DNA of 64,000 nucleotides from the NCBI RefSeq assembly GCF_004364585.1, contig NZ_SOAN01000009.1:1-64000 (forward strand), in the 5' to 3' direction. A model generated the notes under the pieces. It was not told where the DNA came from, searched no databases, and saw only the letters and a list, made by a program, of their open reading frames with translations. Position 1 is the first letter of the stretch, and each line of letters begins with the position of its first letter. A program made the translations under genes and the position numbers. The stretch comes from Nesterenkonia aurantiaca. GTDB lineage: Bacteria; Actinomycetota; Actinomycetes; Actinomycetales; Micrococcaceae. This document shows, piece by piece, positions 1 to 64,000 of the stretch.

Positions 1-410
1 GTCGTGTGCGGGGCGCCCTGGGCCTGTTCAAGGTTCTTCTTCCCGAGCACCGCCAGGACCGCGGCGATGATCGCCCAGATCGCGGCGACGATGACGGCTG
101 ACCAGGCGGTGCCGATCGCGGTGGCGCCCAGAGCGGCCCAGAGGGCGATGGAGAGGAAGAGCAGCACGAAGTGCCCGGCGATGCCGGCACCGCCGAACAT
201 GCCGGCACCCTTTCCGGCGTTCTTCGCGGTCTCGCGCAGTTCGGCCTTGGCGAGGGCGATCTCCTGCCGGATCAGGGTGGAGAGGTCACTGCTGACGTTG
301 GACATGAGCGAACCCAATGATTCCTTTTCGGCTCTGCGCTCCCACCTAGGCGTGGGATCTGTCCCCGATGTGGGTTCTGGGTCAGTGGGGCGACGGGCAT
401 AGCTGCTCAT
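1..410 (-). CDS. Phage-holin-superfamily-III-like (DUF1469) membrane protein, 3' end beyond the window
   Basis: Small membrane protein whose reading frame stays open to the left edge (at least 136 residues visible). The first 35 residues are polar. Then comes the family pattern: an amphipathic stretch rich in E, A and K (LIRQEIALAKAEL), a Gly/Ala-rich turn, and two hydrophobic helices around residues 60-110 ending in LGKKNLEQAQ. The family is named after phage holins, but in actinobacteria it is chromosomal, sits in stress-related membrane clusters, and has no demonstrated holin activity. The ATG overlaps the stop of the upstream gene in an ATGA junction, so it is probably translationally coupled. 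A second ATG 35 codons in would give a protein the size of the paralogue at 2950-3360. That paralogue has the same layout and suggests an old duplication. Confidence 0.8.
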   Translation of the reverse strand, partial: MSSYARRPTDPEPTSGTDPTPRWERRAEKESLGSLMSNVSSDLSTLIRQEIALAKAELRETAKNAGKGAGMFGGAGIAGHFVLLFLSIALWAALGATAIGTAWSAVIVAAIWAIIAAVLAVLGKKNLEQAQGAPHT

Positions 411-1246
411 CGGCCAGCACCGCCGGCGAAGGGATCAGTGTCGCTGGTGTAACCCGGGGAGGGACTGGTGGGACCGGTTTCATAGGCCGGGGCAGTGCCT
501 GGGTCGGCGTCACCGGCAGCAGGCCCGGTTGCGACAGCGCCTGCGTCATCGGCGTGGTGCTGCTTGAGTCCACGGGTCAGCCGGCCGGCGGCGAAACCGA
601 CACCGGCTGCGATGGCCAGGAACGCCACCGGACGACGACGCGCGAAGCTCTGGACCTCCTGGAGGACCTCCTTGGGGTCATGGTCCTCGAGCCAGCTGGC
701 GGTGGCCTCGGCCCGTGAGTTCAGCTGGTCCACGAGGTCTTTCGCAACCCCGGGCTCAGGCTTCTCGCCGCGAGCGATGCGGGCGACGTCGTCGCTGAAG
801 GTGCGCACCGTGCCGGCTGCGCGATCCAGCTGTTCAGACGCCTGGGACTCGAGCATGGTGCCCGCTTCACTGCCCAGGCGCTTGGCCTCGCGCACGGCGT
901 CGTCCTTGACCCCTGCGGCTTCCTGGGCCGCCGTGTCCTTGACTGCCCGTCCGGCATCCTTGGCGTCGCCGGCGACATCTTGTGCCTCTGATTTGGCCTG
1001 ATCCGACTTCTTCTGGTCCTGAGACGCAGAATCGGAGGTGGAACCAGATGTGGAATCAGACCCGGAGCCGGAACGCTCCGAGTGCTGTTGCTGCCCGGAG
1101 ATCGGCATGGTCCCCAGTGGGAGATCGTTCGCTGCCGGATCCGTCTCCCTCCCGGGTGAGGTCGACGGAGGCGTCGGGAACGCCTTGGCTCGTGATGCGT
1201 CCTCTCCGCCGAGATTGTTATTAGGGGTGCTGTGTGGGTTTAGCAT
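407..1246 (-). CDS. Membrane-anchored stress protein, YqjD/ElaB-like C-terminus
   Basis: A 279-residue protein. Residues 1-75 are polar and low-complexity (Ser, Asp, Gln). About 75-190 is a charged Ala/Lys/Asp helix typical of LEA-like or coiled-coil stress proteins (KSDQAKSEAQDVAGDAKDAG). Around 205-245 the arrangement DHDPKEVL - RRRPVAFLAIAAGVGFAAGR - LTRG is a single tail-anchor helix after an Arg cluster, as in the DUF883/YqjD/ElaB group of inner-membrane-anchored stationary-phase proteins. A Pro/Gly/Thr tail follows. The ATG at 1246 was chosen because AAAGG lies 7 bases upstream; a longer reading to 1312 lacks this. It ends in an ATGA overlap with the next holin-like gene. The function is not established; a role in envelope or osmotic stress is inferred from the neighbours. 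Confidence 0.75.
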   Translation of the reverse strand: MLNPHSTPNNNLGGEDASRAKAFPTPPSTSPGRETDPAANDLPLGTMPISGQQQHSERSGSGSDSTSGSTSDSASQDQKKSDQAKSEAQDVAGDAKDAGRAVKDTAAQEAAGVKDDAVREAKRLGSEAGTMLESQASEQLDRAAGTVRTFSDDVARIARGEKPEPGVAKDLVDQLNSRAEATASWLEDHDPKEVLQEVQSFARRRPVAFLAIAAGVGFAAGRLTRGLKQHHADDAGAVATGPAAGDADPGTAPAYETGPTSPSPGYTSDTDPFAGGAGR

Positions 1247-1335
1247 GATTGCCTTTCGTCGTGTCCTCGGATTCGCGACGAACCGAGGTTGAAAAGAGAG
1301 TCTGGAGATCAACTAGACGGGTGACGCCCGACACC

Positions 1336-2439
1336 TCAGCGCCGGACAGCCTCGTCCGTGCCAACTGCTGGTTCGTCTTGGCTGCGGCCGGCAGATCTGC
1401 GCAGATTGCGTGCGCGCCCGACATCCTCCTGATGCTTCTTCGCCTTCTTGTCGCTGGCCTTGGTGTCTCGGGCTGGCAGCTGGAGGTTCTCCTCTGCGGG
1501 CATTCCAGCCTGGAGCTCACGGCCGCGCTCGACTTCGCTGTCAACCTCGGCGCCGAAGAGCAGGATCGCATTGACGATGTATATCCACAGCAACAAGATG
1601 ATGACCCCGGCCAGCGCTCCATAGGTGGCGTTGTAGTTGCCGAAGTTGGACACATAGAAGAAGAAGCCCACAGAGGCCAGGACCGCGACCACGATGGCGA
1701 TGAGGGCCCCGACACTCACCCAGCGGAACTTCGGTTGCTGCACGTTGGGAGTTGCGTAGTAGAGCAGAGCAACTACGGACACGACGACGAACGCCAGGAC
1801 GAACCATTGGGCGATACTCCACACCGTGACCGCCGTCGAGCCAAGCCCGATCGCGCTTCCCACTGCTTCTGCAACCGGTCCCGACAGGACCAGGATCAGC
1901 AGGGCAACCGCTCCCAGGACCAGGATCAGCGCTGTCAGGAGATACATCTGCACATTGAGCTTGATCCCACCACGACCTTCAGGAACCTCGTGGATGACGT
2001 TCATCACCCGGCCGAAGGCCTTCACGTAGCTGGAGGCCGACCACAACGCGGCCAGCAATCCGAGGATGAGCCCGAGCCCCGGAGCAGGGGCTGTCAGGAC
2101 AGACTCCAAGGCAGGCCGGACTGTGCCCCACGTATCGGAGGGAACGATGCCCTCCGCCTGATCAAGGACCGCGGTGACGGTTCCCCCGCCCTGCCCGAAC
2201 AGACTCAACACCGAAACCACGGCGATCAGTGCCGGGAAGATGGAAAGGACAGTGCGGTAGGTGAGGCCGGCGGCCAGATCGGTGCAACCGTCCGCGGAGA
2301 ACTCGCGGATCGTGGTCCTGAGGATGTACTTCCACGTAGGTTTGGTGATCTCAGCCGGAGAGTCAGGCTTGCGTTCGTCCTCCGGGTGAGGAGCGTCCGC
2401 CGGATCACTCTGGGTATTGTCGCGGGAGCTGTGAGACAT
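1336..2439 (-). CDS. YihY/BrkB family inner membrane protein
   Basis: A 367-residue polytopic membrane protein of the YihY/virulence-factor BrkB family (formerly mis-annotated as RNase BN). Visible family features are DLAAGLTYRTVLSIFPALIAVVS near residues 50-75, the segment FGRVMNVIHEV after TM3, and LLYYATPNV around residue 230. About six hydrophobic helices precede a long charged tail (residues 310-367, Lys/Arg/Asp-rich) that should be cytoplasmic. The biochemical function of the family is unknown; transport or envelope homeostasis has been suggested. Start: ATG with GGAGAAAGG just upstream; the in-frame start 16 codons earlier has no such site. It belongs to the minus-strand stress-type cluster with DUF3618 and holin-like genes, a frequent actinobacterial neighbourhood. 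Confidence 0.88.
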   Translation of the reverse strand: MSHSSRDNTQSDPADAPHPEDERKPDSPAEITKPTWKYILRTTIREFSADGCTDLAAGLTYRTVLSIFPALIAVVSVLSLFGQGGGTVTAVLDQAEGIVPSDTWGTVRPALESVLTAPAPGLGLILGLLAALWSASSYVKAFGRVMNVIHEVPEGRGGIKLNVQMYLLTALILVLGAVALLILVLSGPVAEAVGSAIGLGSTAVTVWSIAQWFVLAFVVVSVVALLYYATPNVQQPKFRWVSVGALIAIVVAVLASVGFFFYVSNFGNYNATYGALAGVIILLLWIYIVNAILLFGAEVDSEVERGRELQAGMPAEENLQLPARDTKASDKKAKKHQEDVGRARNLRRSAGRSQDEPAVGTDEAVRR

Positions 2440-2558
2440 GAGACGGGCCTTTCTCCGAGTGTGTAGGGAGCACGAGCTCCGGGACATGGTGGCGGTCTGG
2501 GTCTAGTCGCCCGGCCACTCTCTGGTGAGCCGCTGAAACGTCCGAGCTCCACCGCGAT

Positions 2559-2963
2559 CTACGAGGGCTTTGACACAGGCGAAGAGCGCTCCTCGAACAG
2601 CAGCCGCGAGAAGCACCTCACCGACGAGCCCGGCTGGCTAGGAGGAGGGCTGCGGTCACGGCGAGAGCGCCTGCACCGATCCACGCGCCCGATGAATCTG
2701 GCGGCGTGCTGGCGTGCTTCGCTCGACTGCTCGGCTATGCGGTCCTTCGTCACGTTGATCTGTTCCCGGGCCTGGGATTTCACATCGAGTTTCTCGGCCA
2801 GAGCCCCGACAGTCTCACCGAGCTCGCGCCGAGTGCGCATAAGGTCGGCCTCGATCTCATCTTTGGAAGCTCCCTTCCCAGGCTCTGACTGAACAGCGGT
2901 GGCGTTCTTCGTGCCTGTAGTCAGGCGGGGCCCCTGAGGATTCTTGCGATCAGCGGGTGTCAT
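2559..2963 (-). CDS. DUF3618 protein, probably frameshifted near its C-terminus
   Basis: The first ~85 residues carry a clear DUF3618 block (EIEADLMRTRRELGETVGAL followed by KLDVKSQ), which normally precedes a single C-terminal transmembrane helix. As read, the frame instead ends in an Arg/Pro/Ser-rich tail (DRCRRSRRDRSPPPSQ) with no helix. In another frame the same DNA encodes WIGAGALAVTAALLLASRARR and then TGA at 2618-2620, which is exactly the missing helix plus basic end. One extra base, or two missing, around 2692-2730 would restore a protein of about 114 residues. The cause is either a sequencing error or a real mutation. The ATG overlaps the upstream holin-like gene by 14 bases. The alternative TTG at 2990 is less likely. 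Confidence 0.75.
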   Translation of the reverse strand: MTPADRKNPQGPRLTTGTKNATAVQSEPGKGASKDEIEADLMRTRRELGETVGALAEKLDVKSQAREQINVTKDRIAEQSSEARQHAARFIGRVDRCRRSRRDRSPPPSQPGSSVRCFSRLLFEERSSPVSKPS

Positions 2964-3360
2964 GGCGGGTGTGTTCCTTGACCTCGGCAACGTCTAGCTT
3001 GACGTTGGTGATTGTCCGTTCGGGCGCCGGTGAAAGCTCTTCCAGTCTTTTCTTGCCGAGCAGGGCCGTAATGGCGGCGGCGATGAAGAGGACAGCCGTG
3101 ACGATGAGTGCGGCTGCCCACGCCGGCAGAATCAACGCGAGCCCCAGGATGGATGTGGTGATCAGAGCACCGACACCAAACCATGCCAGGATGCCTCCGA
3201 CGCCGAGGAACCCAGCACCGATCCCGCCCTGTCTAGCCTTCGCGGTCAACTCCGCCTGGGCGAGTCGCACCTCGTCGCGGACCAATCGTGAGGTCTGTTC
3301 TGAGAGGCGGGTCATCAACTCAGGAACTGTAGGTTCGGACGGTTTCGCGGGGTGACTCAT
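2950..3360 (-). CDS. Phage-holin-superfamily-III-like (DUF1469) membrane protein
   Basis: A 136-residue protein with the layout polar N-terminus, amphipathic helix (LVRDEVRLAQAELTAKARQ), Gly-rich hinge, two long hydrophobic helices (about residues 45-68 and 73-97), then GKKRLEELSPAPERT and a charged tail. It is paralogous to the gene at the left edge. AAAGGGAA stands 8 bases before the chosen ATG; an in-frame ATG 21 codons upstream has no comparable site. It is followed immediately by the DUF3618 gene with a 14-base overlap, so the two are probably one transcript. The holin name reflects the family only: no phage genes are nearby. Confidence 0.82.
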   Translation of the reverse strand: MSHPAKPSEPTVPELMTRLSEQTSRLVRDEVRLAQAELTAKARQGGIGAGFLGVGGILAWFGVGALITTSILGLALILPAWAAALIVTAVLFIAAAITALLGKKRLEELSPAPERTITNVKLDVAEVKEHTRHDTR

Positions 3361-3561
3361 GATGTGTTCCCTTTGCATGTGAATCGACGTGCAACCTCGT
3401 GGCTGCTGACATTCGAAGATCAAGCTGCCCCGTGCCGTAGGACCGGTAGATGGATCGGGCCTAAGAACCGGCCATCACGGATGTCCCGATCAGCAGAAGA
3501 TCCTGCATCCTGTGCGATCGACCTGCTGGCACCGGGGGCCTGTTCTTGATGGCACCTCCCA

Positions 3562-3587
3562 GGGGTCGGACCCTCAGACCCGACCCC
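3562..3587 (-). terminator. GC-rich hairpin downstream of the PRC-barrel gene
   Basis: Arms GGGGTCGG and CCGACCCC with a 10-base loop, in the 278-base gap between the PRC-barrel/YsnF gene and the holin-like gene. There is no U-tract, so it may only partly terminate or may stabilise the 3' end. Apart from this hairpin the gap shows no convincing gene. Confidence 0.4.
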
Positions 3588-3638
3588 CGGTTGGCGCCAG
3601 ACGTCAGGCTCTGAATGCGCCAGCTGCAGAGACGTCGC

Positions 3639-4406
3639 TCACCGCTTCGCACCGGGCTTAGAGTCGCCTTCAACGTCGATCTCTTCCTTGCGGACCTCGC
3701 CGGAGACGGTTTCGGTGTCCTGGACAGTCCGTTTGCCGACATTGACCTTCTCCGTGGCCACGGTCTCTTTGTCGACCACGGGGCGTTCCTCGCGCAGCGT
3801 CACGACTTCATCCTCGCGACCCGCATCATCGATCGTGCCTGCAGAGCTCGCATCGGCGGAGTTCGGGTCGACCTTCTCCCGCTCAACGACGAGCTCTTCG
3901 CGCTGGACGGGCACCTCAATGCTCTGGTTCTCGGTGCGAACCCGCTTGCGCAGGCGCACCTGGCCTGCCTCGCGCTGCTCGGTGCCGATCTTCAGCCGCT
4001 CCTCATGGGCGACCATGTTGTCGGCATCTGCGGTATCGGTGTCAACATCGGGACCGCCGGTGTCTACCCCGTGGCGTCCGGTGTCGCGAGCAGAGCTGTA
4101 GTAGTCCCAGAGACGCTGCTCCTCTTCAACACTGAGGTGTCCGTCAACGTCGATGTTGGGAGCATCCTTGATGTAGGCCTTGGTGAACGGCACCCTGAGG
4201 CCTTCGGGGGAGTGGTCGGTCGCGCCGAAGGGGATGAAGGTCTCTTTGGTACCAAAGAGGCCGATATTTACGGTGACGAACTCGGGTTCTTGTGTCTGAC
4301 TATCCACGTAGACCTGACCGACGGAGCCAACCTTGGCTCCCTCACTGTCATATACATCTGCGTTCTCGATCGAGTCGATGTCGAAGTTGCTGTTGACCAT
4401 GGTCAT
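3639..4406 (-). CDS. PRC-barrel and YsnF/AvaK (DUF2382) domain stress protein
   Basis: A 255-residue acidic soluble protein. Residues 5-90 are a PRC-barrel-like domain (ADVYDSEGAKVGSVGQVYVD, then GTKETFIPFG), ending in a helix with LWDYYSSA. Residues about 125-255 are a DUF2382/YsnF domain with the repeated pattern EERLKIGTEQREAGQVRLRKRV, VPVQREELVVEREKV, LREERPVVDKETVATEKVNVGKRTV. This architecture is common in general-stress proteins such as YsnF; the molecular role is unknown. The ATG follows GGGAAGGCGAG. A compact hairpin lies in the leader and an AT-rich promoter region just beyond. It heads the stress-type cluster on this strand. Confidence 0.85.
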   Translation of the reverse strand: MTMVNSNFDIDSIENADVYDSEGAKVGSVGQVYVDSQTQEPEFVTVNIGLFGTKETFIPFGATDHSPEGLRVPFTKAYIKDAPNIDVDGHLSVEEEQRLWDYYSSARDTGRHGVDTGGPDVDTDTADADNMVAHEERLKIGTEQREAGQVRLRKRVRTENQSIEVPVQREELVVEREKVDPNSADASSAGTIDDAGREDEVVTLREERPVVDKETVATEKVNVGKRTVQDTETVSGEVRKEEIDVEGDSKPGAKR

Positions 4407-4423
4407 TCACTCGCCTTCCCATG

Positions 4424-4440
4424 CCCCCGAGCTTCGGGGG
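4424..4440 (-). promoter_or_regulatory. Hairpin in the 5' leader of the PRC-barrel/YsnF gene
   Basis: Seven-base perfect arms CCCCCGA and TCGGGGG around a three-base loop, about 17 bases before the start codon and just upstream of the ribosome binding site. Beyond it the DNA becomes AT-rich, with a TATAAA-like box read on the minus strand near 4461-4466. It could influence translation or mRNA stability. Confidence 0.4.
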
Positions 4441-5011
4441 TCAAGATTTTCTAAAAGAACATTTATATGCCAATTGATTCGAGTTAAATAATTGCTGGAA
4501 TCAACTGCACCGTCTATTTCATCGCGCCAACCGTGCCTGTAGGTGCTCGAGAGTGCTCCCGGCCCCGAGTGACGCATTCGTAGCAGGCAAACACCCGTCC
4601 TCGCGTCGTCGCCGCGACTTCGGGGCTTCAGCCTGATGTGGAGATTACACTGTAAACACAGCTCCGAGCAATAGCCGGCCGGACGGAATCGGAGGGCCAT
4701 GTGGCAGCACGCCGCGTTGCGCCGCTGATGCCTCACCAGGGCCCCATGATCGCTGCCGGTGGGACAGGGGTGCGCGGGTGCACGCTGCGCCGGGCAAGGC
4801 GGCCCGGCCCGCCTGGGGTCCACGTGTGATCGCTCCTGGCTTGGGTATTCGAGGTGATGTCCAAGACCTTCGATCCTGGGCATGCTGCTGCAGCGAGGAG
4901 CTCGACTGAAACTGTGAAGAAACTCCGCCGGAGTACCATGGATGAGCGCACGCAGAAGCGTTCACCAGCTGGGCGTCTTCTGAGGAAGTCACCTATCAGG
5001 TAGCGGGGTAA
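4441..5011. other. Intergenic region between the stress cluster and the TetR gene
   Basis: About 570 bases without a convincing gene. The left 80 bases are markedly AT-rich and probably hold the promoter of the leftward stress gene. A perfect small palindrome TTACACTGTAA lies at 4645-4655. Minus-strand reading frames here lack ribosome binding sites and have atypical composition (Pro, Arg, Cys, His), so they were not called. The right part presumably holds the tetR promoter. Confidence 0.5.
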
Positions 5012-5734
5012 ATGCAAATGGATCGGACAGCCGACGCCGAAGGTTCAGGCAAGGCGCGACCTGGGCTCAGCCGTGAATTGGTTGTGAGGTCGGCCCTGTC
5101 GTACATCGACACTCATGGTGCACAAAAGCTGACGATGCGCGCCCTCGGTGCCAGCCTCGATGTGGAGGCAATGGCGCTGTATAGGCACGTCTCAGGGCGT
5201 GAAGACCTGCTCGAGAGCGTCGTCGCTGAACTGTTGCAAGGTCTGGAAGACGATCTCGACAAGCAGCTCAGTGAAACATGGCAGGGGTACCTTCAGACAT
5301 TTGCCCATCAGGTTCGCCAGATCGCGGTCGAGCACCCTCTGGTCTTCCCGCTTGTCGCGACCCGCCATCCTGCGGCACCGTGGCTTCGACCCCCACTGCG
5401 CAGCCTCTCCCTGGTAGAAGGCTTCCTTCGCGCGCTCATCGACCATGGTTTCAGCGACTCTGCCGCAGTTCACACCTACCGAATAATCAGCAGCTTCCTG
5501 CTGGGGCACCTGCTGTTGGAATCAATCGTCCGCGGCGCTGAGGTCTCCTCCGTAGAGGTTCCCCTGGATGAGGGAAACGCAATTGTTCCTGAAGGGGATG
5601 CCGACCTCGACCGCAGTGCAGTCCCAGTGGTGATGCGTTTGAAGGCAGCTCTGAGTGAGGATCACTCCAAGAATGAATTTGAGATCGGCCTGGAAGCACT
5701 AATCGATCGCATTGAATTCTATATCAGCCAATAG
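5012..5734 (+). CDS. TetR/AcrR family transcriptional regulator (TetR_C-type C-terminus)
   Basis: A 240-residue repressor-type protein. The N-terminal HTH spans about residues 18-65, with LSRELVVRSALSYIDTHG, LTMRALGASLDVEAMALYRHV and the closing helix GREDLLESVV. The VEAMALYRHV recognition helix resembles TetR itself, and the C-terminal domain fits the tetracycline-repressor-like class. The ligand cannot be read from sequence. The two ATGs at its start (residues 1 and 3) are both possible; the ribosome site is weak. The nearest candidate target is the MFS transporter gene 530 bases downstream, but no shared operator was found. Base composition is lower in GC than most neighbours, so it may be a later arrival. 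Confidence 0.85.
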   Translation: MQMDRTADAEGSGKARPGLSRELVVRSALSYIDTHGAQKLTMRALGASLDVEAMALYRHVSGREDLLESVVAELLQGLEDDLDKQLSETWQGYLQTFAHQVRQIAVEHPLVFPLVATRHPAAPWLRPPLRSLSLVEGFLRALIDHGFSDSAAVHTYRIISSFLLGHLLLESIVRGAEVSSVEVPLDEGNAIVPEGDADLDRSAVPVVMRLKAALSEDHSKNEFEIGLEALIDRIEFYISQ

Positions 5735-5741
5735 CTTCTAA

Positions 5742-5773
5742 CCAGCTTTTCTGGAAATTTCCTTGCTGGTTCT
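5742..5773 (+). terminator. Rho-independent terminator of the tetR-type gene
   Basis: Arms AACCAGC and GCTGGTT starting 8 bases after the stop codon, with an inner TTTC/GAAA pairing in the loop, followed by CTTTGTTGCATTT. Confidence 0.65.
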
Positions 5774-6263
5774 TTGTTGCATTTAATATGGTCGAGAACC
5801 CGGTGTGCATGCCCTTATAGGGTCGAAGCCGATGTCTCCCCGTGGGCCTGTCGGAAGCTTTGGAGGATCCATGCGTGCGCTGCGTGCCGAGTCTTTGACG
5901 GCCGCCGTCACAAGCGTTTTCCTGCGACGACGGGTTGGCAATCAGGGGATTCGCACCTGAGTTCCCCACAGACGCGCGACTCCGCAGCGGGGACGAGTGG
6001 CATCGACGCCACGCCGAAATCGGACGATAGAGTCGCCAAGACTGACGTACGAGCATAGGCCCGATGAGATCGTTGCAGCTTCACATCAGACGGGTGGTCT
6101 GTGGAGTGATTCGGATTGGGCTCCGGAGGCCGCCCACTTCAGTCTCAGCTGATGAGACGGCATCGACCCGGGTACAGCACCCTCGGGGCCTCGCCCTATC
6201 ATTTTGGGTCTGCGCCGCACTCGGTGCCGCTCACCATCAACCCTTCTGTGGAGATGCCCAGCA
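5774..6263. other. Intergenic region without a recognised gene
   Basis: About 490 bases between the TetR gene and the MFS transporter. Short reading frames on both strands have no ribosome sites and no recognisable family. One stretch (5949-5976) resembles a tRNA T-arm by chance but has no cloverleaf around it. It presumably holds the transporter promoter; no operator stands out. Confidence 0.45.
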
Positions 6264-7676
6264 ATGTCTACCTCTGTTGACCCCTCAGCGCCCGGCGCCT
6301 CGAAACGAAAAGTCGACGACGTGGCCGATGAGAACCTCACCGTGCCGCGCCGCCGGATCATCATGGCCTCGCTGATCGGGACCACGATCGAGTTCTACGA
6401 CTTCTATATCTACGCCACCGCGGCCGTCTCGATCTTCCCGCTGCTCTTCTTCTACGGCGATGAAGGCTCCGCGCTGCTGGCCTCGATGGCCACCTTCGGG
6501 GCGGCGTTCGTGGCGCGGCCGCTGGGTGCGATCATCTTCGGCCACTATGGGGACAAGGTCGGTCGCAAGGCCACCTTGGTCGGCGCACTGCTGACCATGG
6601 GCATCGCCACCTTCCTGATCGGCGCGCTGCCCACCTATCACCAGGTCGGGCTCTGGGCGCCGGCGATGCTGACCATCCTGCGCTTCTGCCAGGGCCTGGG
6701 CCTGGGCGGAGAATGGTCCGGTGCCGCGCTGCTGGCCTCCGAGACCGCCCGGCCGGGCAAGCGTGCGCAGGCGGCCATGTGGCCGCAGCTGGGTGCCCCC
6801 TTCGGCTTCATGCTCGCCAACGGCCTCTTCCTGCTGCTGGCCACCCTGTTCGCCTACGATTCCACGGCACGCGACCTCGACGACCCGTTCCTGGTCTGGG
6901 GCTGGCGCCTGCCATTCCTGCTCTCGGTGGTCATGGTCGCCGTCGGGCTCTATGTCCGGCTGCGGATCGAGGAGACCCCGGTCTTCGCCAAGGCCATGGC
7001 CGGCAATGAGCGGGTCAAGGCCCCCATCGGGGAGGTCTTCCGGCGCAACTGGTGGGAGATCGTCCTGGGCACCTTCATCATGCTGGCCACCTACGGGCTG
7101 TTCTACCTGATGACCACCTGGGTGCTCTCCTACGCCATCGGCAACGCCGAGGTCGGCGGGCTGAGCTACGGGTACCAGGACTTCCTGGTGCTGCAGATCG
7201 TCGCGATCACCTTCTTCGCGATCTTCGTACCGGTGGCCGGCCGACTGGCCGACCGCTTCGGCCGCCGCCCGATGCTGATCGTGGTCACCTTGGCGATCAT
7301 GGCCTTCGGACTGAGCTTCCGCTACTGGCTCTCCGCGGACTCTATGGGCACCGGCGAGGACCTCAACGTCTGGCAGATGCTGGCCTTCCTCGCCGTCGGC
7401 ATGACCCTGATGGGGCTCACCTTCGGCCCGATGTCCGCGGTGCTGCCGGAGCTGTTCCCCACGAACACCCGCTACACCGGATCGGGTGTGGCCTACAACG
7501 CCGCCTCGATCCTGGGCGCGGCTCTGACCCCCTTCGTGGCGGCCTGGCTGGTCCAGGCCTACGGCGTCGGCGCGGTCGGGCTCTACCTGGCCGGCCTGGG
7601 CGTGCTGACCCTGATCGCGCTGATCCTGGCCCCGGAGACCTCGAAGAAGTCGCTCTACACCGAGGCCGCCAAGTAG
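6264..7676 (+). CDS. MFS metabolite:H+ symporter (MHS family, ShiA/ProP-like)
   Basis: A 470-residue, 12-helix transporter. The MHS signature is clear: ASLIGTTIEFYDFYIYATAA in TM1, the loop motif GHYGDKVGRKATL after TM2, RFCQGLGLGGEWSGAALL around TM4, and a second-half loop GRLADRFGRRPML. The C-terminal half has LFPTNTRYTGSGVAYN, typical of MHS proteins that take up shikimate, dicarboxylates, alpha-ketoglutarate or betaine with protons. The substrate cannot be assigned. Start: ATG with GGAG about 10 bases upstream; an open frame 20 codons longer looks non-coding. It is probably monocistronic, ending at a strong hairpin shared with the convergent PTS regulator. Confidence 0.9.
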   Translation: MSTSVDPSAPGASKRKVDDVADENLTVPRRRIIMASLIGTTIEFYDFYIYATAAVSIFPLLFFYGDEGSALLASMATFGAAFVARPLGAIIFGHYGDKVGRKATLVGALLTMGIATFLIGALPTYHQVGLWAPAMLTILRFCQGLGLGGEWSGAALLASETARPGKRAQAAMWPQLGAPFGFMLANGLFLLLATLFAYDSTARDLDDPFLVWGWRLPFLLSVVMVAVGLYVRLRIEETPVFAKAMAGNERVKAPIGEVFRRNWWEIVLGTFIMLATYGLFYLMTTWVLSYAIGNAEVGGLSYGYQDFLVLQIVAITFFAIFVPVAGRLADRFGRRPMLIVVTLAIMAFGLSFRYWLSADSMGTGEDLNVWQMLAFLAVGMTLMGLTFGPMSAVLPELFPTNTRYTGSGVAYNAASILGAALTPFVAAWLVQAYGVGAVGLYLAGLGVLTLIALILAPETSKKSLYTEAAK

Positions 7677-7691
7677 TCGCACCGGCTCCAG

Positions 7692-7731
7692 CTGCCCCGT
7701 CCCCGACTGATGAGCCGGGGGGGCGGGGCAG
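7692..7731. terminator. Bidirectional hairpin between the MFS and PTS regulator genes
   Basis: Left arm CTGCCCCGTCCCC and right arm GGGGGGCGGGGCAG, nearly perfect, about 12-base loop, 16 bases after the MFS stop. The genes converge here, so it can serve both strands. No U-tract. Confidence 0.6.
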
Positions 7732-7794
7732 TTCTGCGTCCAGGGCAGCGGCGCTGCTCATGAGACTCGGTCGGCCGAGCTGGACGAGCCCCAG

Positions 7795-7856
7795 GAGCCG
7801 AAGAGCCGGGTCAGCCGTCGAGCCGGCCGAGCCTGAAGAGCCTGGTCAGCCGTCGA
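7795..7856. repeat. Duplicated 3' end of the PTS regulator gene
   Basis: Two near-identical 27/28-base copies, 7795-7821 and 7829-7856. The second covers the last codons and stop of the regulator; the first lies just past the stop, as if the terminal codons had been duplicated in tandem and the old end left outside the gene. Confidence 0.6.
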
Positions 7857-9786
7857 TGACCGCGACCAGCTCGTCGAGGAATCCGCCGAAGTCGGTGCCT
7901 CGGCGCAGGATCCGCTGCAGCGAGTCGCGTTCGCTGAGCACCTCGACGAGCTGTTCGAAGACGGTCTGGAACGCATCGCGCTCGGACTCGGAGAACGCCG
8001 CCAGGGCCACGACCTGGATCCGTCCTTCGCCCCAGCGGATCGAGCCCTCGGCGATCCCGATGGAGAGCGCGGTGCGCCGAGCGGTCATGGTCAGCGCGTG
8101 GGGGACCGCGAGCGATTCGGTGAAGGCGGTGGAGGAGAGGCGTTCGCGCTCGATGGTGCCGCGCACATAGTCCTCGTCGATGATGCCCTGCGCGAGCAGC
8201 GGGGCGCTGAGCTGGCGGATCGCGTCCTCTTCATCCTTGGCCTTCAGCGGGCGGATGAAGGCGTCGGGGCTGAAATATCGCTCAAGCTCTCCGCGCAGCC
8301 GGGTGAGCCGCCGGGTGCGGCGCCGCTTCGAGGCCACCGCGGCGATGCGCTGGATATCCGCGTCGGTGATGAACGGGGCCAGCTGCACGGTGCGCTCATC
8401 GGGCACCGGCGGTTCGATCGTGGTCAGCACCAGATCGGTGTCCATTCCGGCCCAGTCTGGATCGGTCCGGGTCTCCACCGCGGTGACCTCGATGCCCGGA
8501 CCGAGGGATTCATCGAGCCGCGAGCGCAGCAGGTCATGCAGCTCGTAGTAGCCGGGACACACGATGGTCGCGGTCAGCGCGGCCTCGGTGCGGCGGCTGC
8601 GCTCCAGCCGGCCGCCCACATGCATGGCGATATAGGCGATCTCATCCTCGCGGATCAGCACGTCCAGCTGTTCTGACACATCGCTGGCGATGGAGACCGC
8701 GACCTGGAAGATCATCGGATAGGTGGACTTCAGCGACTTGGTCAGCGGATTGCGGGAGAACGCCTGCTCCCGTGCCCGGTGGACCAGGTTCTGCACGTGC
8801 AGGCTCAGCCGACGGATGAAGTCCTCGTGAGCGATGTCCACCAGATACTCCTCCGCGGCGTGGCCCACGGCGCGGATCACCGCCCGTTCCACCTCGGCGT
8901 CCAGCGGCACCTCGGTGCCGGCGCTGCCGTCCGAGGCGACCACCCGGGTCAGCACCAACGAGGCCAGATGCTGCAGGTCGCCCTGCCCCAGACTCACTCC
9001 GAAATGCGCCGAGGCCAGCTTCCCGACGACGCCGGCCAGCCGCTCCTGCTGGGCGCTGGGCTCGAGGTGGGTGCCCGCCAAGGGGTGGCCGTGACTGACA
9101 CGATCTGCTGCGATCGCCACATGCAGAACCACGTCCGTGGAGGCGAACTCGTTGACGTAGTAACCCTGCTCGGCCAGCTGCGTCGCCAGCTCGCGCTTGA
9201 ACGGACCGAAGGCCTCCGCCTCCAGCGACCCCAGCCCTGCCGCGCGGCGCAGGCCCTCGCCGTCGAAGGAACCGTGCTCCATCTCCTCGTGCGCGAGCTT
9301 CGAGACCAGCCGGCGCCGGGCCAGCTCATCGCCGACCAGCAGCGCACGCGAGCCTGAGCGTTGGACGGTGTTGCCGGTGCCCACGAGCAGCTCGCGGACC
9401 CGCACCAGATCGGCCTCCACTGTGGCCACGGAGACGTAGAGCCGTTCGGCAGTGCGGCGCAGATCGACCCCGTTCTGCGCCTCGAGCAGCTCGCGCACCA
9501 AGCCGTGGAGCCGGTCCCGGGTCGATGCGCGACCGGAGTCGCTGCGCAGCGCCGCAAGCGCGGCCCGGTCCGCTCGGTATCCCGCGGGCCCGGATTCGAT
9601 CGGAGCCGTCTGTGAATCCGCCGCAGGGGCGCCAGCGGGGGCGCGTGCATTGAGCTGCGCGATATAGGACCGGACGCTGCGCGGGGTGACGCCGAGCAGG
9701 TCAGCCAGCGAGCCGGCGGTGATCCACCCGGGCTCACGCAGGAGCAGATTGATCAGCTGCTCCTGGCGCTTGCTCATCCGGTCCAC
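7846..9786 (-). CDS. mtlR: PRD-containing PTS-regulated transcription factor (MtlR-type)
   Basis: A 646-residue activator. HTH_11/DeoR-like HTH at about residues 5-50 (ITAGSLADLLGVTPRSVRSYI), Mga-like second HTH near 85-130 (RTAERLYVSVATVEADLVRV), PRD1 about 170-270 with His in VLHVAIAADRVSHGHPL, PRD2 about 285-390 with His in YIAMHVGGRLERSR, an EIIB-like domain with Cys in TIVCPGYYELHDLL, and an EIIA domain with the phospho-His in SLAVPHAL. This is the multidomain layout of MtlR, whose activity is set by phosphorylation from HPr and the mannitol EII. It faces the PTS operon across 130 bases containing a perfect inverted repeat. Start is taken as GTG, 7 bases after GGTAAGG; TTG at 9792 and ATG at 9777 are alternatives. 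Confidence 0.88.
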   Translation of the reverse strand: MDRMSKRQEQLINLLLREPGWITAGSLADLLGVTPRSVRSYIAQLNARAPAGAPAADSQTAPIESGPAGYRADRAALAALRSDSGRASTRDRLHGLVRELLEAQNGVDLRRTAERLYVSVATVEADLVRVRELLVGTGNTVQRSGSRALLVGDELARRRLVSKLAHEEMEHGSFDGEGLRRAAGLGSLEAEAFGPFKRELATQLAEQGYYVNEFASTDVVLHVAIAADRVSHGHPLAGTHLEPSAQQERLAGVVGKLASAHFGVSLGQGDLQHLASLVLTRVVASDGSAGTEVPLDAEVERAVIRAVGHAAEEYLVDIAHEDFIRRLSLHVQNLVHRAREQAFSRNPLTKSLKSTYPMIFQVAVSIASDVSEQLDVLIREDEIAYIAMHVGGRLERSRRTEAALTATIVCPGYYELHDLLRSRLDESLGPGIEVTAVETRTDPDWAGMDTDLVLTTIEPPVPDERTVQLAPFITDADIQRIAAVASKRRRTRRLTRLRGELERYFSPDAFIRPLKAKDEEDAIRQLSAPLLAQGIIDEDYVRGTIERERLSSTAFTESLAVPHALTMTARRTALSIGIAEGSIRWGEGRIQVVALAAFSESERDAFQTVFEQLVEVLSERDSLQRILRRGTDFGGFLDELVAVIDG

Positions 9787-9863
9787 GCTCAAACCTTACC
9801 GGGCGGCCATCTCGAGGCACCGGTTTTTCCTCCCCAGCGGAAAGAACTCTCAGCCCCAGACCG

Positions 9864-9889
9864 GTGCAGTGTGCCCTGAATCACTGCAC
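9864..9889. promoter_or_regulatory. Perfect inverted repeat in the mtlR/PTS divergent promoter
   Basis: Arms GTGCAGTG and CACTGCAC separated by 10 bases, 28 bases before the EIIB start. As the only strong dyad in the divergent region it is a candidate operator for the MtlR-type activator. An RNA antiterminator role is less likely because regulators with EIIA/EIIB domains bind DNA. Confidence 0.5.
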
Positions 9890-9916
9890 AATCGATGAGG
9901 AAGGAGAGTGTGATCA

Positions 9917-10264
9917 ATGGAGATCCTGGTGGTCTGCGGTGCTGGTGCGTCCAGCACCTTCGTGGCGCAGCGCCTGAAGCTGGCGATGCGCCGCTCCGGC
10001 GTCCCCTACGCGGTGCGCGCCGGGAATCAGGCCTCCCTGCTCCATGATCTCGACTCCGCTGATCTGATCCTGCTCGGCCCGCACCTCGCGGACTCGTTGG
10101 AGGACATCCGAGGACTCACCGCGCCGGCAGGCACCGTGGTGAGGCTCCTTCCTGAAGACATCTACACCGACCTCGAGGGCACCAGCGCTCTGGCGCTGAT
10201 CCTCGAGGTCTTCCCCATGCCCGACGCGGCTGCCGCCGCATCAACCCGAAAGGGACTCTCATGA
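9917..10264 (+). CDS. Stand-alone PTS EIIB subunit (lactose/cellobiose-type fold)
   Basis: A 115-residue single-domain EIIB. The phosphocysteine loop is at the N-terminus: MEILVVCGAGASSTFVAQRL, with Cys7 as acceptor and Ser/Thr residues in the P-loop. Further features are LDSADLILLGPHLA and a final helix. Size and loop match free-standing type-3 EIIB proteins (cellobiose/chitobiose) rather than a mannitol EIIB, which is already present inside the EIICBA downstream. No matching EIIC or EIIA is seen in the window. It is the first gene of the operon, with AGGAAGGAGAG 8 bases before ATG, and overlaps the HPr gene (ATGA). Its role may be regulatory, for example passing phosphate to or from the PRD regulator. 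Confidence 0.8.
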   Translation: MEILVVCGAGASSTFVAQRLKLAMRRSGVPYAVRAGNQASLLHDLDSADLILLGPHLADSLEDIRGLTAPAGTVVRLLPEDIYTDLEGTSALALILEVFPMPDAAAAASTRKGLS

Positions 10265-10533
10265 GCTCCACTCGCACTGTCACCGTCGCCTCCTCCCAGG
10301 GACTGCACGCTCGTCCGGCCAAGCTGTTCGTCGAGGCCGCCCAGGCCTCCGGCGCCCAGGTGACGATCGCCAAGGGCGAGAAGTCCGTGAACGCGGCCAG
10401 CATCCTCGGCGTGCTCTCGCTGGGCGTGGAGCGCAATGACCAGGTGCTGCTCACCGCCGAGGGCGAGAACGAGGAGCAGACCCTGGACAGCCTGGAGCAG
10501 TTCCTCACCACCGACCACGACGAGGCCTCCTGA
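10261..10533 (+). CDS. ptsH: HPr phosphocarrier protein
   Basis: A 90-residue HPr. The active-site His16 sits in GLHARPA, and the regulatory serine equivalent to Ser46 is Ser47 in NAASILGVLSLG, so in principle it could be a target of HPr kinase (no such kinase is seen here). It passes phosphate from enzyme I to EIIA domains. It overlaps the EIIB gene by 4 bases at its start and enzyme I by one base at its end (TGATG), so the three proteins are translationally coupled. Finding it inside a mannitol locus means this locus can supply its own phosphocarrier. Confidence 0.95.
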   Translation: MSSTRTVTVASSQGLHARPAKLFVEAAQASGAQVTIAKGEKSVNAASILGVLSLGVERNDQVLLTAEGENEEQTLDSLEQFLTTDHDEAS

Positions 10534-12191
10534 TGCCGGAGCTCTCCGGAATCGGCGTTGGAAGGGGCATCGCCGCGGGGCCCGTGGCCCGGATGTCCCC
10601 TCCTCCGCCAGCACCTGCCGATGAAGCCTCCGCGCTCAGCACCGAGGCTGAGACGCAGCGTGTGCAGGTGGCGGTCGCCGAGGTGGCCGCCGAGCTCGAA
10701 GCCCGCGGTCGCACCGCCGGTGGCATGGCACGCGATGTGCTCGAGGCCCAGGCCATGATGGCCCAGGACCCCACACTGCATGACGCGGTCGCGACCCGGC
10801 TGCAGGCGGGCAAGACCGGCGAGTACGCCGTGCACGAGGCCTTCGCCGAGTTCCGCGCCACGCTCGAGGAGCTCGGCGGCTATCTCGGCGAGCGCGCCTC
10901 AGACCTCTCCGACGTCTCCCAGCGAGTGATCGCCAGCCTGCGCGGGCTCCCCGCCCCCGGCGTGCCAGACCCCGGCCACCCGTTCATCCTGGTGGCCGAG
11001 GACCTGGCCCCGGCGGACACCGCGCTGCTGAACCTGGACCAGGTCCAGGCCCTGGTGACCATCCAGGGCGGTCCCACCTCGCACACCGCGATCCTGGCGC
11101 GCGAGAAGTCCATCACCGCCATCGTCGGTGTCGCCGAGGCCGGGAGCCTCACCGAGGGCCAGCAGGTGATCGTCGACGCCGAATCAGGCACCGTGATCAC
11201 CGATCCCACCCAGGATCAGCTCGACGAGGCCCAGGCCCGCCGCGCGGCACATGCGGCACAGGCCGCGGCGCCGATCACCCCCGGCGCCCTGGCAGATGGC
11301 ACCGCGGTGCCGCTGCTGGCGAACCTCGGTTCCGCCAAGAGCACCGAGAAGGCCGTGGCGCTGGGCGCCGAAGGCGTGGGGCTCTTCCGGACCGAGTTCC
11401 TGTTCCTCAGCGCCGACGAGGCGCCCTCGGTGGAAGAGCAGCGCGAGGCCTACCAGTCGGTGCTCGAGGCCTTCCCGGGCCAGAAGGTCGTGGTCCGAGC
11501 CCTCGACGCCGGTGCTGACAAGCCGCTGAGCTTCCTCAACGACGCACCTGAGGAGAACCCGGCACTGGGCCTGCGCGGACTGCGCGCACTGATGGCCAAT
11601 GAGCAGATCCTTCGCGACCAGCTCACGGCCCTGGCCCAGGCCCAGGAGAACACCGAGGCCGATGTCTGGGTGATGGCTCCGATGGTCTCCACCGTGGAGG
11701 AGGCCGAGGCGTTCACCGCCCTGGCCAAGGAGCACGGTCTGGCCACCGCAGGGGTCATGGTGGAGGTTCCCTCCATCGCGCTGATGGCCGATGAGCTGCT
11801 CTCGCGCACCGACTTCGCCTCGATCGGCACCAACGACCTGACCCAGTACACGATGGCGGCCGACCGGCTGCTCGGTTCCGTGGCGTCTCTGCAGGATCCC
11901 TGGCACCCCGCGGTGCTGCGGCTCATCCGCCAGGTCGGCGCGGCGGGAATCGCCTCGGAGAAGCCGGTCGGAGTCTGTGGCGAGGCCGCCGCGGACCCGC
12001 TGCTCGCCGTCGTCCTGGTCGGGCTCGGCGTGAACACGCTCTCCATGTCTCCGGCCGCGCTCGCCGAGGTGCGCGCCGAGCTGAAGCTGCACACCTTGGA
12101 GCAGGCGCGCAGCATCGCAGCCGCCGCGCTGACCGCCGCCACCGCTGCGCAGGCACGGGAAGCCGCGCAGGGGGCGGCGCAGAAGTCCTGA
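10533..12191 (+). CDS. ptsP: PTS enzyme I (phosphoenolpyruvate-protein phosphotransferase)
   Basis: A 552-residue cytoplasmic enzyme that takes phosphate from phosphoenolpyruvate and gives it to HPr. The N-terminal HPr-binding/phospho-His half has the swivelling-domain motif GGPTSHTAILAR with His184. The C-terminal PEP-binding TIM barrel has GVGLFRTEFLFL, the Arg-containing RALDAGADKPL, GLRGLRALM, DFASIGTNDLTQYTMAADR, and the catalytic Cys482 in GVCGEAAADP. Length is slightly short of the usual 570-575 residues, with an Ala-rich tail. It starts within the HPr stop codon. Sits upstream of mtlA with a 96-base gap that could hold a secondary promoter. Confidence 0.95.
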   Translation: MPELSGIGVGRGIAAGPVARMSPPPPAPADEASALSTEAETQRVQVAVAEVAAELEARGRTAGGMARDVLEAQAMMAQDPTLHDAVATRLQAGKTGEYAVHEAFAEFRATLEELGGYLGERASDLSDVSQRVIASLRGLPAPGVPDPGHPFILVAEDLAPADTALLNLDQVQALVTIQGGPTSHTAILAREKSITAIVGVAEAGSLTEGQQVIVDAESGTVITDPTQDQLDEAQARRAAHAAQAAAPITPGALADGTAVPLLANLGSAKSTEKAVALGAEGVGLFRTEFLFLSADEAPSVEEQREAYQSVLEAFPGQKVVVRALDAGADKPLSFLNDAPEENPALGLRGLRALMANEQILRDQLTALAQAQENTEADVWVMAPMVSTVEEAEAFTALAKEHGLATAGVMVEVPSIALMADELLSRTDFASIGTNDLTQYTMAADRLLGSVASLQDPWHPAVLRLIRQVGAAGIASEKPVGVCGEAAADPLLAVVLVGLGVNTLSMSPAALAEVRAELKLHTLEQARSIAAAALTAATAAQAREAAQGAAQKS

Positions 12192-12287
12192 ACCACCCGC
12201 TGAATCACTCCTATCTGGTCCCTCAGCAGAGGGGCCACCACCTTGGACGCACCACAAGGGGCGTCACCATAAGAAAGAGGCTCCGTC

Positions 12288-14318
12288 ATGACAACGGTGT
12301 CAGCTGAGACGAAGGATCGGGGCGGCGCACGTGTGGCCGTCCAGCGATTCGGCTCATTCCTATCGGGCATGATCATGCCCAACATCCCGGCGCTGATCGC
12401 CTGGGGCATCATCACCGCGCTGTTCATCGACGTCGGTCCGTTCCCGAACGAGGGTCTGGCCATGATCGTCGGACCGATGATCCACTACCTGCTGCCGATC
12501 CTGATCGCCATGCAGGGCGGACGGATGATCTACGAGACCCGCGGCGCCGTGGTCGGCGCGATCGCCACCATGGGTGTCATCGCCGGCTCCGACTTCATCG
12601 TCGCGCAGTTCAACGCCGGCCTCGCGGAAGGCGCTGACGAACTGGGTGAGGTGCACATGTTCATCGGAGCGATGATCATGGGCCCACTGGGCGCCTACGC
12701 GATCAAGGCACTCGACGCCCTCTGGGAGGGCAAGATCAAATCCGGCTTCGAGATGCTGGTCAACATGTTCTCCGCCGGCATCGGCGGATTCCTGCTCGCG
12801 CTCGCTGGCTTCTACTGGCTCGCCCCGGTGATCAATGCGTTCATGGAGGTCATGGGCAACGCGGTGCGGTGGCTCATCGAGACGAACCTGCTGCCGCTGA
12901 CCTCGGTCATCATCGAACCGGCTAAGGTCTTCTTCCTGAACAACGCCATCAACCACGGCGTACTGACCCCGCTGGGCATCGCCGATGCCGCCGAGAACGG
13001 CAAGTCGATCCTGTTCCTGCTCGAGGCGAACCCCGGTCCAGGCCTGGGTGTGCTGCTGGCCTTCACGGTCTTCGGCACCGGCGTCGCGCGGGCCACGGCT
13101 CCGGGCGCGATCCTGATCCAGTTCCTCGGCGGCATCCACGAGGTCTACTTCCCCTACGTGCTGATGAAGCCCGCGCTGCTGCTGGCAGTCGTCGCGGGCG
13201 GCGCCACCGGCGTGGGTACCAACATGGTCTTCGACGCTGGCCTGCGCGCCCCGGCTGCGCCAGGTTCCATCTTCGCGGTGCTGCTGCAGACGGCATCGGA
13301 CTCCTACGTGGGTGTCATCCTCTCCGTGATCCTCTCCGCAGGTGTGACCTTCGCCGTCGCCTCGGCGATCCTGCTCTCCAGTCGCAAGCGCGACCTCGAG
13401 ATGGCTGTGGACAGCTTCTCCGCCGCGGTGGCCAAGACCGAGGCCAATAAGGGCAAGTCCTCCTCGCATCTGGCGAACCTCTCCGCTGCGACTCAGGTCC
13501 CGGCGCAGAAGATCACCAACGTGATCTTCGCCTGCGACGCCGGAATGGGCTCCTCCGCCATGGGCGCCTCGGTGCTGCGCAAGAAGATCATCGGCGCTGG
13601 CATCGAGGGCGTCACGGTCACCAACAAGGCCGTCGCCTCGCTGCCGGGCAACGCTGACCTGGTCATCACCCAGCAGCAGCTCACAGATCGAGCACGAGCC
13701 AAGGAGCCTCAAGCGGTGCACGTCTCCGTGGACAGCTTCATGAACGCCCCGGAGTACGACGACGTCGTCACGCTGATCCGCGAGAGCGAGGCGAAGGCCT
13801 CAGGGTCCGACGCCGATGACACCGCGGACTCAGGCGAGTCCTCCGCCGGGGGCGTCGCCACGGACACCCGGGTGCGCAGCGAGGCACAGATCCTCACCCG
13901 CTCACAGGTCCGGATCCACTCCGGCTCCGCCAGCCAGGACGAGGCGCTCACCGAAGCCGCCGAGATCCTCGGCGCGGCCGGCGCGGTCACCGGGGAGTAC
14001 CTCTCGGCCATGAAGGAGCGCGAGGCCACGGTCTCCACCTACATGGGCAACGAGCTGGCCATCCCGCACGGCACCAACGACGCGAAGTCAGCGATTCTGG
14101 CCTCGGCCCTGTCGGTGACCCGCTACGACGGCGGCGTGGACTGGTCCGGGGAGAAGGTCACCTTCGTGATCGGCATCGCCGGGGTCGGCGACGAGCACCT
14201 GGAGATCCTCTCCAGGATCGCGGAGCTCTTCTCCGACGACGCCGAGGTCGCCAAGCTCAAGCGGGCTTCCTCCGAGGAGGAGCTGCTGGAGCTGCTCTCG
14301 GCGGTCAACGCGAGCTGA
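12288..14318 (+). CDS. mtlA: Mannitol-specific PTS EIICBA permease
   Basis: A 676-residue fused transporter-kinase that imports mannitol as mannitol-1-phosphate. EIIC spans about residues 15-375 with the classic MtlA segments SFLSGMIMPNIPALIAWGIITALF, GRMIYETRGAVVGAIATMGVI and a GGIHEVYFPYVL loop. EIIB is about 405-505 with phosphocysteine Cys416 in IFACDAGMGSSAMG. An acidic Ser/Gly linker (about 505-530) precedes EIIA (about 535-676) with phospho-His594 in ELAIPHGTNDA. AAAGAGG lies 8 bases before the ATG. Completeness of all three domains means no separate EIIA or EIIB is needed for mannitol, which makes the extra EIIB upstream noteworthy. Confidence 0.96.
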   Translation: MTTVSAETKDRGGARVAVQRFGSFLSGMIMPNIPALIAWGIITALFIDVGPFPNEGLAMIVGPMIHYLLPILIAMQGGRMIYETRGAVVGAIATMGVIAGSDFIVAQFNAGLAEGADELGEVHMFIGAMIMGPLGAYAIKALDALWEGKIKSGFEMLVNMFSAGIGGFLLALAGFYWLAPVINAFMEVMGNAVRWLIETNLLPLTSVIIEPAKVFFLNNAINHGVLTPLGIADAAENGKSILFLLEANPGPGLGVLLAFTVFGTGVARATAPGAILIQFLGGIHEVYFPYVLMKPALLLAVVAGGATGVGTNMVFDAGLRAPAAPGSIFAVLLQTASDSYVGVILSVILSAGVTFAVASAILLSSRKRDLEMAVDSFSAAVAKTEANKGKSSSHLANLSAATQVPAQKITNVIFACDAGMGSSAMGASVLRKKIIGAGIEGVTVTNKAVASLPGNADLVITQQQLTDRARAKEPQAVHVSVDSFMNAPEYDDVVTLIRESEAKASGSDADDTADSGESSAGGVATDTRVRSEAQILTRSQVRIHSGSASQDEALTEAAEILGAAGAVTGEYLSAMKEREATVSTYMGNELAIPHGTNDAKSAILASALSVTRYDGGVDWSGEKVTFVIGIAGVGDEHLEILSRIAELFSDDAEVAKLKRASSEEELLELLSAVNAS

Positions 14319-14355
14319 GGCCGTTGACACAGGTGCCTGCGAGCACCAGCTGAGC

Positions 14356-14401
14356 CGAAGGGGTGCGTCACGCCGGGTCACCCGGGGGCGCACCCCCTTC
14401 G
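14356..14401 (+). terminator. Hairpin between mtlA and mtlD
   Basis: Arms CGAAGGGGTGCG and CGCACCCCCTTCG with one bulged base, loop about 21 bases containing a small CGGGTCACCCG-type pairing. It lies 37 bases after mtlA and 50 before mtlD, so it may attenuate or process the operon transcript and lower mtlD expression relative to mtlA. Confidence 0.5.
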
Positions 14402-14450
14402 CATCTGTACACACGACATGAATCTGAGCACTCAATCTTCGGGAGTCAAC

Positions 14451-15593
14451 ATGCTGGCAGTCCATTTCGGCGCTGGAAACATCGGTCGAGGCTTCGTAGG
14501 TACCCTGCTGCACGAGGGAGGCTACGAGGTGGTCTTCTCCGACGTCGCCGCACCCCTGGTGGACGCGCTCACGGCCGCGGGCAGCTACACCGTCCATGAG
14601 GTCGGAGCCGGAGGCGTGGACCGGGAGGTCACGAACTTCCGGGCCATCAACAGCGCGGAGAACCCCCAGGCGGTGGCCGCCGAGGTGGCCTCGGCTGATG
14701 TGGTCACCACCGCGGTGGGCCCTGCGATCTTGAAGTTCATCGCCCCGCATATCCTCGCCGGGCTGCTGCAGCGTCCCGCCGAGGCCAAGCCGCTGCAGGT
14801 GATGGCCTGTGAGAACGCGCTGGGCGCCACCGATACCCTGCGCGGGCACGTGCAGGAGCTCGCCGGGGACCAGTGGGAGCAGCTCTCCGCCCGGGCGGTC
14901 TTCGCCAACACCGCGGTGGACCGGATCGTCCCAGGACAGCCCGCCGCCGGGGGAGTCGACGTCACCGTGGAGCCGTTCTATGAATGGGCCATCGAGGCCG
15001 GTCCCTTCGGTGCCGACCGGCCCAACATCCCGGGAGCTCACTTCGTGGAGCACCTCGGGCCCTATATCGAGCGCAAGCTCTTCACCGTGAACACCGGGCA
15101 TGCCGCCGCGGCGTACCTGGGCTTCCGTGCGGGGCGCAGCAAGATCGCCGAGGCGCTGGCCGATGAGACCGTCCTCGCCGGAGTCCGGGCGGCTCTGGAG
15201 GAGACCTCGGCACTGCTGGTGGCCAAGCACGGCTTCGCGGCCGAGGAGATGGCGGCCTACCGTGAGACCATCCTGGAGCGCTTCCGCAATCCGGAGCTGC
15301 CCGACACCGTGGACCGGGTGGGCCGGCAGCCGCTGCGCAAGCTCTCCCGGAACGAACGGCTCGTCGGTCCTGCGGCGGAGGCCGAGGAACGCGGTCTGAG
15401 CGTGGCGGGGCTGCTCGCCGTCGTGGAGGCCGCACTGTACTTCGAGTCCGCTGCCGATGAGCAGACCCAGCAGCTGCAGAAGCTGCTGACCGAGCTCGAC
15501 TCCGACGCACTGACCACCGAGGTCACCGGGCTGCGGTCGGAGGATCCGCTCTACAGCAGGGTCCGCGAGCTGGTCGCCGCGCGGCAGCGCTAG
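14451..15593 (+). CDS. mtlD: Mannitol-1-phosphate 5-dehydrogenase
   Basis: A 380-residue NAD-dependent enzyme that oxidises mannitol-1-phosphate to fructose-6-phosphate. The start MLAVHFGAGNIGRGFVG gives the Rossmann motif of polyol-specific long-chain dehydrogenases. Other family features are ENALGATDTL, FANTAVDRIVP, the catalytic-region NTGHAAAAYLGF, and the C-terminal SLAGLLA-like helix. ATG at 14451 was chosen because GGGAG lies 8 bases before it and the protein then starts as in the family; an earlier ATG (14418) adds 11 residues and has no site. Last gene of the mannitol locus, closing the route from external mannitol to glycolysis. Confidence 0.95.
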   Translation: MLAVHFGAGNIGRGFVGTLLHEGGYEVVFSDVAAPLVDALTAAGSYTVHEVGAGGVDREVTNFRAINSAENPQAVAAEVASADVVTTAVGPAILKFIAPHILAGLLQRPAEAKPLQVMACENALGATDTLRGHVQELAGDQWEQLSARAVFANTAVDRIVPGQPAAGGVDVTVEPFYEWAIEAGPFGADRPNIPGAHFVEHLGPYIERKLFTVNTGHAAAAYLGFRAGRSKIAEALADETVLAGVRAALEETSALLVAKHGFAAEEMAAYRETILERFRNPELPDTVDRVGRQPLRKLSRNERLVGPAAEAEERGLSVAGLLAVVEAALYFESAADEQTQQLQKLLTELDSDALTTEVTGLRSEDPLYSRVRELVAARQR

Positions 15594-15700
15594 CGGCGGG
15601 GCCGCGCGGCGCGTCCTACTCCGGCTCGGACTCCGGCGTCCTTTCCCGCAGCGTCTCCCGCGGCCTCTCCGAACCCTCTCCCGCGGCTGTCGCATCCCTA

Positions 15701-15746
15701 TGCCATGTCCCATCGCTTTGGACGGAAATAGCGATGGGACATGGCA
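15701..15746. terminator. 17-bp perfect hairpin between mtlD and accBC
   Basis: Two perfect 17-base arms (TGCCATGTCCCATCGCT and its complement) around a 12-base loop. It lies 107 bases after mtlD and 83 bases beyond the end of the convergent acc gene. There is no T-run on either side, so it is not a textbook terminator. The rest of this 236-base gap is GC-rich simple sequence (GGACGGATCGCGGGCG-like words) without a gene. Confidence 0.6.
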
Positions 15747-15829
15747 AAGACATGGGACGGATCGCGGGGCGGGACGGATCGCGGGCGCGGTACGGGCGCG
15801 GGGGCGGTTCGGACGGGCGCGGGGGAGGC

Positions 15830-17704
15830 TCAGTCGACGATGCTCGCCACGACCTGGCCAGCGGTCACGGTGGACCCGGCCTTGGCCTTGAGCCCCTTGA
15901 GCCGACCGGCCTTATGCGCCGTGATCGGCTGTTCCATCTTCATCGCCTCCAGCACCAGAACCAGGTCCCCTTCGGCAACCTTGGAGCCGTCCTTCGCGGC
16001 GACCTTCACGATCGTGCCCTGCATCGGTGAGGTCAGGTCATCACCTGAGACCGCAGCGGCGGAGCTGCTGCGCGCCTTGCGCCGCTTCTTGCCCCCGGCG
16101 GGCTTGCCGCCGAGCTTGCCGCCGGCCAGGGCGGCGGGCAGGTTCACGGTGATGCGCTTGCCGTTGACCTCCATGACCACCGACTCGCGCGGCTCCTCGT
16201 GGTCATGGGCCGGGTGCGCCATCAGCGCGTTGTACGGCGGGATCTGGTTGTTGAACTCGGTCTCGATCCACCGCGTGTGCACATGGAAGCTCTCCGGGGC
16301 GGGCGCCCGGCGTCGAGCCAGCCGCTCGGCGGCCTGGGAGACCGGGCTGCCGGAGCCTGCCGTGGCACCGGTTGCGGAGGCGGGCTGGGCGGCCGGAGCC
16401 AGCTCAGGCGCGAAGGCCGGGTCTTCGAGCACCGCGCGGTGGAAGGGCAGCACCGTGGGCATGCCCTCGATCTTCATCTCCTTCAGCGCACGCCGGGCCC
16501 GGCGCAGCGCCTGCTCCCGGGTGGCCCCGGTGATGATGACCTTCGCGATCATCGAGTCGAAGGCCCCGGAGATGGTCTCCCCGGCGTGTACGCCGGAGTC
16601 CACTCGGACCCCGGGTCCGTGCGGCAGGTCGAAGGTCTCCAGGGTGCCCGGTGCGGGCATGAAGTTCCGGCCCGGATCCTCGCCGTTGATCCGGAACTCG
16701 ATGCTGTGTCCGCGAATCTCGGGGTCCTCGTAGCCCAGGCGCTCGCCGCGGGCGATCCGGAACTGTTCCCGGACCAGGTCGATTCCGGTGACCTCCTCGG
16801 AGACCGGGTGCTCGACCTGCAGCCGGGTGTTGACCTCCAGGAAGCTGATGGTGCCGTCCTGACCGATCAGGAACTCGCAGGTGCCGGCGCCGACATAACC
16901 GGCCTCGCGCATGATGGCCTTCGAGGCTCGGTAGAGCTGCCGGTTCTGCGCCCGGGTCAGGAACGGCGCCGGAGCCTCCTCGACGAGCTTCTGGTTGCGC
17001 CGCTGCAGCGAGCAATCACGCGTCGAGATCACGACGACGTTGCCGTGCTCGTCCGCCAGGCACTGGGTCTCGACGTGGCGCGGGGAGTCAAGGAAGCGTT
17101 CGATGAAGCATTCGCCGCGGCCGAAGGCGGAGACCGCCTCACGTACCGCGGATTCGAAGAGCTCGGCGATCTCGTCACGTTCGCGGACCACCTTGATGCC
17201 GCGTCCGCCGCCGCCGTAGGCGGCCTTGATGGCCAGCGGCAGCCCCTGCTTCTCGGCGAAGCGCATGACCTCCTTGGCGTCCTTGACCGGTTCCTTGGTT
17301 CCCGGTGCGAGCGGCGCGCCGACCCGTTCGGCCAGCTGCCGCGCGGAGACCTTGTCCCCGAGGGTGTCGATGGCTTTGGGTGGGGGCCCGATCCAGGTCA
17401 GCCCGGCGTCGATCACGGCCCGGGCGAACTCGGCGTTCTCGGAGAGGAACCCATAGCCCGGGTGCACGGCGTCGGCGCCGGTGGCGCGGGCCGCGGCGAG
17501 GATCTTGGGGATGCTCAGGTAGCTGTCGGCGGCGCTGGCACCGCCGAGGGCGTAGGCCTCGTCGGCCATGCGCACATGCACCGAGTCACGGTCCGGGTCG
17601 GCATAGACGGCGACGGCGGCCAGCCCCTCGTCCTGGGCGGCTCGGATCACGCGGACGGCGATCTCGCCGCGGTTGGCGATCAGGACCTTGGTGAACTCGG
17701 TCAT
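15830..17704 (-). CDS. accA3: Acyl-CoA carboxylase alpha subunit: biotin carboxylase and biotin carrier
   Basis: A 624-residue subunit joining biotin carboxylase (about 1-450) to a biotin carboxyl carrier domain (about 550-624). Seen: [17 protein letters not shown] at the start, ATP-grasp loop [45 protein letters not shown], and the biotinylation site EAMKMEQ near the C-terminus. This is the actinobacterial AccA3/AccBC type that carboxylates biotin for acetyl- or propionyl-CoA carboxylase. Start ATG follows GAGAGG. It lies downstream of accD, accE and maf on the same strand, with a 91-base gap after maf. The linker between the domains includes Lys/Arg-rich [12 protein letters not shown]. Confidence 0.95.
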
Positions 17705-17795
17705 GGTTCCTCTCTCTGCTTTCGCTGTCACCCACCTTGGATCGGTGGGTCTGCAGGCGCGGGAAGTACCGCCCCTGGGATGTCTCAGGTGTGGC

Positions 17796-18440
17796 TCACC
17801 GCGGAGGCGGAGACCACAGGTCGATGATGGAATGGCCCAGTTCGGCGAGCATCGAGTGCAGCGCCGCCGGGGAGACTCCGATGACGGAGAGGTGATCCCC
17901 CTCGATGCGGTCCACGAAGGCTGAGCCGCGACCGTCGATGGTGAAGCCTCCGGCACAGGTCAGCGGCTCCCCGGACTCCGCGTAGGCCTGGATCTCGGCG
18001 TCGGTGGGCTCCCCGAAGCTGACCCGGGTGGAGACCGTGCGCTGGGCTCGGGCGCCGGTGGCGGCGTCGACCAGGGCGTGGCCGGTGTGGAGCACCCCGG
18101 TGCGTCCGCGCATCTGCTTCCAGCGCTGCACCGCCACGTCGACCTCATAGGGTTTGCCGTAGCTGGCTCCGTCGAGCTCGAAGACCGAGTCGCAGCCCAG
18201 CACCATCACCGAGGGCCGGCTGTTGATGCCAGGCAGGTTCGCGACGGCGGCGGCCTTCAGGTCGGCCAGCAGCTGGGCCTCCAGGGCCGGACTGAGCTGC
18301 TCGTCGCCGAGCTTCTCCTGGGCGGCGGCCACGGCGGCGGGCTCGTCCACATCGGAGACGCGCACGGTGAAGCGCACATCGGCCTGGGTCAGGATCCGGG
18401 CACGGCTGCTCGAGGCGGAGCCGAGGATCAGGCGGGTCAT
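17796..18440 (-). CDS. maf: Maf/YhdE-type nucleotide pyrophosphatase
   Basis: A 214-residue Maf-family nucleoside triphosphate pyrophosphatase, thought to remove modified or non-canonical nucleotides. Start [17 protein letters not shown] matches the family motif (LASxSPRR-like, here with Ser-Ser-Ser-Arg). [12 protein letters not shown] contains the catalytic Asp, and [29 protein letters not shown] is the family core; [15 protein letters not shown] follows. ATG overlaps the accE stop by ATGA, so the alternative start further upstream inside accE was rejected. In actinobacteria maf is commonly embedded in the acyl-CoA carboxylase operon, as here; the functional link is not clear. Confidence 0.92.
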
Positions 18441-18871
18441 CGCAGGCCCGCCGCGTGCTTCCAGGAGTCCGGCCCCGGGCGCCCCCACAGGCCGAGCCGA
18501 CGGCGTCGCTGCAGGGTGCGGTCACTGGGCCCGGCGCTGCCGGCGCCGCTGTGCTCGAGCCCCGAGGATCCGGCGAGGGTGCCCAGCACGGCGGTCACCG
18601 CGGCGAGCTCTGCATCGGTCAGGGAGCCCCCCGCCAGCTGCAGGTCGGAGCCCTCCGGATCCGTCGGGTCCTCGAGATCCGCCTCAGCGCCGGCATCCGA
18701 CGCGTCGGAATCCGACTCGGTCTCAGAGTCCTGCCGGCTCTCAGTGCCCAGCTCGCCCTCGGCGGGCGCCGCGGAACCGACCGCCGCCACCGTCCCGAAC
18801 GGGTCGGTCGAGTCGATGGCCGCCGCGTCGGTCTCGGGGAGCGGGTCGGTGCTCAGAGTTGCGTGGGTCAT
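18437..18871 (-). CDS. accE: Acyl-CoA carboxylase epsilon subunit
   Basis: A 144-residue small subunit found only with actinobacterial acyl-CoA carboxylases, where it helps the alpha and beta subunits assemble. The conserved part is C-terminal: LAGGSLTDAELAAVTAVLGTL at about 78-98 and the final Arg-rich [21 protein letters not shown]. The first ~75 residues are an acidic, disordered extension (many Asp, Glu, Ser) that most AccE proteins lack or have shorter. Its position between accD (14-base gap) and maf (ATGA overlap) supports the call, since the family is poorly conserved. Confidence 0.85.
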   Translation of the reverse strand: MTHATLSTDPLPETDAAAIDSTDPFGTVAAVGSAAPAEGELGTESRQDSETESDSDASDAGAEADLEDPTDPEGSDLQLAGGSLTDAELAAVTAVLGTLAGSSGLEHSGAGSAGPSDRTLQRRRRLGLWGRPGPDSWKHAAGLR

Positions 18872-18885
18872 GGTCTGAAGCCCTT

Positions 18886-20469
18886 CTAGAGCGGAATATT
18901 TCCGTGCTTCTTGGCCGGCAGCGCCTCACGCTTGTGCTGGGTGGCGCGCAGCGCGTTGGCGATCTGCCAGCGGGTCTCCGCCGGTTCGATCACCGCATCG
19001 ATGTACCCCAGCTCGGCCGCCTGGTAGGGATTGAGCAGCTCGGCCTCATAGTCGGCGATCAAGGACCTGCGACGGCCCTCCACGTCCCCGCCGGACTTCT
19101 CCACCGCCGCCAGGTCGCGGCGGTAGAGGATGTTCACCGCACCCTGGGCGCCCATCACGCCGATCTGCGCGGTGGGCCAGGCCAGGTTCACATCCGCGCC
19201 GAGCTTCTTGGAGCCCATGACGATGTAGGCGCCGCCGAAGGCCTTGCGGGTGATCACCGTGATCTTCGGGACCGTGGCCTCGGCGTAGGCGTAGAGCAGC
19301 TTGGCCCCGCGCCGGATGATCCCGTTGAACTCCTGGTCGGTGCCGGGCAGGAAGCCCGGAACGTCCACCAGGGTCAGGATCGGAATGTTGAAGGAGTCGC
19401 AGAAGCGGACGAACCGGGCGGCCTTCTCCGAGGCGGCGATGTCCAGGGTGCCGGCGAACTGGGTGGGCTGGTTCGCCACGACCCCGACCGAGCGGCCCTC
19501 CACCCGGCCGAAGCCGATGCTGACGTTGGGCGCGTAGAGGCTCTGCAGCTCCAGGAAATGGCCCTCGTCGAGGATCTGCTCGATCAGGATCCGCATGTCG
19601 TAGGGGGCGGAGGAGGAGTCTGGGATCAGCGCGTTCAACGCCTCGTCCCCGGCCTCGATCTTGGGCCGCTCCTCGTGGTCCTCGATGGGCGCCTCGGCCA
19701 GGTTGTTCAGCGGCAGGAACTCCAGCAGCTCCTTGGCGAACTCCACGGCGTCGGACTCGTCGGAGGCCATATAGGCCGCGGTGCCGGTGACCGTGGAGTG
19801 TGAGCGCGCTCCGCCCAGGGTCTCCATATCGACGTCCTCGCCGGTCACGGACTTGATGACGTCGGGTCCGGTGATGAACATGTGCGAGGTCTTGTCCACC
19901 ATGATCACGAAGTCGGTCAGCGCTGGGGAGTAGGCTGCGCCGCCGGCGGCAGGGCCCATGATCAGGGTGATCTGCGGAACCACGCCCGAGGCGTGGACGT
20001 TGTTCCGGAAGATGTCGGCGAACATCGCCAGCGAGGACACGCCCTCCTGGATGCGCGCGCCGCCGCCGTCGTTGATCCCGATCACCGGGCAGCCGTTGCG
20101 CGCGGCGAACTCCTGGACCTTGACGATCTTCTCGCCGTTGACCTTGGAGAGGGAGCCGCCGAAGACGGTGAAGTCCTGGGAGTACACCGCGACGAGCCGG
20201 CCGTCGATGGTGCCGTAGCCCGAGACCAGGCCGTCGCCCAGCGGGTGGCGGGTCTCCATCCCGAAGGAGGTGGAGCGGTGCACCGCCATGGCGTCGAGTT
20301 CGATGAAGGAGTCCGGGTCCAGGAGCATGTCGATGCGCTCCCGGGCGGTGTTCTTCCCGCGGCTGTGCTGCTTGGCCACGGCTTCCTCCCCGGCAGGGGC
20401 ATGGGTCTTGTCGCGTCGCCGGCGGAAGTCGGCCAGTTTGCCGGCGGTGGTGGTGAGATCTGACGTCAT
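18886..20469 (-). CDS. accD: Acyl-CoA carboxylase beta (carboxyltransferase) subunit
   Basis: A 527-residue carboxyltransferase that moves CO2 from carboxybiotin to acetyl- or propionyl-CoA. Family motifs include [31 protein letters not shown] with the first oxyanion glycines, [30 protein letters not shown] in the C-terminal half with GTDQEF, and [14 protein letters not shown] for the second oxyanion hole. The resemblance is to AccD5/PccB. The start ATG is preceded by a moderate GAAAGGTGCC. First gene of the minus-strand operon accD-accE-maf-accBC, facing the SDR gene across 179 bases. Confidence 0.95.
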
Positions 20470-20636
20470 GGCTGCGCGGTGGCACCTTTCCGATCGCAGG
20501 CTGGAGGAAGTCCACAATTCAGCGGCCAGTCTATCCACGGCAGAGGGTGGTTCCGCTGTGGACTCTCTACAAAAAGCCGGCCCGGACTTGCAGGCTTGGA
20601 CGGAGCTGCCTGCTTCCACCCGTGGTTACTCACCGG

Positions 20637-20642
20637 TAGGGT
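20637..20642 (+). promoter_or_regulatory. -10 element for a leaderless SDR mRNA
   Basis: TAGGGT, followed by 6 bases and ATG. Transcription starting about 7 bases after the -10 would begin at the start codon. Absence of a Shine-Dalgarno sequence agrees. Confidence 0.45.
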
Positions 20643-20648
20643 GCTGCT

Positions 20649-21689
20649 ATGACCCAGTTCACATCTCCTGACCCCGCGACCGCCACCGACCCTGCATCGG
20701 CTACCAGACCGGCCGCAGCCACCAAACTGGCCGGGCGCGCCGGGAACCTCAAGGGGCGGACCGCCCTGATCTCCGGCGGGTCCCGCGGCATCGGACACGC
20801 CATCGCGGTCGCCCTGGCCGCCCGCGGCGCGAACGTGGCGCTGCTGGCCAAGACCGACACCCCGCACCCGAAGCTCGCCGGCACCGTGCACACCGCGGTC
20901 GAGGACATCCGTGCGGCTGGCGGCCAGGGACTCGCCGTGGTCGGCGATGTGCGCCGCGACGAGGATGTGCTCGCCGCCGTGGAGCGCACCGTGGAGACCT
21001 TCGGCGGGATCGACATCGTCATCAACAACGCCTCCGCGATCGATCTCTCGCCCACCGAGGTGCTGGACATGAAGCGCTACGACCTGATGCACGACATCAA
21101 CGTCCGCGGCACCTTCCTGCTCTCCAAGACCGCCGCCCCGCACCTGCGCACCAGCGCCGCGAAGCACCAGGCCGCCGCGGAGGGCGCGGCAGCGGACACT
21201 GCCTCCTCGGCAGGCTCTGAGCCGGGTTTCACCCCGCAGATCCTGACCCTCTCCCCGCCGCTGGCGCTGAGCTCTGCCGGCCTGGATCCGGTCTGGCTCG
21301 GCCGGCACCTGGGCTACACGATGTCCAAATACGGAATGTCGATGACCACCGTGGGCCTGGCAGCAGAGCTGGAGCCCGACGGCGTGGCGGTGAACTCGCT
21401 CTGGCCCGCCACCTATATCGACACCGCGGCGATCCGCAATCTCGCCGCGCTCGCCGGTGAGCAGGGCGAGACCATGATCCGTGGGGCCCGTCGCGTGGAG
21501 ATCGTGGCTGACGCCGCTGTCGCGCTGCTCTCCGGGCAGGTGAACACCCCCGGAGCCGATGGGACGCCGCACCCGATCAGCGGGGCCTTCCTCACCGACG
21601 AGCAGGTGCTGCGCCAGCTGGGCATCGAGGACTTCACCGACTATGCGGTGGACCCCGAGGCCGAGCTGATCCCCGACGCCTTCCTCTGA
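20649..21689 (+). CDS. SDR family oxidoreductase (HSDL2-like)
   Basis: A 346-residue short-chain dehydrogenase, longer than the classic 250. NAD(P) motif SGGSRGIGHAIAVALAARGA near residues 43-62, NNAS around 125, and the YxxxK catalytic pair in YTMSKYGMS near residue 220. The LLAKTDTPHPKLAGTVHTA segment and the C-terminal half resemble HSDL2-type enzymes of lipid metabolism, so an acyl- or hydroxyacyl-CoA substrate is plausible given the facing carboxylase operon; this is inference. The first 30 residues are Ala/Thr/Pro-rich. TAGGGT lies 6 bases before ATG, with no ribosome site, suggesting a leaderless mRNA. Between its end and birA lies a 26-base direct repeat. Confidence 0.85.
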   Translation: MTQFTSPDPATATDPASATRPAAATKLAGRAGNLKGRTALISGGSRGIGHAIAVALAARGANVALLAKTDTPHPKLAGTVHTAVEDIRAAGGQGLAVVGDVRRDEDVLAAVERTVETFGGIDIVINNASAIDLSPTEVLDMKRYDLMHDINVRGTFLLSKTAAPHLRTSAAKHQAAAEGAAADTASSAGSEPGFTPQILTLSPPLALSSAGLDPVWLGRHLGYTMSKYGMSMTTVGLAAELEPDGVAVNSLWPATYIDTAAIRNLAALAGEQGETMIRGARRVEIVADAAVALLSGQVNTPGADGTPHPISGAFLTDEQVLRQLGIEDFTDYAVDPEAELIPDAFL

Positions 21690-21690
21690 G

Positions 21691-21746
21691 ACTGCGACCG
21701 CGGCTGCGACCACGACAGCGACTGCGACCGCGGCTGCGACCACGAC
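21691..21746. repeat. 26-base direct repeat after the SDR gene
   Basis: Two identical 26-base copies (21691-21716 and 21721-21746) with a 30-base period, built from CTGCGACC/GGCTGCGAC words. They lie in the 108-base gap before birA. Confidence 0.75.
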
Positions 21747-21785
21747 TGGCACCGAAGCTGCGCGGCGAGCCCAAGACCGGTGGCC

Positions 21786-21791
21786 TAGCCT
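21786..21791 (+). promoter_or_regulatory. -10 element for a leaderless birA mRNA
   Basis: TAGCCT, then 6 bases, then the birA ATG; no ribosome binding site is present. Confidence 0.45.
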
Positions 21792-21797
21792 GGGCTC

Positions 21798-22907
21798 ATG
21801 ACCGCCGCACTGCCACCACTCGACGACGCACTTCTCGCCCGGCGACTCCTCAGCGAGGCCGGAGGAGCCTACGCGCGGATCCAACGGGTGGAGTCCGTCG
21901 GTTCCACCAATGAATGGCTGACTCGAGCACTCGCCGCCGAGGCGCAGGCGCAGCCGGACCCGCACTCGGACGCGCAGCCGGACGCGCAGCCGGACTCGCA
22001 GTCGGCCACGCCGCCGCAGCGGCAGGTTCCGACGGCGTGGCCGCACCTTTCGGTGCTCACCGCGGAGGAGCAGACCGGAGGTCGGGGCCGGCTGGGACGC
22101 GCCTGGAGCTCGCCGAAGGGGGCTTCGCTCTCGACCTCGATCGTGCTGCGCCCACAGCTGGCGGTGGAACATCTGGGCTGGCTCTCGATGCTCGCCGGTC
22201 GGGCGCTGGTGGACACGCTGCGCCAGGACTTCGGACTCGACACCGCGGACCAGCGCGCGGTGCTCAAGTGGCCCAATGACGTGCAGGTGACCCAGGCCGA
22301 GGGGCCGGAGAAAAAGATCAGCGGGATTCTGGCCTCCGCCGTCACCGGTCGCCCCGCCGCGCCGGGCGCCGTCGTGCTGGGAGTCGGGATCAACGTGCTG
22401 CTCACGCCCGAACAGCTGCCCATCGAGAACTCCACCTCGGTGCTGATCGAACTGCGCCGCCGCGCAGCAGGGCGGCTGGACCCGGGGCTCGCTGCGGGTG
22501 GCCAGGGACTTGGTGACCAGGAACCGGAGAGCCAGGAGCCGGGGGCGCTGCGCACCGAGCTGCTGTGCTGCTTCCTGGAGCGCTTCGCGAATCTCCTGGG
22601 CCCCGTGGAAGCGGCTGCGCGACGGGCTCCCGAGACGGTCTCGGAGGTGCTGGTCACCATGGTGTCCCGGGTGCTGAGCACCCTGGGCCAACAGGTCCGT
22701 GTGGAGCTCCCCGACGGCAGCGCCGAGCGCGGAGTCGCGCAGCGGCTGACCTCCCAGGGTGCACTCCAGGTCGAGGTCACAGCCCGGCGTGCCACCGCCG
22801 AGCAGGGGTGGCAGCCCTGCATGCCCGAGCTCAAGGCCTTCTCCGCCGGCGACGTGACCCATCTCCGGGCCGACCGGGCTGGCGCCCAGCGACCCCCGGT
22901 AGACTGA
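21798..22907 (+). CDS. birA: Biotin-[acetyl-CoA-carboxylase] ligase
   Basis: A 369-residue biotin protein ligase, which attaches biotin to the carrier lysine of the acyl-CoA carboxylase alpha subunit encoded nearby. Catalytic features are ESVGSTNEWL, the biotinyl-AMP loop GGRGRLGRAW, LKWPNDV with the key Lys, ISGILA, and GVGINVLL. There is no N-terminal HTH, so it is a monofunctional ligase, not a repressor. An acidic/Gln-rich low-complexity insertion (PDPHSDAQPDAQPDSQS) sits between the first two motifs and a second Gly/Gln-rich insert near residue 235. Length exceeds the usual 260-320 because of these inserts. Confidence 0.93.
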   Translation: MTAALPPLDDALLARRLLSEAGGAYARIQRVESVGSTNEWLTRALAAEAQAQPDPHSDAQPDAQPDSQSATPPQRQVPTAWPHLSVLTAEEQTGGRGRLGRAWSSPKGASLSTSIVLRPQLAVEHLGWLSMLAGRALVDTLRQDFGLDTADQRAVLKWPNDVQVTQAEGPEKKISGILASAVTGRPAAPGAVVLGVGINVLLTPEQLPIENSTSVLIELRRRAAGRLDPGLAAGGQGLGDQEPESQEPGALRTELLCCFLERFANLLGPVEAAARRAPETVSEVLVTMVSRVLSTLGQQVRVELPDGSAERGVAQRLTSQGALQVEVTARRATAEQGWQPCMPELKAFSAGDVTHLRADRAGAQRPPVD

Positions 22908-22986
22908 CCCGGCAGACCGCATACGAATTGGCGCGCCCTGGGCTTGGGGTGCGTGGACGAAGACCGGCAGGAGGCTGTGGCTCACG

Positions 22987-23562
22987 ATGAAGCTCAAGCT
23001 GGTCGACGGCGAACAGGTGGTCATCCGGACCCGCGCGCACCACCGCGCGCTCTTGCCTGCCCTGCTGAACCTGCTCGTCACCGTGATGGTGATGAGCTTC
23101 CTGCTGGGTTACATCTCCCGGGCAGACCAGCCCGCGTTCGTCGAGCACTACCAGCACATCGGGGTCTTCCTGATCTGGGCCGGCGGGCTCCTCGCGCTCG
23201 CATTCGGCACGCTCAAGCCCCTGCTGAGCTGGGGCAACCGTATGACCTACCTGACCAGCCATCGCCTGGTGCAGAAGAACCTGCTCGGGGCCGCCCAGGC
23301 CAGCGTCGTGCCGCTGGGCCTGCTCTCCGAGGTGCAGCTCAAGCAGTCCCGCATCCAGTCCATGTCCGAGGCCGGGGACCTGGTCCTGCTCCACGGCGCC
23401 TACGGCCAGCACCAGCGGACCCGGCTGTCCAACATGCCCGACGCCGCGCACTTCCAGACCGTCATCGCTGAGGAGCTGGGCGAATACCGTCGTCACGTCG
23501 CCGCGCAGTACGCGAACCAGGCTCCCGCTCCTGGAGGATACGGAGAGGCGCACTATGCCTGA
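22987..23562 (+). CDS. PH-domain (bPH2-like) membrane protein
   Basis: A 191-residue protein with two hydrophobic helices at about residues 22-42 and 60-78, followed by a bacterial pleckstrin-homology-like domain: NRMTYLTSHRLVQKNLLGAAQASVVPLGLLSEVQLKQS, then GAYGQHQRTRLSNMPDAAHFQTVI. The function of these proteins is unknown. CAGGAGG precedes the ATG by about 12 bases. It overlaps the cyclase gene by 8 bases, so the two are co-translated, which suggests a shared membrane-linked signalling role (inference). Confidence 0.82.
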   Translation: MKLKLVDGEQVVIRTRAHHRALLPALLNLLVTVMVMSFLLGYISRADQPAFVEHYQHIGVFLIWAGGLLALAFGTLKPLLSWGNRMTYLTSHRLVQKNLLGAAQASVVPLGLLSEVQLKQSRIQSMSEAGDLVLLHGAYGQHQRTRLSNMPDAAHFQTVIAEELGEYRRHVAAQYANQAPAPGGYGEAHYA

Positions 23563-25126
23563 GAACCCGCCAGGAACCGACCGCGGACCGGTCTACCTCG
23601 GCGGCGAAGACACCGACGCCTCATGGCGGGCGGTGCGCTATACGCCTCCAGGAGCCAGCCGCGGACTCGAGCTCAGCGGTGAGCCCACCCGTCTCACCCC
23701 GGAGGCCGCCGGCTCCGCCGAGGCGGCGGGAGCCGAAGAGCTGCCCGCCGAGGTGTCGGCACACTACTCCGCCGCCGAGCTCGAAGCCGCCCGCCAGGAC
23801 TGGTCTGACTTCAATTCCCCGCGGCTGCAGGGCCGGGTCCGCCAGACTGTGCTGCAGGAGGCGGGGGAGAGCCGCATCACTGAGGGCCCCGACGTCGCCG
23901 TCCCCGTTGAAGGCCTGGCCGACCGCAGCACCAGCCGCGCGGACCGCGAGGCGCCTGACGCGCGCAACGCCCAGTTCCAGAGCGCCGGGGCCGCCGCGAC
24001 CAGTCAGAGCGCCACGGCGCCCACCGGGCATGAGCGTGCCCCGGAGACCGCCGCGATCCCGATCCCGAGCATGGAGCAGCGGGAATGGCACCGGACCATC
24101 CGGGAGCTGGAGCACCGGCTGCTCGGCGCCGAACGCACCCTGACCTACCGGGAGATGGCGCATCAGCTGGGCGTCTCCACCCGATCCGCCCGCCGGCTCT
24201 GGCGGGCGCTGGGCTTCCCCAACCTCGACGACGACGTCAAGGCGTTCACCAAGACTGACGTCGAGGCGCTGGCCACGATGATCGAGCTGGTCCGCGACGG
24301 GCACCTCAACGAGGAGACCGCCATCTCGCTGACCCGCTCGGTGGGTCAGATGACCGACCGCATGGTGGTCTGGCAGATCGAGGCGCTGGTGGAGGACAAG
24401 ATCGCCAACGGCCAGCTCTCCGACGCCGTGGCCCGCACCCAGGTCGTGGAGACGCTGCCCCAGCTGATCGAACCGATCCAGAAGCTCATGGGCTACACCT
24501 GGCGCCGCCAGCTCTCGGCGGCCCTGCAGCGGCTCACCGTCCGGGTTGAATCCGGTCTGGCCGCCACCGCGCACGGACGCACCGGCGCCGAGGACGACGC
24601 CGCGCTGCCGCTGGCCCGCGCCGTGGGCTTCGCCGACCTGGTCTCCTACACCTCGCTCTCCCGGCAGATGAACGAGCGCACCCTGGCCCACATGGTGCAG
24701 CACTTCGAGTCCAAGTGTGCCGAGATCATCTCCATCGGCGGCGGCCGGCTGGTCAAGACCGTCGGGGACGAGGTGCTCTACAACGCCGAGACCCCCGAGG
24801 CCGGCGCGGAGATCGCGCTCGCCCTGGCCGAGTCCATCGCCGCCGACGACGTGCTGCCCGAGGCGCGGGTCTCCGTGGTCTGGGGGCGGGTGCTCTCCCG
24901 GATGGGGGACATCTACGGACCCACGGTGAACCTCGCCGCCCGGCTCACCTCACTGGCGGACCCGGGCACGATCCTGGTGGACCAGGTCACCGCCCAGACG
25001 CTGGAGTCCAACCCGGACTATCTGCTGGTGCCGCAGCCGCCCCGGATCGTGCGCGGCTTCGGCGAGGTCCAGCCCAATATGCTGCTGCGCGGCCAAGGCG
25101 CCGGGATCGTCACCGAGGGCCGCTGA
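23555..25126 (+). CDS. Class III adenylate cyclase with N-terminal regulatory domain (Rv1264-like)
   Basis: A 523-residue cytoplasmic cyclase. Residues 1-165 are disordered and acidic. A regulatory domain (about 180-350) starts with an HTH-like YREMAHQLGVSTRSARRLWRALGF and continues with helical repeats, as in the pH-responsive M. tuberculosis Rv1264. The catalytic domain (about 360-510) shows the metal Asp in GFADLVSYT, the adenine-contact Lys and second metal Asp in RLVKTVGDEVLY, and DIYGPTVNLAARLTSLA with Asp, Asn and Arg used in class III cyclases. All needed residues appear present, so cAMP synthesis is expected. It sits between a PH-domain membrane protein and a PP2C gene. Confidence 0.9.
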   Translation: MPENPPGTDRGPVYLGGEDTDASWRAVRYTPPGASRGLELSGEPTRLTPEAAGSAEAAGAEELPAEVSAHYSAAELEAARQDWSDFNSPRLQGRVRQTVLQEAGESRITEGPDVAVPVEGLADRSTSRADREAPDARNAQFQSAGAAATSQSATAPTGHERAPETAAIPIPSMEQREWHRTIRELEHRLLGAERTLTYREMAHQLGVSTRSARRLWRALGFPNLDDDVKAFTKTDVEALATMIELVRDGHLNEETAISLTRSVGQMTDRMVVWQIEALVEDKIANGQLSDAVARTQVVETLPQLIEPIQKLMGYTWRRQLSAALQRLTVRVESGLAATAHGRTGAEDDAALPLARAVGFADLVSYTSLSRQMNERTLAHMVQHFESKCAEIISIGGGRLVKTVGDEVLYNAETPEAGAEIALALAESIAADDVLPEARVSVVWGRVLSRMGDIYGPTVNLAARLTSLADPGTILVDQVTAQTLESNPDYLLVPQPPRIVRGFGEVQPNMLLRGQGAGIVTEGR

Positions 25127-25251
25127 GCCGACCCGCGCCGAGAGCCAGCGCTCACGACGGCGACGCCCGAGCCGTGCCCGAGCGGTGCCCGGGTGGCGCG
25201 AAACGTGCCATACCGTCACCACAGCGACCGGCCCCGTGACAAGATGGTGAT

Positions 25252-26031
25252 GTGGCAGCAAGCGCAGAAGGTCCAGAGGAACCCCGGGAGCAGCAGACCC
25301 CGCCCGCAGGCCTCTACCTCGACTATGGATACGGGTCCCATGTGGGCCTGCGCCGGGAACTCAACGAAGACTCCTCGGTGATCACCGACACGCTCTTCGC
25401 CGTGGCCGATGGCATGGGTGGCCACGAGGCAGGAGAGGTCGCCTCGGCGCTCGCGGTGCAGACCCTCGCCGATGGATGGAACCGGGCCGAAGGACGCGTC
25501 GCCCGGGACCAGATCCAGTCCTTTCTGGCCGAGGCCGATCAGCGGATCCGCGAGGCCACCGACTCCAAGGCCGGCACCACCGTCTCCGGGGCGCTGCTGG
25601 CCGAAGAGGGCGCCGGACTGAACTGGATCGTCTTCAACATCGGGGACTCCCGCACCTACCTCTTCGAGCAGTCCCAGCTGCGGCAGCTCAGCCGCGACCA
25701 CTCCCAGGTCCAGGACATGTTCGAATCCGGCCTGATCACCGCCGAGGAGCTGCACACCCACCCGCAGCGCAATGTCATCACCCGCGCCCTGGGCGCCGGA
25801 GACATGTGGGACGCGGACTACTTCACCTCCCCGGTGCGCGCCGGCCAGCGGCTGATGATCTGCTCCGACGGACTCAGCGGAGAGCTGAACGACTCCGAGA
25901 TGGAACGCATCCTCGGCGCCGGTCGCAACGCCCAGGACACCGTGGACTGGCTGGTCCACCAGGCGCTGCGCGCCGGTGGCCGCGACAACGTCACCGTCGT
26001 CGTGGTGGATGTGCAGGAACAGATCGTTTGA
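25252..26031 (+). CDS. PP2C-family Ser/Thr protein phosphatase
   Basis: A 259-residue soluble phosphatase. PP2C motifs in order: GLRRELNEDS, FAVADGMGGHEAGEVAS with metal-binding Asp-Gly, GTTVSGAL, FNIGDSRTYLF, LSRDHSQVQ, RNVITRALG, ICSDGLSGEL and GGRDNVTVVVVDV. All metal Asp positions are kept. It ends without the transmembrane and PASTA parts seen in PstP, so it is a free catalytic domain. Start is GTG; no strong ribosome site. Probable partners are Hanks-type kinases elsewhere in the genome. Its place beside an adenylate cyclase suggests a signalling group. Confidence 0.92.
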   Translation: MAASAEGPEEPREQQTPPAGLYLDYGYGSHVGLRRELNEDSSVITDTLFAVADGMGGHEAGEVASALAVQTLADGWNRAEGRVARDQIQSFLAEADQRIREATDSKAGTTVSGALLAEEGAGLNWIVFNIGDSRTYLFEQSQLRQLSRDHSQVQDMFESGLITAEELHTHPQRNVITRALGAGDMWDADYFTSPVRAGQRLMICSDGLSGELNDSEMERILGAGRNAQDTVDWLVHQALRAGGRDNVTVVVVDVQEQIV

Positions 26032-26149
26032 CCGCGACTTTCCGGCATGGATAGCGTCGGAGACAGTCACCTGTTGCCACCAACAGCTCGCGTCGGACGG
26101 TGATCTGGAGCAGAGTCTCCGCCGTCGTCGGACGCAGGAAGGAGCACAG

Positions 26150-27208
26150 TTGCAGCTGACCAATCTCCGAGGCGTCTACGAGGCCCAGGGCCCGTTCGCC
26201 ACCGTCTACCTTGAAGCACGTTCCCCCGCCGCCGACGCCGAGGACCAGCTTCGGCTCCGCTGGCAGGACCTTCGCGCGCAGCTGGCCGACGCGGGAACCC
26301 CCGATGTCGCGCTGACCGAGCTCGATGAGGCCGTCACCGGACCAGCACCTACCGAGGTCCACACCGAGGGCCGCGTTCTCGTGGCCGATCAGACCCGGGT
26401 AGTCCTCAACGAGCACTTCGACGCCGCCCAGGGCTCCGGGGACCTGGCCACGGTCGGCGAGCCGCCGCAGCTCGGCGACTATGTCCGCCACCGTCTCGGA
26501 GCCGCCCGAATGCTGGTGGTCATCGCTGACCAGCAGCAGGCCCTCATCCGCCGCCTGGTCGTCTCAGGCGAGGAGCTGCTCGCCTCGGCGCAAGAGGAGT
26601 CGGTCCAGGGCAGCAGCGTCGAGTCGGTGCACAAGCCCCGCCAGGGTGCACTGAGCCACAAGCAGATCCAGCGCTCCGCCGACGAGGCCGCCACGCAGAA
26701 CATTCGGGACATCACCCAGCGGGTCGCCAAGATTGCAGACTCCTGGAACCCGGACGTGATCGTGGTCGCCGGCGAGACCCAGGGCCGTCGAGCGCTGCAT
26801 GAGGAGCTGCCCAAGGCGCTCCAGGAGCTCGCCGTCGAGGCCGAGACCGGCGGCGGAATCCCCGCCGGCAACGCAGACGAAGGCACCGAGCAGGCGCTCC
26901 GCGATGAGCTGACCGTGATCGCTCGCCGCGTCGTCATCCAGCGCGGCAACGAGCAGACCGATCGCTACGGCGAGGCGACCGGACACGGTCGCTCCGCGGA
27001 GGGCGTCGAGGAGATCCGCGCGGCCATCCGGCTCGGCGCAGTGGACACGCTTCTGCTGCGCCAGGATGAGCGCGCCGAGGGCGAGGACCAGCTGCTGGCG
27101 GACGCTTCCGCCAGTGGTGCCTCCTTCGGCCTGGTCGGCGCCCCGGTCTCCGACGCCGTGGCCGCGGTCCTGCGCTATGAGGCCCCGGTCCAGGACGTCG
27201 CCGACTGA
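26150..27208 (+). CDS. Rv2629/baeRF-family (eRF1-like) protein
   Basis: A 352-residue protein of the bacterial eRF1-like group that includes M. tuberculosis Rv2629. Visible features are an N-terminal beta domain with YEAQGPFATVYLEARSP, a central domain with LVVIADQQQALIRRLV, and a C-terminal pelota/L7Ae-like part (IRLGAVDTLLLRQDERAEGEDQLLADASASGA is split around residues 300-335). A ribosome-rescue or hibernation role has been proposed for such proteins, but none is established here. TTG was chosen as start: AGGAAGGAG lies 6 bases before it and the family begins with similar LxxLRxVYE. The open frame continues upstream without coding character. A 17-bp hairpin follows the gene. Confidence 0.75.
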   Translation: MQLTNLRGVYEAQGPFATVYLEARSPAADAEDQLRLRWQDLRAQLADAGTPDVALTELDEAVTGPAPTEVHTEGRVLVADQTRVVLNEHFDAAQGSGDLATVGEPPQLGDYVRHRLGAARMLVVIADQQQALIRRLVVSGEELLASAQEESVQGSSVESVHKPRQGALSHKQIQRSADEAATQNIRDITQRVAKIADSWNPDVIVVAGETQGRRALHEELPKALQELAVEAETGGGIPAGNADEGTEQALRDELTVIARRVVIQRGNEQTDRYGEATGHGRSAEGVEEIRAAIRLGAVDTLLLRQDERAEGEDQLLADASASGASFGLVGAPVSDAVAAVLRYEAPVQDVAD

Positions 27209-27288
27209 GCAGACACCCCAGCAATACCCGGCTGGCTGACCAGCTTGACCGAGTCATCGGTCGAATCGACTGATCAGCCCGGCGCCCC

Positions 27289-27328
27289 GACGGCGGCCGC
27301 CCACCTTCACCGGTGGGCGGCCGCCGTC
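27289..27328 (+). terminator. 17-bp perfect hairpin before gatC
   Basis: Perfect 17-base arms (GACGGCGGCCGCCCACC and complement) around a 6-base loop TTCACC, 80 bases after the Rv2629-like gene. No T-run. Immediately downstream is TAGACT, a likely -10 for gatC. Confidence 0.65.
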
Positions 27329-27387
27329 GTCCTGCTGGCCGATAGACTGGACCGAGTTCATCCACCACCGATCCCCGAGGGAGCTGC

Positions 27388-27684
27388 ATGTCTGAGATCT
27401 CGCGCGCAGACGTTGAGCATCTTGCAAAACTTGCGCACATCAGCATGACTGAGCAGGAGCTGGAGAAGATGGCGCAGGAGCTGGCCGTCATCGTGGATTC
27501 CATGGCGACCGTCTCCGAGGCCGTCTCCGGCGAGATCCCCGCCACCAGTCATCCGCTGCCGCTGACCAACGTCTTCCGCGAGGACGAGGTCGGGCATGTC
27601 TTCACCGCTGAACAGTCGCTGCTCAATGCACCTGACGCTGAAGCCGGCCGTTTCAAGGTCCCGGCGATCCTGGACGAGGAGTGA
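27388..27684 (+). CDS. gatC: Glutamyl-tRNA(Gln) amidotransferase subunit C
   Basis: A 98-residue GatC, the clamp that holds GatA and GatB together. Start [20 protein letters not shown] is the family signature, followed by EEL helix and the C-terminal LREDEV-type segment [24 protein letters not shown]. The trio makes Gln-tRNA(Gln), and in many actinobacteria Asn-tRNA(Asn), from the mischarged tRNAs. A TAGACT box lies about 40 bases upstream, after the hairpin, and GAGGGAG precedes the ATG. First gene of the gatCAB operon. Confidence 0.95.
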
Positions 27685-27692
27685 CCCCCGAT

Positions 27693-29252
27693 ATGACCAC
27701 CCACACCCATGAGCTGATCCGGCTCACCGCCGCCGAGATGGCCGCGAAGCTGCGCGCCGGGGAGATCACCTCCGTGGCACTGACCCAGGCGCACCTGGAC
27801 CGGATCGCCGCAGTCGACGGCGGCGAGCGCGGGATCAACGCCTTCCTGCACGTCTCCGCGGAGGAGGCGCTGCGCACCGCCGCCGAAGTCGACGCGATCC
27901 GTGCCGCCGGCGGCGCCGAGGCTGAGGCCCTGCATCCGCTGGCCGGGGTGCCGATCGCGGTCAAGGACCTGATCGTCACGCAGGGGCAGCCCACCACCGC
28001 CGGGTCCAAGATGCTCGACGGCTGGATGAGCCCCTACGACGCCACCGTGGTGACCAAGCTGCGCGCTGCGAAGCTGCCGATCCTGGGCAAGACCAACCTG
28101 GATGAGTTCGCGATGGGCTCCTCCACCGAGCACTCCGCCTTTGGGGTGACCCGCAACCCCTGGGACATCAGCCGGATCCCCGGGGGCTCCGGTGGTGGCT
28201 CCGCGGCCGCGGTCGCCGCCTTCGAGGCGCCGCTGGCACTGGGCACCGACACCGGGGGTTCGATCCGCCAGCCCGGCGCGATGACCGGGACCGTGGGGGG
28301 CAAGCCGACCTACGGAGCGGTCTCCCGCTACGGGGCCATCGCGATGGCCTCCTCGCTGGACCAGATCGGCCCGGTGGCCCGGACCACCGAAGATGCCGCG
28401 CTGCTCCACGAGCTGATCGCAGGACACGATCCGAAGGACTCCACCTCGCTCACCGGAGAGGTCCCGGCCCTGGCCGAGACCGTCCGCGGCGCCGAGGTAC
28501 AGGGTCTGCGGGTCGGGGTGATCAAGCAGCTTCAGGGCGAGGGATACCAGGAGGGCGTGCTGGCTCGCTTCCACGAGGCCCTGGACGCGCTGCGCGCTGC
28601 CGGCGCCGAGATCGTGGAGGTCGACTGCCCCAGCTTCGAGTACGCGCTGGGTGCCTACTACCTGATCATGCCCTCGGAGGCCTCCTCCAACCTCGCGAAG
28701 TTCGACGGCGTGCGCTATGGCACCCGGGTGCTGCCTGAGGTCGGACCGCTGACCATCGAACGGGTCATGGGCTCCACCCGGGCCGCCGGGTTCGGCGACG
28801 AGGTCAAGCGTCGCATCATCCTGGGCACCTATGCGCTCTCCGCGGGCTACTACGACGCCTACTACGGGTCCGCCCAGAAGGTCCGCACGCTGATCCAGCA
28901 GGACTTCGACGCGGCCTTCACCAAGGCCGACGTGCTGATCTCCCCGACCTCGCCGACCGTGGCGTTCCCGCTGGGGGAGAAGGACGACGACCCGCTGGCG
29001 ATGTACCTCAACGATGTGGCCACGATCCCCGCCAACCTCGCCGGGATCCCCGGCCTCTCGGTGCCCGGCGGACTCTCCGAGGGCCTGCCGGTGGGGATCC
29101 AGTTCCTCGCCCCGATCCGGGAGGACGCCCGGGTCTACCGGGCCGGCGCGGCGCTGGAGAAGCTGCTGACCCAGGACGCTGAACCACTCTGGGCCCAAGC
29201 CCCAGAGCTGGCGGAGACTGCGGAAGCGGCGGCCCACGCCGCCGGGAAGTGA
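27693..29252 (+). CDS. gatA: Glutamyl-tRNA(Gln) amidotransferase subunit A
   Basis: A 519-residue amidase that releases ammonia from glutamine. Catalytic triad: Lys in PIAVKDLI, cis-Ser in [17 protein letters not shown], and nucleophile Ser in [34 protein letters not shown] and [12 protein letters not shown] are family segments. Start: ATG eight bases after the gatC stop, with GAGGAG upstream; a GTG overlapping the gatC stop is the alternative. Next gene is gatB. Confidence 0.96.
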
Positions 29253-29260
29253 AGGAAGAC

Positions 29261-30781
29261 ATGACTGACACGCTGACCGACGCGTCCCCGCTGAGCTTCG
29301 AGGAGGCACTGGAGAGGTTCGACCCGGTGCTCGGCTTCGAGGTCCACGTGGAGCTCAACACCAAGACCAAGATGTTCTCCTCGGCGCCCAACGCCTTCGG
29401 CGACGAGCCCAACACCAACGTCAACGAGGTCTGCCTGGGACTCCCGGGCACCCTGCCGGTGGTCAACGGCAAGGCCGTGGAGTACGCGGTCAAACTCGGC
29501 CTCGCGCTGAACTGCGAGATCGCCGAACGTTGCCGCTTCGCCCGCAAGCAGTACTTCTACCCGGACACCCCGAAGAACTGGCAGACCTCGCAGTATGACG
29601 AGCCGATCGCCTTCGACGGCTACCTCGACATCGAGCTCGACGACGGTGAGGTCTTCCGCGTGGAGATCGAACGCGCCCATATGGAGGAGGACGCGGGCAA
29701 GCTGACCCACGCCGGCACCTCCGGACGGATCCAGGGCGCTGACTACTCCCTGGTGGACTACAACCGCTCCGGGATTCCGCTGGTGGAGATCGTCACCAAG
29801 CCCATCGTCGGTGCCGGGTCACGGGGGCCGGAGCTCGCGCGGGCCTACGTCTCGGCGGTGCGCGACATCGTCAAGGGCCTGGACATCTCCGACGCGAAGA
29901 TGGAGCGCGGCAATGTGCGCTGCGACGCGAACGTCTCGATGATGCCCAAGGGCACCACCACCTTCGGCACCCGCTCGGAGACCAAGAACGTGAACTCGCT
30001 GCGCGCCGTGGAGCATGCAGTCACCTACGAGATGCGCCGCCACGCCGGGATCCTGGCCGCCGGCGGCACCATCGTGCAGGAGACCCGGCACTGGCAGGAG
30101 GGCAGCCGCACCACCAGCTCGGGCCGCCCGAAGTCCGACGCGGACGACTACCGCTACTTCCCGGAGCCGGATCTGGTCCCGATCGTGACCACCGCGGCCT
30201 GGGTCGAGGAGCTGCGTGCGCAGCTGCCCGAGCCCCCCGCCGATCGCAAGCGTCGACTGCTCGCCGCATGGGGCTTCTCCGAGCAGGAGTTCCGTGACGT
30301 GGTCGCCGCCGGTCTGCTCGATGAGATCGACGAGACCGTGGCCGCCGGGGTCTCCCCGAGCGTGGCCCGTAAATGGTGGATGGGGGAGATCTCACGGCTG
30401 GCCAACGCCCGTGACCTCGAACCCGCCGCCCTCGGCGTGGAGCCCGTCACGATCAGCGCGCTCAACGGGCTGATCACCCAGGGTCGGATCAATGACAAGA
30501 TCGCCCGCCAGGTCCTGGAGCACGTGATCGCCGGGGAGGGAACCCCGGAGGAGATCGTCACCGCCCGCGGACTGGAGGTCGTCTCGGATGACTCCGGTGC
30601 GCTCACCGCTGCGGTGGAGAAGGCGATGGCAGAGAATCCCGACGTGGTGGAGAAGATCGCCGCCGGCAAGCTCAAGGCCATCGGGGCGCTCATCGGTCCG
30701 GTGATGAAGGAGACCCGCGGTCAGGCCGACGCCGGCAAGGTCCGCGAGATCGTGCTGGCCAAGCTGGGGATCGAGGGCTGA
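29261..30781 (+). CDS. gatB: Aspartyl/glutamyl-tRNA amidotransferase subunit B
   Basis: A 506-residue subunit that binds the mischarged tRNA, activates its carboxylate with ATP and amidates it. Features: VLGFEVHVELNTKTKMFS, FCGAPN-like SSAPNAFGDEPNTNVNEVCLGLPGTLP, KQYFYPDTPKNWQTSQYDEPI, the Mg-binding HMEEDAGKLTH, YSLVDYNRSGIPLVEIVT, and TRSETKNVNSLR. The C-terminal YqeY-like domain ends in EIVLAKLGIEG. ATG follows GAAGGAAG directly; a GTG overlapping the gatA stop is possible. A true rho-independent terminator follows after a 27-base tandem repeat. Confidence 0.96.
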   Translation: MTDTLTDASPLSFEEALERFDPVLGFEVHVELNTKTKMFSSAPNAFGDEPNTNVNEVCLGLPGTLPVVNGKAVEYAVKLGLALNCEIAERCRFARKQYFYPDTPKNWQTSQYDEPIAFDGYLDIELDDGEVFRVEIERAHMEEDAGKLTHAGTSGRIQGADYSLVDYNRSGIPLVEIVTKPIVGAGSRGPELARAYVSAVRDIVKGLDISDAKMERGNVRCDANVSMMPKGTTTFGTRSETKNVNSLRAVEHAVTYEMRRHAGILAAGGTIVQETRHWQEGSRTTSSGRPKSDADDYRYFPEPDLVPIVTTAAWVEELRAQLPEPPADRKRRLLAAWGFSEQEFRDVVAAGLLDEIDETVAAGVSPSVARKWWMGEISRLANARDLEPAALGVEPVTISALNGLITQGRINDKIARQVLEHVIAGEGTPEEIVTARGLEVVSDDSGALTAAVEKAMAENPDVVEKIAAGKLKAIGALIGPVMKETRGQADAGKVREIVLAKLGIEG

Positions 30782-30784
30782 ACC

Positions 30785-30865
30785 GCCCTGCCGCATCGCG
30801 GCACAGCAGCTGCCCTGCCGCATCGCGGCACAGCAGCTGCCCTGCCGCATCGCGGCGCCGCAGCT
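30785..30865. repeat. Three tandem 27-base repeats after gatB
   Basis: Two identical copies (30785-30811, 30812-30838) and a third with three changes (30839-30865). Each carries GCCGC-ATC-GCGGC, a mini-hairpin, so the RNA would hold three small stems just before the terminator. Confidence 0.8.
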
Positions 30866-30892
30866 GCGCCGGCGCACCGCCGAAACCCTGAC

Positions 30893-30936
30893 AGACGGCC
30901 CGGAATCCGCTCCCTGAGCGCGATTCTGGGCCGTTT
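30893..30936 (+). terminator. Rho-independent terminator of gatCAB
   Basis: Stem ACGGCCC(G)GAATC with GATTC(T)GGGCCGT, about 14-base loop containing GCTC/GAGC, followed directly by TTTTT. One of the few classic U-tract terminators in the window. Confidence 0.88.
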
Positions 30937-31147
30937 TTGTGTTCTATGGCACAATTCTCTCTTGTGCAATATTCCACCACCTGGCAACATGCTCGATACA
31001 CAATCATTGCGTGTCGCAAACTGGTGGTAACAGTGGGGGAGTAGATTATTGCGCAACCCGAGGCTTGACCTCGGACCGTCACATCGCACGCGCTTTGCAC
31101 CAACACATCACACGCGCTTTGCACCGATCATCGAGTGAGGGAATCAC
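30937..31147 (+). promoter_or_regulatory. Promoter and structured leader of the alanine/glycine symporter
   Basis: This 211-base gap is clearly AT-richer than its surroundings. It holds an inverted repeat GCACAA-N7-TTGTGC (30947-30965), a TTGCGCAA palindrome near 31049-31056, a small stem CCGAGG/CCTCGG (31058-31074), and two 22-base direct repeats (31080-31101 and 31104-31125, one mismatch, period 24) ending in CTTTGCACC. No riboswitch class was recognised. GAGGGA precedes the start codon. Confidence 0.5.
31080..31125. repeat. Direct repeat pair before the symporter gene
   Basis: Two copies of CACATCRCACGCGCTTTGCACC at a 24-base period, ending 22 bases before the start codon. Possible operator pair or simple tandem duplication. 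Confidence 0.7.
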
Positions 31148-32701
31148 ATGAGCACCATGAGTGCATACATCTCGGCGGCAGCCACGGAGGAATCCGCGCT
31201 GCAGGGGGCCGCCAACACCGTGGACGGCTGGTTCGCCGGCATCACGGAGTTCTTCTCCGGAATCATCTTCGCCACCGTCCCGCTGGGCGACTTCGACGCA
31301 CCGGTGGTGGTGCTGTGGTCCATCCTGGCGGCCATCGGCTTCACGATCTACTTCGGCTTCGTCCAGTTCCGCACGCCGCAGGTCAGCCTCGAGGTGCTCC
31401 GCGGCAAGTGGACCACCGAGAAGGACCCGGGGGAGGTCTCGCACTTCCAGGCGTTGACCTCCGCGGTCTCGGCGACCGTGGGTCTCGGCAATATCGCCGG
31501 TGTGGCCGCCGCAGTCTCACTCGGCGGCCCCGGCGCCACCTTCTGGATGATCGTCGCCGGTCTCTTCGGCATGTGCACCAAGTTCGTCGAGTGCACGCTG
31601 GGCGTGAAGTACCGCTACATCGATGAGAACGGGATCGTCCATGGCGGACCCTTCCAGTACCTCAAGGTCGCTTACCACAAGCTCGGCCGTATCCCCGTGG
31701 CCATCATCACCGGCCTCTTCGCCATCGCCATCATGCTCTTCGGCGTCGTCGGCGGCGGCATGTTCCAGTCCAACCAGGCCTTCGGTCAGCTGCGCGCCGC
31801 CACCGGCGGAGAGGACGGCATCTTCGGCTCGGACCTCGCCGCACTGATCTTCGGCCTGGTCTTCGCGGGACTGGTCGGCATCGTGATCATCGGCGGCATC
31901 AAGTCCATCGGTGCGGTCACCGCCAAGCTGGTTCCCGCCATGGCCATCATCTACGTGGTGGCCTGCCTCATCGTCATCGGGGTGAACTTCTCCAACATCG
32001 GCGAGGCCTTCGGCGCGATCATCAGCGGCGCCTTCTCCCCGGAGGGCATCTCCGGCGGCGTGCTCGGCGTGATCATCATCGGTGTGACCCGCGCAGCCTT
32101 CTCCAACGAGGCCGGCATCGGTTCGGCCCCGATCGCCCACTCCGCAGTCAAGACGCGTCGTCCGATCTCCGAGGGCTTCAACGCTGCTCTCGAGCCCTTC
32201 ATCGACACGGTCCTGATCTGCACCATGACCGCACTGGTCATCATCTTCGCCTGGACCCCCGAGTACCAGGAAGCACTCGACGCCGGTGGCGCAGAGAACC
32301 CCGTGGGCCTGACCTCGGCGGCCTTCGACTCGTTCCTGCCCGGCTTCAACATCGTGCTGACCGTCGCTGTGCTGCTCTTCGCCTTCTCGACACTGATCAC
32401 CTGGGCGTACTACGGCATCCAGGCCTGGCGGCACCTCTTCGGCACCACCAAGGTCGGTGACACGATCTTCCGGATCATCGCACTGACCCTCGTGGTCCTG
32501 GGCTGCCTGGTCTCCACGCAGAACATCTTCGACTTCGCCGACTCGGCGCTGTTCATGTGCATCTTCATCAACGTCATCGGCCTGGTCATCCTGGCGCCGA
32601 AGGTCAAGGAAGAGATGAAGCAGTACCTGGCGGACCGCAAGGCGGGTCGTCTGCTGGAGGATCCGGAGCCGCTGCCCCACGAGCTGGCAGAGCGCCGCTG
32701 A
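31148..32701 (+). CDS. Alanine/glycine:cation symporter (AGCS family)
   Basis: A 517-residue membrane protein with about 11 helices that imports alanine or glycine with sodium. AGCS features: FQALTSAVSATVGLGNIAGVAAAVSLGGPGATFWM near residue 100 (GNIAGV and GGPGA lie in the substrate site), KFVECTLGVKYR, FGVVGGGMFQSNQA, and TRAAFSNEAGIGSAPIAHSAVKT (NEAGIGS), then FAFSTLITWAYYG. The charged C-terminal tail is cytoplasmic. GAGGGA lies 7 bases before ATG. Monocistronic between two terminators, with a structured, repeat-bearing leader that hints at specific control. Confidence 0.93.
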   Translation: MSTMSAYISAAATEESALQGAANTVDGWFAGITEFFSGIIFATVPLGDFDAPVVVLWSILAAIGFTIYFGFVQFRTPQVSLEVLRGKWTTEKDPGEVSHFQALTSAVSATVGLGNIAGVAAAVSLGGPGATFWMIVAGLFGMCTKFVECTLGVKYRYIDENGIVHGGPFQYLKVAYHKLGRIPVAIITGLFAIAIMLFGVVGGGMFQSNQAFGQLRAATGGEDGIFGSDLAALIFGLVFAGLVGIVIIGGIKSIGAVTAKLVPAMAIIYVVACLIVIGVNFSNIGEAFGAIISGAFSPEGISGGVLGVIIIGVTRAAFSNEAGIGSAPIAHSAVKTRRPISEGFNAALEPFIDTVLICTMTALVIIFAWTPEYQEALDAGGAENPVGLTSAAFDSFLPGFNIVLTVAVLLFAFSTLITWAYYGIQAWRHLFGTTKVGDTIFRIIALTLVVLGCLVSTQNIFDFADSALFMCIFINVIGLVILAPKVKEEMKQYLADRKAGRLLEDPEPLPHELAERR

Positions 32702-32739
32702 TCCCAGCAGCTCTTCGCGACACGTCGCGATGAACGATG

Positions 32740-32782
32740 AAGCCCGGTGGTTCCTCTCGAGGGGAGAGGGGCCACCGGGCTT
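32740..32782. terminator. Terminator of the symporter gene
   Basis: Arms AAGCCCGGTGG and CCACCGGGCTT, perfect over 11 bases, with an inner CCTCTC/GAGAGG stem, followed by TTTCTC. Works best on the plus strand. Confidence 0.75.
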
Positions 32783-32801
32783 TCTCATGCCCGCATGCGG
32801 G

Positions 32802-32883
32802 GGCTCGCGCTGGGCTGTGACGGCCGGCTCGCGCCAGGTCGGGCTGTGACCACCGGTTCGCGCCGGGTCGGGCTGTGACGGCC
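32802..32883. repeat. 29-base imperfect tandem repeat
   Basis: Three units (32802-32825 with a 5-base deletion, 32826-32854, 32855-32883) built around CTCGCGCC-GGTCGGGCTGTGAC. They fill the gap between the symporter terminator and the end of the convergent GNAT gene. No function is evident. Confidence 0.65.
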
Positions 32884-32900
32884 GGAGAACCTGAGCGGGC

Positions 32901-33401
32901 TCAGACCTCGCGCCGAAAGAACGGGAACCGTGCTGACTTCTCGGGCAGGTAGAAGTCCCGCTCCGGCATCGGGTGGAAGCCCTCGGAGCGGTAGAGCGCG
33001 TGCGCGGTGGTCATCGAGGTCAGGCTGCACAGGGTCAGCGCGTGGATCTCCGGCCGCGATGCGGCCATGCCGATGATGTGACGCACCAACGCCCGTGCGA
33101 CGCCCCGGCCCTGATGCTCCGGCGCCACGGCGAGCATCCTGAACTCCATCTCCCCGGCCCGGGCCACCTCGGCCATGGGGCCGCCGGCGTCGGCGACCGC
33201 CACCGAGGCGGCCACCGCGGCGCCGTCGAGGGTGTCCATCTCGGCGACCAGAAGCTGCGAGCCGCGGGCGCGGGTCTCGACGTCGCTCAGATGTGTGACG
33301 TAGGAGTCTCCTGCGCTCAGGAAGCCACCGTCGACATAGGCGGCCACGGTCAGCTCCGCGATCCGGTCCCAGTCGGCGACGGTGGCGGTGCGGATCTGCA
33401 T
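32901..33401 (-). CDS. GNAT family N-acetyltransferase
   Basis: A 166-residue acetyltransferase. Starts MQIRTATVADWDRIAELTVAAY, has a central beta region with EMEFRMLAVAPEHQGRGVARALVRHIIG (acetyl-CoA pyrophosphate loop QGRGVA) and the closing CSLTSMTTAHALYRSEGF with the conserved Tyr. The substrate is unknown. No ribosome site precedes the ATG; the gene lies 56 bases after the IMPase gene on the same strand and may depend on that transcript. The long open frame upstream of this ATG is a shadow of the IMPase gene. Confidence 0.85.
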   Translation of the reverse strand: MQIRTATVADWDRIAELTVAAYVDGGFLSAGDSYVTHLSDVETRARGSQLLVAEMDTLDGAAVAASVAVADAGGPMAEVARAGEMEFRMLAVAPEHQGRGVARALVRHIIGMAASRPEIHALTLCSLTSMTTAHALYRSEGFHPMPERDFYLPEKSARFPFFRREV

Positions 33402-33457
33402 CGAGGCAGAGTCGGTTCGGGCGCGGCTGGGCTGCGCGTGGTTCCGGTCCACGGCGC

Positions 33458-37672
<4,215 letters not shown>

Positions 37673-37696
37673 GCGGTCAGGGTCAGCGCTGCAGGC

Positions 37697-38284
37697 TCAG
37701 CCCCGGAGGGTCTCGCGCAGCGCCTCGATCGGTCCGCGGACCTGGGCGAAGGACTCCTCGAAGACGTCCCCGGGCATCATGTACGGGTCCACCACATCGT
37801 CCTGCGCCGTGGGTGCCTGCGCCTGATCGCGCCGGTCCGCCACCAGCGCCACCAGGGCTGCAAGCTTCCCGGCCACGGTCTGCGAGGTCTCCAGGGCCCC
37901 GGCACGAGCCCCCGGGTCCAGGGAATCGAGGAGCCGGACAAACTCGCGCAGCGTGAACACCTTCTGCCGACTCTCGGGGACATCGGCGAGGATGTCGCGC
38001 ACATGTTCTCGGGTGGCGGTGAGGACCAGATCGGCGCTGCGGACCAGGTCAGGCTCCAGCTGCTCGGCCTCGAAATCTTCGGTGTCGGCGCCATATTCCA
38101 CGAGCCGATCCTTCATCTGCGCCTCCATGTCTTCTCCGACATGGGCGTGGGTGCCCGCGGAGCGCACGGTGATGCCGGGCTGCGAACCCAGCTCATGGGC
38201 GAGCAGCCGGTCCATGGCGGGGGAGCGGCAGATGTTGCCGGTGCAGACGGCGAGCAGGGCGTAAGTCTCAGTCATAGCTTCCAT
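37697..38284 (-). CDS. Low-molecular-weight protein-tyrosine phosphatase
   Basis: A 195-residue cytoplasmic phosphatase. The CX5R loop near the start (AVCTGNICRSPAMDRLL, Cys14 and Arg20) is the catalytic P-loop. SAGTHAHVGEDMEAQM follows as in the family. The usual DPY motif with the catalytic Asp appears as VVDPYMMPGDVFEESF near residue 170. A Gln/Ala insert precedes it. Start ATG at 38284 chosen because GAGGAG lies 9 bases upstream; ATG three codons later is possible. The gene's substrates are unknown; actinobacterial homologues act on cell-wall or polysaccharide regulators. Confidence 0.9.
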   Translation of the reverse strand: MEAMTETYALLAVCTGNICRSPAMDRLLAHELGSQPGITVRSAGTHAHVGEDMEAQMKDRLVEYGADTEDFEAEQLEPDLVRSADLVLTATREHVRDILADVPESRQKVFTLREFVRLLDSLDPGARAGALETSQTVAGKLAALVALVADRRDQAQAPTAQDDVVDPYMMPGDVFEESFAQVRGPIEALRETLRG

Positions 38285-38314
38285 CTGACCACACTCCTCG
38301 ACGCTGGGCGGATC

Positions 38315-38320
38315 TAGACT
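38315..38320 (+). promoter_or_regulatory. -10 element for a leaderless CPBP protease mRNA
   Basis: TAGACT, then 7 bases, then the GTG start of the CPBP gene; no ribosome binding site. Confidence 0.45.
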
Positions 38321-38327
38321 CTTGAGC

Positions 38328-39167
38328 GTGAAGCCAACCACGCCGGAGGTCTCCGGTCCGCAGCCCGCCGACTCATCGGGATCGGTGCTCCCTGTGCGCA
38401 TTGGTGGAGCGCCGATCCCGATGAGTCGGCGGTTCCTGGGCTGGGAGCTCGCGATCGTGCTCGGGCTCTCGCTGGGCCGCTCCGCGGTCTACGCGGTGCT
38501 GCGGCTCATCGAACGGCTGAGCCTGGCGCCGCTGGCCGAGCAGAGCGCCACGGTGCAGTCCTCGCGATCCCGGGCGGAGTTCTTCGATCTCAGCTACCAG
38601 GTGCTGGACTCGCTGTTCGCGCTCTTCCCGGTGGTGCTGGTCTGCTATCTGTTCTTCCTGCAGGGGATGAACCCGTTCCGCCGCTTCGGGCTGGACCTGC
38701 GCCGTCCCGTGCGGGACCTCAGCCTCGGCGTCGGACTCTTTCTGATCATCGGGCTGGGCACGCTGGTGGTCTACGGGCTGGGCCGGGCGGCGGGGATCAC
38801 CACCGAGATCATCCCGGCCGACGTCGGCGAGCACTGGTGGACCACCCCGGTGCTGATCCTGGCCGCGCTGCGGCATTCGCTGCTCGAAGAGGTGATCATG
38901 ATCGCCTACCTCTTCGACCGCGCTCGCCGGATCTGGCCCCGGGCGAGCATCTGGCTGATCATCCTCGCCGCGGCGCTGCTGCGCGGGGCCTATCACCTCT
39001 ACCAGGGCTTCGGCCCGGGCATCGGCAATCTGCTGATGGGCATCATCTTCGGCTGGATCTACCACCGCTACGGCCGGGTGATGCCGCTGGTGATCGCGCA
39101 CCTGCTCCTCGATGTGGTCGCGTTCCTGGCCTTCCCGCTGGTGCTGCAGCTGTTCGCGCTCGCGTAG
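38328..39167 (+). CDS. CPBP family intramembrane glutamic endopeptidase
   Basis: A 279-residue membrane protein with seven or eight helices. The CPBP/Abi motifs are present: HSLLEEVIMIAYLF (paired Glu), LLRGAYHLYQGFGPGIGNLLMGIIFGWIYHRYG (His), and VIAHLLLDVVAF (His...Asp). These make the intramembrane active site of CAAX-type proteases. The substrate is unknown. GTG start chosen over the TTG two codons earlier because the TAGACT box lies 7 bases before it. It converges on groEL with a long perfect hairpin in between. Confidence 0.88.
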   Translation: MKPTTPEVSGPQPADSSGSVLPVRIGGAPIPMSRRFLGWELAIVLGLSLGRSAVYAVLRLIERLSLAPLAEQSATVQSSRSRAEFFDLSYQVLDSLFALFPVVLVCYLFFLQGMNPFRRFGLDLRRPVRDLSLGVGLFLIIGLGTLVVYGLGRAAGITTEIIPADVGEHWWTTPVLILAALRHSLLEEVIMIAYLFDRARRIWPRASIWLIILAAALLRGAYHLYQGFGPGIGNLLMGIIFGWIYHRYGRVMPLVIAHLLLDVVAFLAFPLVLQLFALA

Positions 39168-39174
39168 GCCGAAC

Positions 39175-39216
39175 GCAGGTGGGGCCCTGACCGCGAACGG
39201 TCAGGGCCCCACCTGC
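39175..39216. terminator. 18-bp perfect hairpin between the CPBP and groEL genes
   Basis: Perfect 18-base arms (GCAGGTGGGGCCCTGACC and complement) around the loop GCGAAC, 8 bases after the CPBP stop and 21 bases beyond the end of groEL. Lies between convergent genes, no T-run. Confidence 0.7.
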
Positions 39217-39236
39217 GAGGGAAGAGTCAGATGCGA

Positions 39237-40835
<1,599 letters not shown>

Positions 40836-40905
40836 TTAGTGCTCCTTTGAGAGTGTGAGAATCGGATCGTGATCAGGTCTGTGAAGAACCTTCAGCGGTC
40901 CGTTC

Positions 40906-41202
40906 TTACTTCTCGATGATGGCCAGGACGTCGCGAGCGTTGAGCACGAGGTACTCCTCGCCGCTGACCTTGACCTCGGTGCCGCCGAACTTGGAGTAGA
41001 TGACGACGTCGCCCTCGGAGACGTCAACCGGGATGCGCTTGCCCTTTTCGTCGAAGCGACCTGGGCCCACCGCGATGACCTTGCCCTCCTGGGGCTTCTC
41101 CTTGGCGGTGTCGGGGATGACCAGCCCGGAAGCGGTGGTCTGCTCTGCTTCCAGGGGGCGAACAACGATGCGATCCTCGAGAGGCTTGATAGAGACTGAC
41201 AC
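40906..41202 (-). CDS. groES: 10 kDa co-chaperonin GroES
   Basis: A 98-residue co-chaperonin, the lid of the GroEL cage. [42 protein letters not shown] covers the N-terminus and mobile loop ([10 protein letters not shown]), with the C-terminal [17 protein letters not shown]. The start is GTG, with AAAGGAG nine bases upstream. First gene of groES-groEL; two CIRCE dyads lie at 41392-41418 and 41439-41465. Confidence 0.97.
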
Positions 41203-41391
41203 GTCAGTACTCTCCTTTGCGTGGTGTGGATTCGGTTTATCAGCACAGACCCGTGCAGAGCCTCCCCGGTGCTTCCGGGGTGCTCGACGAGCCGAAATCT
41301 ATCGCACGCCTTGGGAGTGGCCAACCGTCGTCGCGGTGCCGGATGGTGCCCCGTCAGGCTGATCTCCGCGGGTTGACGACCCACGGACAAG

Positions 41392-41418
41392 CTGGCACCC
41401 GAGGGTCTCGAGTGCTAG
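41392..41418. promoter_or_regulatory. Second, degenerate CIRCE operator
   Basis: CTGGCACCC, 9 bases, GAGTGCTAG. The right half matches the CIRCE consensus at 8 of 9 positions, the left at 6 of 9, with the exact 9-base spacer. It sits downstream of the first CIRCE, inside the leader of groES. Confidence 0.7.
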
Positions 41419-41425
41419 ACGAAAC

Positions 41426-41453
41426 TTTATAGACGGGCTTAGCACTCGGTCAA
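41426..41453 (-). promoter_or_regulatory. groESL promoter
   Basis: On the minus strand: -35 TTGACC (41453-41448), 16 bases, -10 TATAAA (41431-41426). The -35 box lies in the spacer of the perfect CIRCE, so HrcA binding would block RNA polymerase directly. Confidence 0.7.
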
Positions 41454-41465
41454 GCAGAGTGCTAA
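41439..41465. promoter_or_regulatory. Perfect CIRCE operator (HrcA binding site)
   Basis: TTAGCACTC, 9 bases, GAGTGCTAA: identical to the canonical CIRCE consensus on both arms. It is the binding site of the heat-shock repressor HrcA and here overlaps the groESL -35. Confidence 0.95.
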
Positions 41466-43082
<1,617 letters not shown>

Positions 43083-43095
43083 TAAAGGAGCAGCT

Positions 43096-44238
43096 TTGAG
43101 CAACGAGATCCCCATCGGCCTGGCCAAGAACGGCCGTCGGGCCTGGGCTCTGGACGATGTCGCCATCGTCCCGAATCGACGCACCCGCAGCCCCGCGGAT
43201 GTGAGTCTGGACTGGCGCATCGACGCCTACTCCTTCTCCATGCCCGTGGTCGGCGCCCCGATGGACTCGGTGATGTCCCCGGCCACCGCCATCGAGCTCG
43301 GCCGGCAGGGCGGTCTCGGGGTCCTCAACCTAGAGGGCCTCTGGACCCGCTACGAGAACCCGGAGCCGGTGCTTGCAGAGATCGCGGCGCTGGGCGCCGA
43401 GGAGGTCTCCGCGCAGAACACCCGCCGGCTGCAGCAGCTCTATGCCGAGCCGATCAAGGCCGAGCTGATCACCGCACGGCTGGCCGAGATCCGGGAGGCC
43501 GGCGTCGTCGTCTCCGGCTCGCTGACTCCCCAGCGCACCCAGGAGTTCTACAGCACCGTCATCGAGGCCGGGGTGGACATGTTCGTCATCCGCGGCACCA
43601 CCGTCTCGGCCGAGCACGTGGCGCAGAACGGTGACCCGCTGAACCTCAAGGAGTTCATCTATGAGCTCGATGTGCCGGTCATCGTCGGGGGCGCCGCGGG
43701 GTACACGCCTGCGCTGCATCTGATGCGCACCGGCGCCGCCGGTGTGCTGGTGGGCTTCGGCGGCGGCGCCGCCACCACCACCCGCCGCGCCATGGGCATC
43801 CGGGTGCCGATGGCCACCGCGATCAGCGACGTCGCCGCGGCCCGCCGGGACTACCTGGATGAGTCCGGGGGGCGCTACGTCCACGTCATCGCCGACGGCG
43901 GCATGGGCTCCTCCGGAGACCTGGTCAAGGCCCTCGCAATGGGCGCCGACGCCGTGATGCTCGGCACCACCCTCGCCCGCGCCGAAGAGGCGCCGGGGCA
44001 GGGCTGGCACTGGGGTCTCGAGGCGGTGCACCAGGACTTCCCGCGCGGCCACCGCACCCGGGTCGGGACCGTGGCGCCGCTGCAGGAGGTGCTCTGGGGG
44101 CCCGCGCATCACACCGACGGCTCCTCAAACCTGATGGGCGGCCTGCGCCACGCGATGGCCTCCACCGGCTACGTGGACCTGAAGTCCTTCCAACGCGTGG
44201 ACGCGATCGTCTCCCCGATGGGCCAGCAGACCCGCTGA
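43096..44238 (+). CDS. guaB3: GuaB3 family IMP dehydrogenase-related protein
   Basis: A 380-residue GuaB3, the third IMPDH-like family found mostly in actinobacteria. It lacks CBS domains. AWALDDVAIVPNRRTRSPADVSLDWRIDAYSFSMPVVGAPMDSVMSPATAIELGRQGGLGVLNLEG is typical, and RGTTVSAEHVAQNGDPLNLKEFI stands where IMPDH has its active-site loop. Enzyme activity differs from GuaB: reported GuaB3 proteins resemble GMP reductase or have IMPDH-like function, unresolved here. TTG start with AAAGGAG 6 bases upstream, 13 bases after guaB, so the two are one operon ending in a strong terminator. Confidence 0.92.
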   Translation: MSNEIPIGLAKNGRRAWALDDVAIVPNRRTRSPADVSLDWRIDAYSFSMPVVGAPMDSVMSPATAIELGRQGGLGVLNLEGLWTRYENPEPVLAEIAALGAEEVSAQNTRRLQQLYAEPIKAELITARLAEIREAGVVVSGSLTPQRTQEFYSTVIEAGVDMFVIRGTTVSAEHVAQNGDPLNLKEFIYELDVPVIVGGAAGYTPALHLMRTGAAGVLVGFGGGAATTTRRAMGIRVPMATAISDVAAARRDYLDESGGRYVHVIADGGMGSSGDLVKALAMGADAVMLGTTLARAEEAPGQGWHWGLEAVHQDFPRGHRTRVGTVAPLQEVLWGPAHHTDGSSNLMGGLRHAMASTGYVDLKSFQRVDAIVSPMGQQTR

Positions 44239-44254
44239 GCCTGTCTCTCGGCAG

Positions 44255-44323
44255 AAAATCGTAGGGCTGTGGTGATGTTGTAGGGCTTGAGCTCTACGAC
44301 ATCCCACAGCCCTACGATTTTTT
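44255..44323. terminator. Long bidirectional terminator after guaB3
   Basis: A stem of about 28 bases (AAAATCGTAGGGCTGTGG plus GATGTYGTAG) with one bulge and one G-T mismatch, loop about 10 bases, then TTTTTT on the right and AAAA on the left. It therefore has U-tracts for both guaB3 (plus) and the nuclease gene (minus). Confidence 0.9.
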
Positions 44324-44343
44324 CACGTCGGGGGCGGGTCGGC

Positions 44344-47300
44344 TCAGCAGCTGCCGGACTCCTCCCAGGGGCCATAGCGGCCTCCGGGCTCCTGGTTCCG
44401 GGTGTGCCACTTCGCGGTGTAGCTGACCCCGTCGTGGACGATGGTCTCGCCGCCGTCGAACTGTGAGCTCGGCGCCCACTGCGCCCACGTCTCACCGGAG
44501 CAGTCCGTGGGCGCACCGACCTGGGACCAGGCGCTCCACGGGGAGGCCCCGGGCTCCTGGTTCTGCGTGTACCAGAGCGCCCGGTAGACGCCGCCCTCAT
44601 GGCTCACGGTGTCACCGTTGGTGTAGACCGCGCCGGAGCTCCAGGCTTCGTGCTCCGGAGTCTCCTCCTCGTCCCCGTCACCGGGAGCCTCGGAACCTGA
44701 GAGGATCAGGTCAGCGAGGATCGGATCGTGGTCTGAGGAGCGCCACTGGTCCGGGGAGTAGAGCAGAGTCCCCACGGAGTTGTAGCGGCTGTACTCCAGT
44801 GCCAGCGGTTCCACGGAGTTGATGTTCCAGATCTCGGTCTGCACGACATCGGCTGCGGCGGCCTCCGAGGCGAAGAGGTGATCCAGGGATCCCACCGCAC
44901 CGTCGAACATGTAGCTGTACCCACCGGTCTGGGCCGAGAGGTTTGCGTAGCCGGCCTCAGCGATGACCTGCAGCGGGTCCTCCATCTCGTAGGAGTTGAA
45001 GTCGCCCATGAGGAAGGTCTTCCCGGTCGCGGCCTCCTCCTCGAGCGCATCGGCGAAGGCCACCAGCGCCTGCGCCTGCCGGACCCGGTCCCCGTTGAAG
45101 GAGCCCTGCCCGGTGGTGTCGGCGTTGTCGCCGCTGCCGCTGCCACCCTTGGACTTGAAGTGGTTCACGATCGCGAGGAAGCTCTCCTGGCTGTCCTCGG
45201 CTCCGTCTCCGAGGGCGGTGAACTCCTGGGCCAGCGGCTCCCGTGCGTTGGAGAAGATCTCCTCGAGGTCCAATCCGGCGAAGGCCTCCTGATCAAGGTC
45301 CTCGATCCCGTCCTCGAAGAGGATCCGTGAATCTCCCTCGGGCGCCACGCGATCGGTGCGGTAGATGAACCCGTTGCGGATCACATCCTCGTCAGCGGGC
45401 ACCTCCTCGGGGGATTCGACGTAGTCCCAGGTCCCCGCGGTGCCCTCGGCGCTGTTGAGCGCCTCGACCAGAGCGGCCAGAGCACGGTCACGGTCACCGT
45501 CTTCCACGAAGTAGCGGCTGTTCTCGATCTCCTGGAGGGCGACGACGTCGGCATCGAGCCCGCTGATCGCGGTCACGATCTTGTCCTCCTGACGCTCGAA
45601 GCTGGCCTGGCTGTAGGCTCCGCGGGCGTCGCAAAAGTCATTCGTGGTCGGGTTGCCATCGATATCGGTGTAGAACGCGCATCCGGGCTCATCCTCGCCC
45701 AGCGAGATGAAGTAGTTGAGCACGTTGAACCCGGCGATGCGCAGATCGCCCGCGCGCTCGGCGGGGGACTCGTTGCCCTCGCGGGTGTTCTCGAACTGCG
45801 CCGGCTGGATCTGCTCGGCCGTTTCGGGGGTGAGCTTGCCCAGCGGCTGGAGCCGCCATTCCTCGAACCGGTAGTCCATGATCACATCGGTCTGCCAGAG
45901 CACCTCGGCGCCGATCCGGATCGGATCCTCGATGCTCAGATAGGGCAGCGGCTTGTCCCGATCATCGCTCCAGCCCTGCCAAGAGGTCGACGCCGCGTCG
46001 TCCAGATAGATCACCCGCTCGGCGTTCTGCGCCGCCAGCGCCTCGGCCTCAGCGCCCGGGCGGAAGGCTGAGGTGGGATTGATCAGCGGCTCCTCGCCCA
46101 GGACGATGCCGATCTCGCCGTACTGGTTCAGCGTGTAGTGGTCGGTGACCGTGTAGCTGCCCTGCGGGTCCAGCAGCATGCCCAGCAGCGATTCGCGCTG
46201 CCGGGCATCCTCCGGAACCTCGAGAGAGGCCGGCTTGACCGCTTCGAAGGGTTCGTCCTCGATCAGCGCCAGCTCGTGGTGCGGGGTCTGGGTGGATCCC
46301 GGGTACAGCGCGATCTGTGGATTCTCGAAGTAGACGGTGGCGTCCCCGGTGATCTCCACGAAGTCCCCGATCTGCACGAGTTCCTGGGAGATCGCGGCGG
46401 GGGAGTAGACGAAGATCGCGTCCGAGGTCTCATGGCTGCTCAGATCAACATCGCCGCCGGAGCCTGCCGTCTGCAGGTAGAAGCCGTTGAAGCTCTGCTC
46501 GGCGGGGTAGACCGCGGTCACCACGCCCCGGGTGGTCACCGGGCGGTCCTCGCCATCGGAGTCCAGCGCGGCGTTGATCTCGGCGATCTCCAGCTCGCTG
46601 GGCTCGGTCGGAGTCGCCGGGTCAGTCGGCTCGGGTTCAGTCGGCTCCGGGTCTGCTGGGTCTGTCGGCTCGGGTTCAGCCGGGTCCGGGTCAGCCGGGT
46701 CCGTCGCGCCGAGGGTCTCGCCGGCGGCGTTGGTCGGGGAGGGCTCGCCGCGAGTGAAGTCCGCGGAGTTGTCATCGGTGTCCACACCCTCGGTCCGGCC
46801 GATCGAGGTGGTGTTCGTCGCGGCGGTGGCCGGTGCCTTCTCGAACGTGTTGGTCGTGCCGAAGCCCAGCAGGTCCGCCACCTGGTCATGCTTCAGCACT
46901 GAATCCAGCGGCAGCTCCTCCAGCGTCTCGGATGTGGTGGCCAGGATGAACGTGCCTCCCGCCGCAGCGCCGATGGCCACCCCGGTCTGGGCATCCGGGG
47001 TGGGCAGGGCTGCGCCGTCGCCGTTGTTCCCGCCGCCCTGGATCAGATAGTGCCCCCCGGGTTCGATCTCGCCGTCGAGCTCGACGGTGGAGCTCGGGGC
47101 GCCCGTGGACGTCCGGGCGCGGTACTGCAGCGACCACTCGCTGAGGTCCACGGCGGTCTCACAGGTGTTCAGCAGCTCCACGAACCGGTGGGAGAGGGCG
47201 GCGGATCCGCTCCCACCGTTCGGGAAGGCCTCATTGATCACGACGCAGTCGGTCCCCGCAGGACTGCCCTCCTCGGGGGCAGCGGAGTCGGTGGAGCCGA

Positions 47301-47406
47301 AGGCGGGGGCGGGGGCCAGCAGGGCCGCGCTGAGCCCCAGGGCGGCGAGTGCCCGCGGCAGCGGACGTCCTCGCCCTGGTGGGGCGCTCTGGTGGGGGAT
47401 GCTCAT
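44344..47406 (-). CDS. Secreted ExeM/NucH-type nuclease with LTD and two carbohydrate-binding modules
   Basis: A 1020-residue extracellular enzyme. Sec signal peptide in residues 1-37 (basic PLPRALAALGLSAALLAPAPA). Then a lamin-tail domain (VVINEAFPNGG...HRFVELLN) at about 50-190, a linker of DP/EP/TDP repeats at about 230-275, an OB-fold-like ExeM region with GVVTAVYPAEQSFNGFYLQT, and an endonuclease/exonuclease/phosphatase catalytic domain (about 545-865) with IAGFNVLNYF, VVALQEIENS, VNHFKSKGG, MGDFNSYEMEDP and the closing SSDHDPILADL. Two C-terminal CBM5/12-like modules (WSSGAVYTNGDTVSHEG... and WAQWAPSSQFDGGETIVHDG...) should bind chitin or similar. It likely degrades extracellular DNA for nutrients. 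It is strongly acidic. Start ATG at 47406 gives a clean signal peptide; ATG at 47427 is an alternative. Confidence 0.9.
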   Translation of the reverse strand: MSIPHQSAPPGRGRPLPRALAALGLSAALLAPAPAFGSTDSAAPEEGSPAGTDCVVINEAFPNGGSGSAALSHRFVELLNTCETAVDLSEWSLQYRARTSTGAPSSTVELDGEIEPGGHYLIQGGGNNGDGAALPTPDAQTGVAIGAAAGGTFILATTSETLEELPLDSVLKHDQVADLLGFGTTNTFEKAPATAATNTTSIGRTEGVDTDDNSADFTRGEPSPTNAAGETLGATDPADPDPAEPEPTDPADPEPTEPEPTDPATPTEPSELEIAEINAALDSDGEDRPVTTRGVVTAVYPAEQSFNGFYLQTAGSGGDVDLSSHETSDAIFVYSPAAISQELVQIGDFVEITGDATVYFENPQIALYPGSTQTPHHELALIEDEPFEAVKPASLEVPEDARQRESLLGMLLDPQGSYTVTDHYTLNQYGEIGIVLGEEPLINPTSAFRPGAEAEALAAQNAERVIYLDDAASTSWQGWSDDRDKPLPYLSIEDPIRIGAEVLWQTDVIMDYRFEEWRLQPLGKLTPETAEQIQPAQFENTREGNESPAERAGDLRIAGFNVLNYFISLGEDEPGCAFYTDIDGNPTTNDFCDARGAYSQASFERQEDKIVTAISGLDADVVALQEIENSRYFVEDGDRDRALAALVEALNSAEGTAGTWDYVESPEEVPADEDVIRNGFIYRTDRVAPEGDSRILFEDGIEDLDQEAFAGLDLEEIFSNAREPLAQEFTALGDGAEDSQESFLAIVNHFKSKGGSGSGDNADTTGQGSFNGDRVRQAQALVAFADALEEEAATGKTFLMGDFNSYEMEDPLQVIAEAGYANLSAQTGGYSYMFDGAVGSLDHLFASEAAAADVVQTEIWNINSVEPLALEYSRYNSVGTLLYSPDQWRSSDHDPILADLILSGSEAPGDGDEEETPEHEAWSSGAVYTNGDTVSHEGGVYRALWYTQNQEPGASPWSAWSQVGAPTDCSGETWAQWAPSSQFDGGETIVHDGVSYTAKWHTRNQEPGGRYGPWEESGSC

Positions 47407-47642
47407 CAAGGTGGAGTCTTCTTCCATTCGAGGTGATCGTCTCGTGCGCTCACCGATGGTCACGTCAGTGTTGTCACCGTGGACCAGGCTGCCGCGCAGA
47501 GCGCGCCGCAGACCCAGCCCACCATCGAATCCAAGCAGGGTCATGTGAACGGCGTGCTACAGATGAGGAAACCCGGCGCCCCATGTGACCTGCGAGGATG
47601 ACGGCGCAGCATGGGTCGGGAGGACGATGATGGTGCGCCACG

Positions 47643-47660
47643 TATACCCCCGGGGGTATA
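47643..47660. promoter_or_regulatory. CsoR/CstR-type operator palindrome
   Basis: Perfect 18-base palindrome TATACCCCC-GGGGGTATA. The right half overlaps a good -10, TATAGT (47657-47662), so a bound repressor would block the promoter. C/G-rich centre with TAT flanks is the pattern bound by CsoR/RcnR/CstR-family (DUF156) repressors of copper and sulfide stress. Confidence 0.65.
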
Positions 47661-47695
47661 GTGGGGATATCGTTCAACCGAGCAGAGGAGCCACC

Positions 47696-47857
47696 ATGTG
47701 TCGAGCCGTGACCTGCAAGACCTGTCACAAGACCACCTGGGCCGGATGCGGCCAGCATGTCGATCAGGTGATGCGCGGGGTCAGTCCCGCCCAGCGCTGC
47801 CCAGGCCATGAGTCCACGCGCCCCGACGGATTCTTCAGCAGGCTCTTCAGCCGCTGA
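47696..47857 (+). CDS. 53-residue Cys-rich protein behind a CsoR-like operator
   Basis: A very small protein with five cysteines, starting MCRAVTCKTCHKTTWAGCGQ. The spacing C-x4-C-x2-C-x7-C, plus HVDQVMRGV and a later QRCPGH, suggests a zinc- or copper-binding knuckle. The tail FFSRLFSR is hydrophobic and basic and might touch a membrane. GAGGAG lies 5 bases before the ATG. Upstream is the 18-base TATACCCCC/GGGGGTATA palindrome overlapping a TATAGT -10. I do not know a studied member; similar short proteins occur in actinobacterial genomes as hypotheticals. A role in copper, persulfide or other thiol-reactive stress is inference from the operator alone. Confidence 0.72.
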   Translation: MCRAVTCKTCHKTTWAGCGQHVDQVMRGVSPAQRCPGHESTRPDGFFSRLFSR

Positions 47858-47882
47858 GGGTCGCCTGGGGGCTGGCCCTCAG
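47854..47882. terminator. Short hairpin between convergent genes
   Basis: CTGAGGG and CCCTCAG arms, 15-base loop, starting within the last codon of the Cys-rich gene. Weak, no T-run. Confidence 0.4.
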
Positions 47883-47898
47883 GTCAGCCAGGCAGCGG

Positions 47899-48414
47899 TC
47901 ACTGCTCTGGCCAGTCCGAGGCTTCCATGATCACCTGAGATGTTTGGGACTCGGCGTCCCGGGCGATCTCCGCGCAGTCCTCGCCCTCGGGGCAGGCGTA
48001 GGACCAGGAGACCAGGCCTCGCGCGGCCGCACCGAGATCCGAGGGGTAGGACCCCGGAACGTACTCGGGGAGGCCCGCGGTCTGATTGCGGATCCAGTAG
48101 CTGTAATCGGCCATCAGCGGCAGAGCCTCGGCGAAGAGGTCGTGGCACCGGGGTTCCGCGGCCACGCAGTCGGCCTGGAGGTACTCGCGGTGCCACGCTT
48201 CGAGGTCGTCCAGGTGGAGATCCCTGGCCTGGGCCAACCAGGCATCGCCGGGCACCTCGGCCGCTGAATCTTCTCCGGGCCCCGGCGTCGCCGTGGCTGT
48301 GGCCTGGGCGGCCGGCTGCTCGCTGGGCGCCGCCGACTCCTCGGAGCCCCCGGCGCAGCTGACCAGGCCCAGGATCGCGAGGAAGCCGATCCCGGCAGCA
48401 GCTGGTTTGTGCAT
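47899..48414 (-). CDS. Putative secreted lipoprotein of unknown function
   Basis: A 171-residue predicted lipoprotein. The N-terminus MHKPAAAGIGFLAILGLVSCAGG is a lipoprotein signal peptide with the lipobox LVSC; Cys21 would be lipidated. A Ser/Ala/Thr/Pro-rich spacer (about 25-55) precedes a globular part with a Cys pair (DCVAAEPRCHDLF) and a second pair in YACPEGEDCAEIARDAE, likely disulfides. LADYSYW-type aromatic residues resemble no family I can name. GGAGGGG lies just before ATG. Exported, so exposed outside the membrane. Confidence 0.75.
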   Translation of the reverse strand: MHKPAAAGIGFLAILGLVSCAGGSEESAAPSEQPAAQATATATPGPGEDSAAEVPGDAWLAQARDLHLDDLEAWHREYLQADCVAAEPRCHDLFAEALPLMADYSYWIRNQTAGLPEYVPGSYPSDLGAAARGLVSWSYACPEGEDCAEIARDAESQTSQVIMEASDWPEQ

Positions 48415-48556
48415 GACCCCTCCAGGGGTGAGTGATGTGTGTCGGCGGATGCCGCAGGGCGCGCGTGCCAACGTTACCCCGGGTCCCAGATGCACAGTGC
48501 CGCCGGACACGAAGAAGCCCGCCGGTCTGGTGTCCAGACTGACGGGCTTCACTCGG

Positions 48557-48641
48557 CGGAGGATGGGGGATTTGAACCCCCGAGGGCGTGAACCCAACAC
48601 GCGTTCCAAGCGTGCGCCATAGGCCGCTAGGCGAATCCTCC
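48557..48641 (-). tRNA. tRNA-Ser (GGA)
   Basis: An 85-base serine tRNA. Acceptor stem GGAGGAT pairs with ATCCTCC, discriminator base G, T-loop TTCAAAT closed by GGGGG/CCCCC, long variable arm, and anticodon loop TTGGAAC with anticodon GGA (plus-strand 48605-48607), reading UCC and UCU. CCA is not encoded. It lies 67 bases upstream of the gluQ promoter region, on the other strand. Confidence 0.95.
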
Positions 48642-48781
48642 TGGCTGCTTCCGCTGGCCTGCCTGATCGGCACGGCCCTCGAGAGCAGACTTCATACTAG
48701 CGGAGAACCGACGCATAATGCACATCGGGCCCCCGTAGGATGGATCACTGCCGCGATCTGACCTGAGGAAAGGGGACATCG

Positions 48782-49714
48782 ATGCCCGCTGGACGCTATG
48801 CACCCAGCCCCTCGGGGGAGCTGCATCTGGGCAATCTGCGCACCGGGATGCTCGCCTGGCTCTTCGCCCGCTCCACGGGGCGGGCCTTCCTGCTGCGCTT
48901 CGAGGACCTCGACACCGCCCGCACCGTCCCCGGGTCGGCGGAACAGCAGCTCCAGGACCTCCACGCCATGGGACTGACCTTCGACGTGCAGGACGGCGCC
49001 GAGATGATCTGGCAGTCCGAGCGGACGGATCGCTATGCCGCAGCCATCGCGCAGCTGGAGCAAGCGGGTCTGACCTATGAGTGCTTCTGCTCGCGCCGCG
49101 AGATCCGGGAGGCCGCGCGGGCCCCGCATGGGCCGACCGGCGCCTACCCGGGGACCTGTCGCGATCTAGACACCGCAGAGCGGGCACGACGGCGAGCGCA
49201 GCGCCCCGCGGCGGTGCGGCTGCGCACTCCGCGCACCGAGACCGGGGCGGCGCAACGATTCGCCGTCGAAGACGTGCTGCTGGGCAGGCTCAGCACCGAG
49301 GTCGACGACTTCGTGATCCAGCGCAACGACGGCGCCGCCGCCTACAACCTCGCCGTGGTGGTCGATGATCAGCTCACCGGTGTGGACCAGGTGGTGCGCG
49401 GCGACGATCTGGCCTCCTCGACACCGAGCCAGGCCTATCTGCGCGGACTGCTCTACGGCACGGAGGCGGCCGCGAAGGTCCAGTACGCGCATGTCCCGCT
49501 GGTGCTCAACATCGAGGGTGAGCGCCTGGCGAAGCGGGACGGTGCCGTGACCCGGGCAGCCCTGGAGGAGCAGGGGATCGAGGCCGAGGCCCTGCGGGAC
49601 CTGCTGCTGGTCTCGCTGGGTCTCCCGGCCGGCCCGCTGGGCCAGGCGCTGGGGTCCTTCGACCCTGAGGCGCTGCCCAGCGAGCCCTGGGTGTTTCAGC
49701 CGCCGAGCGGCTGA
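48782..49714 (+). CDS. gluQ: Glutamyl-Q tRNA(Asp) synthetase
   Basis: A 310-residue class I aminoacyl-tRNA-synthetase-like enzyme that attaches glutamate to queuosine in tRNA(Asp). It is a GluRS catalytic core without the anticodon-binding domain. Motifs: GRYAPSPSGELHLGNLRTGMLAWLFAR (HIGH-like HLGN), LRFEDLDTART, zinc ligands YECFCSRREI ... GAYPGTCR (Cys, Cys, Tyr, Cys), and the KMSKS-like LAKRDGAVT. GAGGAAAGGGG precedes ATG. It needs queuosine to act; no queuosine genes are in the window. Confidence 0.93.
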   Translation: MPAGRYAPSPSGELHLGNLRTGMLAWLFARSTGRAFLLRFEDLDTARTVPGSAEQQLQDLHAMGLTFDVQDGAEMIWQSERTDRYAAAIAQLEQAGLTYECFCSRREIREAARAPHGPTGAYPGTCRDLDTAERARRRAQRPAAVRLRTPRTETGAAQRFAVEDVLLGRLSTEVDDFVIQRNDGAAAYNLAVVVDDQLTGVDQVVRGDDLASSTPSQAYLRGLLYGTEAAAKVQYAHVPLVLNIEGERLAKRDGAVTRAALEEQGIEAEALRDLLLVSLGLPAGPLGQALGSFDPEALPSEPWVFQPPSG

Positions 49715-49720
49715 GCCGCA

Positions 49721-49738
49721 CCGGGCCTCAGCGCCCGG
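49721..49738. terminator. Small hairpin between gluQ and the oxidoreductase gene
   Basis: CCGGGC and GCCCGG arms, 6-base loop, just past the gluQ stop and before the convergent gene end. No T-run; marginal. Confidence 0.3.
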
Positions 49739-49764
49739 CGCAGCGCGTGGCTGCACTCAGGGGC

Positions 49765-50742
49765 TCAGGGGCGCAGCAGGATCTTGCCCTTGCGGCCCGG
49801 GACGAAGTTCGCCTTCGCCGCCTCCCGCACTTGATCGAAGGGATAGGTCGCCTCGGCGGTCAGCGAAAGCGTGCCGTCCGCGACCCGGGTGAGCAGCTCG
49901 GTGAACAGCTCGCCGCGGCGCTTGGGCGCCAGATCACTCATCACCCGGGAGCCCCAGAAGCCCTTGATCGTGACGTTCTTGAAGATGACCGCGCCGGAGT
50001 TCAGCGCCATCGTGCCACCTGCCATGGCTCCGAAGATGACCAGCGTGGCCTCCTCACCGAGCTGGGAGAGCACGTGATTGCTGGCGTCTCCACCCACGGA
50101 GTCGATGCCCGCGACGATCTTGGCTCCGCCGGTGATCTCGGCGACCCGGTCCTGCCAGCCCGCCGACTCGGTGGAGACGACCCCGGTGATGCCCTGGGCG
50201 CTGAGCTCCTCGACGCCGGCGTCGCGGCGCACCAGGCCGAGCACATTGATGCCTCGGGTCGGGGCCAGCTGGGCGAGCATCCGGCCGACGGCGCCGTTGG
50301 CGGCGTTCTGGATGATCCAGTCCCCCTCGTCCAGGTCCAACCAGTCCAGCAGCGCGATGGTGGAGAAGGGCATCGCGACCAGCTGGGCCGCGACCTCGTC
50401 GGCGGCGTCCTCATCCACCGGGATCAGGCCCGCGGCCGGGGCGGTGAAGTACTCGGCCCAGGCGCCGAAGGTGCCACCGACAGCCACCCGCTGACCCACT
50501 GCAAGGTTCTCCACGCCCTCACCGAGGGCATCGATGACACCGACCGCCTCGGACCCGGTGCGGGCCGGCAGCTCCGGCTTGAAGCCGTAGGACCCGCGGA
50601 TGGTCCACAGGTCGTGGTTGTGGATCGGGGAGAGCAGGGTCCGCACCCGCACCTCTCCGGCGCCGGGATCCGGGGTGGGGACCTCCTCGACGTCGAGGAC
50701 GTCCCATGGCTCGCCGAAGGTCTTCTGGGTGACTGCGCGCAT
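49765..50742 (-). CDS. Zinc-independent MDR oxidoreductase (quinone/enoyl reductase-like)
   Basis: A 325-residue medium-chain dehydrogenase/reductase. HNHDLWTIRGSYGFKPELPARTGSEAVGVID replaces the catalytic-zinc motif, so it should be the zinc-free quinone-oxidoreductase or trans-2-enoyl reductase type. The NADPH-binding fold shows QNAANGAVGRMLAQLA, VLGLVRRD and the later DSVGGD. The substrate cannot be fixed. Start ATG follows GGAAGG by 9 bases. It faces a 2-oxoacid decarboxylase gene across 238 bases, which could point to aldehyde metabolism. Confidence 0.87.
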   Translation of the reverse strand: MRAVTQKTFGEPWDVLDVEEVPTPDPGAGEVRVRTLLSPIHNHDLWTIRGSYGFKPELPARTGSEAVGVIDALGEGVENLAVGQRVAVGGTFGAWAEYFTAPAAGLIPVDEDAADEVAAQLVAMPFSTIALLDWLDLDEGDWIIQNAANGAVGRMLAQLAPTRGINVLGLVRRDAGVEELSAQGITGVVSTESAGWQDRVAEITGGAKIVAGIDSVGGDASNHVLSQLGEEATLVIFGAMAGGTMALNSGAVIFKNVTIKGFWGSRVMSDLAPKRRGELFTELLTRVADGTLSLTAEATYPFDQVREAAKANFVPGRKGKILLRP

Positions 50743-50980
50743 GATGTTCTGCCTTCCGTTGGGTGCTGCTGCATGATGCTGGTGACGCCGATGCTGCTGA
50801 GGCCTCACGCGTGGAGCAACGGCTTTGCGCTGCGGGCTATTCCGTTCGCAGCCCCGCCCGGCGGCCTGGTCAGGATCGGATGTGACGGCTCGCACGTAGA
50901 CTGATCGCACCGTAGACCGTTGGCCGCCCAGTCGAACCACCCGCATCGCTGGAGCCCGCCAAGACCAGAAGGCGAGACCC

Positions 50981-52678
50981 ATGCCCGAAGAAGAACTGTC
51001 CGAAGCCGCCCAGGATGCGTCCCTGGAGAACTACACCATCGGTGACTACCTGCTGGACCGGTTGGCCGAACTCGGCCTGACCGAGCTGTTCGGGGTCCCC
51101 GGAGACTTCAACCTCCATTTCCTGGACCATGTGGTCGCCCACCGCGGGATCCGCTGGGTCGGTTCCGCCAATGAGCTCAACGCCGGCTACAGCGCCGACG
51201 GCTACGCCCGGATCCGCGGCATCGGCGCCTTCCTGACCACATACGGCGTCGGGGAGCTCTCCGCGATCAACGCCGTGGCCGGCTCCTACGCCGAGTCCGT
51301 GCCGGTGGTCCAGATCGTCGGCGCTCCGCCCAAGGAGACCCAGGCCTCGGGTCGCAAGATCCACCACTCGTTGGGCGACGGCGACTTCAAGCACTTCCTG
51401 CGCATGGCCGAAGAGGTCACCTGCGCGCACGCGGACCTCGATGCCCCCACCGCCACCTGGGAGATCGACCGGGTCCTGCGCGATGTGGTCTTCCGCCGAC
51501 GCCCCGGATATCTGATGCTGGCCGCCGACGTCGCCGAGGTCGCCGCCTACCCGCCCTCGGAGCCGCTGACCACCGACCTGCCGGTGACCACCCCGCGCGC
51601 CGTCGCCGCCTTCGAAGCCGCGGTGCGCCGCTTCCTGCCCGGGCGGCGCACCGCGGTGCTCGCCGATCTGCTGGTCCACCGACTCGGCGCCACCGAGGAG
51701 CTGGCCTCCTTCCTCACCGAGTCCGAGCTCCCCTTCGCCACCCTGGCCTGGGGCAAGACCCTGGTCGATGAGTCGGACCCGAACTTCGTGGGCATCTACG
51801 CCGGAGCCGCGTCGCAGGATCGGGTGCGCGAGGTCATCGAGGGTGCCGATGCGCTGATCACCCTCGGGGTGGAATACACCGACAACACCACCGCCGGGTT
51901 CTCGATGGATCTCGATCCCGCCCGGATGATCGACGTCTCCCGCTTCGGCGCCCGGGTCGGTGACGAGGTGTTCACCCCGATCTCGCTGCAGGACGCGCTC
52001 GCGGTCCTGCATCGGGTCACCACCGAGCTCGACGACGTCGTCCCCATGCCCGCTGCTGAGGCTCCGGCGCCGGAGACCCCACGGGAGCCCTCCGAGGGTC
52101 CGCTGACCCAGGACGGCCTCTGGTCGGTGCTGGCCTCGCAGCTGGAGTCGGCCAACATCGTCGCGGCCGACCAGGGAACCAGCTACTTCGGGATGGCCTC
52201 CCACCGCTTCCCGGCGAAGTCCACGTTCATCGGGCAGCCCATGTGGGGCTCGATCGGCTACACCCTGCCCGCGATCATCGGTGCCGGGCTCGCCGACCCC
52301 AGCCGCCGACCGGTGCTGCTCATCGGTGACGGCTCTGCCCAGCTCACCATCCAGGAGATGGGCGTGATGATCCGGGAGAAGCTGCCCGTGGTCGTGGTGC
52401 TGGTCAACAACGACGGATACACCGTGGAACGCGCCATCCACGGCCCCGACGAGATCTACAACGACATCGCGCCGTGGCGCTGGGAGCTGGTGCCCCGCCT
52501 CTTCGGCGCCGAGGAGGCGGACTACCTCTACCGCCGGGTCACCACGGAGAAGGAGCTGCTTGCGGCCTGCAAGGACACCATGAGCAACCGCGAGAAGCTG
52601 GTCTTCATCGAGGCGATCACCGACCGCGATGACATCCCGCAGCTGCTCCAGGATGTGGCCAACGCGCTCAAGCGCTGA
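50981..52678 (+). CDS. Thiamine-diphosphate-dependent 2-oxoacid decarboxylase
   Basis: A 565-residue enzyme of the pyruvate/indolepyruvate/branched-chain ketoacid decarboxylase group, turning 2-oxoacids into aldehydes. N-terminal PYR domain with GVPGDFNLHFLD and the ThDP-activating Glu in SANELNAGYSADGYARIRG; a catalytic His pair in KIHHSLGDGDF; the C-terminal PP domain with GDGSAQLTIQEMGVMIREKLPVVVVLVNNDGYTVERAIHG (GDG...NN motif). The His pair distinguishes decarboxylases from acetolactate synthases. Preferred substrate is unclear. An Ala/Pro/Glu linker occurs near residues 350-375. Directly downstream lies the SRP RNA gene. Confidence 0.9.
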   Translation: MPEEELSEAAQDASLENYTIGDYLLDRLAELGLTELFGVPGDFNLHFLDHVVAHRGIRWVGSANELNAGYSADGYARIRGIGAFLTTYGVGELSAINAVAGSYAESVPVVQIVGAPPKETQASGRKIHHSLGDGDFKHFLRMAEEVTCAHADLDAPTATWEIDRVLRDVVFRRRPGYLMLAADVAEVAAYPPSEPLTTDLPVTTPRAVAAFEAAVRRFLPGRRTAVLADLLVHRLGATEELASFLTESELPFATLAWGKTLVDESDPNFVGIYAGAASQDRVREVIEGADALITLGVEYTDNTTAGFSMDLDPARMIDVSRFGARVGDEVFTPISLQDALAVLHRVTTELDDVVPMPAAEAPAPETPREPSEGPLTQDGLWSVLASQLESANIVAADQGTSYFGMASHRFPAKSTFIGQPMWGSIGYTLPAIIGAGLADPSRRPVLLIGDGSAQLTIQEMGVMIREKLPVVVVLVNNDGYTVERAIHGPDEIYNDIAPWRWELVPRLFGAEEADYLYRRVTTEKELLAACKDTMSNREKLVFIEAITDRDDIPQLLQDVANALKR

Positions 52679-52721
52679 GCTCCATTGGCCTTCTCGGCCG
52701 CGGCCGAGATACGATGACTCC

Positions 52722-52811
52722 TGGCCCCACGTGCGGTGCCACCCTGCTGAACTCCCCCAGGACCGGAAGGTAGCAAGGGTAAGCGGGCTCTGGCAGGTGC
52801 ACGTGGGGCTC
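52722..52811 (+). ncRNA. ffs: Signal recognition particle RNA, small bacterial type
   Basis: About 90 bases. The ends pair (GCCCCACGTGC with GCACGTGGGGC) and the universally conserved hairpin is present: CCAGGACCGGAAGGTAGCAAGGG, which is split by the GGAA tetraloop with symmetric loop A-rich bases, followed by CTCTGGCAGGTGC. A TACGAT box at 52710-52715 sits 7 bases ahead. This RNA binds Ffh and directs membrane proteins to the translocon. Confidence 0.92.
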
Positions 52812-52894
52812 TTAATGTCTCCAGCCGTTTTTCGCCTGGCCGGTTTCTCGACAGGATCAGCCCCTGGACGGACGACCCCCCGCCGCTGAGTTCC

Positions 52895-52900
52895 TAGTCT
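52895..52900 (+). promoter_or_regulatory. -10 element for a leaderless membrane-protein mRNA
   Basis: TAGTCT, 6 bases, ATG of the gene at 52907. No ribosome binding site. Confidence 0.45.
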
Positions 52901-52906
52901 CTTGGT

Positions 52907-53491
52907 ATGACATCATCTCCAAGCTCCCCCTCCACAGCTGTCCAGTCGCCTTCTCGAGCCCCCGCGTGGCTGGGCAACCGGTGGGTCCAAGGTGCTGCCG
53001 TGGGGCTCCTGACCCTGGTGCCGGTGCGCAGGTATCCGGAATGGCTGCGTCAGGCCGCCATGTGGGTCCCAGCCGCAGGTGCCACCGCGGTGCTGGTGAC
53101 TCCTCGAGTCTGGGAGGCGATGGCAGAGGCTGGAGCGAGACTGCCCGAGGAAGCGGAGCAGGAACACGAGCGGGAACAGGGCGAGCCGGAGCCGGTTGCG
53201 GAGGAGCAGCCACGTGAAGGACACAAGCCGCCGCCGACCGTTCGGCGCAAGGTGGCGCTGTGGAGCATCGGGGTTGCCGCCGGAGCTTCGGTCTACGGGT
53301 ACATGCGATTCTCGCTGTGGGCTGATGGCGCCATAGAGGACAAGCTGCGTGAGCTCGGCGTCGCGCGGCCACGGATGGTGATGGCCGTGCTGGGTGGTCT
53401 GGTCGCAGGAGCCACCGGGGGCACCCCGGAGCAGCCGAGGCCACGCGTCGGCATCGCAGAGGGTGAGCCTCGGCTCGCCGCATCCGTCTGA
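52907..53491 (+). CDS. Small membrane protein of unknown function
   Basis: A 194-residue protein I do not recognise. It shows a Ser/Pro-rich start, two hydrophobic stretches (about 28-45 and 49-66), a strongly acidic/Gln central region (about 70-105, EEAEQEHEREQGEPEPV), then a third hydrophobic helix (VALWSIGVAAGASVYGYM) and a final one with MVMAVLGGLVAGATGG. The segment FSLWADGAIEDKLRELGVARPRM between them looks conserved, like a short structured loop. The gene starts 6 bases after a TAGTCT box. Confidence 0.7.
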   Translation: MTSSPSSPSTAVQSPSRAPAWLGNRWVQGAAVGLLTLVPVRRYPEWLRQAAMWVPAAGATAVLVTPRVWEAMAEAGARLPEEAEQEHEREQGEPEPVAEEQPREGHKPPPTVRRKVALWSIGVAAGASVYGYMRFSLWADGAIEDKLRELGVARPRMVMAVLGGLVAGATGGTPEQPRPRVGIAEGEPRLAASV

Positions 53492-53517
53492 TGAATCTTC
53501 CACACCCGGCAAGCTTC

Positions 53518-53523
53518 TAGACT
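53518..53523 (+). promoter_or_regulatory. -10 element for a leaderless LytR_C gene
   Basis: TAGACT, 6 bases, ATG at 53530. No ribosome binding site. Confidence 0.45.
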
Positions 53524-53529
53524 TGTCCC

Positions 53530-54057
53530 ATGGATCACCGGCCCGCGAGCACGCGCACCCAGCGCCTGCTGATCTGGTTGGGCACCTTCGCCGTGATCGG
53601 GCTGATCAGCGGGACCAGTTGGCTCATGATCAATGGAACGCTGCCGGTGAGCATCTTCGGCCGCGGCTCGATCCCCGCGGCAGACCAGTGCCCCTCCGGC
53701 ACCCAGCAGCCGGTGGTGCCCGAACGGGTCCGGATCTCGGTGTTCAACACCACCAACGCGCCCGGGCTGGCCCACCAGGTGGCCGATGAGCTCAGCCTTC
53801 GCGGCTTCCGGGTGGCCGACGTCGACAACGACTACTTCGCCGACACGGGCTTCGCCGGGATCATCCGGGTGGGGGACCGCGGCCTGCGGCAGGCCTACAC
53901 CCTGCAGCAGCACATCCCCGGCAGCATGGTGGACGTCGATGACCGCGGCGACTTCCGCGTGGACCTGATTCTGGGCTCCGAGTTCGAGGTCCAGGACATA
54001 GAAGAGGCCGAGGACCTCGATCTGGTCCCCGGCCTCCTGCGCTGCTCTGCGGACTGA
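53530..54057 (+). CDS. Membrane-anchored LytR C-terminal (LytR_C) domain protein
   Basis: A 175-residue protein with one N-terminal transmembrane helix (RLLIWLGTFAVIGLISGTSWLMI, about 12-34) and an extracytoplasmic LytR_C domain: RISVFNTTNAPGLAHQVADELSLRGFRVADVDND...TGFAGIIRVGDRGLRQAYTLQQHIPGSMVDVDDRGD...VDLILGSEF. The domain occurs at the C-terminus of some LytR-CpsA-Psr enzymes and alone in actinobacterial cell-envelope proteins. Its ligand is unknown. A 14-base palindrome (CTGAGCC-GGCTCAG) covers the stop codon. Confidence 0.82.
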   Translation: MDHRPASTRTQRLLIWLGTFAVIGLISGTSWLMINGTLPVSIFGRGSIPAADQCPSGTQQPVVPERVRISVFNTTNAPGLAHQVADELSLRGFRVADVDNDYFADTGFAGIIRVGDRGLRQAYTLQQHIPGSMVDVDDRGDFRVDLILGSEFEVQDIEEAEDLDLVPGLLRCSAD

Positions 54058-54078
54058 GCCGGCTCAGCCCCGTTCAGT

Positions 54079-54516
54079 TCAGTGCGCGTTCTTCCAGCGC
54101 CGGGCGGCGATGAAGCTGCGCACGCCCAGGACGATGTAGACCACGAGCACGATCACGGTGACCAGCGAGGAGATCACGGCTCCCGGGTTCTCGGACTCGC
54201 CGGTGAAGAGCTCGGGCAGGCTCATCAGCGGCATGATCATCCCGAAGGCGCCGAGCAGCGCGACCACCAGGGCGATATGGACGCCGAGCTTGCGGTTCTT
54301 CAGCGCGATGCCGCCGCTGATCAGCAGCAGCACACCGACCACTGAGGGGATCAGCGCGGTCACGCTGGCGAAGCCGGTGGCCACGTAGCCGGCGACGCCG
54401 ATCACCACCAGCAGGCCGCCGACGATCAGGGTCAGACGCGGCATCGGGCTCGCCGGAGCGGCGGGGGCCGTCGTCGTCGATCTCGTGGAGTTCCTCGGTG
54501 TTGCGGGGTTGGTCAT
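54079..54516 (-). CDS. Small multi-pass membrane protein of unknown function
   Basis: A 145-residue protein with four hydrophobic helices at about 27-48, 52-70, 78-98 and 115-136 and short basic ends (AARRWKNAH). The first 25 residues are Ser/Thr/Pro/Ala. No named family is recognised; it resembles small DUF-type actinobacterial membrane proteins. ATG is preceded by GAAGGAGCACC. The gene faces aceA across 204 bases with a perfect inverted repeat near its own promoter. Confidence 0.75.
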   Translation of the reverse strand: MTNPATPRNSTRSTTTAPAAPASPMPRLTLIVGGLLVVIGVAGYVATGFASVTALIPSVVGVLLLISGGIALKNRKLGVHIALVVALLGAFGMIMPLMSLPELFTGESENPGAVISSLVTVIVLVVYIVLGVRSFIAARRWKNAH

Positions 54517-54555
54517 GGTGCTCCTTCTCGGGTGGCGGGGGTGGTGCGTCCTGTC

Positions 54556-54576
54556 TCTTCTACACAGTGTAGAAGA
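54556..54576. promoter_or_regulatory. Perfect inverted repeat in the membrane-protein/aceA spacer
   Basis: TCTTCTACA, CAG, TGTAGAAGA: 9-base perfect arms, 39 bases ahead of the minus-strand membrane protein gene. A likely repressor site for that gene; regulator unknown. Confidence 0.45.
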
Positions 54577-54610
54577 TCCGGATCCATCACATCTTTCGAC
54601 GTTTCTTCGA

Positions 54611-54665
54611 TTGCGCAAAGAAGTGCGGATCTTTGATGGGAAAACCCTGGCGCTTGGGTTGCGCA
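54611..54665 (+). promoter_or_regulatory. Paired TTGCGCA motifs upstream of aceA
   Basis: TTGCGCA occurs at 54611-54617 and 54659-54665, the first followed by AAG. They lie in the aceA promoter and resemble the TTTGCAAA-type words bound by RamB, a regulator of glyoxylate-cycle genes in corynebacteria. A RamB-like gene lies 4 kb downstream. The link is inference. Confidence 0.35.
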
Positions 54666-54720
54666 GGGCGTGAACTGGGGTTGTCCCCGAAAAACGGTCC
54701 ACGATTCAAAGGAGATTCAG

Positions 54721-56088
54721 ATGACCGACACACTTACTCCGCAGTCCGAGACATCGCAGACCTCGCAGCCCGAGGGCACGCTCAGCCCCGAGACCAAAGA
54801 GGTCTTCCAGCAGAAGGTCGACGCGCTGCAGCAGGACTGGGACACCAACCCCCGCTGGGAACACACCACCCGCGACTACTCCGCAGCCGAGGTCATCAAG
54901 CTGCAGGGCAACGTCCAGGAGGAGCACACGCTGGCCAAGCGCGGCTCCGAGAAGCTCTGGAGCCAGCTCACCGCAGAGCACGCCGAGGGCAAGTACACCA
55001 ACTCCCTGGGCGCGCTGACCGGCAACATGGCGGTCCAGCAGGTCAAGGCCGGGCTGCGCGCCATCTACCTCTCCGGCTGGCAGGTCGCCGGCGACGCCAA
55101 CCTCTCGGGCCACACATACCCGGACCAGTCGCTCTACCCGGCGAACTCGGTGCCTTCCGTGGTGCGCCGGATCAACAACGCTCTGCTGCGCGCGGATCAG
55201 ATCGACTACCTCGAGGGCACCCGCACGGTGGAGGACTACATGGTCCCGATCATCGCCGACGCCGAGGCCGGGTTCGGCGGACCGCTGAACGCCTACGAGC
55301 TGATGAAGTCCATGATCGCCTCCGGCGCGGCCGGTGTGCACTGGGAAGATCAGCTCGCCTCGGAGAAGAAGTGTGGACACCTCGGCGGCAAGGTGCTGAT
55401 CCCCACCGGCCAGCACGTGCGCACGCTGCAGTCAGCCCGCCTGGCCGCCGATGTGCACAACACCCCCAGCGTGGTCATCGCCCGCACCGATGCCGAGGCT
55501 GCCACGCTGATCACCTCCGACGTGGACGAGCGCGACCAGGCCTTCATCACCGGGGAGCGCACCGCCGAGGGCTTCTACAAGGTGCGCAACGGCATCGAGC
55601 CCTGCATCTCCCGGGCGAAGGCCTATGCACCCTACGCGGACCTGATCTGGATGGAGACCGGCACCCCGGACCTGGAGTACGCCAAGCAGTTCGCCGAGGC
55701 GGTCAAGGCCGACTTCCCGGACCAGATGCTGGCCTATAACTGCTCGCCCTCGTTCAACTGGAAGAAGCACCTCGACGACGAGACCATCGCGAAGTTCCAG
55801 CGCGAGCTGGGCGCCATGGGCTTCACCTTCCAGTTCATCACCCTGGCCGGCTTCCACGCGCTGAACTACTCGATGTTCGAGCTGGCGCGCGGCTATAAGG
55901 ACAACCAGATGAAGGCCTATGTGGAGCTGCAGGAGAAGGAGTTCGCAGCCGAAGCAGACGGCTACACGGCCACCAAGCACCAGCGCGAGGTCGGCACCGG
56001 ATACTTCGATGCCATCTCGACCACGTTGAACCCCGAGTCCTCGACGGTGGCCTATAAGGGTTCCACCGAAGCAGGACAATTCCACTGA
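54721..56088 (+). CDS. aceA: Isocitrate lyase
   Basis: A 455-residue enzyme of the glyoxylate shunt, splitting isocitrate into succinate and glyoxylate. Family features: [60 protein letters not shown] with the active-site KKCGH Cys, [10 protein letters not shown], and [14 protein letters not shown] chosen over upstream frame because AAAGGAG lies 6 bases before it. It is followed 28 bases later by a malate-synthase-like gene, which mirrors the usual aceBA pairing. Confidence 0.96.
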
Positions 56089-56116
56089 TCCACCGGCATT
56101 GACAAAGGAGTCAGCC

Positions 56117-56776
56117 ATGAACGCCCAGACCAGCACATCCTTGCACTCCAGCACCGAACCCCGGAATGAAAGCGTCACCGATCCGACCGAGGCCAGTGTG
56201 AGCAGCGGCATCACGATCAACGGGATCACCCTCACGGCACCGCGGGCACCGCGGCAGAACGAGGTGTTCACCGCGGATGCGCTGACCTTCCTGAGCACCC
56301 TGCACCGCGAATTCGGCACACGTATCGCCGAACTTCAGGCGCCGGAGCTCCAGCCGCAGCGGAACTTCGCGCCGAGCCCGACGGGGCGGCGCGGAAGTGC
56401 GGAGGAGGCCGAGGCCTCCTGGAAGGCGCTGGTCGAGCGGTACCTGGTGGAACCTCCCGCCGCCTTTGCGACTCCCCGGCGACTGACCCGGTCCGAGGAC
56501 CGGATCTTCTCGAACGGGCAGCCGCTTTCGGCAGGGCTGGTCGACTTCGCGCTGCATATCCAGCGTCGGGCGCGCCGCCTGGTCTCGGAGGGCAGGGCTC
56601 CGTTCATCTCGCTGCTCGGCATCGAGGGTGAAGAGGAGCTGGAGATCTGGCAGGAGATGTTCACCCGGGCTGAAGAGCTGGTCGGACTCCCGGCCGGCAC
56701 CATCCGGGCCATCACGTTCAGCGCCGAGCAGGACGACGCCGGCGGTGCGGTCCTGCTGCAGAAGCGGGCCCGCTGA
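56117..56776 (+). CDS. Truncated, internally deleted malate synthase A-like protein
   Basis: A 219-residue protein matching two separate stretches of malate synthase A (normally about 530 residues). Residues 31-80 resemble the N-terminal domain (ITLTAPRAP...VFTADALTFLSTLHREFGTRIAEL). Residues 129-205 resemble a mid-barrel segment: NGQPLSAGLVDFALHIQRRARRLVSEG, then FISLLGIEGEEELEIWQEMFTRAEELVGLPAGTIRAITFSAE, degraded from the usual GPYFYLPKLE...ARLW...GxPRGTIRATVLIET. The first part of the barrel and everything beyond the second block, including catalytic acid residues, are missing. AAAGGAG precedes the ATG, and the frame is intact, so it is probably expressed. Enzyme activity is not expected; regulation of AceA or an unrelated role is open. 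Confidence 0.65.
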   Translation: MNAQTSTSLHSSTEPRNESVTDPTEASVSSGITINGITLTAPRAPRQNEVFTADALTFLSTLHREFGTRIAELQAPELQPQRNFAPSPTGRRGSAEEAEASWKALVERYLVEPPAAFATPRRLTRSEDRIFSNGQPLSAGLVDFALHIQRRARRLVSEGRAPFISLLGIEGEEELEIWQEMFTRAEELVGLPAGTIRAITFSAEQDDAGGAVLLQKRAR

Positions 56777-56806
56777 ACCGCGGCTGGCCTCCGCAAGACA
56801 GACAGA

Positions 56807-56860
56807 GACCCCCGGTCCCACGATCGAGTCCATGACTCGCCGTGGGGCCGGGGGTCTTTG
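56807..56860 (+). terminator. Rho-independent-type terminator after the malate-synthase-like gene
   Basis: 15-base stem GACCCCCGGTCCCAC / GTGGGGCCGGGGGTC with one G-T pair, 20-base loop carrying GAGTC/GACTC, then TTTGTC. Confidence 0.8.
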
Positions 56861-56902
56861 TCATCGGGCCCTGATCAGCAGTCGCTGATCAACGTCCGCA
56901 GA

Positions 56903-57811
56903 TCACTCCTTGAGCGAGTCGATCAGCTCGGCGTTCTCTTCCATCCAGACCTGAGCGGCCTCTTCTTCGTTGTCCGCGTACTCGTTGACCATCATGTCCT
57001 CGAGCTCCGCGTATTCCTCATCGGAGAGCGTGAAGTTGCCCATCCACTCGGCCACCTCGGGGAACTCCTCGGAGAACTCGGAGTTGGCGATGAAGTTCAG
57101 CGTCTCGGGCTCGCCCAGCGCGCCTTCCGGGTCCTCGAGATCCTTCAGGTCGAAGTCGCCGTAGGCGTAGAACGGACGCCACAGGGTCACCACGATGTCC
57201 TCCTCGTCGTCGATGGCTGAGCCCAGCTCGGTCAGCATCGCCGCGGTGGAGGATTCGACGAGCTCGAAGTCTGCATCCAACTCATAGGCAGGGAACACGT
57301 CATTGGCGGTCACGCCCATATGACCGGAGCCCGGCTCGATGCCGATGACCTGACCGTTGAAGTCCTCGACATTGTCAGGAAGCTCAGCGATCGAGTCGAT
57401 CTCGGTGTATTCGGGGACCGCCAGGGTCAGCACAGCACCCTCGTAGTACGCGCCGAGATCCTCGAGGTCGTCACCGTATTCGTCCATGTACTCGGCGTGG
57501 GTGACCTCCGGCCATGCGGAGGGATACACGTCGAGGTCGCCCTGCGCCACACCTGTGTAGAGCGGGGCGGCATCGTTGATCTCTTCGATCTCGACCTCGT
57601 AGCCTTCGTCCTCGAGGATGCCCTGCCAGAGGTAGGCCATGCTCAGACCATCGGTCCAGCTGGGAATGATGCCCAGGGTGACGGTGCCGGAGGCCTCGGC
57701 CTCGTCCCCGTTCTCTGCGGCGTCGTCCCCTCCGCCGCAGGCGGTCAGCGCGAGAGCCGCCGCGGCGGTCAGGCCGATGAACTTCGATGCTGTGCCAGTT
57801 CGTGTACTCAT
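56903..57811 (-). CDS. proX: Glycine betaine/proline ABC transporter substrate-binding lipoprotein
   Basis: A 302-residue solute-binding protein (OpuAC/ProX-type). Lipoprotein signal peptide with lipobox LTAC and Cys after ALALTA. IIPSWTDGLSMAYLWQGILEDEGYEVE is the family start, with aromatic cage residues (Trp, Tyr) expected for a quaternary amine; YPSAWPEVTHAEYMDEYG and VVTLWRPFYAYGDFDLKDLEDP follow. It is extremely acidic, consistent with life in salt. GAGG precedes the chosen ATG by 7 bases; a second ATG lies four codons upstream. Last gene of a proV-proW-proX operon. Confidence 0.9.
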   Translation of the reverse strand: MSTRTGTASKFIGLTAAAALALTACGGGDDAAENGDEAEASGTVTLGIIPSWTDGLSMAYLWQGILEDEGYEVEIEEINDAAPLYTGVAQGDLDVYPSAWPEVTHAEYMDEYGDDLEDLGAYYEGAVLTLAVPEYTEIDSIAELPDNVEDFNGQVIGIEPGSGHMGVTANDVFPAYELDADFELVESSTAAMLTELGSAIDDEEDIVVTLWRPFYAYGDFDLKDLEDPEGALGEPETLNFIANSEFSEEFPEVAEWMGNFTLSDEEYAELEDMMVNEYADNEEEAAQVWMEENAELIDSLKE

Positions 57812-57893
57812 GATGTGCCTCATTCTGTTGGGTGCGGGTGCGGTGTCTGGTCTGTGGTCTCGGGTGTGGCTTCGCGCGGCGAGCGAGGCCGGA

Positions 57894-58832
57894 TCAGGCG
57901 GCCTTCGTGGCGGCGGGCTCAGGGCTTCGTCGAGGACGGCCCCGACGCAGCAGCTTCGACATCCGTCCCACGGCCATGCCGCCGTGACCGATGGCGGAGG
58001 TGACGCGGTCCAGATAGATGGCCAGGACGACGACGGCGAGCCCGGCCTCGAACGCCAGGCCGATGTCCAGGCTGCCGATGGCTCGCATGACCTCCCCGCC
58101 GAGGCCCCCGGCGCCGACGAGGCCAGCGATGACGGCCATGGACAGCGCCAGCATGATGACCTGATTGACCCCGGCCATGATGGTCTTCAGTGCCAGCGGA
58201 AGCTGGATGCGCAGCAAGATCTGCCCGGGGGTGCTGCCGAAGGCGTGGCCTGCCTCCACCACTTCGGGGTCGACTCCGCGGATGCCCAGCTCGGTGAACC
58301 GCACCCCGGGTGGAAGCGCGAAGATGATGGTCGCGACGACACCGCTGGTGACACCGATGCTGAACAGCGTCACCACGGGAACCAGCCAGACGAAGGCCGG
58401 CATGGTCTGCATCAGGTCCATCACCGGCCTGATCGCCCCGCTGACCCGGTCTGACCGGGCAGCCCAGATTCCGAGCGGGATCGCGATCACCAGGGCGATG
58501 CCGGCCGCTACGGCCACCAGGGCCAGCGTGGTCATGGCGTTCTCCCACTGATCGATGCTGATCACAAAGACCAGCATCACGATCGAGAGGAGACCCAGCT
58601 TCCAGTCCTTGACCAGCCACCCCAGGAGAGAGAACGCCACAGCGAGCAGGAGCGCGTCCGGAGTGTTGAGCAGGTCGTCCAGGCCGCTGGTCAGAGTTGA
58701 GACGACGGTTCTGATCAGGTCGAACAGGGCACCGAGGTTGTCGTTGACCCAGCCGAAGCCGGTCTCGATCCATTCGCCGACGTTCAACCGGGGGACCCCG
58801 GCTCCTTCAGTCTCTTGAGCAGTGGTGATCAT
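57894..58832 (-). CDS. proW: Glycine betaine/proline ABC transporter permease
   Basis: A 312-residue permease with about seven helices of the ProW type. Characteristic are the cytoplasmic EAA loop GVDPEVVEAGHAFGSTPGQILLRIQLPLALKTIMAGVNQVIML, the preceding VMDLMQTMPAFVWLVPVVTLF, and a long N-terminal extension with IDQWENAMTT. It overlaps the ATPase gene by ATGA. The 82-base gap before proX gives no clear terminator. Confidence 0.92.
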   Translation of the reverse strand: MITTAQETEGAGVPRLNVGEWIETGFGWVNDNLGALFDLIRTVVSTLTSGLDDLLNTPDALLLAVAFSLLGWLVKDWKLGLLSIVMLVFVISIDQWENAMTTLALVAVAAGIALVIAIPLGIWAARSDRVSGAIRPVMDLMQTMPAFVWLVPVVTLFSIGVTSGVVATIIFALPPGVRFTELGIRGVDPEVVEAGHAFGSTPGQILLRIQLPLALKTIMAGVNQVIMLALSMAVIAGLVGAGGLGGEVMRAIGSLDIGLAFEAGLAVVVLAIYLDRVTSAIGHGGMAVGRMSKLLRRGRPRRSPEPAATKAA

Positions 58833-60058
58833 CGGGTGCCCACCTCCTCTGAGGCGTCGTGGCCGGTGTATTTCGGCTCCGCCAGGGCATTGAGCAGGGT
58901 CACGCGGGCGATGATCCCTTCTAACCGGCCGGCATCATCGATCACTGCCAGCCCTGCTTCGCTCTGCGCGGCCTGGGTCATCAGCTCGGCCAGCGGAGTC
59001 TCCGCGTGCACCGAGGGTGCCGGCTGCAAGAGTCCCTCGAGAGTGTTCGCGCCCTGCGACACGGCTGCCGCGACCGCCGCCTCGTGGACGAAGCCATGCA
59101 GCTTCTTTCCACGGTCCACGACGGCCAAAACGCTGGTCTGATGCTCGCGCATCAGCTTGTGCGCGGTGCGGGGACCCTGTTCCGTGCCGAGCACCGCCAC
59201 GGGAGGCTCCATGATGGCCCCTGCGGTGAGGACCCGGGTGCGGTCCACGTCCTGGACGAACTGGGCCACGTAATCGTTGGCCGGGTCATTGAGGATCTGC
59301 TCCGAGGTGCCGATCTGAACCGTGCGGCCGTCGCGCATCATTGCGATCCGGTCGCCGAGCCGCATGGCCTCGTTGAGGTCATGGGTGATGAACAGGATGG
59401 TCTTGCCCAGCTGCTCCTGGAGTTCCACGAGCTGGTCCTGCATCTCCCGCCTGATCAGGGGATCCAGTGCGCTGAAGGCCTCGTCCATGAGCATCACGTC
59501 GGTGCCGGCCGCCAGGGCGCGGGCCAGGCCGACTCGTTGGCGCATGCCTCCGGAGAGCTCGTCCGGCATGGATCCGCCCCAGCCGTCGAGGCCGACCATC
59601 TGCAGGGCCTCTTCGGCCTTGCGCTCCCGATCCGATCGGTTGAGGCCCTGGACCTCCAGTGCGTAGGCGGCGTTCTGCCCGACCGTGCGGTGGGGGAGCA
59701 GCGCGAAGTGCTGGAACACCATGGAGACCTTCTCGCGGCGCACCCGGCGCAGCTCGTTGGCCGAGAGGCGGGCGATGTCTTCACCGCCGACCTCGATGCT
59801 CCCTGCGGTCGCTGGCAGCAGGCCGTTGACCATGCGGATCAGCGTGGACTTTCCTGAGCCGGAGAGGCCCATCACCACGAAGACCTCGCCGGGCTGGACG
59901 TCAAAGCTCGCGTCGATGACCGCAGCGGTGCCCAGGTCCTTGACGTCCTCACGATCGGCGCCATCCTTGATGCGCCGCACGATCTCATCGGGGCGTTTGC
60001 CGAAGGCTTTGTACACATTCCGCGCTCGGACCACGGGCTCGGTGGTGCTGGAATTCAA
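58829..60058 (-). CDS. proV: Glycine betaine/proline ABC transporter ATPase with CBS domains
   Basis: A 409-residue ATPase of the quaternary amine uptake family. Walker A GLSGSGKST, Q loop MVFQHFALLPHRTV, signature LSGGMRQRV, Walker B DVMLMDEAFSALDP, H-loop FITHDLNEAMRLGD. C-terminal CBS domains (about 290-400) that in OpuA-type transporters sense ionic strength. TTG start follows GGGAGAG. First gene of the operon. The gap to the RamB-like gene (182 bases) holds the divergent promoters and is AT-rich near 60100-60130. Confidence 0.93.
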   Translation of the reverse strand: MNSSTTEPVVRARNVYKAFGKRPDEIVRRIKDGADREDVKDLGTAAVIDASFDVQPGEVFVVMGLSGSGKSTLIRMVNGLLPATAGSIEVGGEDIARLSANELRRVRREKVSMVFQHFALLPHRTVGQNAAYALEVQGLNRSDRERKAEEALQMVGLDGWGGSMPDELSGGMRQRVGLARALAAGTDVMLMDEAFSALDPLIRREMQDQLVELQEQLGKTILFITHDLNEAMRLGDRIAMMRDGRTVQIGTSEQILNDPANDYVAQFVQDVDRTRVLTAGAIMEPPVAVLGTEQGPRTAHKLMREHQTSVLAVVDRGKKLHGFVHEAAVAAAVSQGANTLEGLLQPAPSVHAETPLAELMTQAAQSEAGLAVIDDAGRLEGIIARVTLLNALAEPKYTGHDASEEVGTR

Positions 60059-60240
60059 GATTCTCTCCCGTTGAAGTGGTGGTCTTCGACCTTACCAGGA
60101 GCCGCATATAACCTGTTTACAACCTGTTAACGTGCGATTTCGCCATGTCGAATGCGGCGGTGTATTCCACGTTACTCGCGGACTGTGAGCAGTGGTGCGC
60201 ATCACCGGCCATGTGACTTCGGGCGGTATGCTCCATAGGT

Positions 60241-61770
60241 ATGCGGACAGTCCGAGAAACCTCGACGGCGAGGGAAGCGTCCCACCGCACCCAGCTGCGC
60301 TCCATCGAGCGCGCCTCGGGGGACTCCCAGGATGAAGGATTCGACCTGATCGCGCTCGGTCGACGGGTGCGCCACCTGCGCAAACAGGCTGGAATGACCC
60401 TTGACGCGCTCGCCGAGGCGCTGGGCACCGCGCCCAGCCAGCTCTCACTGCTGGAGAACGGTCGCCGCGAGCCCAAGCTCTCCCAGCTGCAGCAGCTGGC
60501 CAAGGCGCTGGAGGTCAGCTTCGATGACCTCTTCGGCGCTGAGCCGCCCTCGAAGCGCGCAGCCCTGGAGATCGAGCTGGAGAAGGCTCAGCGGGGACCG
60601 CTCTACGCCGCCCTGAACCTGCCTGCGGTGCGGATCAGCAACCGGCTGCCCATGGACGTGCTGGAATCACTGGTCGCTCTGCAGCGAGAGCTGCGCCGTC
60701 AGCTGGAGGAGCAGGCCGCCACTCCGGAGGAGGCGCGGCGGGCCAATACCGAGCTGCGCGAGGAGATGCGCGCCAAGAACAACTACTACCCCGAGATCGA
60801 GGCGGCCGCGCAAGGACTGCTGGACGCGGTGGACCACCGCGAAGGGCCGCTGTCCCACCATGTGGCCGCCGACATCGCCGCGCACCTGGGGTTCTCGCTG
60901 CGCTTCGTGAAGAATCTGCCCGAATCCACCCGCTCGGTCACGGATCAGAAGAACCGGATCATCTACCTGACCCAGGGCACCTCGCGGCAGTGGGACGCCC
61001 GCTCGGTGCTGCTGCAGGCGCTGGGCCATCAGGTGCTGGGCCACACCGAGCCCCAGGACTATTCCGAGTTCCTGCGGCAGCGGGTCTATACCAATTACTT
61101 CGCCGCGAGCCTGCTGATGCCCCAGGCCACCACGGTGCGCTTCCTGAAGGAGTCCAAGGCGCGCAAGGAGATCGCGATCGAGGATCTGCGCGACGCCTTT
61201 GCGGTCTCCTACGAGTCGGCCGCCCATCGGTTCACCAATCTCGCCACGGAGCATCTGGGCATCACCTGTCACTTCCAGAAGGTGCATGAGTCCGGGATTC
61301 TGCACAAGGCCTACGAGAACGACGGCGTGAACTTCCCGGCGGATCATTCCGGGGCCATCGAGGGCCAGACGATCTGCCGGCAATGGACCTCGCGGCAGGT
61401 CTTCGAGGTCGACGACAAGTTCCGGTCCTTCCACCAGTACACCGACACCACGGTCGGCACGTTCTGGTGCACCGCACGGACCGAGGCGCATTCCTCCGGG
61501 CTCTACTCGCTCTCCATCGGGGTGCCCTTCGAGCACGTGAAATGGTTCCGCGGCTCCGACACGACGTCACGGTCCTCCTCGCGCTGCCCCGATGACCCGA
61601 CCTGCTGTCGTCAGCCCCCGGCGGCGCTGGCCGCCCGCTGGGAAGGTCAGGCCTGGCCAGCGGCGCGCGCCAACAGCCACCTGCTCGCCGCCATGCCCCA
61701 GGGCGCCTTCCCCGGAGTGGACACCACCGAGGTCTATGAGTTCCTGGAACGGCACTCGCGCCAGGACTGA
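60241..61770 (+). CDS. RamB/ScfR-like XRE transcriptional regulator
   Basis: A 509-residue regulator. XRE HTH at about 37-92 (LGRRVRHLRKQAGMTLDALAEALGTAPSQLSLLENGRREP), a helical middle, an IrrE/M78-type domain (about 225-330) in which the expected HExxH reads GHQVLGH and lacks the Glu, and a C-terminal part with short-chain fatty acyl regulator features including CRQWTSRQVFEVDDKFRSF and the Cys-rich CPDDPTCC. This is the layout of RamB and ScfR-type proteins that respond to acetyl or propionyl metabolites and control aceA/aceB. A TATGCT box 8 bases before ATG suggests a nearly leaderless mRNA. Confidence 0.85.
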   Translation: MRTVRETSTAREASHRTQLRSIERASGDSQDEGFDLIALGRRVRHLRKQAGMTLDALAEALGTAPSQLSLLENGRREPKLSQLQQLAKALEVSFDDLFGAEPPSKRAALEIELEKAQRGPLYAALNLPAVRISNRLPMDVLESLVALQRELRRQLEEQAATPEEARRANTELREEMRAKNNYYPEIEAAAQGLLDAVDHREGPLSHHVAADIAAHLGFSLRFVKNLPESTRSVTDQKNRIIYLTQGTSRQWDARSVLLQALGHQVLGHTEPQDYSEFLRQRVYTNYFAASLLMPQATTVRFLKESKARKEIAIEDLRDAFAVSYESAAHRFTNLATEHLGITCHFQKVHESGILHKAYENDGVNFPADHSGAIEGQTICRQWTSRQVFEVDDKFRSFHQYTDTTVGTFWCTARTEAHSSGLYSLSIGVPFEHVKWFRGSDTTSRSSSRCPDDPTCCRQPPAALAARWEGQAWPAARANSHLLAAMPQGAFPGVDTTEVYEFLERHSRQD

Positions 61771-61810
61771 GCGCTGGCCTGGGCAGGGAAGTTGACCATG
61801 GATCTTGCTC

Positions 61811-61827
61811 GGATTGTTGAACAATCC
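61811..61827. promoter_or_regulatory. GntR-like operator upstream of pxpA
   Basis: GGATTGTT-G-AACAATCC, a perfect 17-base palindrome of the TTGTnnACAA type bound by FadR/FCD-type GntR regulators. It lies 69 bases before pxpA. Further dyads GAGTCA/TGACTC (61832-61851) and CTCAG/CTGAG (61849-61864) lie nearby. No GntR gene is in the window. Confidence 0.5.
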
Positions 61828-61895
61828 TCTCGAGTCAGGCATTCTTGACTCAGCTCACACTGAGACGTGGGCAACATCGGCTCGAGGAGGTTCAC

Positions 61896-62666
61896 GTGGC
61901 ACAGATCGACCTGAACAGCGACGTCGGAGAGTCCTTCGGCAACTGGACCAGCGGGGACGACGCCGCCATCCTGCGCACCGTCTCCAGCGCGAACATCGCC
62001 TGCGGCTTCCACGCGGGGGACCCGCTGACCATCCGGGCCACCGCCAGCGAGGCAGTCGCCAACGACGTCGTCATCGGAGCCCATATCGGCTACCGCGACC
62101 TCGCCGGCTTCGGTCGCCGTCACCTGGAGTGTTCCCCCGATGAGCTCGCCGCCGACGTGCTCTATCAGCTCGGCGCCCTGGAAGGGATCGCGCTGGGGCT
62201 GGGGTCCCACATCCGCTACGTGAAGCCGCACGGCGCGCTGTATCACGCGATGATCTCCCACACCGGGCATGCCCACGCGGTCATCGACACCATCGCGGCC
62301 TACCGCGAGAGCACCGGACGCGACCTCCCGGTGCTGCTGCTGCCCGGATCGATCGCTCTGGACTACGCCGCCGAGGCCGGCCTGCGCGGGATATCCGAGG
62401 CCTTCGCCGATCGCAGCTATAACCCGGACGGCACCCTGGTCTCCCGGCGCGAGCCCGACGCCGTGCTGCATGACACCGAGCAGATCGTCGAGAACATGCT
62501 GCGCCTGGCCGAGGAGTCGGTGCTGATCGCCCGCGACGGTACCCGGATCGAGACCCAGGCAGAATCCATCTGTACCCACGGCGATACGCCCGGTGCGGTG
62601 GCGATGGCCCAGGCGGTGCGCAGCGCCCTGGAGGGTGCCGGAGTCGAGATCCGCAGCTTCGCATGA
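61896..62666 (+). CDS. pxpA: 5-oxoprolinase subunit PxpA (LamB/YcsF family)
   Basis: A 256-residue subunit of ATP-dependent 5-oxoprolinase, which opens 5-oxoproline to glutamate with PxpB and PxpC. IDLNSDVGESFGNW, ANIACGFHAGDPLTIR, VVIGAHIGYRDLAGFGRR, and RYVKPHGALYH are the LamB/YcsF signature segments, with AFADRSYNPDGTLVSRREPDAVL and ICTHGDTPGAV near the end. GTG start chosen: GAGGAGG stands 6 bases ahead, and the family begins with this IDLNSD. The ATG 17 codons upstream has no site. It overlaps the next gene by ATGA. Confidence 0.92.
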   Translation: MAQIDLNSDVGESFGNWTSGDDAAILRTVSSANIACGFHAGDPLTIRATASEAVANDVVIGAHIGYRDLAGFGRRHLECSPDELAADVLYQLGALEGIALGLGSHIRYVKPHGALYHAMISHTGHAHAVIDTIAAYRESTGRDLPVLLLPGSIALDYAAEAGLRGISEAFADRSYNPDGTLVSRREPDAVLHDTEQIVENMLRLAEESVLIARDGTRIETQAESICTHGDTPGAVAMAQAVRSALEGAGVEIRSFA

Positions 62667-64000
62667 TCAGCGCCATCCGAGAGGCCGGCCCCCGCGCGCT
62701 GCTGCTGGAGTTCGAGACCCTGGACCAGGTGCTGACCTGCCATCAGCAGCTGCGCCGAGACCCGCTGCCCGGCCAGGTGGAGGCCGTAGCGGCGGCCCGC
62801 ACCATCTTGCTGCGCTTCACGGCCCGCCCTGCCCTGCGCGAAGCCCGGACCCGGCTGCCCAGCCTGGAGCTGGGGGAGTTCTCGACCGCAGACTCTCGCC
62901 ACGTGGAGCTGGAGGTCATCTACGACGGCGAGGACCTCCGGGAGCTGGCCTCCCACCTTCACATGAGCGTCGAGGCGCTGATCGACTGGCACAGCTCCAC
63001 GTCGTGGACCGGAGCCTTCGGCGGATTCGCCCCCGGGTTCACCTACTGCGTGCCCGTTCCGGCCCCGGGGGAGTCCGCTCAGCGCACCTCCGGCGACGAC
63101 TCCGGTGAGGCTGGACCCGGCCCTGCCGGTCCCTTCGATGTGCCGCGCCGCAGCAGCCCCCGCACGACGGTGCCGGCGGGTGCCGTGGCGATGGCCGGTG
63201 AGTTCTCCGCGATCTACCCGCGGGTCTCGCCAGGCGGCTGGCAGCTGATCGGTCACACCCCCGCCACCATGTGGGACCTCTCCCGAGAAGCCCACGGCGA
63301 GTCCCCGGCGCTGGTCCGCCCGGGGGACTCGGTGCGGTACAAGCCCGTCGCGGCCCGCGCGGTGACCACTGATTTCACCGCGTGCGGTGCACCCTCGAAC
63401 TCGCAGGATCCGCAGGACCCGCAGGACGCTGCGAACCCGCAGGACCCGCAGGACCCGCAGGACCCGCAGAACCCACAGAACCCGCAGGACGTTGCGACCG
63501 CGGACACCGCGACCGAGGACTCCCACGGCCGCGGGGGCCTCGCGCTCACCGTGCTGGACTCGGGTCTGCAGACCCTGATCCAGGACCTCGGCCGCAGCGG
63601 ACTCAGTGACCTCGGTGTCTCCCGCGCCGGCGTCGCCGATGAGGCCGCCGCCCGAGAGGTGAACCGACTTCTCGGCAACCCCCCACAGGCCGCAGTGCTC
63701 GAAGCGCTGCACGGCGGCCTGAGCCTGCACGCCGAAGCCACCGTGGTGCTCGCGGTCGCCGGGGCACAGGCGCCGCTGAGAATCACCGCCCCCGAGGGCT
63801 CCAGCCGGCGCGCCCCGCTGCGCACCCCCTTCGCCCTTGCCGCGGGGGAGACCCTGAGCCTCGGCGCACCCGAACGGGGACTGCGCAGCGTGATCGGGCT
63901 GCGCGGGGGCATCGCCGCCACGCCGGTGCTCGGCAGCGTCTCCGCCGACACCATGTCCGGGCTGGGCCCGGCTCCGCTCGCGGCCGGAGACCGGCTGCAC
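62663..64000 (+). CDS. pxpBC: Fused PxpB-PxpC 5-oxoprolinase (KipI-KipA), runs off the right edge
   Basis: At least 446 residues visible, frame open to the edge. Residues 1-235 are PxpB (KipI): TSWTGAFGGFAPGFTYCVPVP, then [27 protein letters not shown] and GGWQLIGHTP with TPATMWD. Residues 248-276 are a repeated Gln-Asp-Pro linker (QDPQDPQD, QNPQNPQD). From about 290 PxpC (KipA) begins: LTVLDSGLQTLIQDLGRSGLSDLGVSRAGVADEAAAREVNRLLGN. Fusion of the two is known from urea-amidolyase-related and KipIA proteins. Together with PxpA it hydrolyses 5-oxoproline, phosphorylated as an intermediate. Start ATG overlaps the pxpA stop. Confidence 0.9.
   Translation, partial: MISAIREAGPRALLLEFETLDQVLTCHQQLRRDPLPGQVEAVAAARTILLRFTARPALREARTRLPSLELGEFSTADSRHVELEVIYDGEDLRELASHLHMSVEALIDWHSSTSWTGAFGGFAPGFTYCVPVPAPGESAQRTSGDDSGEAGPGPAGPFDVPRRSSPRTTVPAGAVAMAGEFSAIYPRVSPGGWQLIGHTPATMWDLSREAHGESPALVRPGDSVRYKPVAARAVTTDFTACGAPSNSQDPQDPQDAANPQDPQDPQDPQNPQNPQDVATADTATEDSHGRGGLALTVLDSGLQTLIQDLGRSGLSDLGVSRAGVADEAAAREVNRLLGNPPQAAVLEALHGGLSLHAEATVVLAVAGAQAPLRITAPEGSSRRAPLRTPFALAAGETLSLGAPERGLRSVIGLRGGIAATPVLGSVSADTMSGLGPAPLAAGDRLH
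63404..63490 (+). repeat. 9-base CAGGACCCG-type microsatellite inside pxpBC
   Basis: About ten tandem units (CAGGAYCCG, some CAGAACCCR) coding a Gln-Asp/Asn-Pro linker between the PxpB and PxpC domains. Units are in frame, so copy-number change would only alter linker length. Confidence 0.85.

Follow-up and report, generated by a model that had tools for sequence, protein, structure and literature searches.

The window, a 64,000-nucleotide stretch of the Nesterenkonia aurantiaca genome, contains a perfect 18-bp palindrome that is followed by a short open reading frame with its own predicted promoter and ribosome-binding elements (Table 1). A sequence-only reading had described this palindrome, its overlap with a TATAGT hexamer and a tiny five-cysteine protein downstream, all of which are borne out by the sequence; the distance from the palindrome to the ATG is 35 bases, not the 36 that it had counted. 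The palindrome occurs once in the window, even if three mismatches are allowed, and shuffled sequence gives 0.00 occurrences. Since the hexamer lies over the right half of the putative operator, a repressor bound there would obstruct RNA polymerase. A TATNNT hexamer is equivalently placed in 58 of the 64 distinct promoters of homologues, which makes repression by steric block the simplest explanation. Absence of a copper pump, rhodanese or csoR gene nearby had also been reported; indeed, the window holds no homologue of DUF156 proteins, rhodanese, CstB or CopA.

Table 1. Features of the window, with positions counted from its first nucleotide
Feature	Positions	Strand	Basis or remark
Predicted CstR-type operator, perfect 18-bp palindrome TATACCCCCGGGGGTATA	47643-47660	.	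Sequence; conserved before orthologues
16-bp operator core ATACCCCCGGGGGTAT, ATACC-N6-GGTAT (TAC-X8-GTA), with G/C tracts	47644-47659		
-10-like hexamer TATAGT, overlapping the operator right half	47657-47662	+	Sequence
Ribosome-binding site AGAGGAG, 5 bases 5' of the ATG	47684-47690	+	Sequence
53-codon Cys-rich miniprotein gene	47696-47857	+	ATG 47696-47698; TGA ends at 47857
Large secreted protein, resembling an extracellular endonuclease, with lamin-tail-like and C-terminal carbohydrate-binding-like repeats	44344-47544	-	By reading
Tandem pair of IMP-dehydrogenase-like genes	41523-44238	+	By eye
tRNA-Ser(GGA), adjoining a lipoprotein-like gene	48555-48641	-	

When the open reading frame is compared with its relatives, five of seven pairs have most of their substitutions at codon position 3 and the fewest at position 2. 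By this codon-position bias, and by conservation of the protein in hundreds of genomes, the 53-codon frame is a real gene. Its product (MCRAVTCKTCHKTTWAGCGQHVDQVMRGVSPAQRCPGHESTRPDGFFSRLFSR) has cysteines at positions 2, 7, 10, 18 and 35, histidines at positions 21 and 38 and a C-terminal GFFSRLFSR tail. Met1, Cys2, Cys7, Cys10, Lys12, Thr14, Trp15, Gly17, Cys18, Gly19, His21 and Cys35 are invariant in 48 homologues, so that all five cysteines are conserved, and the family follows the pattern MCRAVTCxxCGKTTWAGCGQHVDxV...RCxGH. In 138 distinct homologues, a second ligand-type residue comes after Cys35 in every case, in the form CxGH (126), CxC (six) or CxGxH (six), with two unparsed cases of the 138 assigned by eye. 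Since histidine and cysteine replace each other here, a metal site is suggested, with zinc as the simplest candidate. A hydrophobic-basic tail similar to GFFxRLFGR is present in 124 of the 138. Proteins that start with Met-Cys are substrates of methionine aminopeptidase, and an N-terminal cysteine is therefore expected.

Searches of Pfam, NCBIfam and PDB sequences, with both the single protein and the 48-member alignment, returned chance matches only. Neither Foldseek (all E > 4) nor VIA-align matched the AlphaFold2 model of the miniprotein (mean pLDDT of 80, pTM of 0.54) to a fold and, thus, no fold is claimed. No published description of the miniprotein or of the motif MCRAVTC was found in the literature on CstR and sulfane-sulfur operons, taken mostly from outside the subscription journals, which is not proof of absence.

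The palindrome had been attributed to the CsoR/CstR (DUF156) family of regulators. This attribution is strongly supported by conservation of the palindrome and by the presence in the 2.95 Mb genome of two DUF156 proteins, both encoded outside the window. The sequence data thereby contradict the outcomes that had been named as refuting it, namely homologues that lack the conserved cysteines or the palindrome and a genome devoid of DUF156 regulators. One of these, a CsoR (C1:341290-341556), adjoins copZ/copA, has S. lividans CsoR as its closest match (4adz, E = 5e-31) and retains the Cys-His-Cys copper pattern (Cys31, His56 and Cys60). The other (C8:107628-107903) contains only two cysteines, Cys36 and Cys65, with an alanine at position -4 from the second, and has no histidine anywhere; with two cysteines and no copper-ligand histidine, it was assigned the CstR pattern. 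Its cysteines are spaced like Cys37 and Cys66 of the polysulfide sensor ScCsoR (PMC7533328). The gene is the last of an operon that also encodes an MBL-fold/rhodanese fusion (CstB/PDO type), a rhodanese with a YgaP-type transmembrane domain and TauE.

Operator length allows the two proteins to be told apart. ScCsoR, the sulfane-sulfur sensor of S. coelicolor, recognizes ATACCn6GGTAT, from which polysulfide releases it (PMC7533328), while the site of the copper CsoR in S. lividans is ATATACCCCTNAGGGGTATAT, which is 17 bp long (TAC-X9-GTA; PMC3902906). The miniprotein promoter carries a 16-bp site and not the 17-bp ATACC-N7-GGTAT copper operator, which points to CstR rather than CsoR as its regulator. 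Exact ATACC-N6-GGTAT occurs three times in the whole genome, once before the miniprotein gene and twice, 32 bp apart (C8:104594 and C8:104626), before the cst operon. The proposal that the miniprotein would be the sole target thus holds within the window and fails genome-wide, where this operator type is common to the cst operon. Exact ATACC-N7-GGTAT also occurs three times, in every case at copper genes: before csoR/copZA, before an HMA-domain gene with a downstream multicopper oxidase and before the gene of a P-type ATPase whose N-terminus is rich in histidine. Where the sequence-only reading had left a choice between a sensor of Cu(I) and one of persulfide, the 16-bp spacing strongly favors persulfide and the 17-bp length of the genome's copper sites disfavors copper.

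The same separation is seen throughout the genus. A 17-bp site is present at 19 of 30 csoR loci and a 16-bp site at none. The pattern ATACCC-N4-GGGTAT occurs at 65 sites in 30 genomes of the genus, with a reversed-pattern control near zero; as counted by hand from their positions, 50 of these sites are within ~4 kb of cstR (cst operons), 11 precede the miniprotein gene, two precede a membrane-protein gene that neighbors that of the miniprotein (G237) and two are elsewhere (G165 and G252). The difference between 16 and 17 bp therefore separates persulfide from copper targets of DUF156 regulators in the genus and makes the regulons readable from sequence.

Orthologues of the miniprotein are present in 138 of 245 genomes of the family and 12 of 30 of the genus, and a species-level collection contains at least 386 candidate loci. 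At 80 named loci, a palindrome lies within 100 bp of the gene in 46, with an operator-to-ATG distance that is mostly 34-39 bp at orthologues. A further 32 lack their own operator and are located directly beside cstR, cstB, rhodanese or TauE genes on the same strand, and two (L047 and L095) have neither an operator nor sulfur-gene neighbors. The 894 kb around the 80 loci contain 104 16-bp sites, one 17-bp site and zero 18-bp sites. In an operon of the Curtobacterium plasmid pC1a, the order is cstR, miniprotein (unannotated), rhodanese, DsrE and TauE, and further downstream are trxA and a gene for an MBL-fold protein; most of the plasmid copies listed are without an annotated gene.

CstR is present in 135 of the 138 family genomes that have the miniprotein gene versus 30 of the 107 that lack it (Fisher p ~1e-34, a value that ignores shared ancestry). 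Within the genus, the association is weak, with the miniprotein in 12 of 24 genomes with CstR versus 0 of 6 without it (p = 0.057). Two of the three family genomes that have the gene without CstR belong to one genus (G041 and G088); the G041 protein is divergent, with no operator and no sulfur neighbors. CstR occurs without the miniprotein in 30 family genomes and 12 genus genomes, indicating that the miniprotein is an accessory and not an essential part. It was not found in the sampled genomes of one group with genomes of 6-10 Mb, probably Streptomyces. A divergent paralogue (...NWCPGH...) in G251 (L223, 2125-2394) faces copZA across a 17-bp CsoR-type site and is possibly a copper-controlled branch; when it served as a query to look for more copies under copper control, most of the hits were orthologues already identified, which have a 16-bp site or adjoin cst genes.

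Given the operator identity, spacing class, conservation, linkage and co-occurrence with cst genes observed by comparative genomics, the miniprotein gene is highly likely to be a member of the CstR regulon. The best overall explanation, which we hold with moderate confidence, is that it encodes a CstR-repressed, persulfide-induced and probably zinc-structured miniprotein that accepts or relays sulfane sulfur. The repressor acting at the palindrome would be the CstR-type protein, not CsoR. In unstressed cells, CstR positioned over the -10 element would keep the gene off. As persulfide or polysulfide builds up, both CstR cysteines would be modified and CstR would leave the DNA, and the miniprotein would then be made along with the persulfide dioxygenase-rhodanese, the rhodanese and the sulfite exporter of the distant cst operon. 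We infer CstR binding, persulfide induction, metal binding and sulfur transfer on this basis. The metal site may be formed by C7xxC10...C18xxH21 and/or C35xGH38, and the reactive thiol that takes up or relays sulfane sulfur may be that of the invariant Cys2, predicted to be N-terminal after removal of the methionine, possibly with one more cysteine. The sulfur-carrier biochemistry is put forward tentatively.

Several alternatives were weighed against this explanation. According to the main rival, the protein belongs to the persulfide regulon and yet is no sulfur carrier, acting instead as a zinc-binding or redox-switch adaptor (a zinc buffer, chaperone or regulator) whose GFFxRLFGR tail docks a partner as persulfide rises. 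Such a role would agree with the ligand-type residue that accompanies Cys35 in all 138 homologues, with the widespread tail and with the zinc-limitation response triggered by sulfide stress in S. aureus (PMC5480029). However, one zinc site needs fewer than five invariant cysteines and the neighboring genes mostly encode sulfur-transfer enzymes (rhodanese, DsrE and persulfide dioxygenase), so that we regard an adaptor as rather unlikely. Dual control, with CsoR and CstR both binding the palindrome and copper and persulfide both inducing the gene, is improbable: the two operator classes have similar half-sites, and in S. aureus the cst operon and the copAZ operon are both induced by HNO, but a single base pair strictly separates the classes across the genus and S. 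aureus CsoR does not respond to sulfide (PMC5480029).

The sequence-only reading had listed a metallochaperone, a copper scavenger and a persulfide carrier as possible functions, of which the last is favored. A copper scavenger or metallochaperone under CsoR would be consistent with a Cys/His-rich miniprotein behind a DUF156-type palindrome and with the G251 paralogue opposite copZA; it is very improbable given the 16-bp site, the placement of all three 17-bp sites of the genome at copper genes and the clustering of orthologues with sulfur genes, and the spacing together with the genome's own copper sites led to its rejection as the main explanation. A chance palindrome before a spurious open reading frame has nothing in its favor except the small size of the frame. 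It is refuted by conservation of both operator and protein across many genera, along with the absence of matches in shuffled sequence, and its probability is negligible. Thus, the miniprotein very probably belongs to the cell's response to reactive sulfur rather than to copper, as a component that has been overlooked.

MymT of M. tuberculosis is a Cys-rich copper metallothionein of 53 amino acids that belongs to the RicR regulon, under a DUF156 repressor. The miniprotein has the same length and is similar in cysteine content and type of repressor, a likeness by description and not by sequence comparison, and differs from this copper-regulon protein in having an operator of the 16-bp type, not the copper type. 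With the S. lividans CsoR copper regulon, it shares the regulator family and TAC/GTA half-sites with G-tracts, whereas the operators there are 17 bp long (TAC-X9-GTA) and serve copper targets, compared with 16 bp (TAC-X8-GTA) here (PMC3902906). Other parallels are with sulfur systems. The ScCsoR/SCO0620 circuit of S. coelicolor likewise consists of a two-Cys DUF156 repressor and 16-bp ATACCn6GGTAT operators, two of them before the persulfide dioxygenase gene, with pdo-rhodanese, rhodanese and TauE as targets; no miniprotein is described there, while a third operator is located here at an unlinked miniprotein gene (PMC7533328). The CstR of S. aureus similarly senses persulfide and represses genes for a CstB-type dioxygenase and for sulfurtransferases, but was found to control a single operon (PMC5480029), in contrast to the second, monocistronic target predicted here, the Cys-rich miniprotein. 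In the YrkD cluster of Bacillus licheniformis, a CstR-like repressor is placed over the sulfur carriers DsrE, TusA and rhodanese, and no miniprotein of this kind was found described for it (PMC9918477).

The predicted CstR operator is of a known regulatory kind and its Cys-rich miniprotein target appears to be a new component of the persulfide response. To our knowledge, few small persulfide carriers are known, namely TusA, DsrE and rhodanese. It is quite possible, if less likely than not, that the N-terminal-Cys miniproteins, an unnamed family widespread in actinobacteria, are dedicated persulfide carriers or sensor-effectors of the CstR response and represent a carrier type unrelated to these three. 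Being conserved, rich in cysteine, often missed by annotation and associated with the CstR operator or operon in the majority of the genomes studied, such a miniprotein would add a new component to persulfide chemistry.

Further observations were made outside the window. In the genome, CsoR-type operators of 17 bp accompany two sets of copper genes that are not linked to each other (C1:218647 and C2:206762; L262 and L264). One set comprises genes for an HMA-domain protein and a multicopper oxidase, the other a P-type ATPase gene close to a DUF305 gene. In G237 (C57; L222, 1634-2221), a predicted membrane protein, VKOR-like by eye, is encoded beside the miniprotein with two 16-bp CstR-type sites immediately upstream, and its gene is possibly a further CstR target. 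A homologue with 70% identity to the miniprotein is also found in a phage record from human faeces (MT835623.1, 19139-19300).
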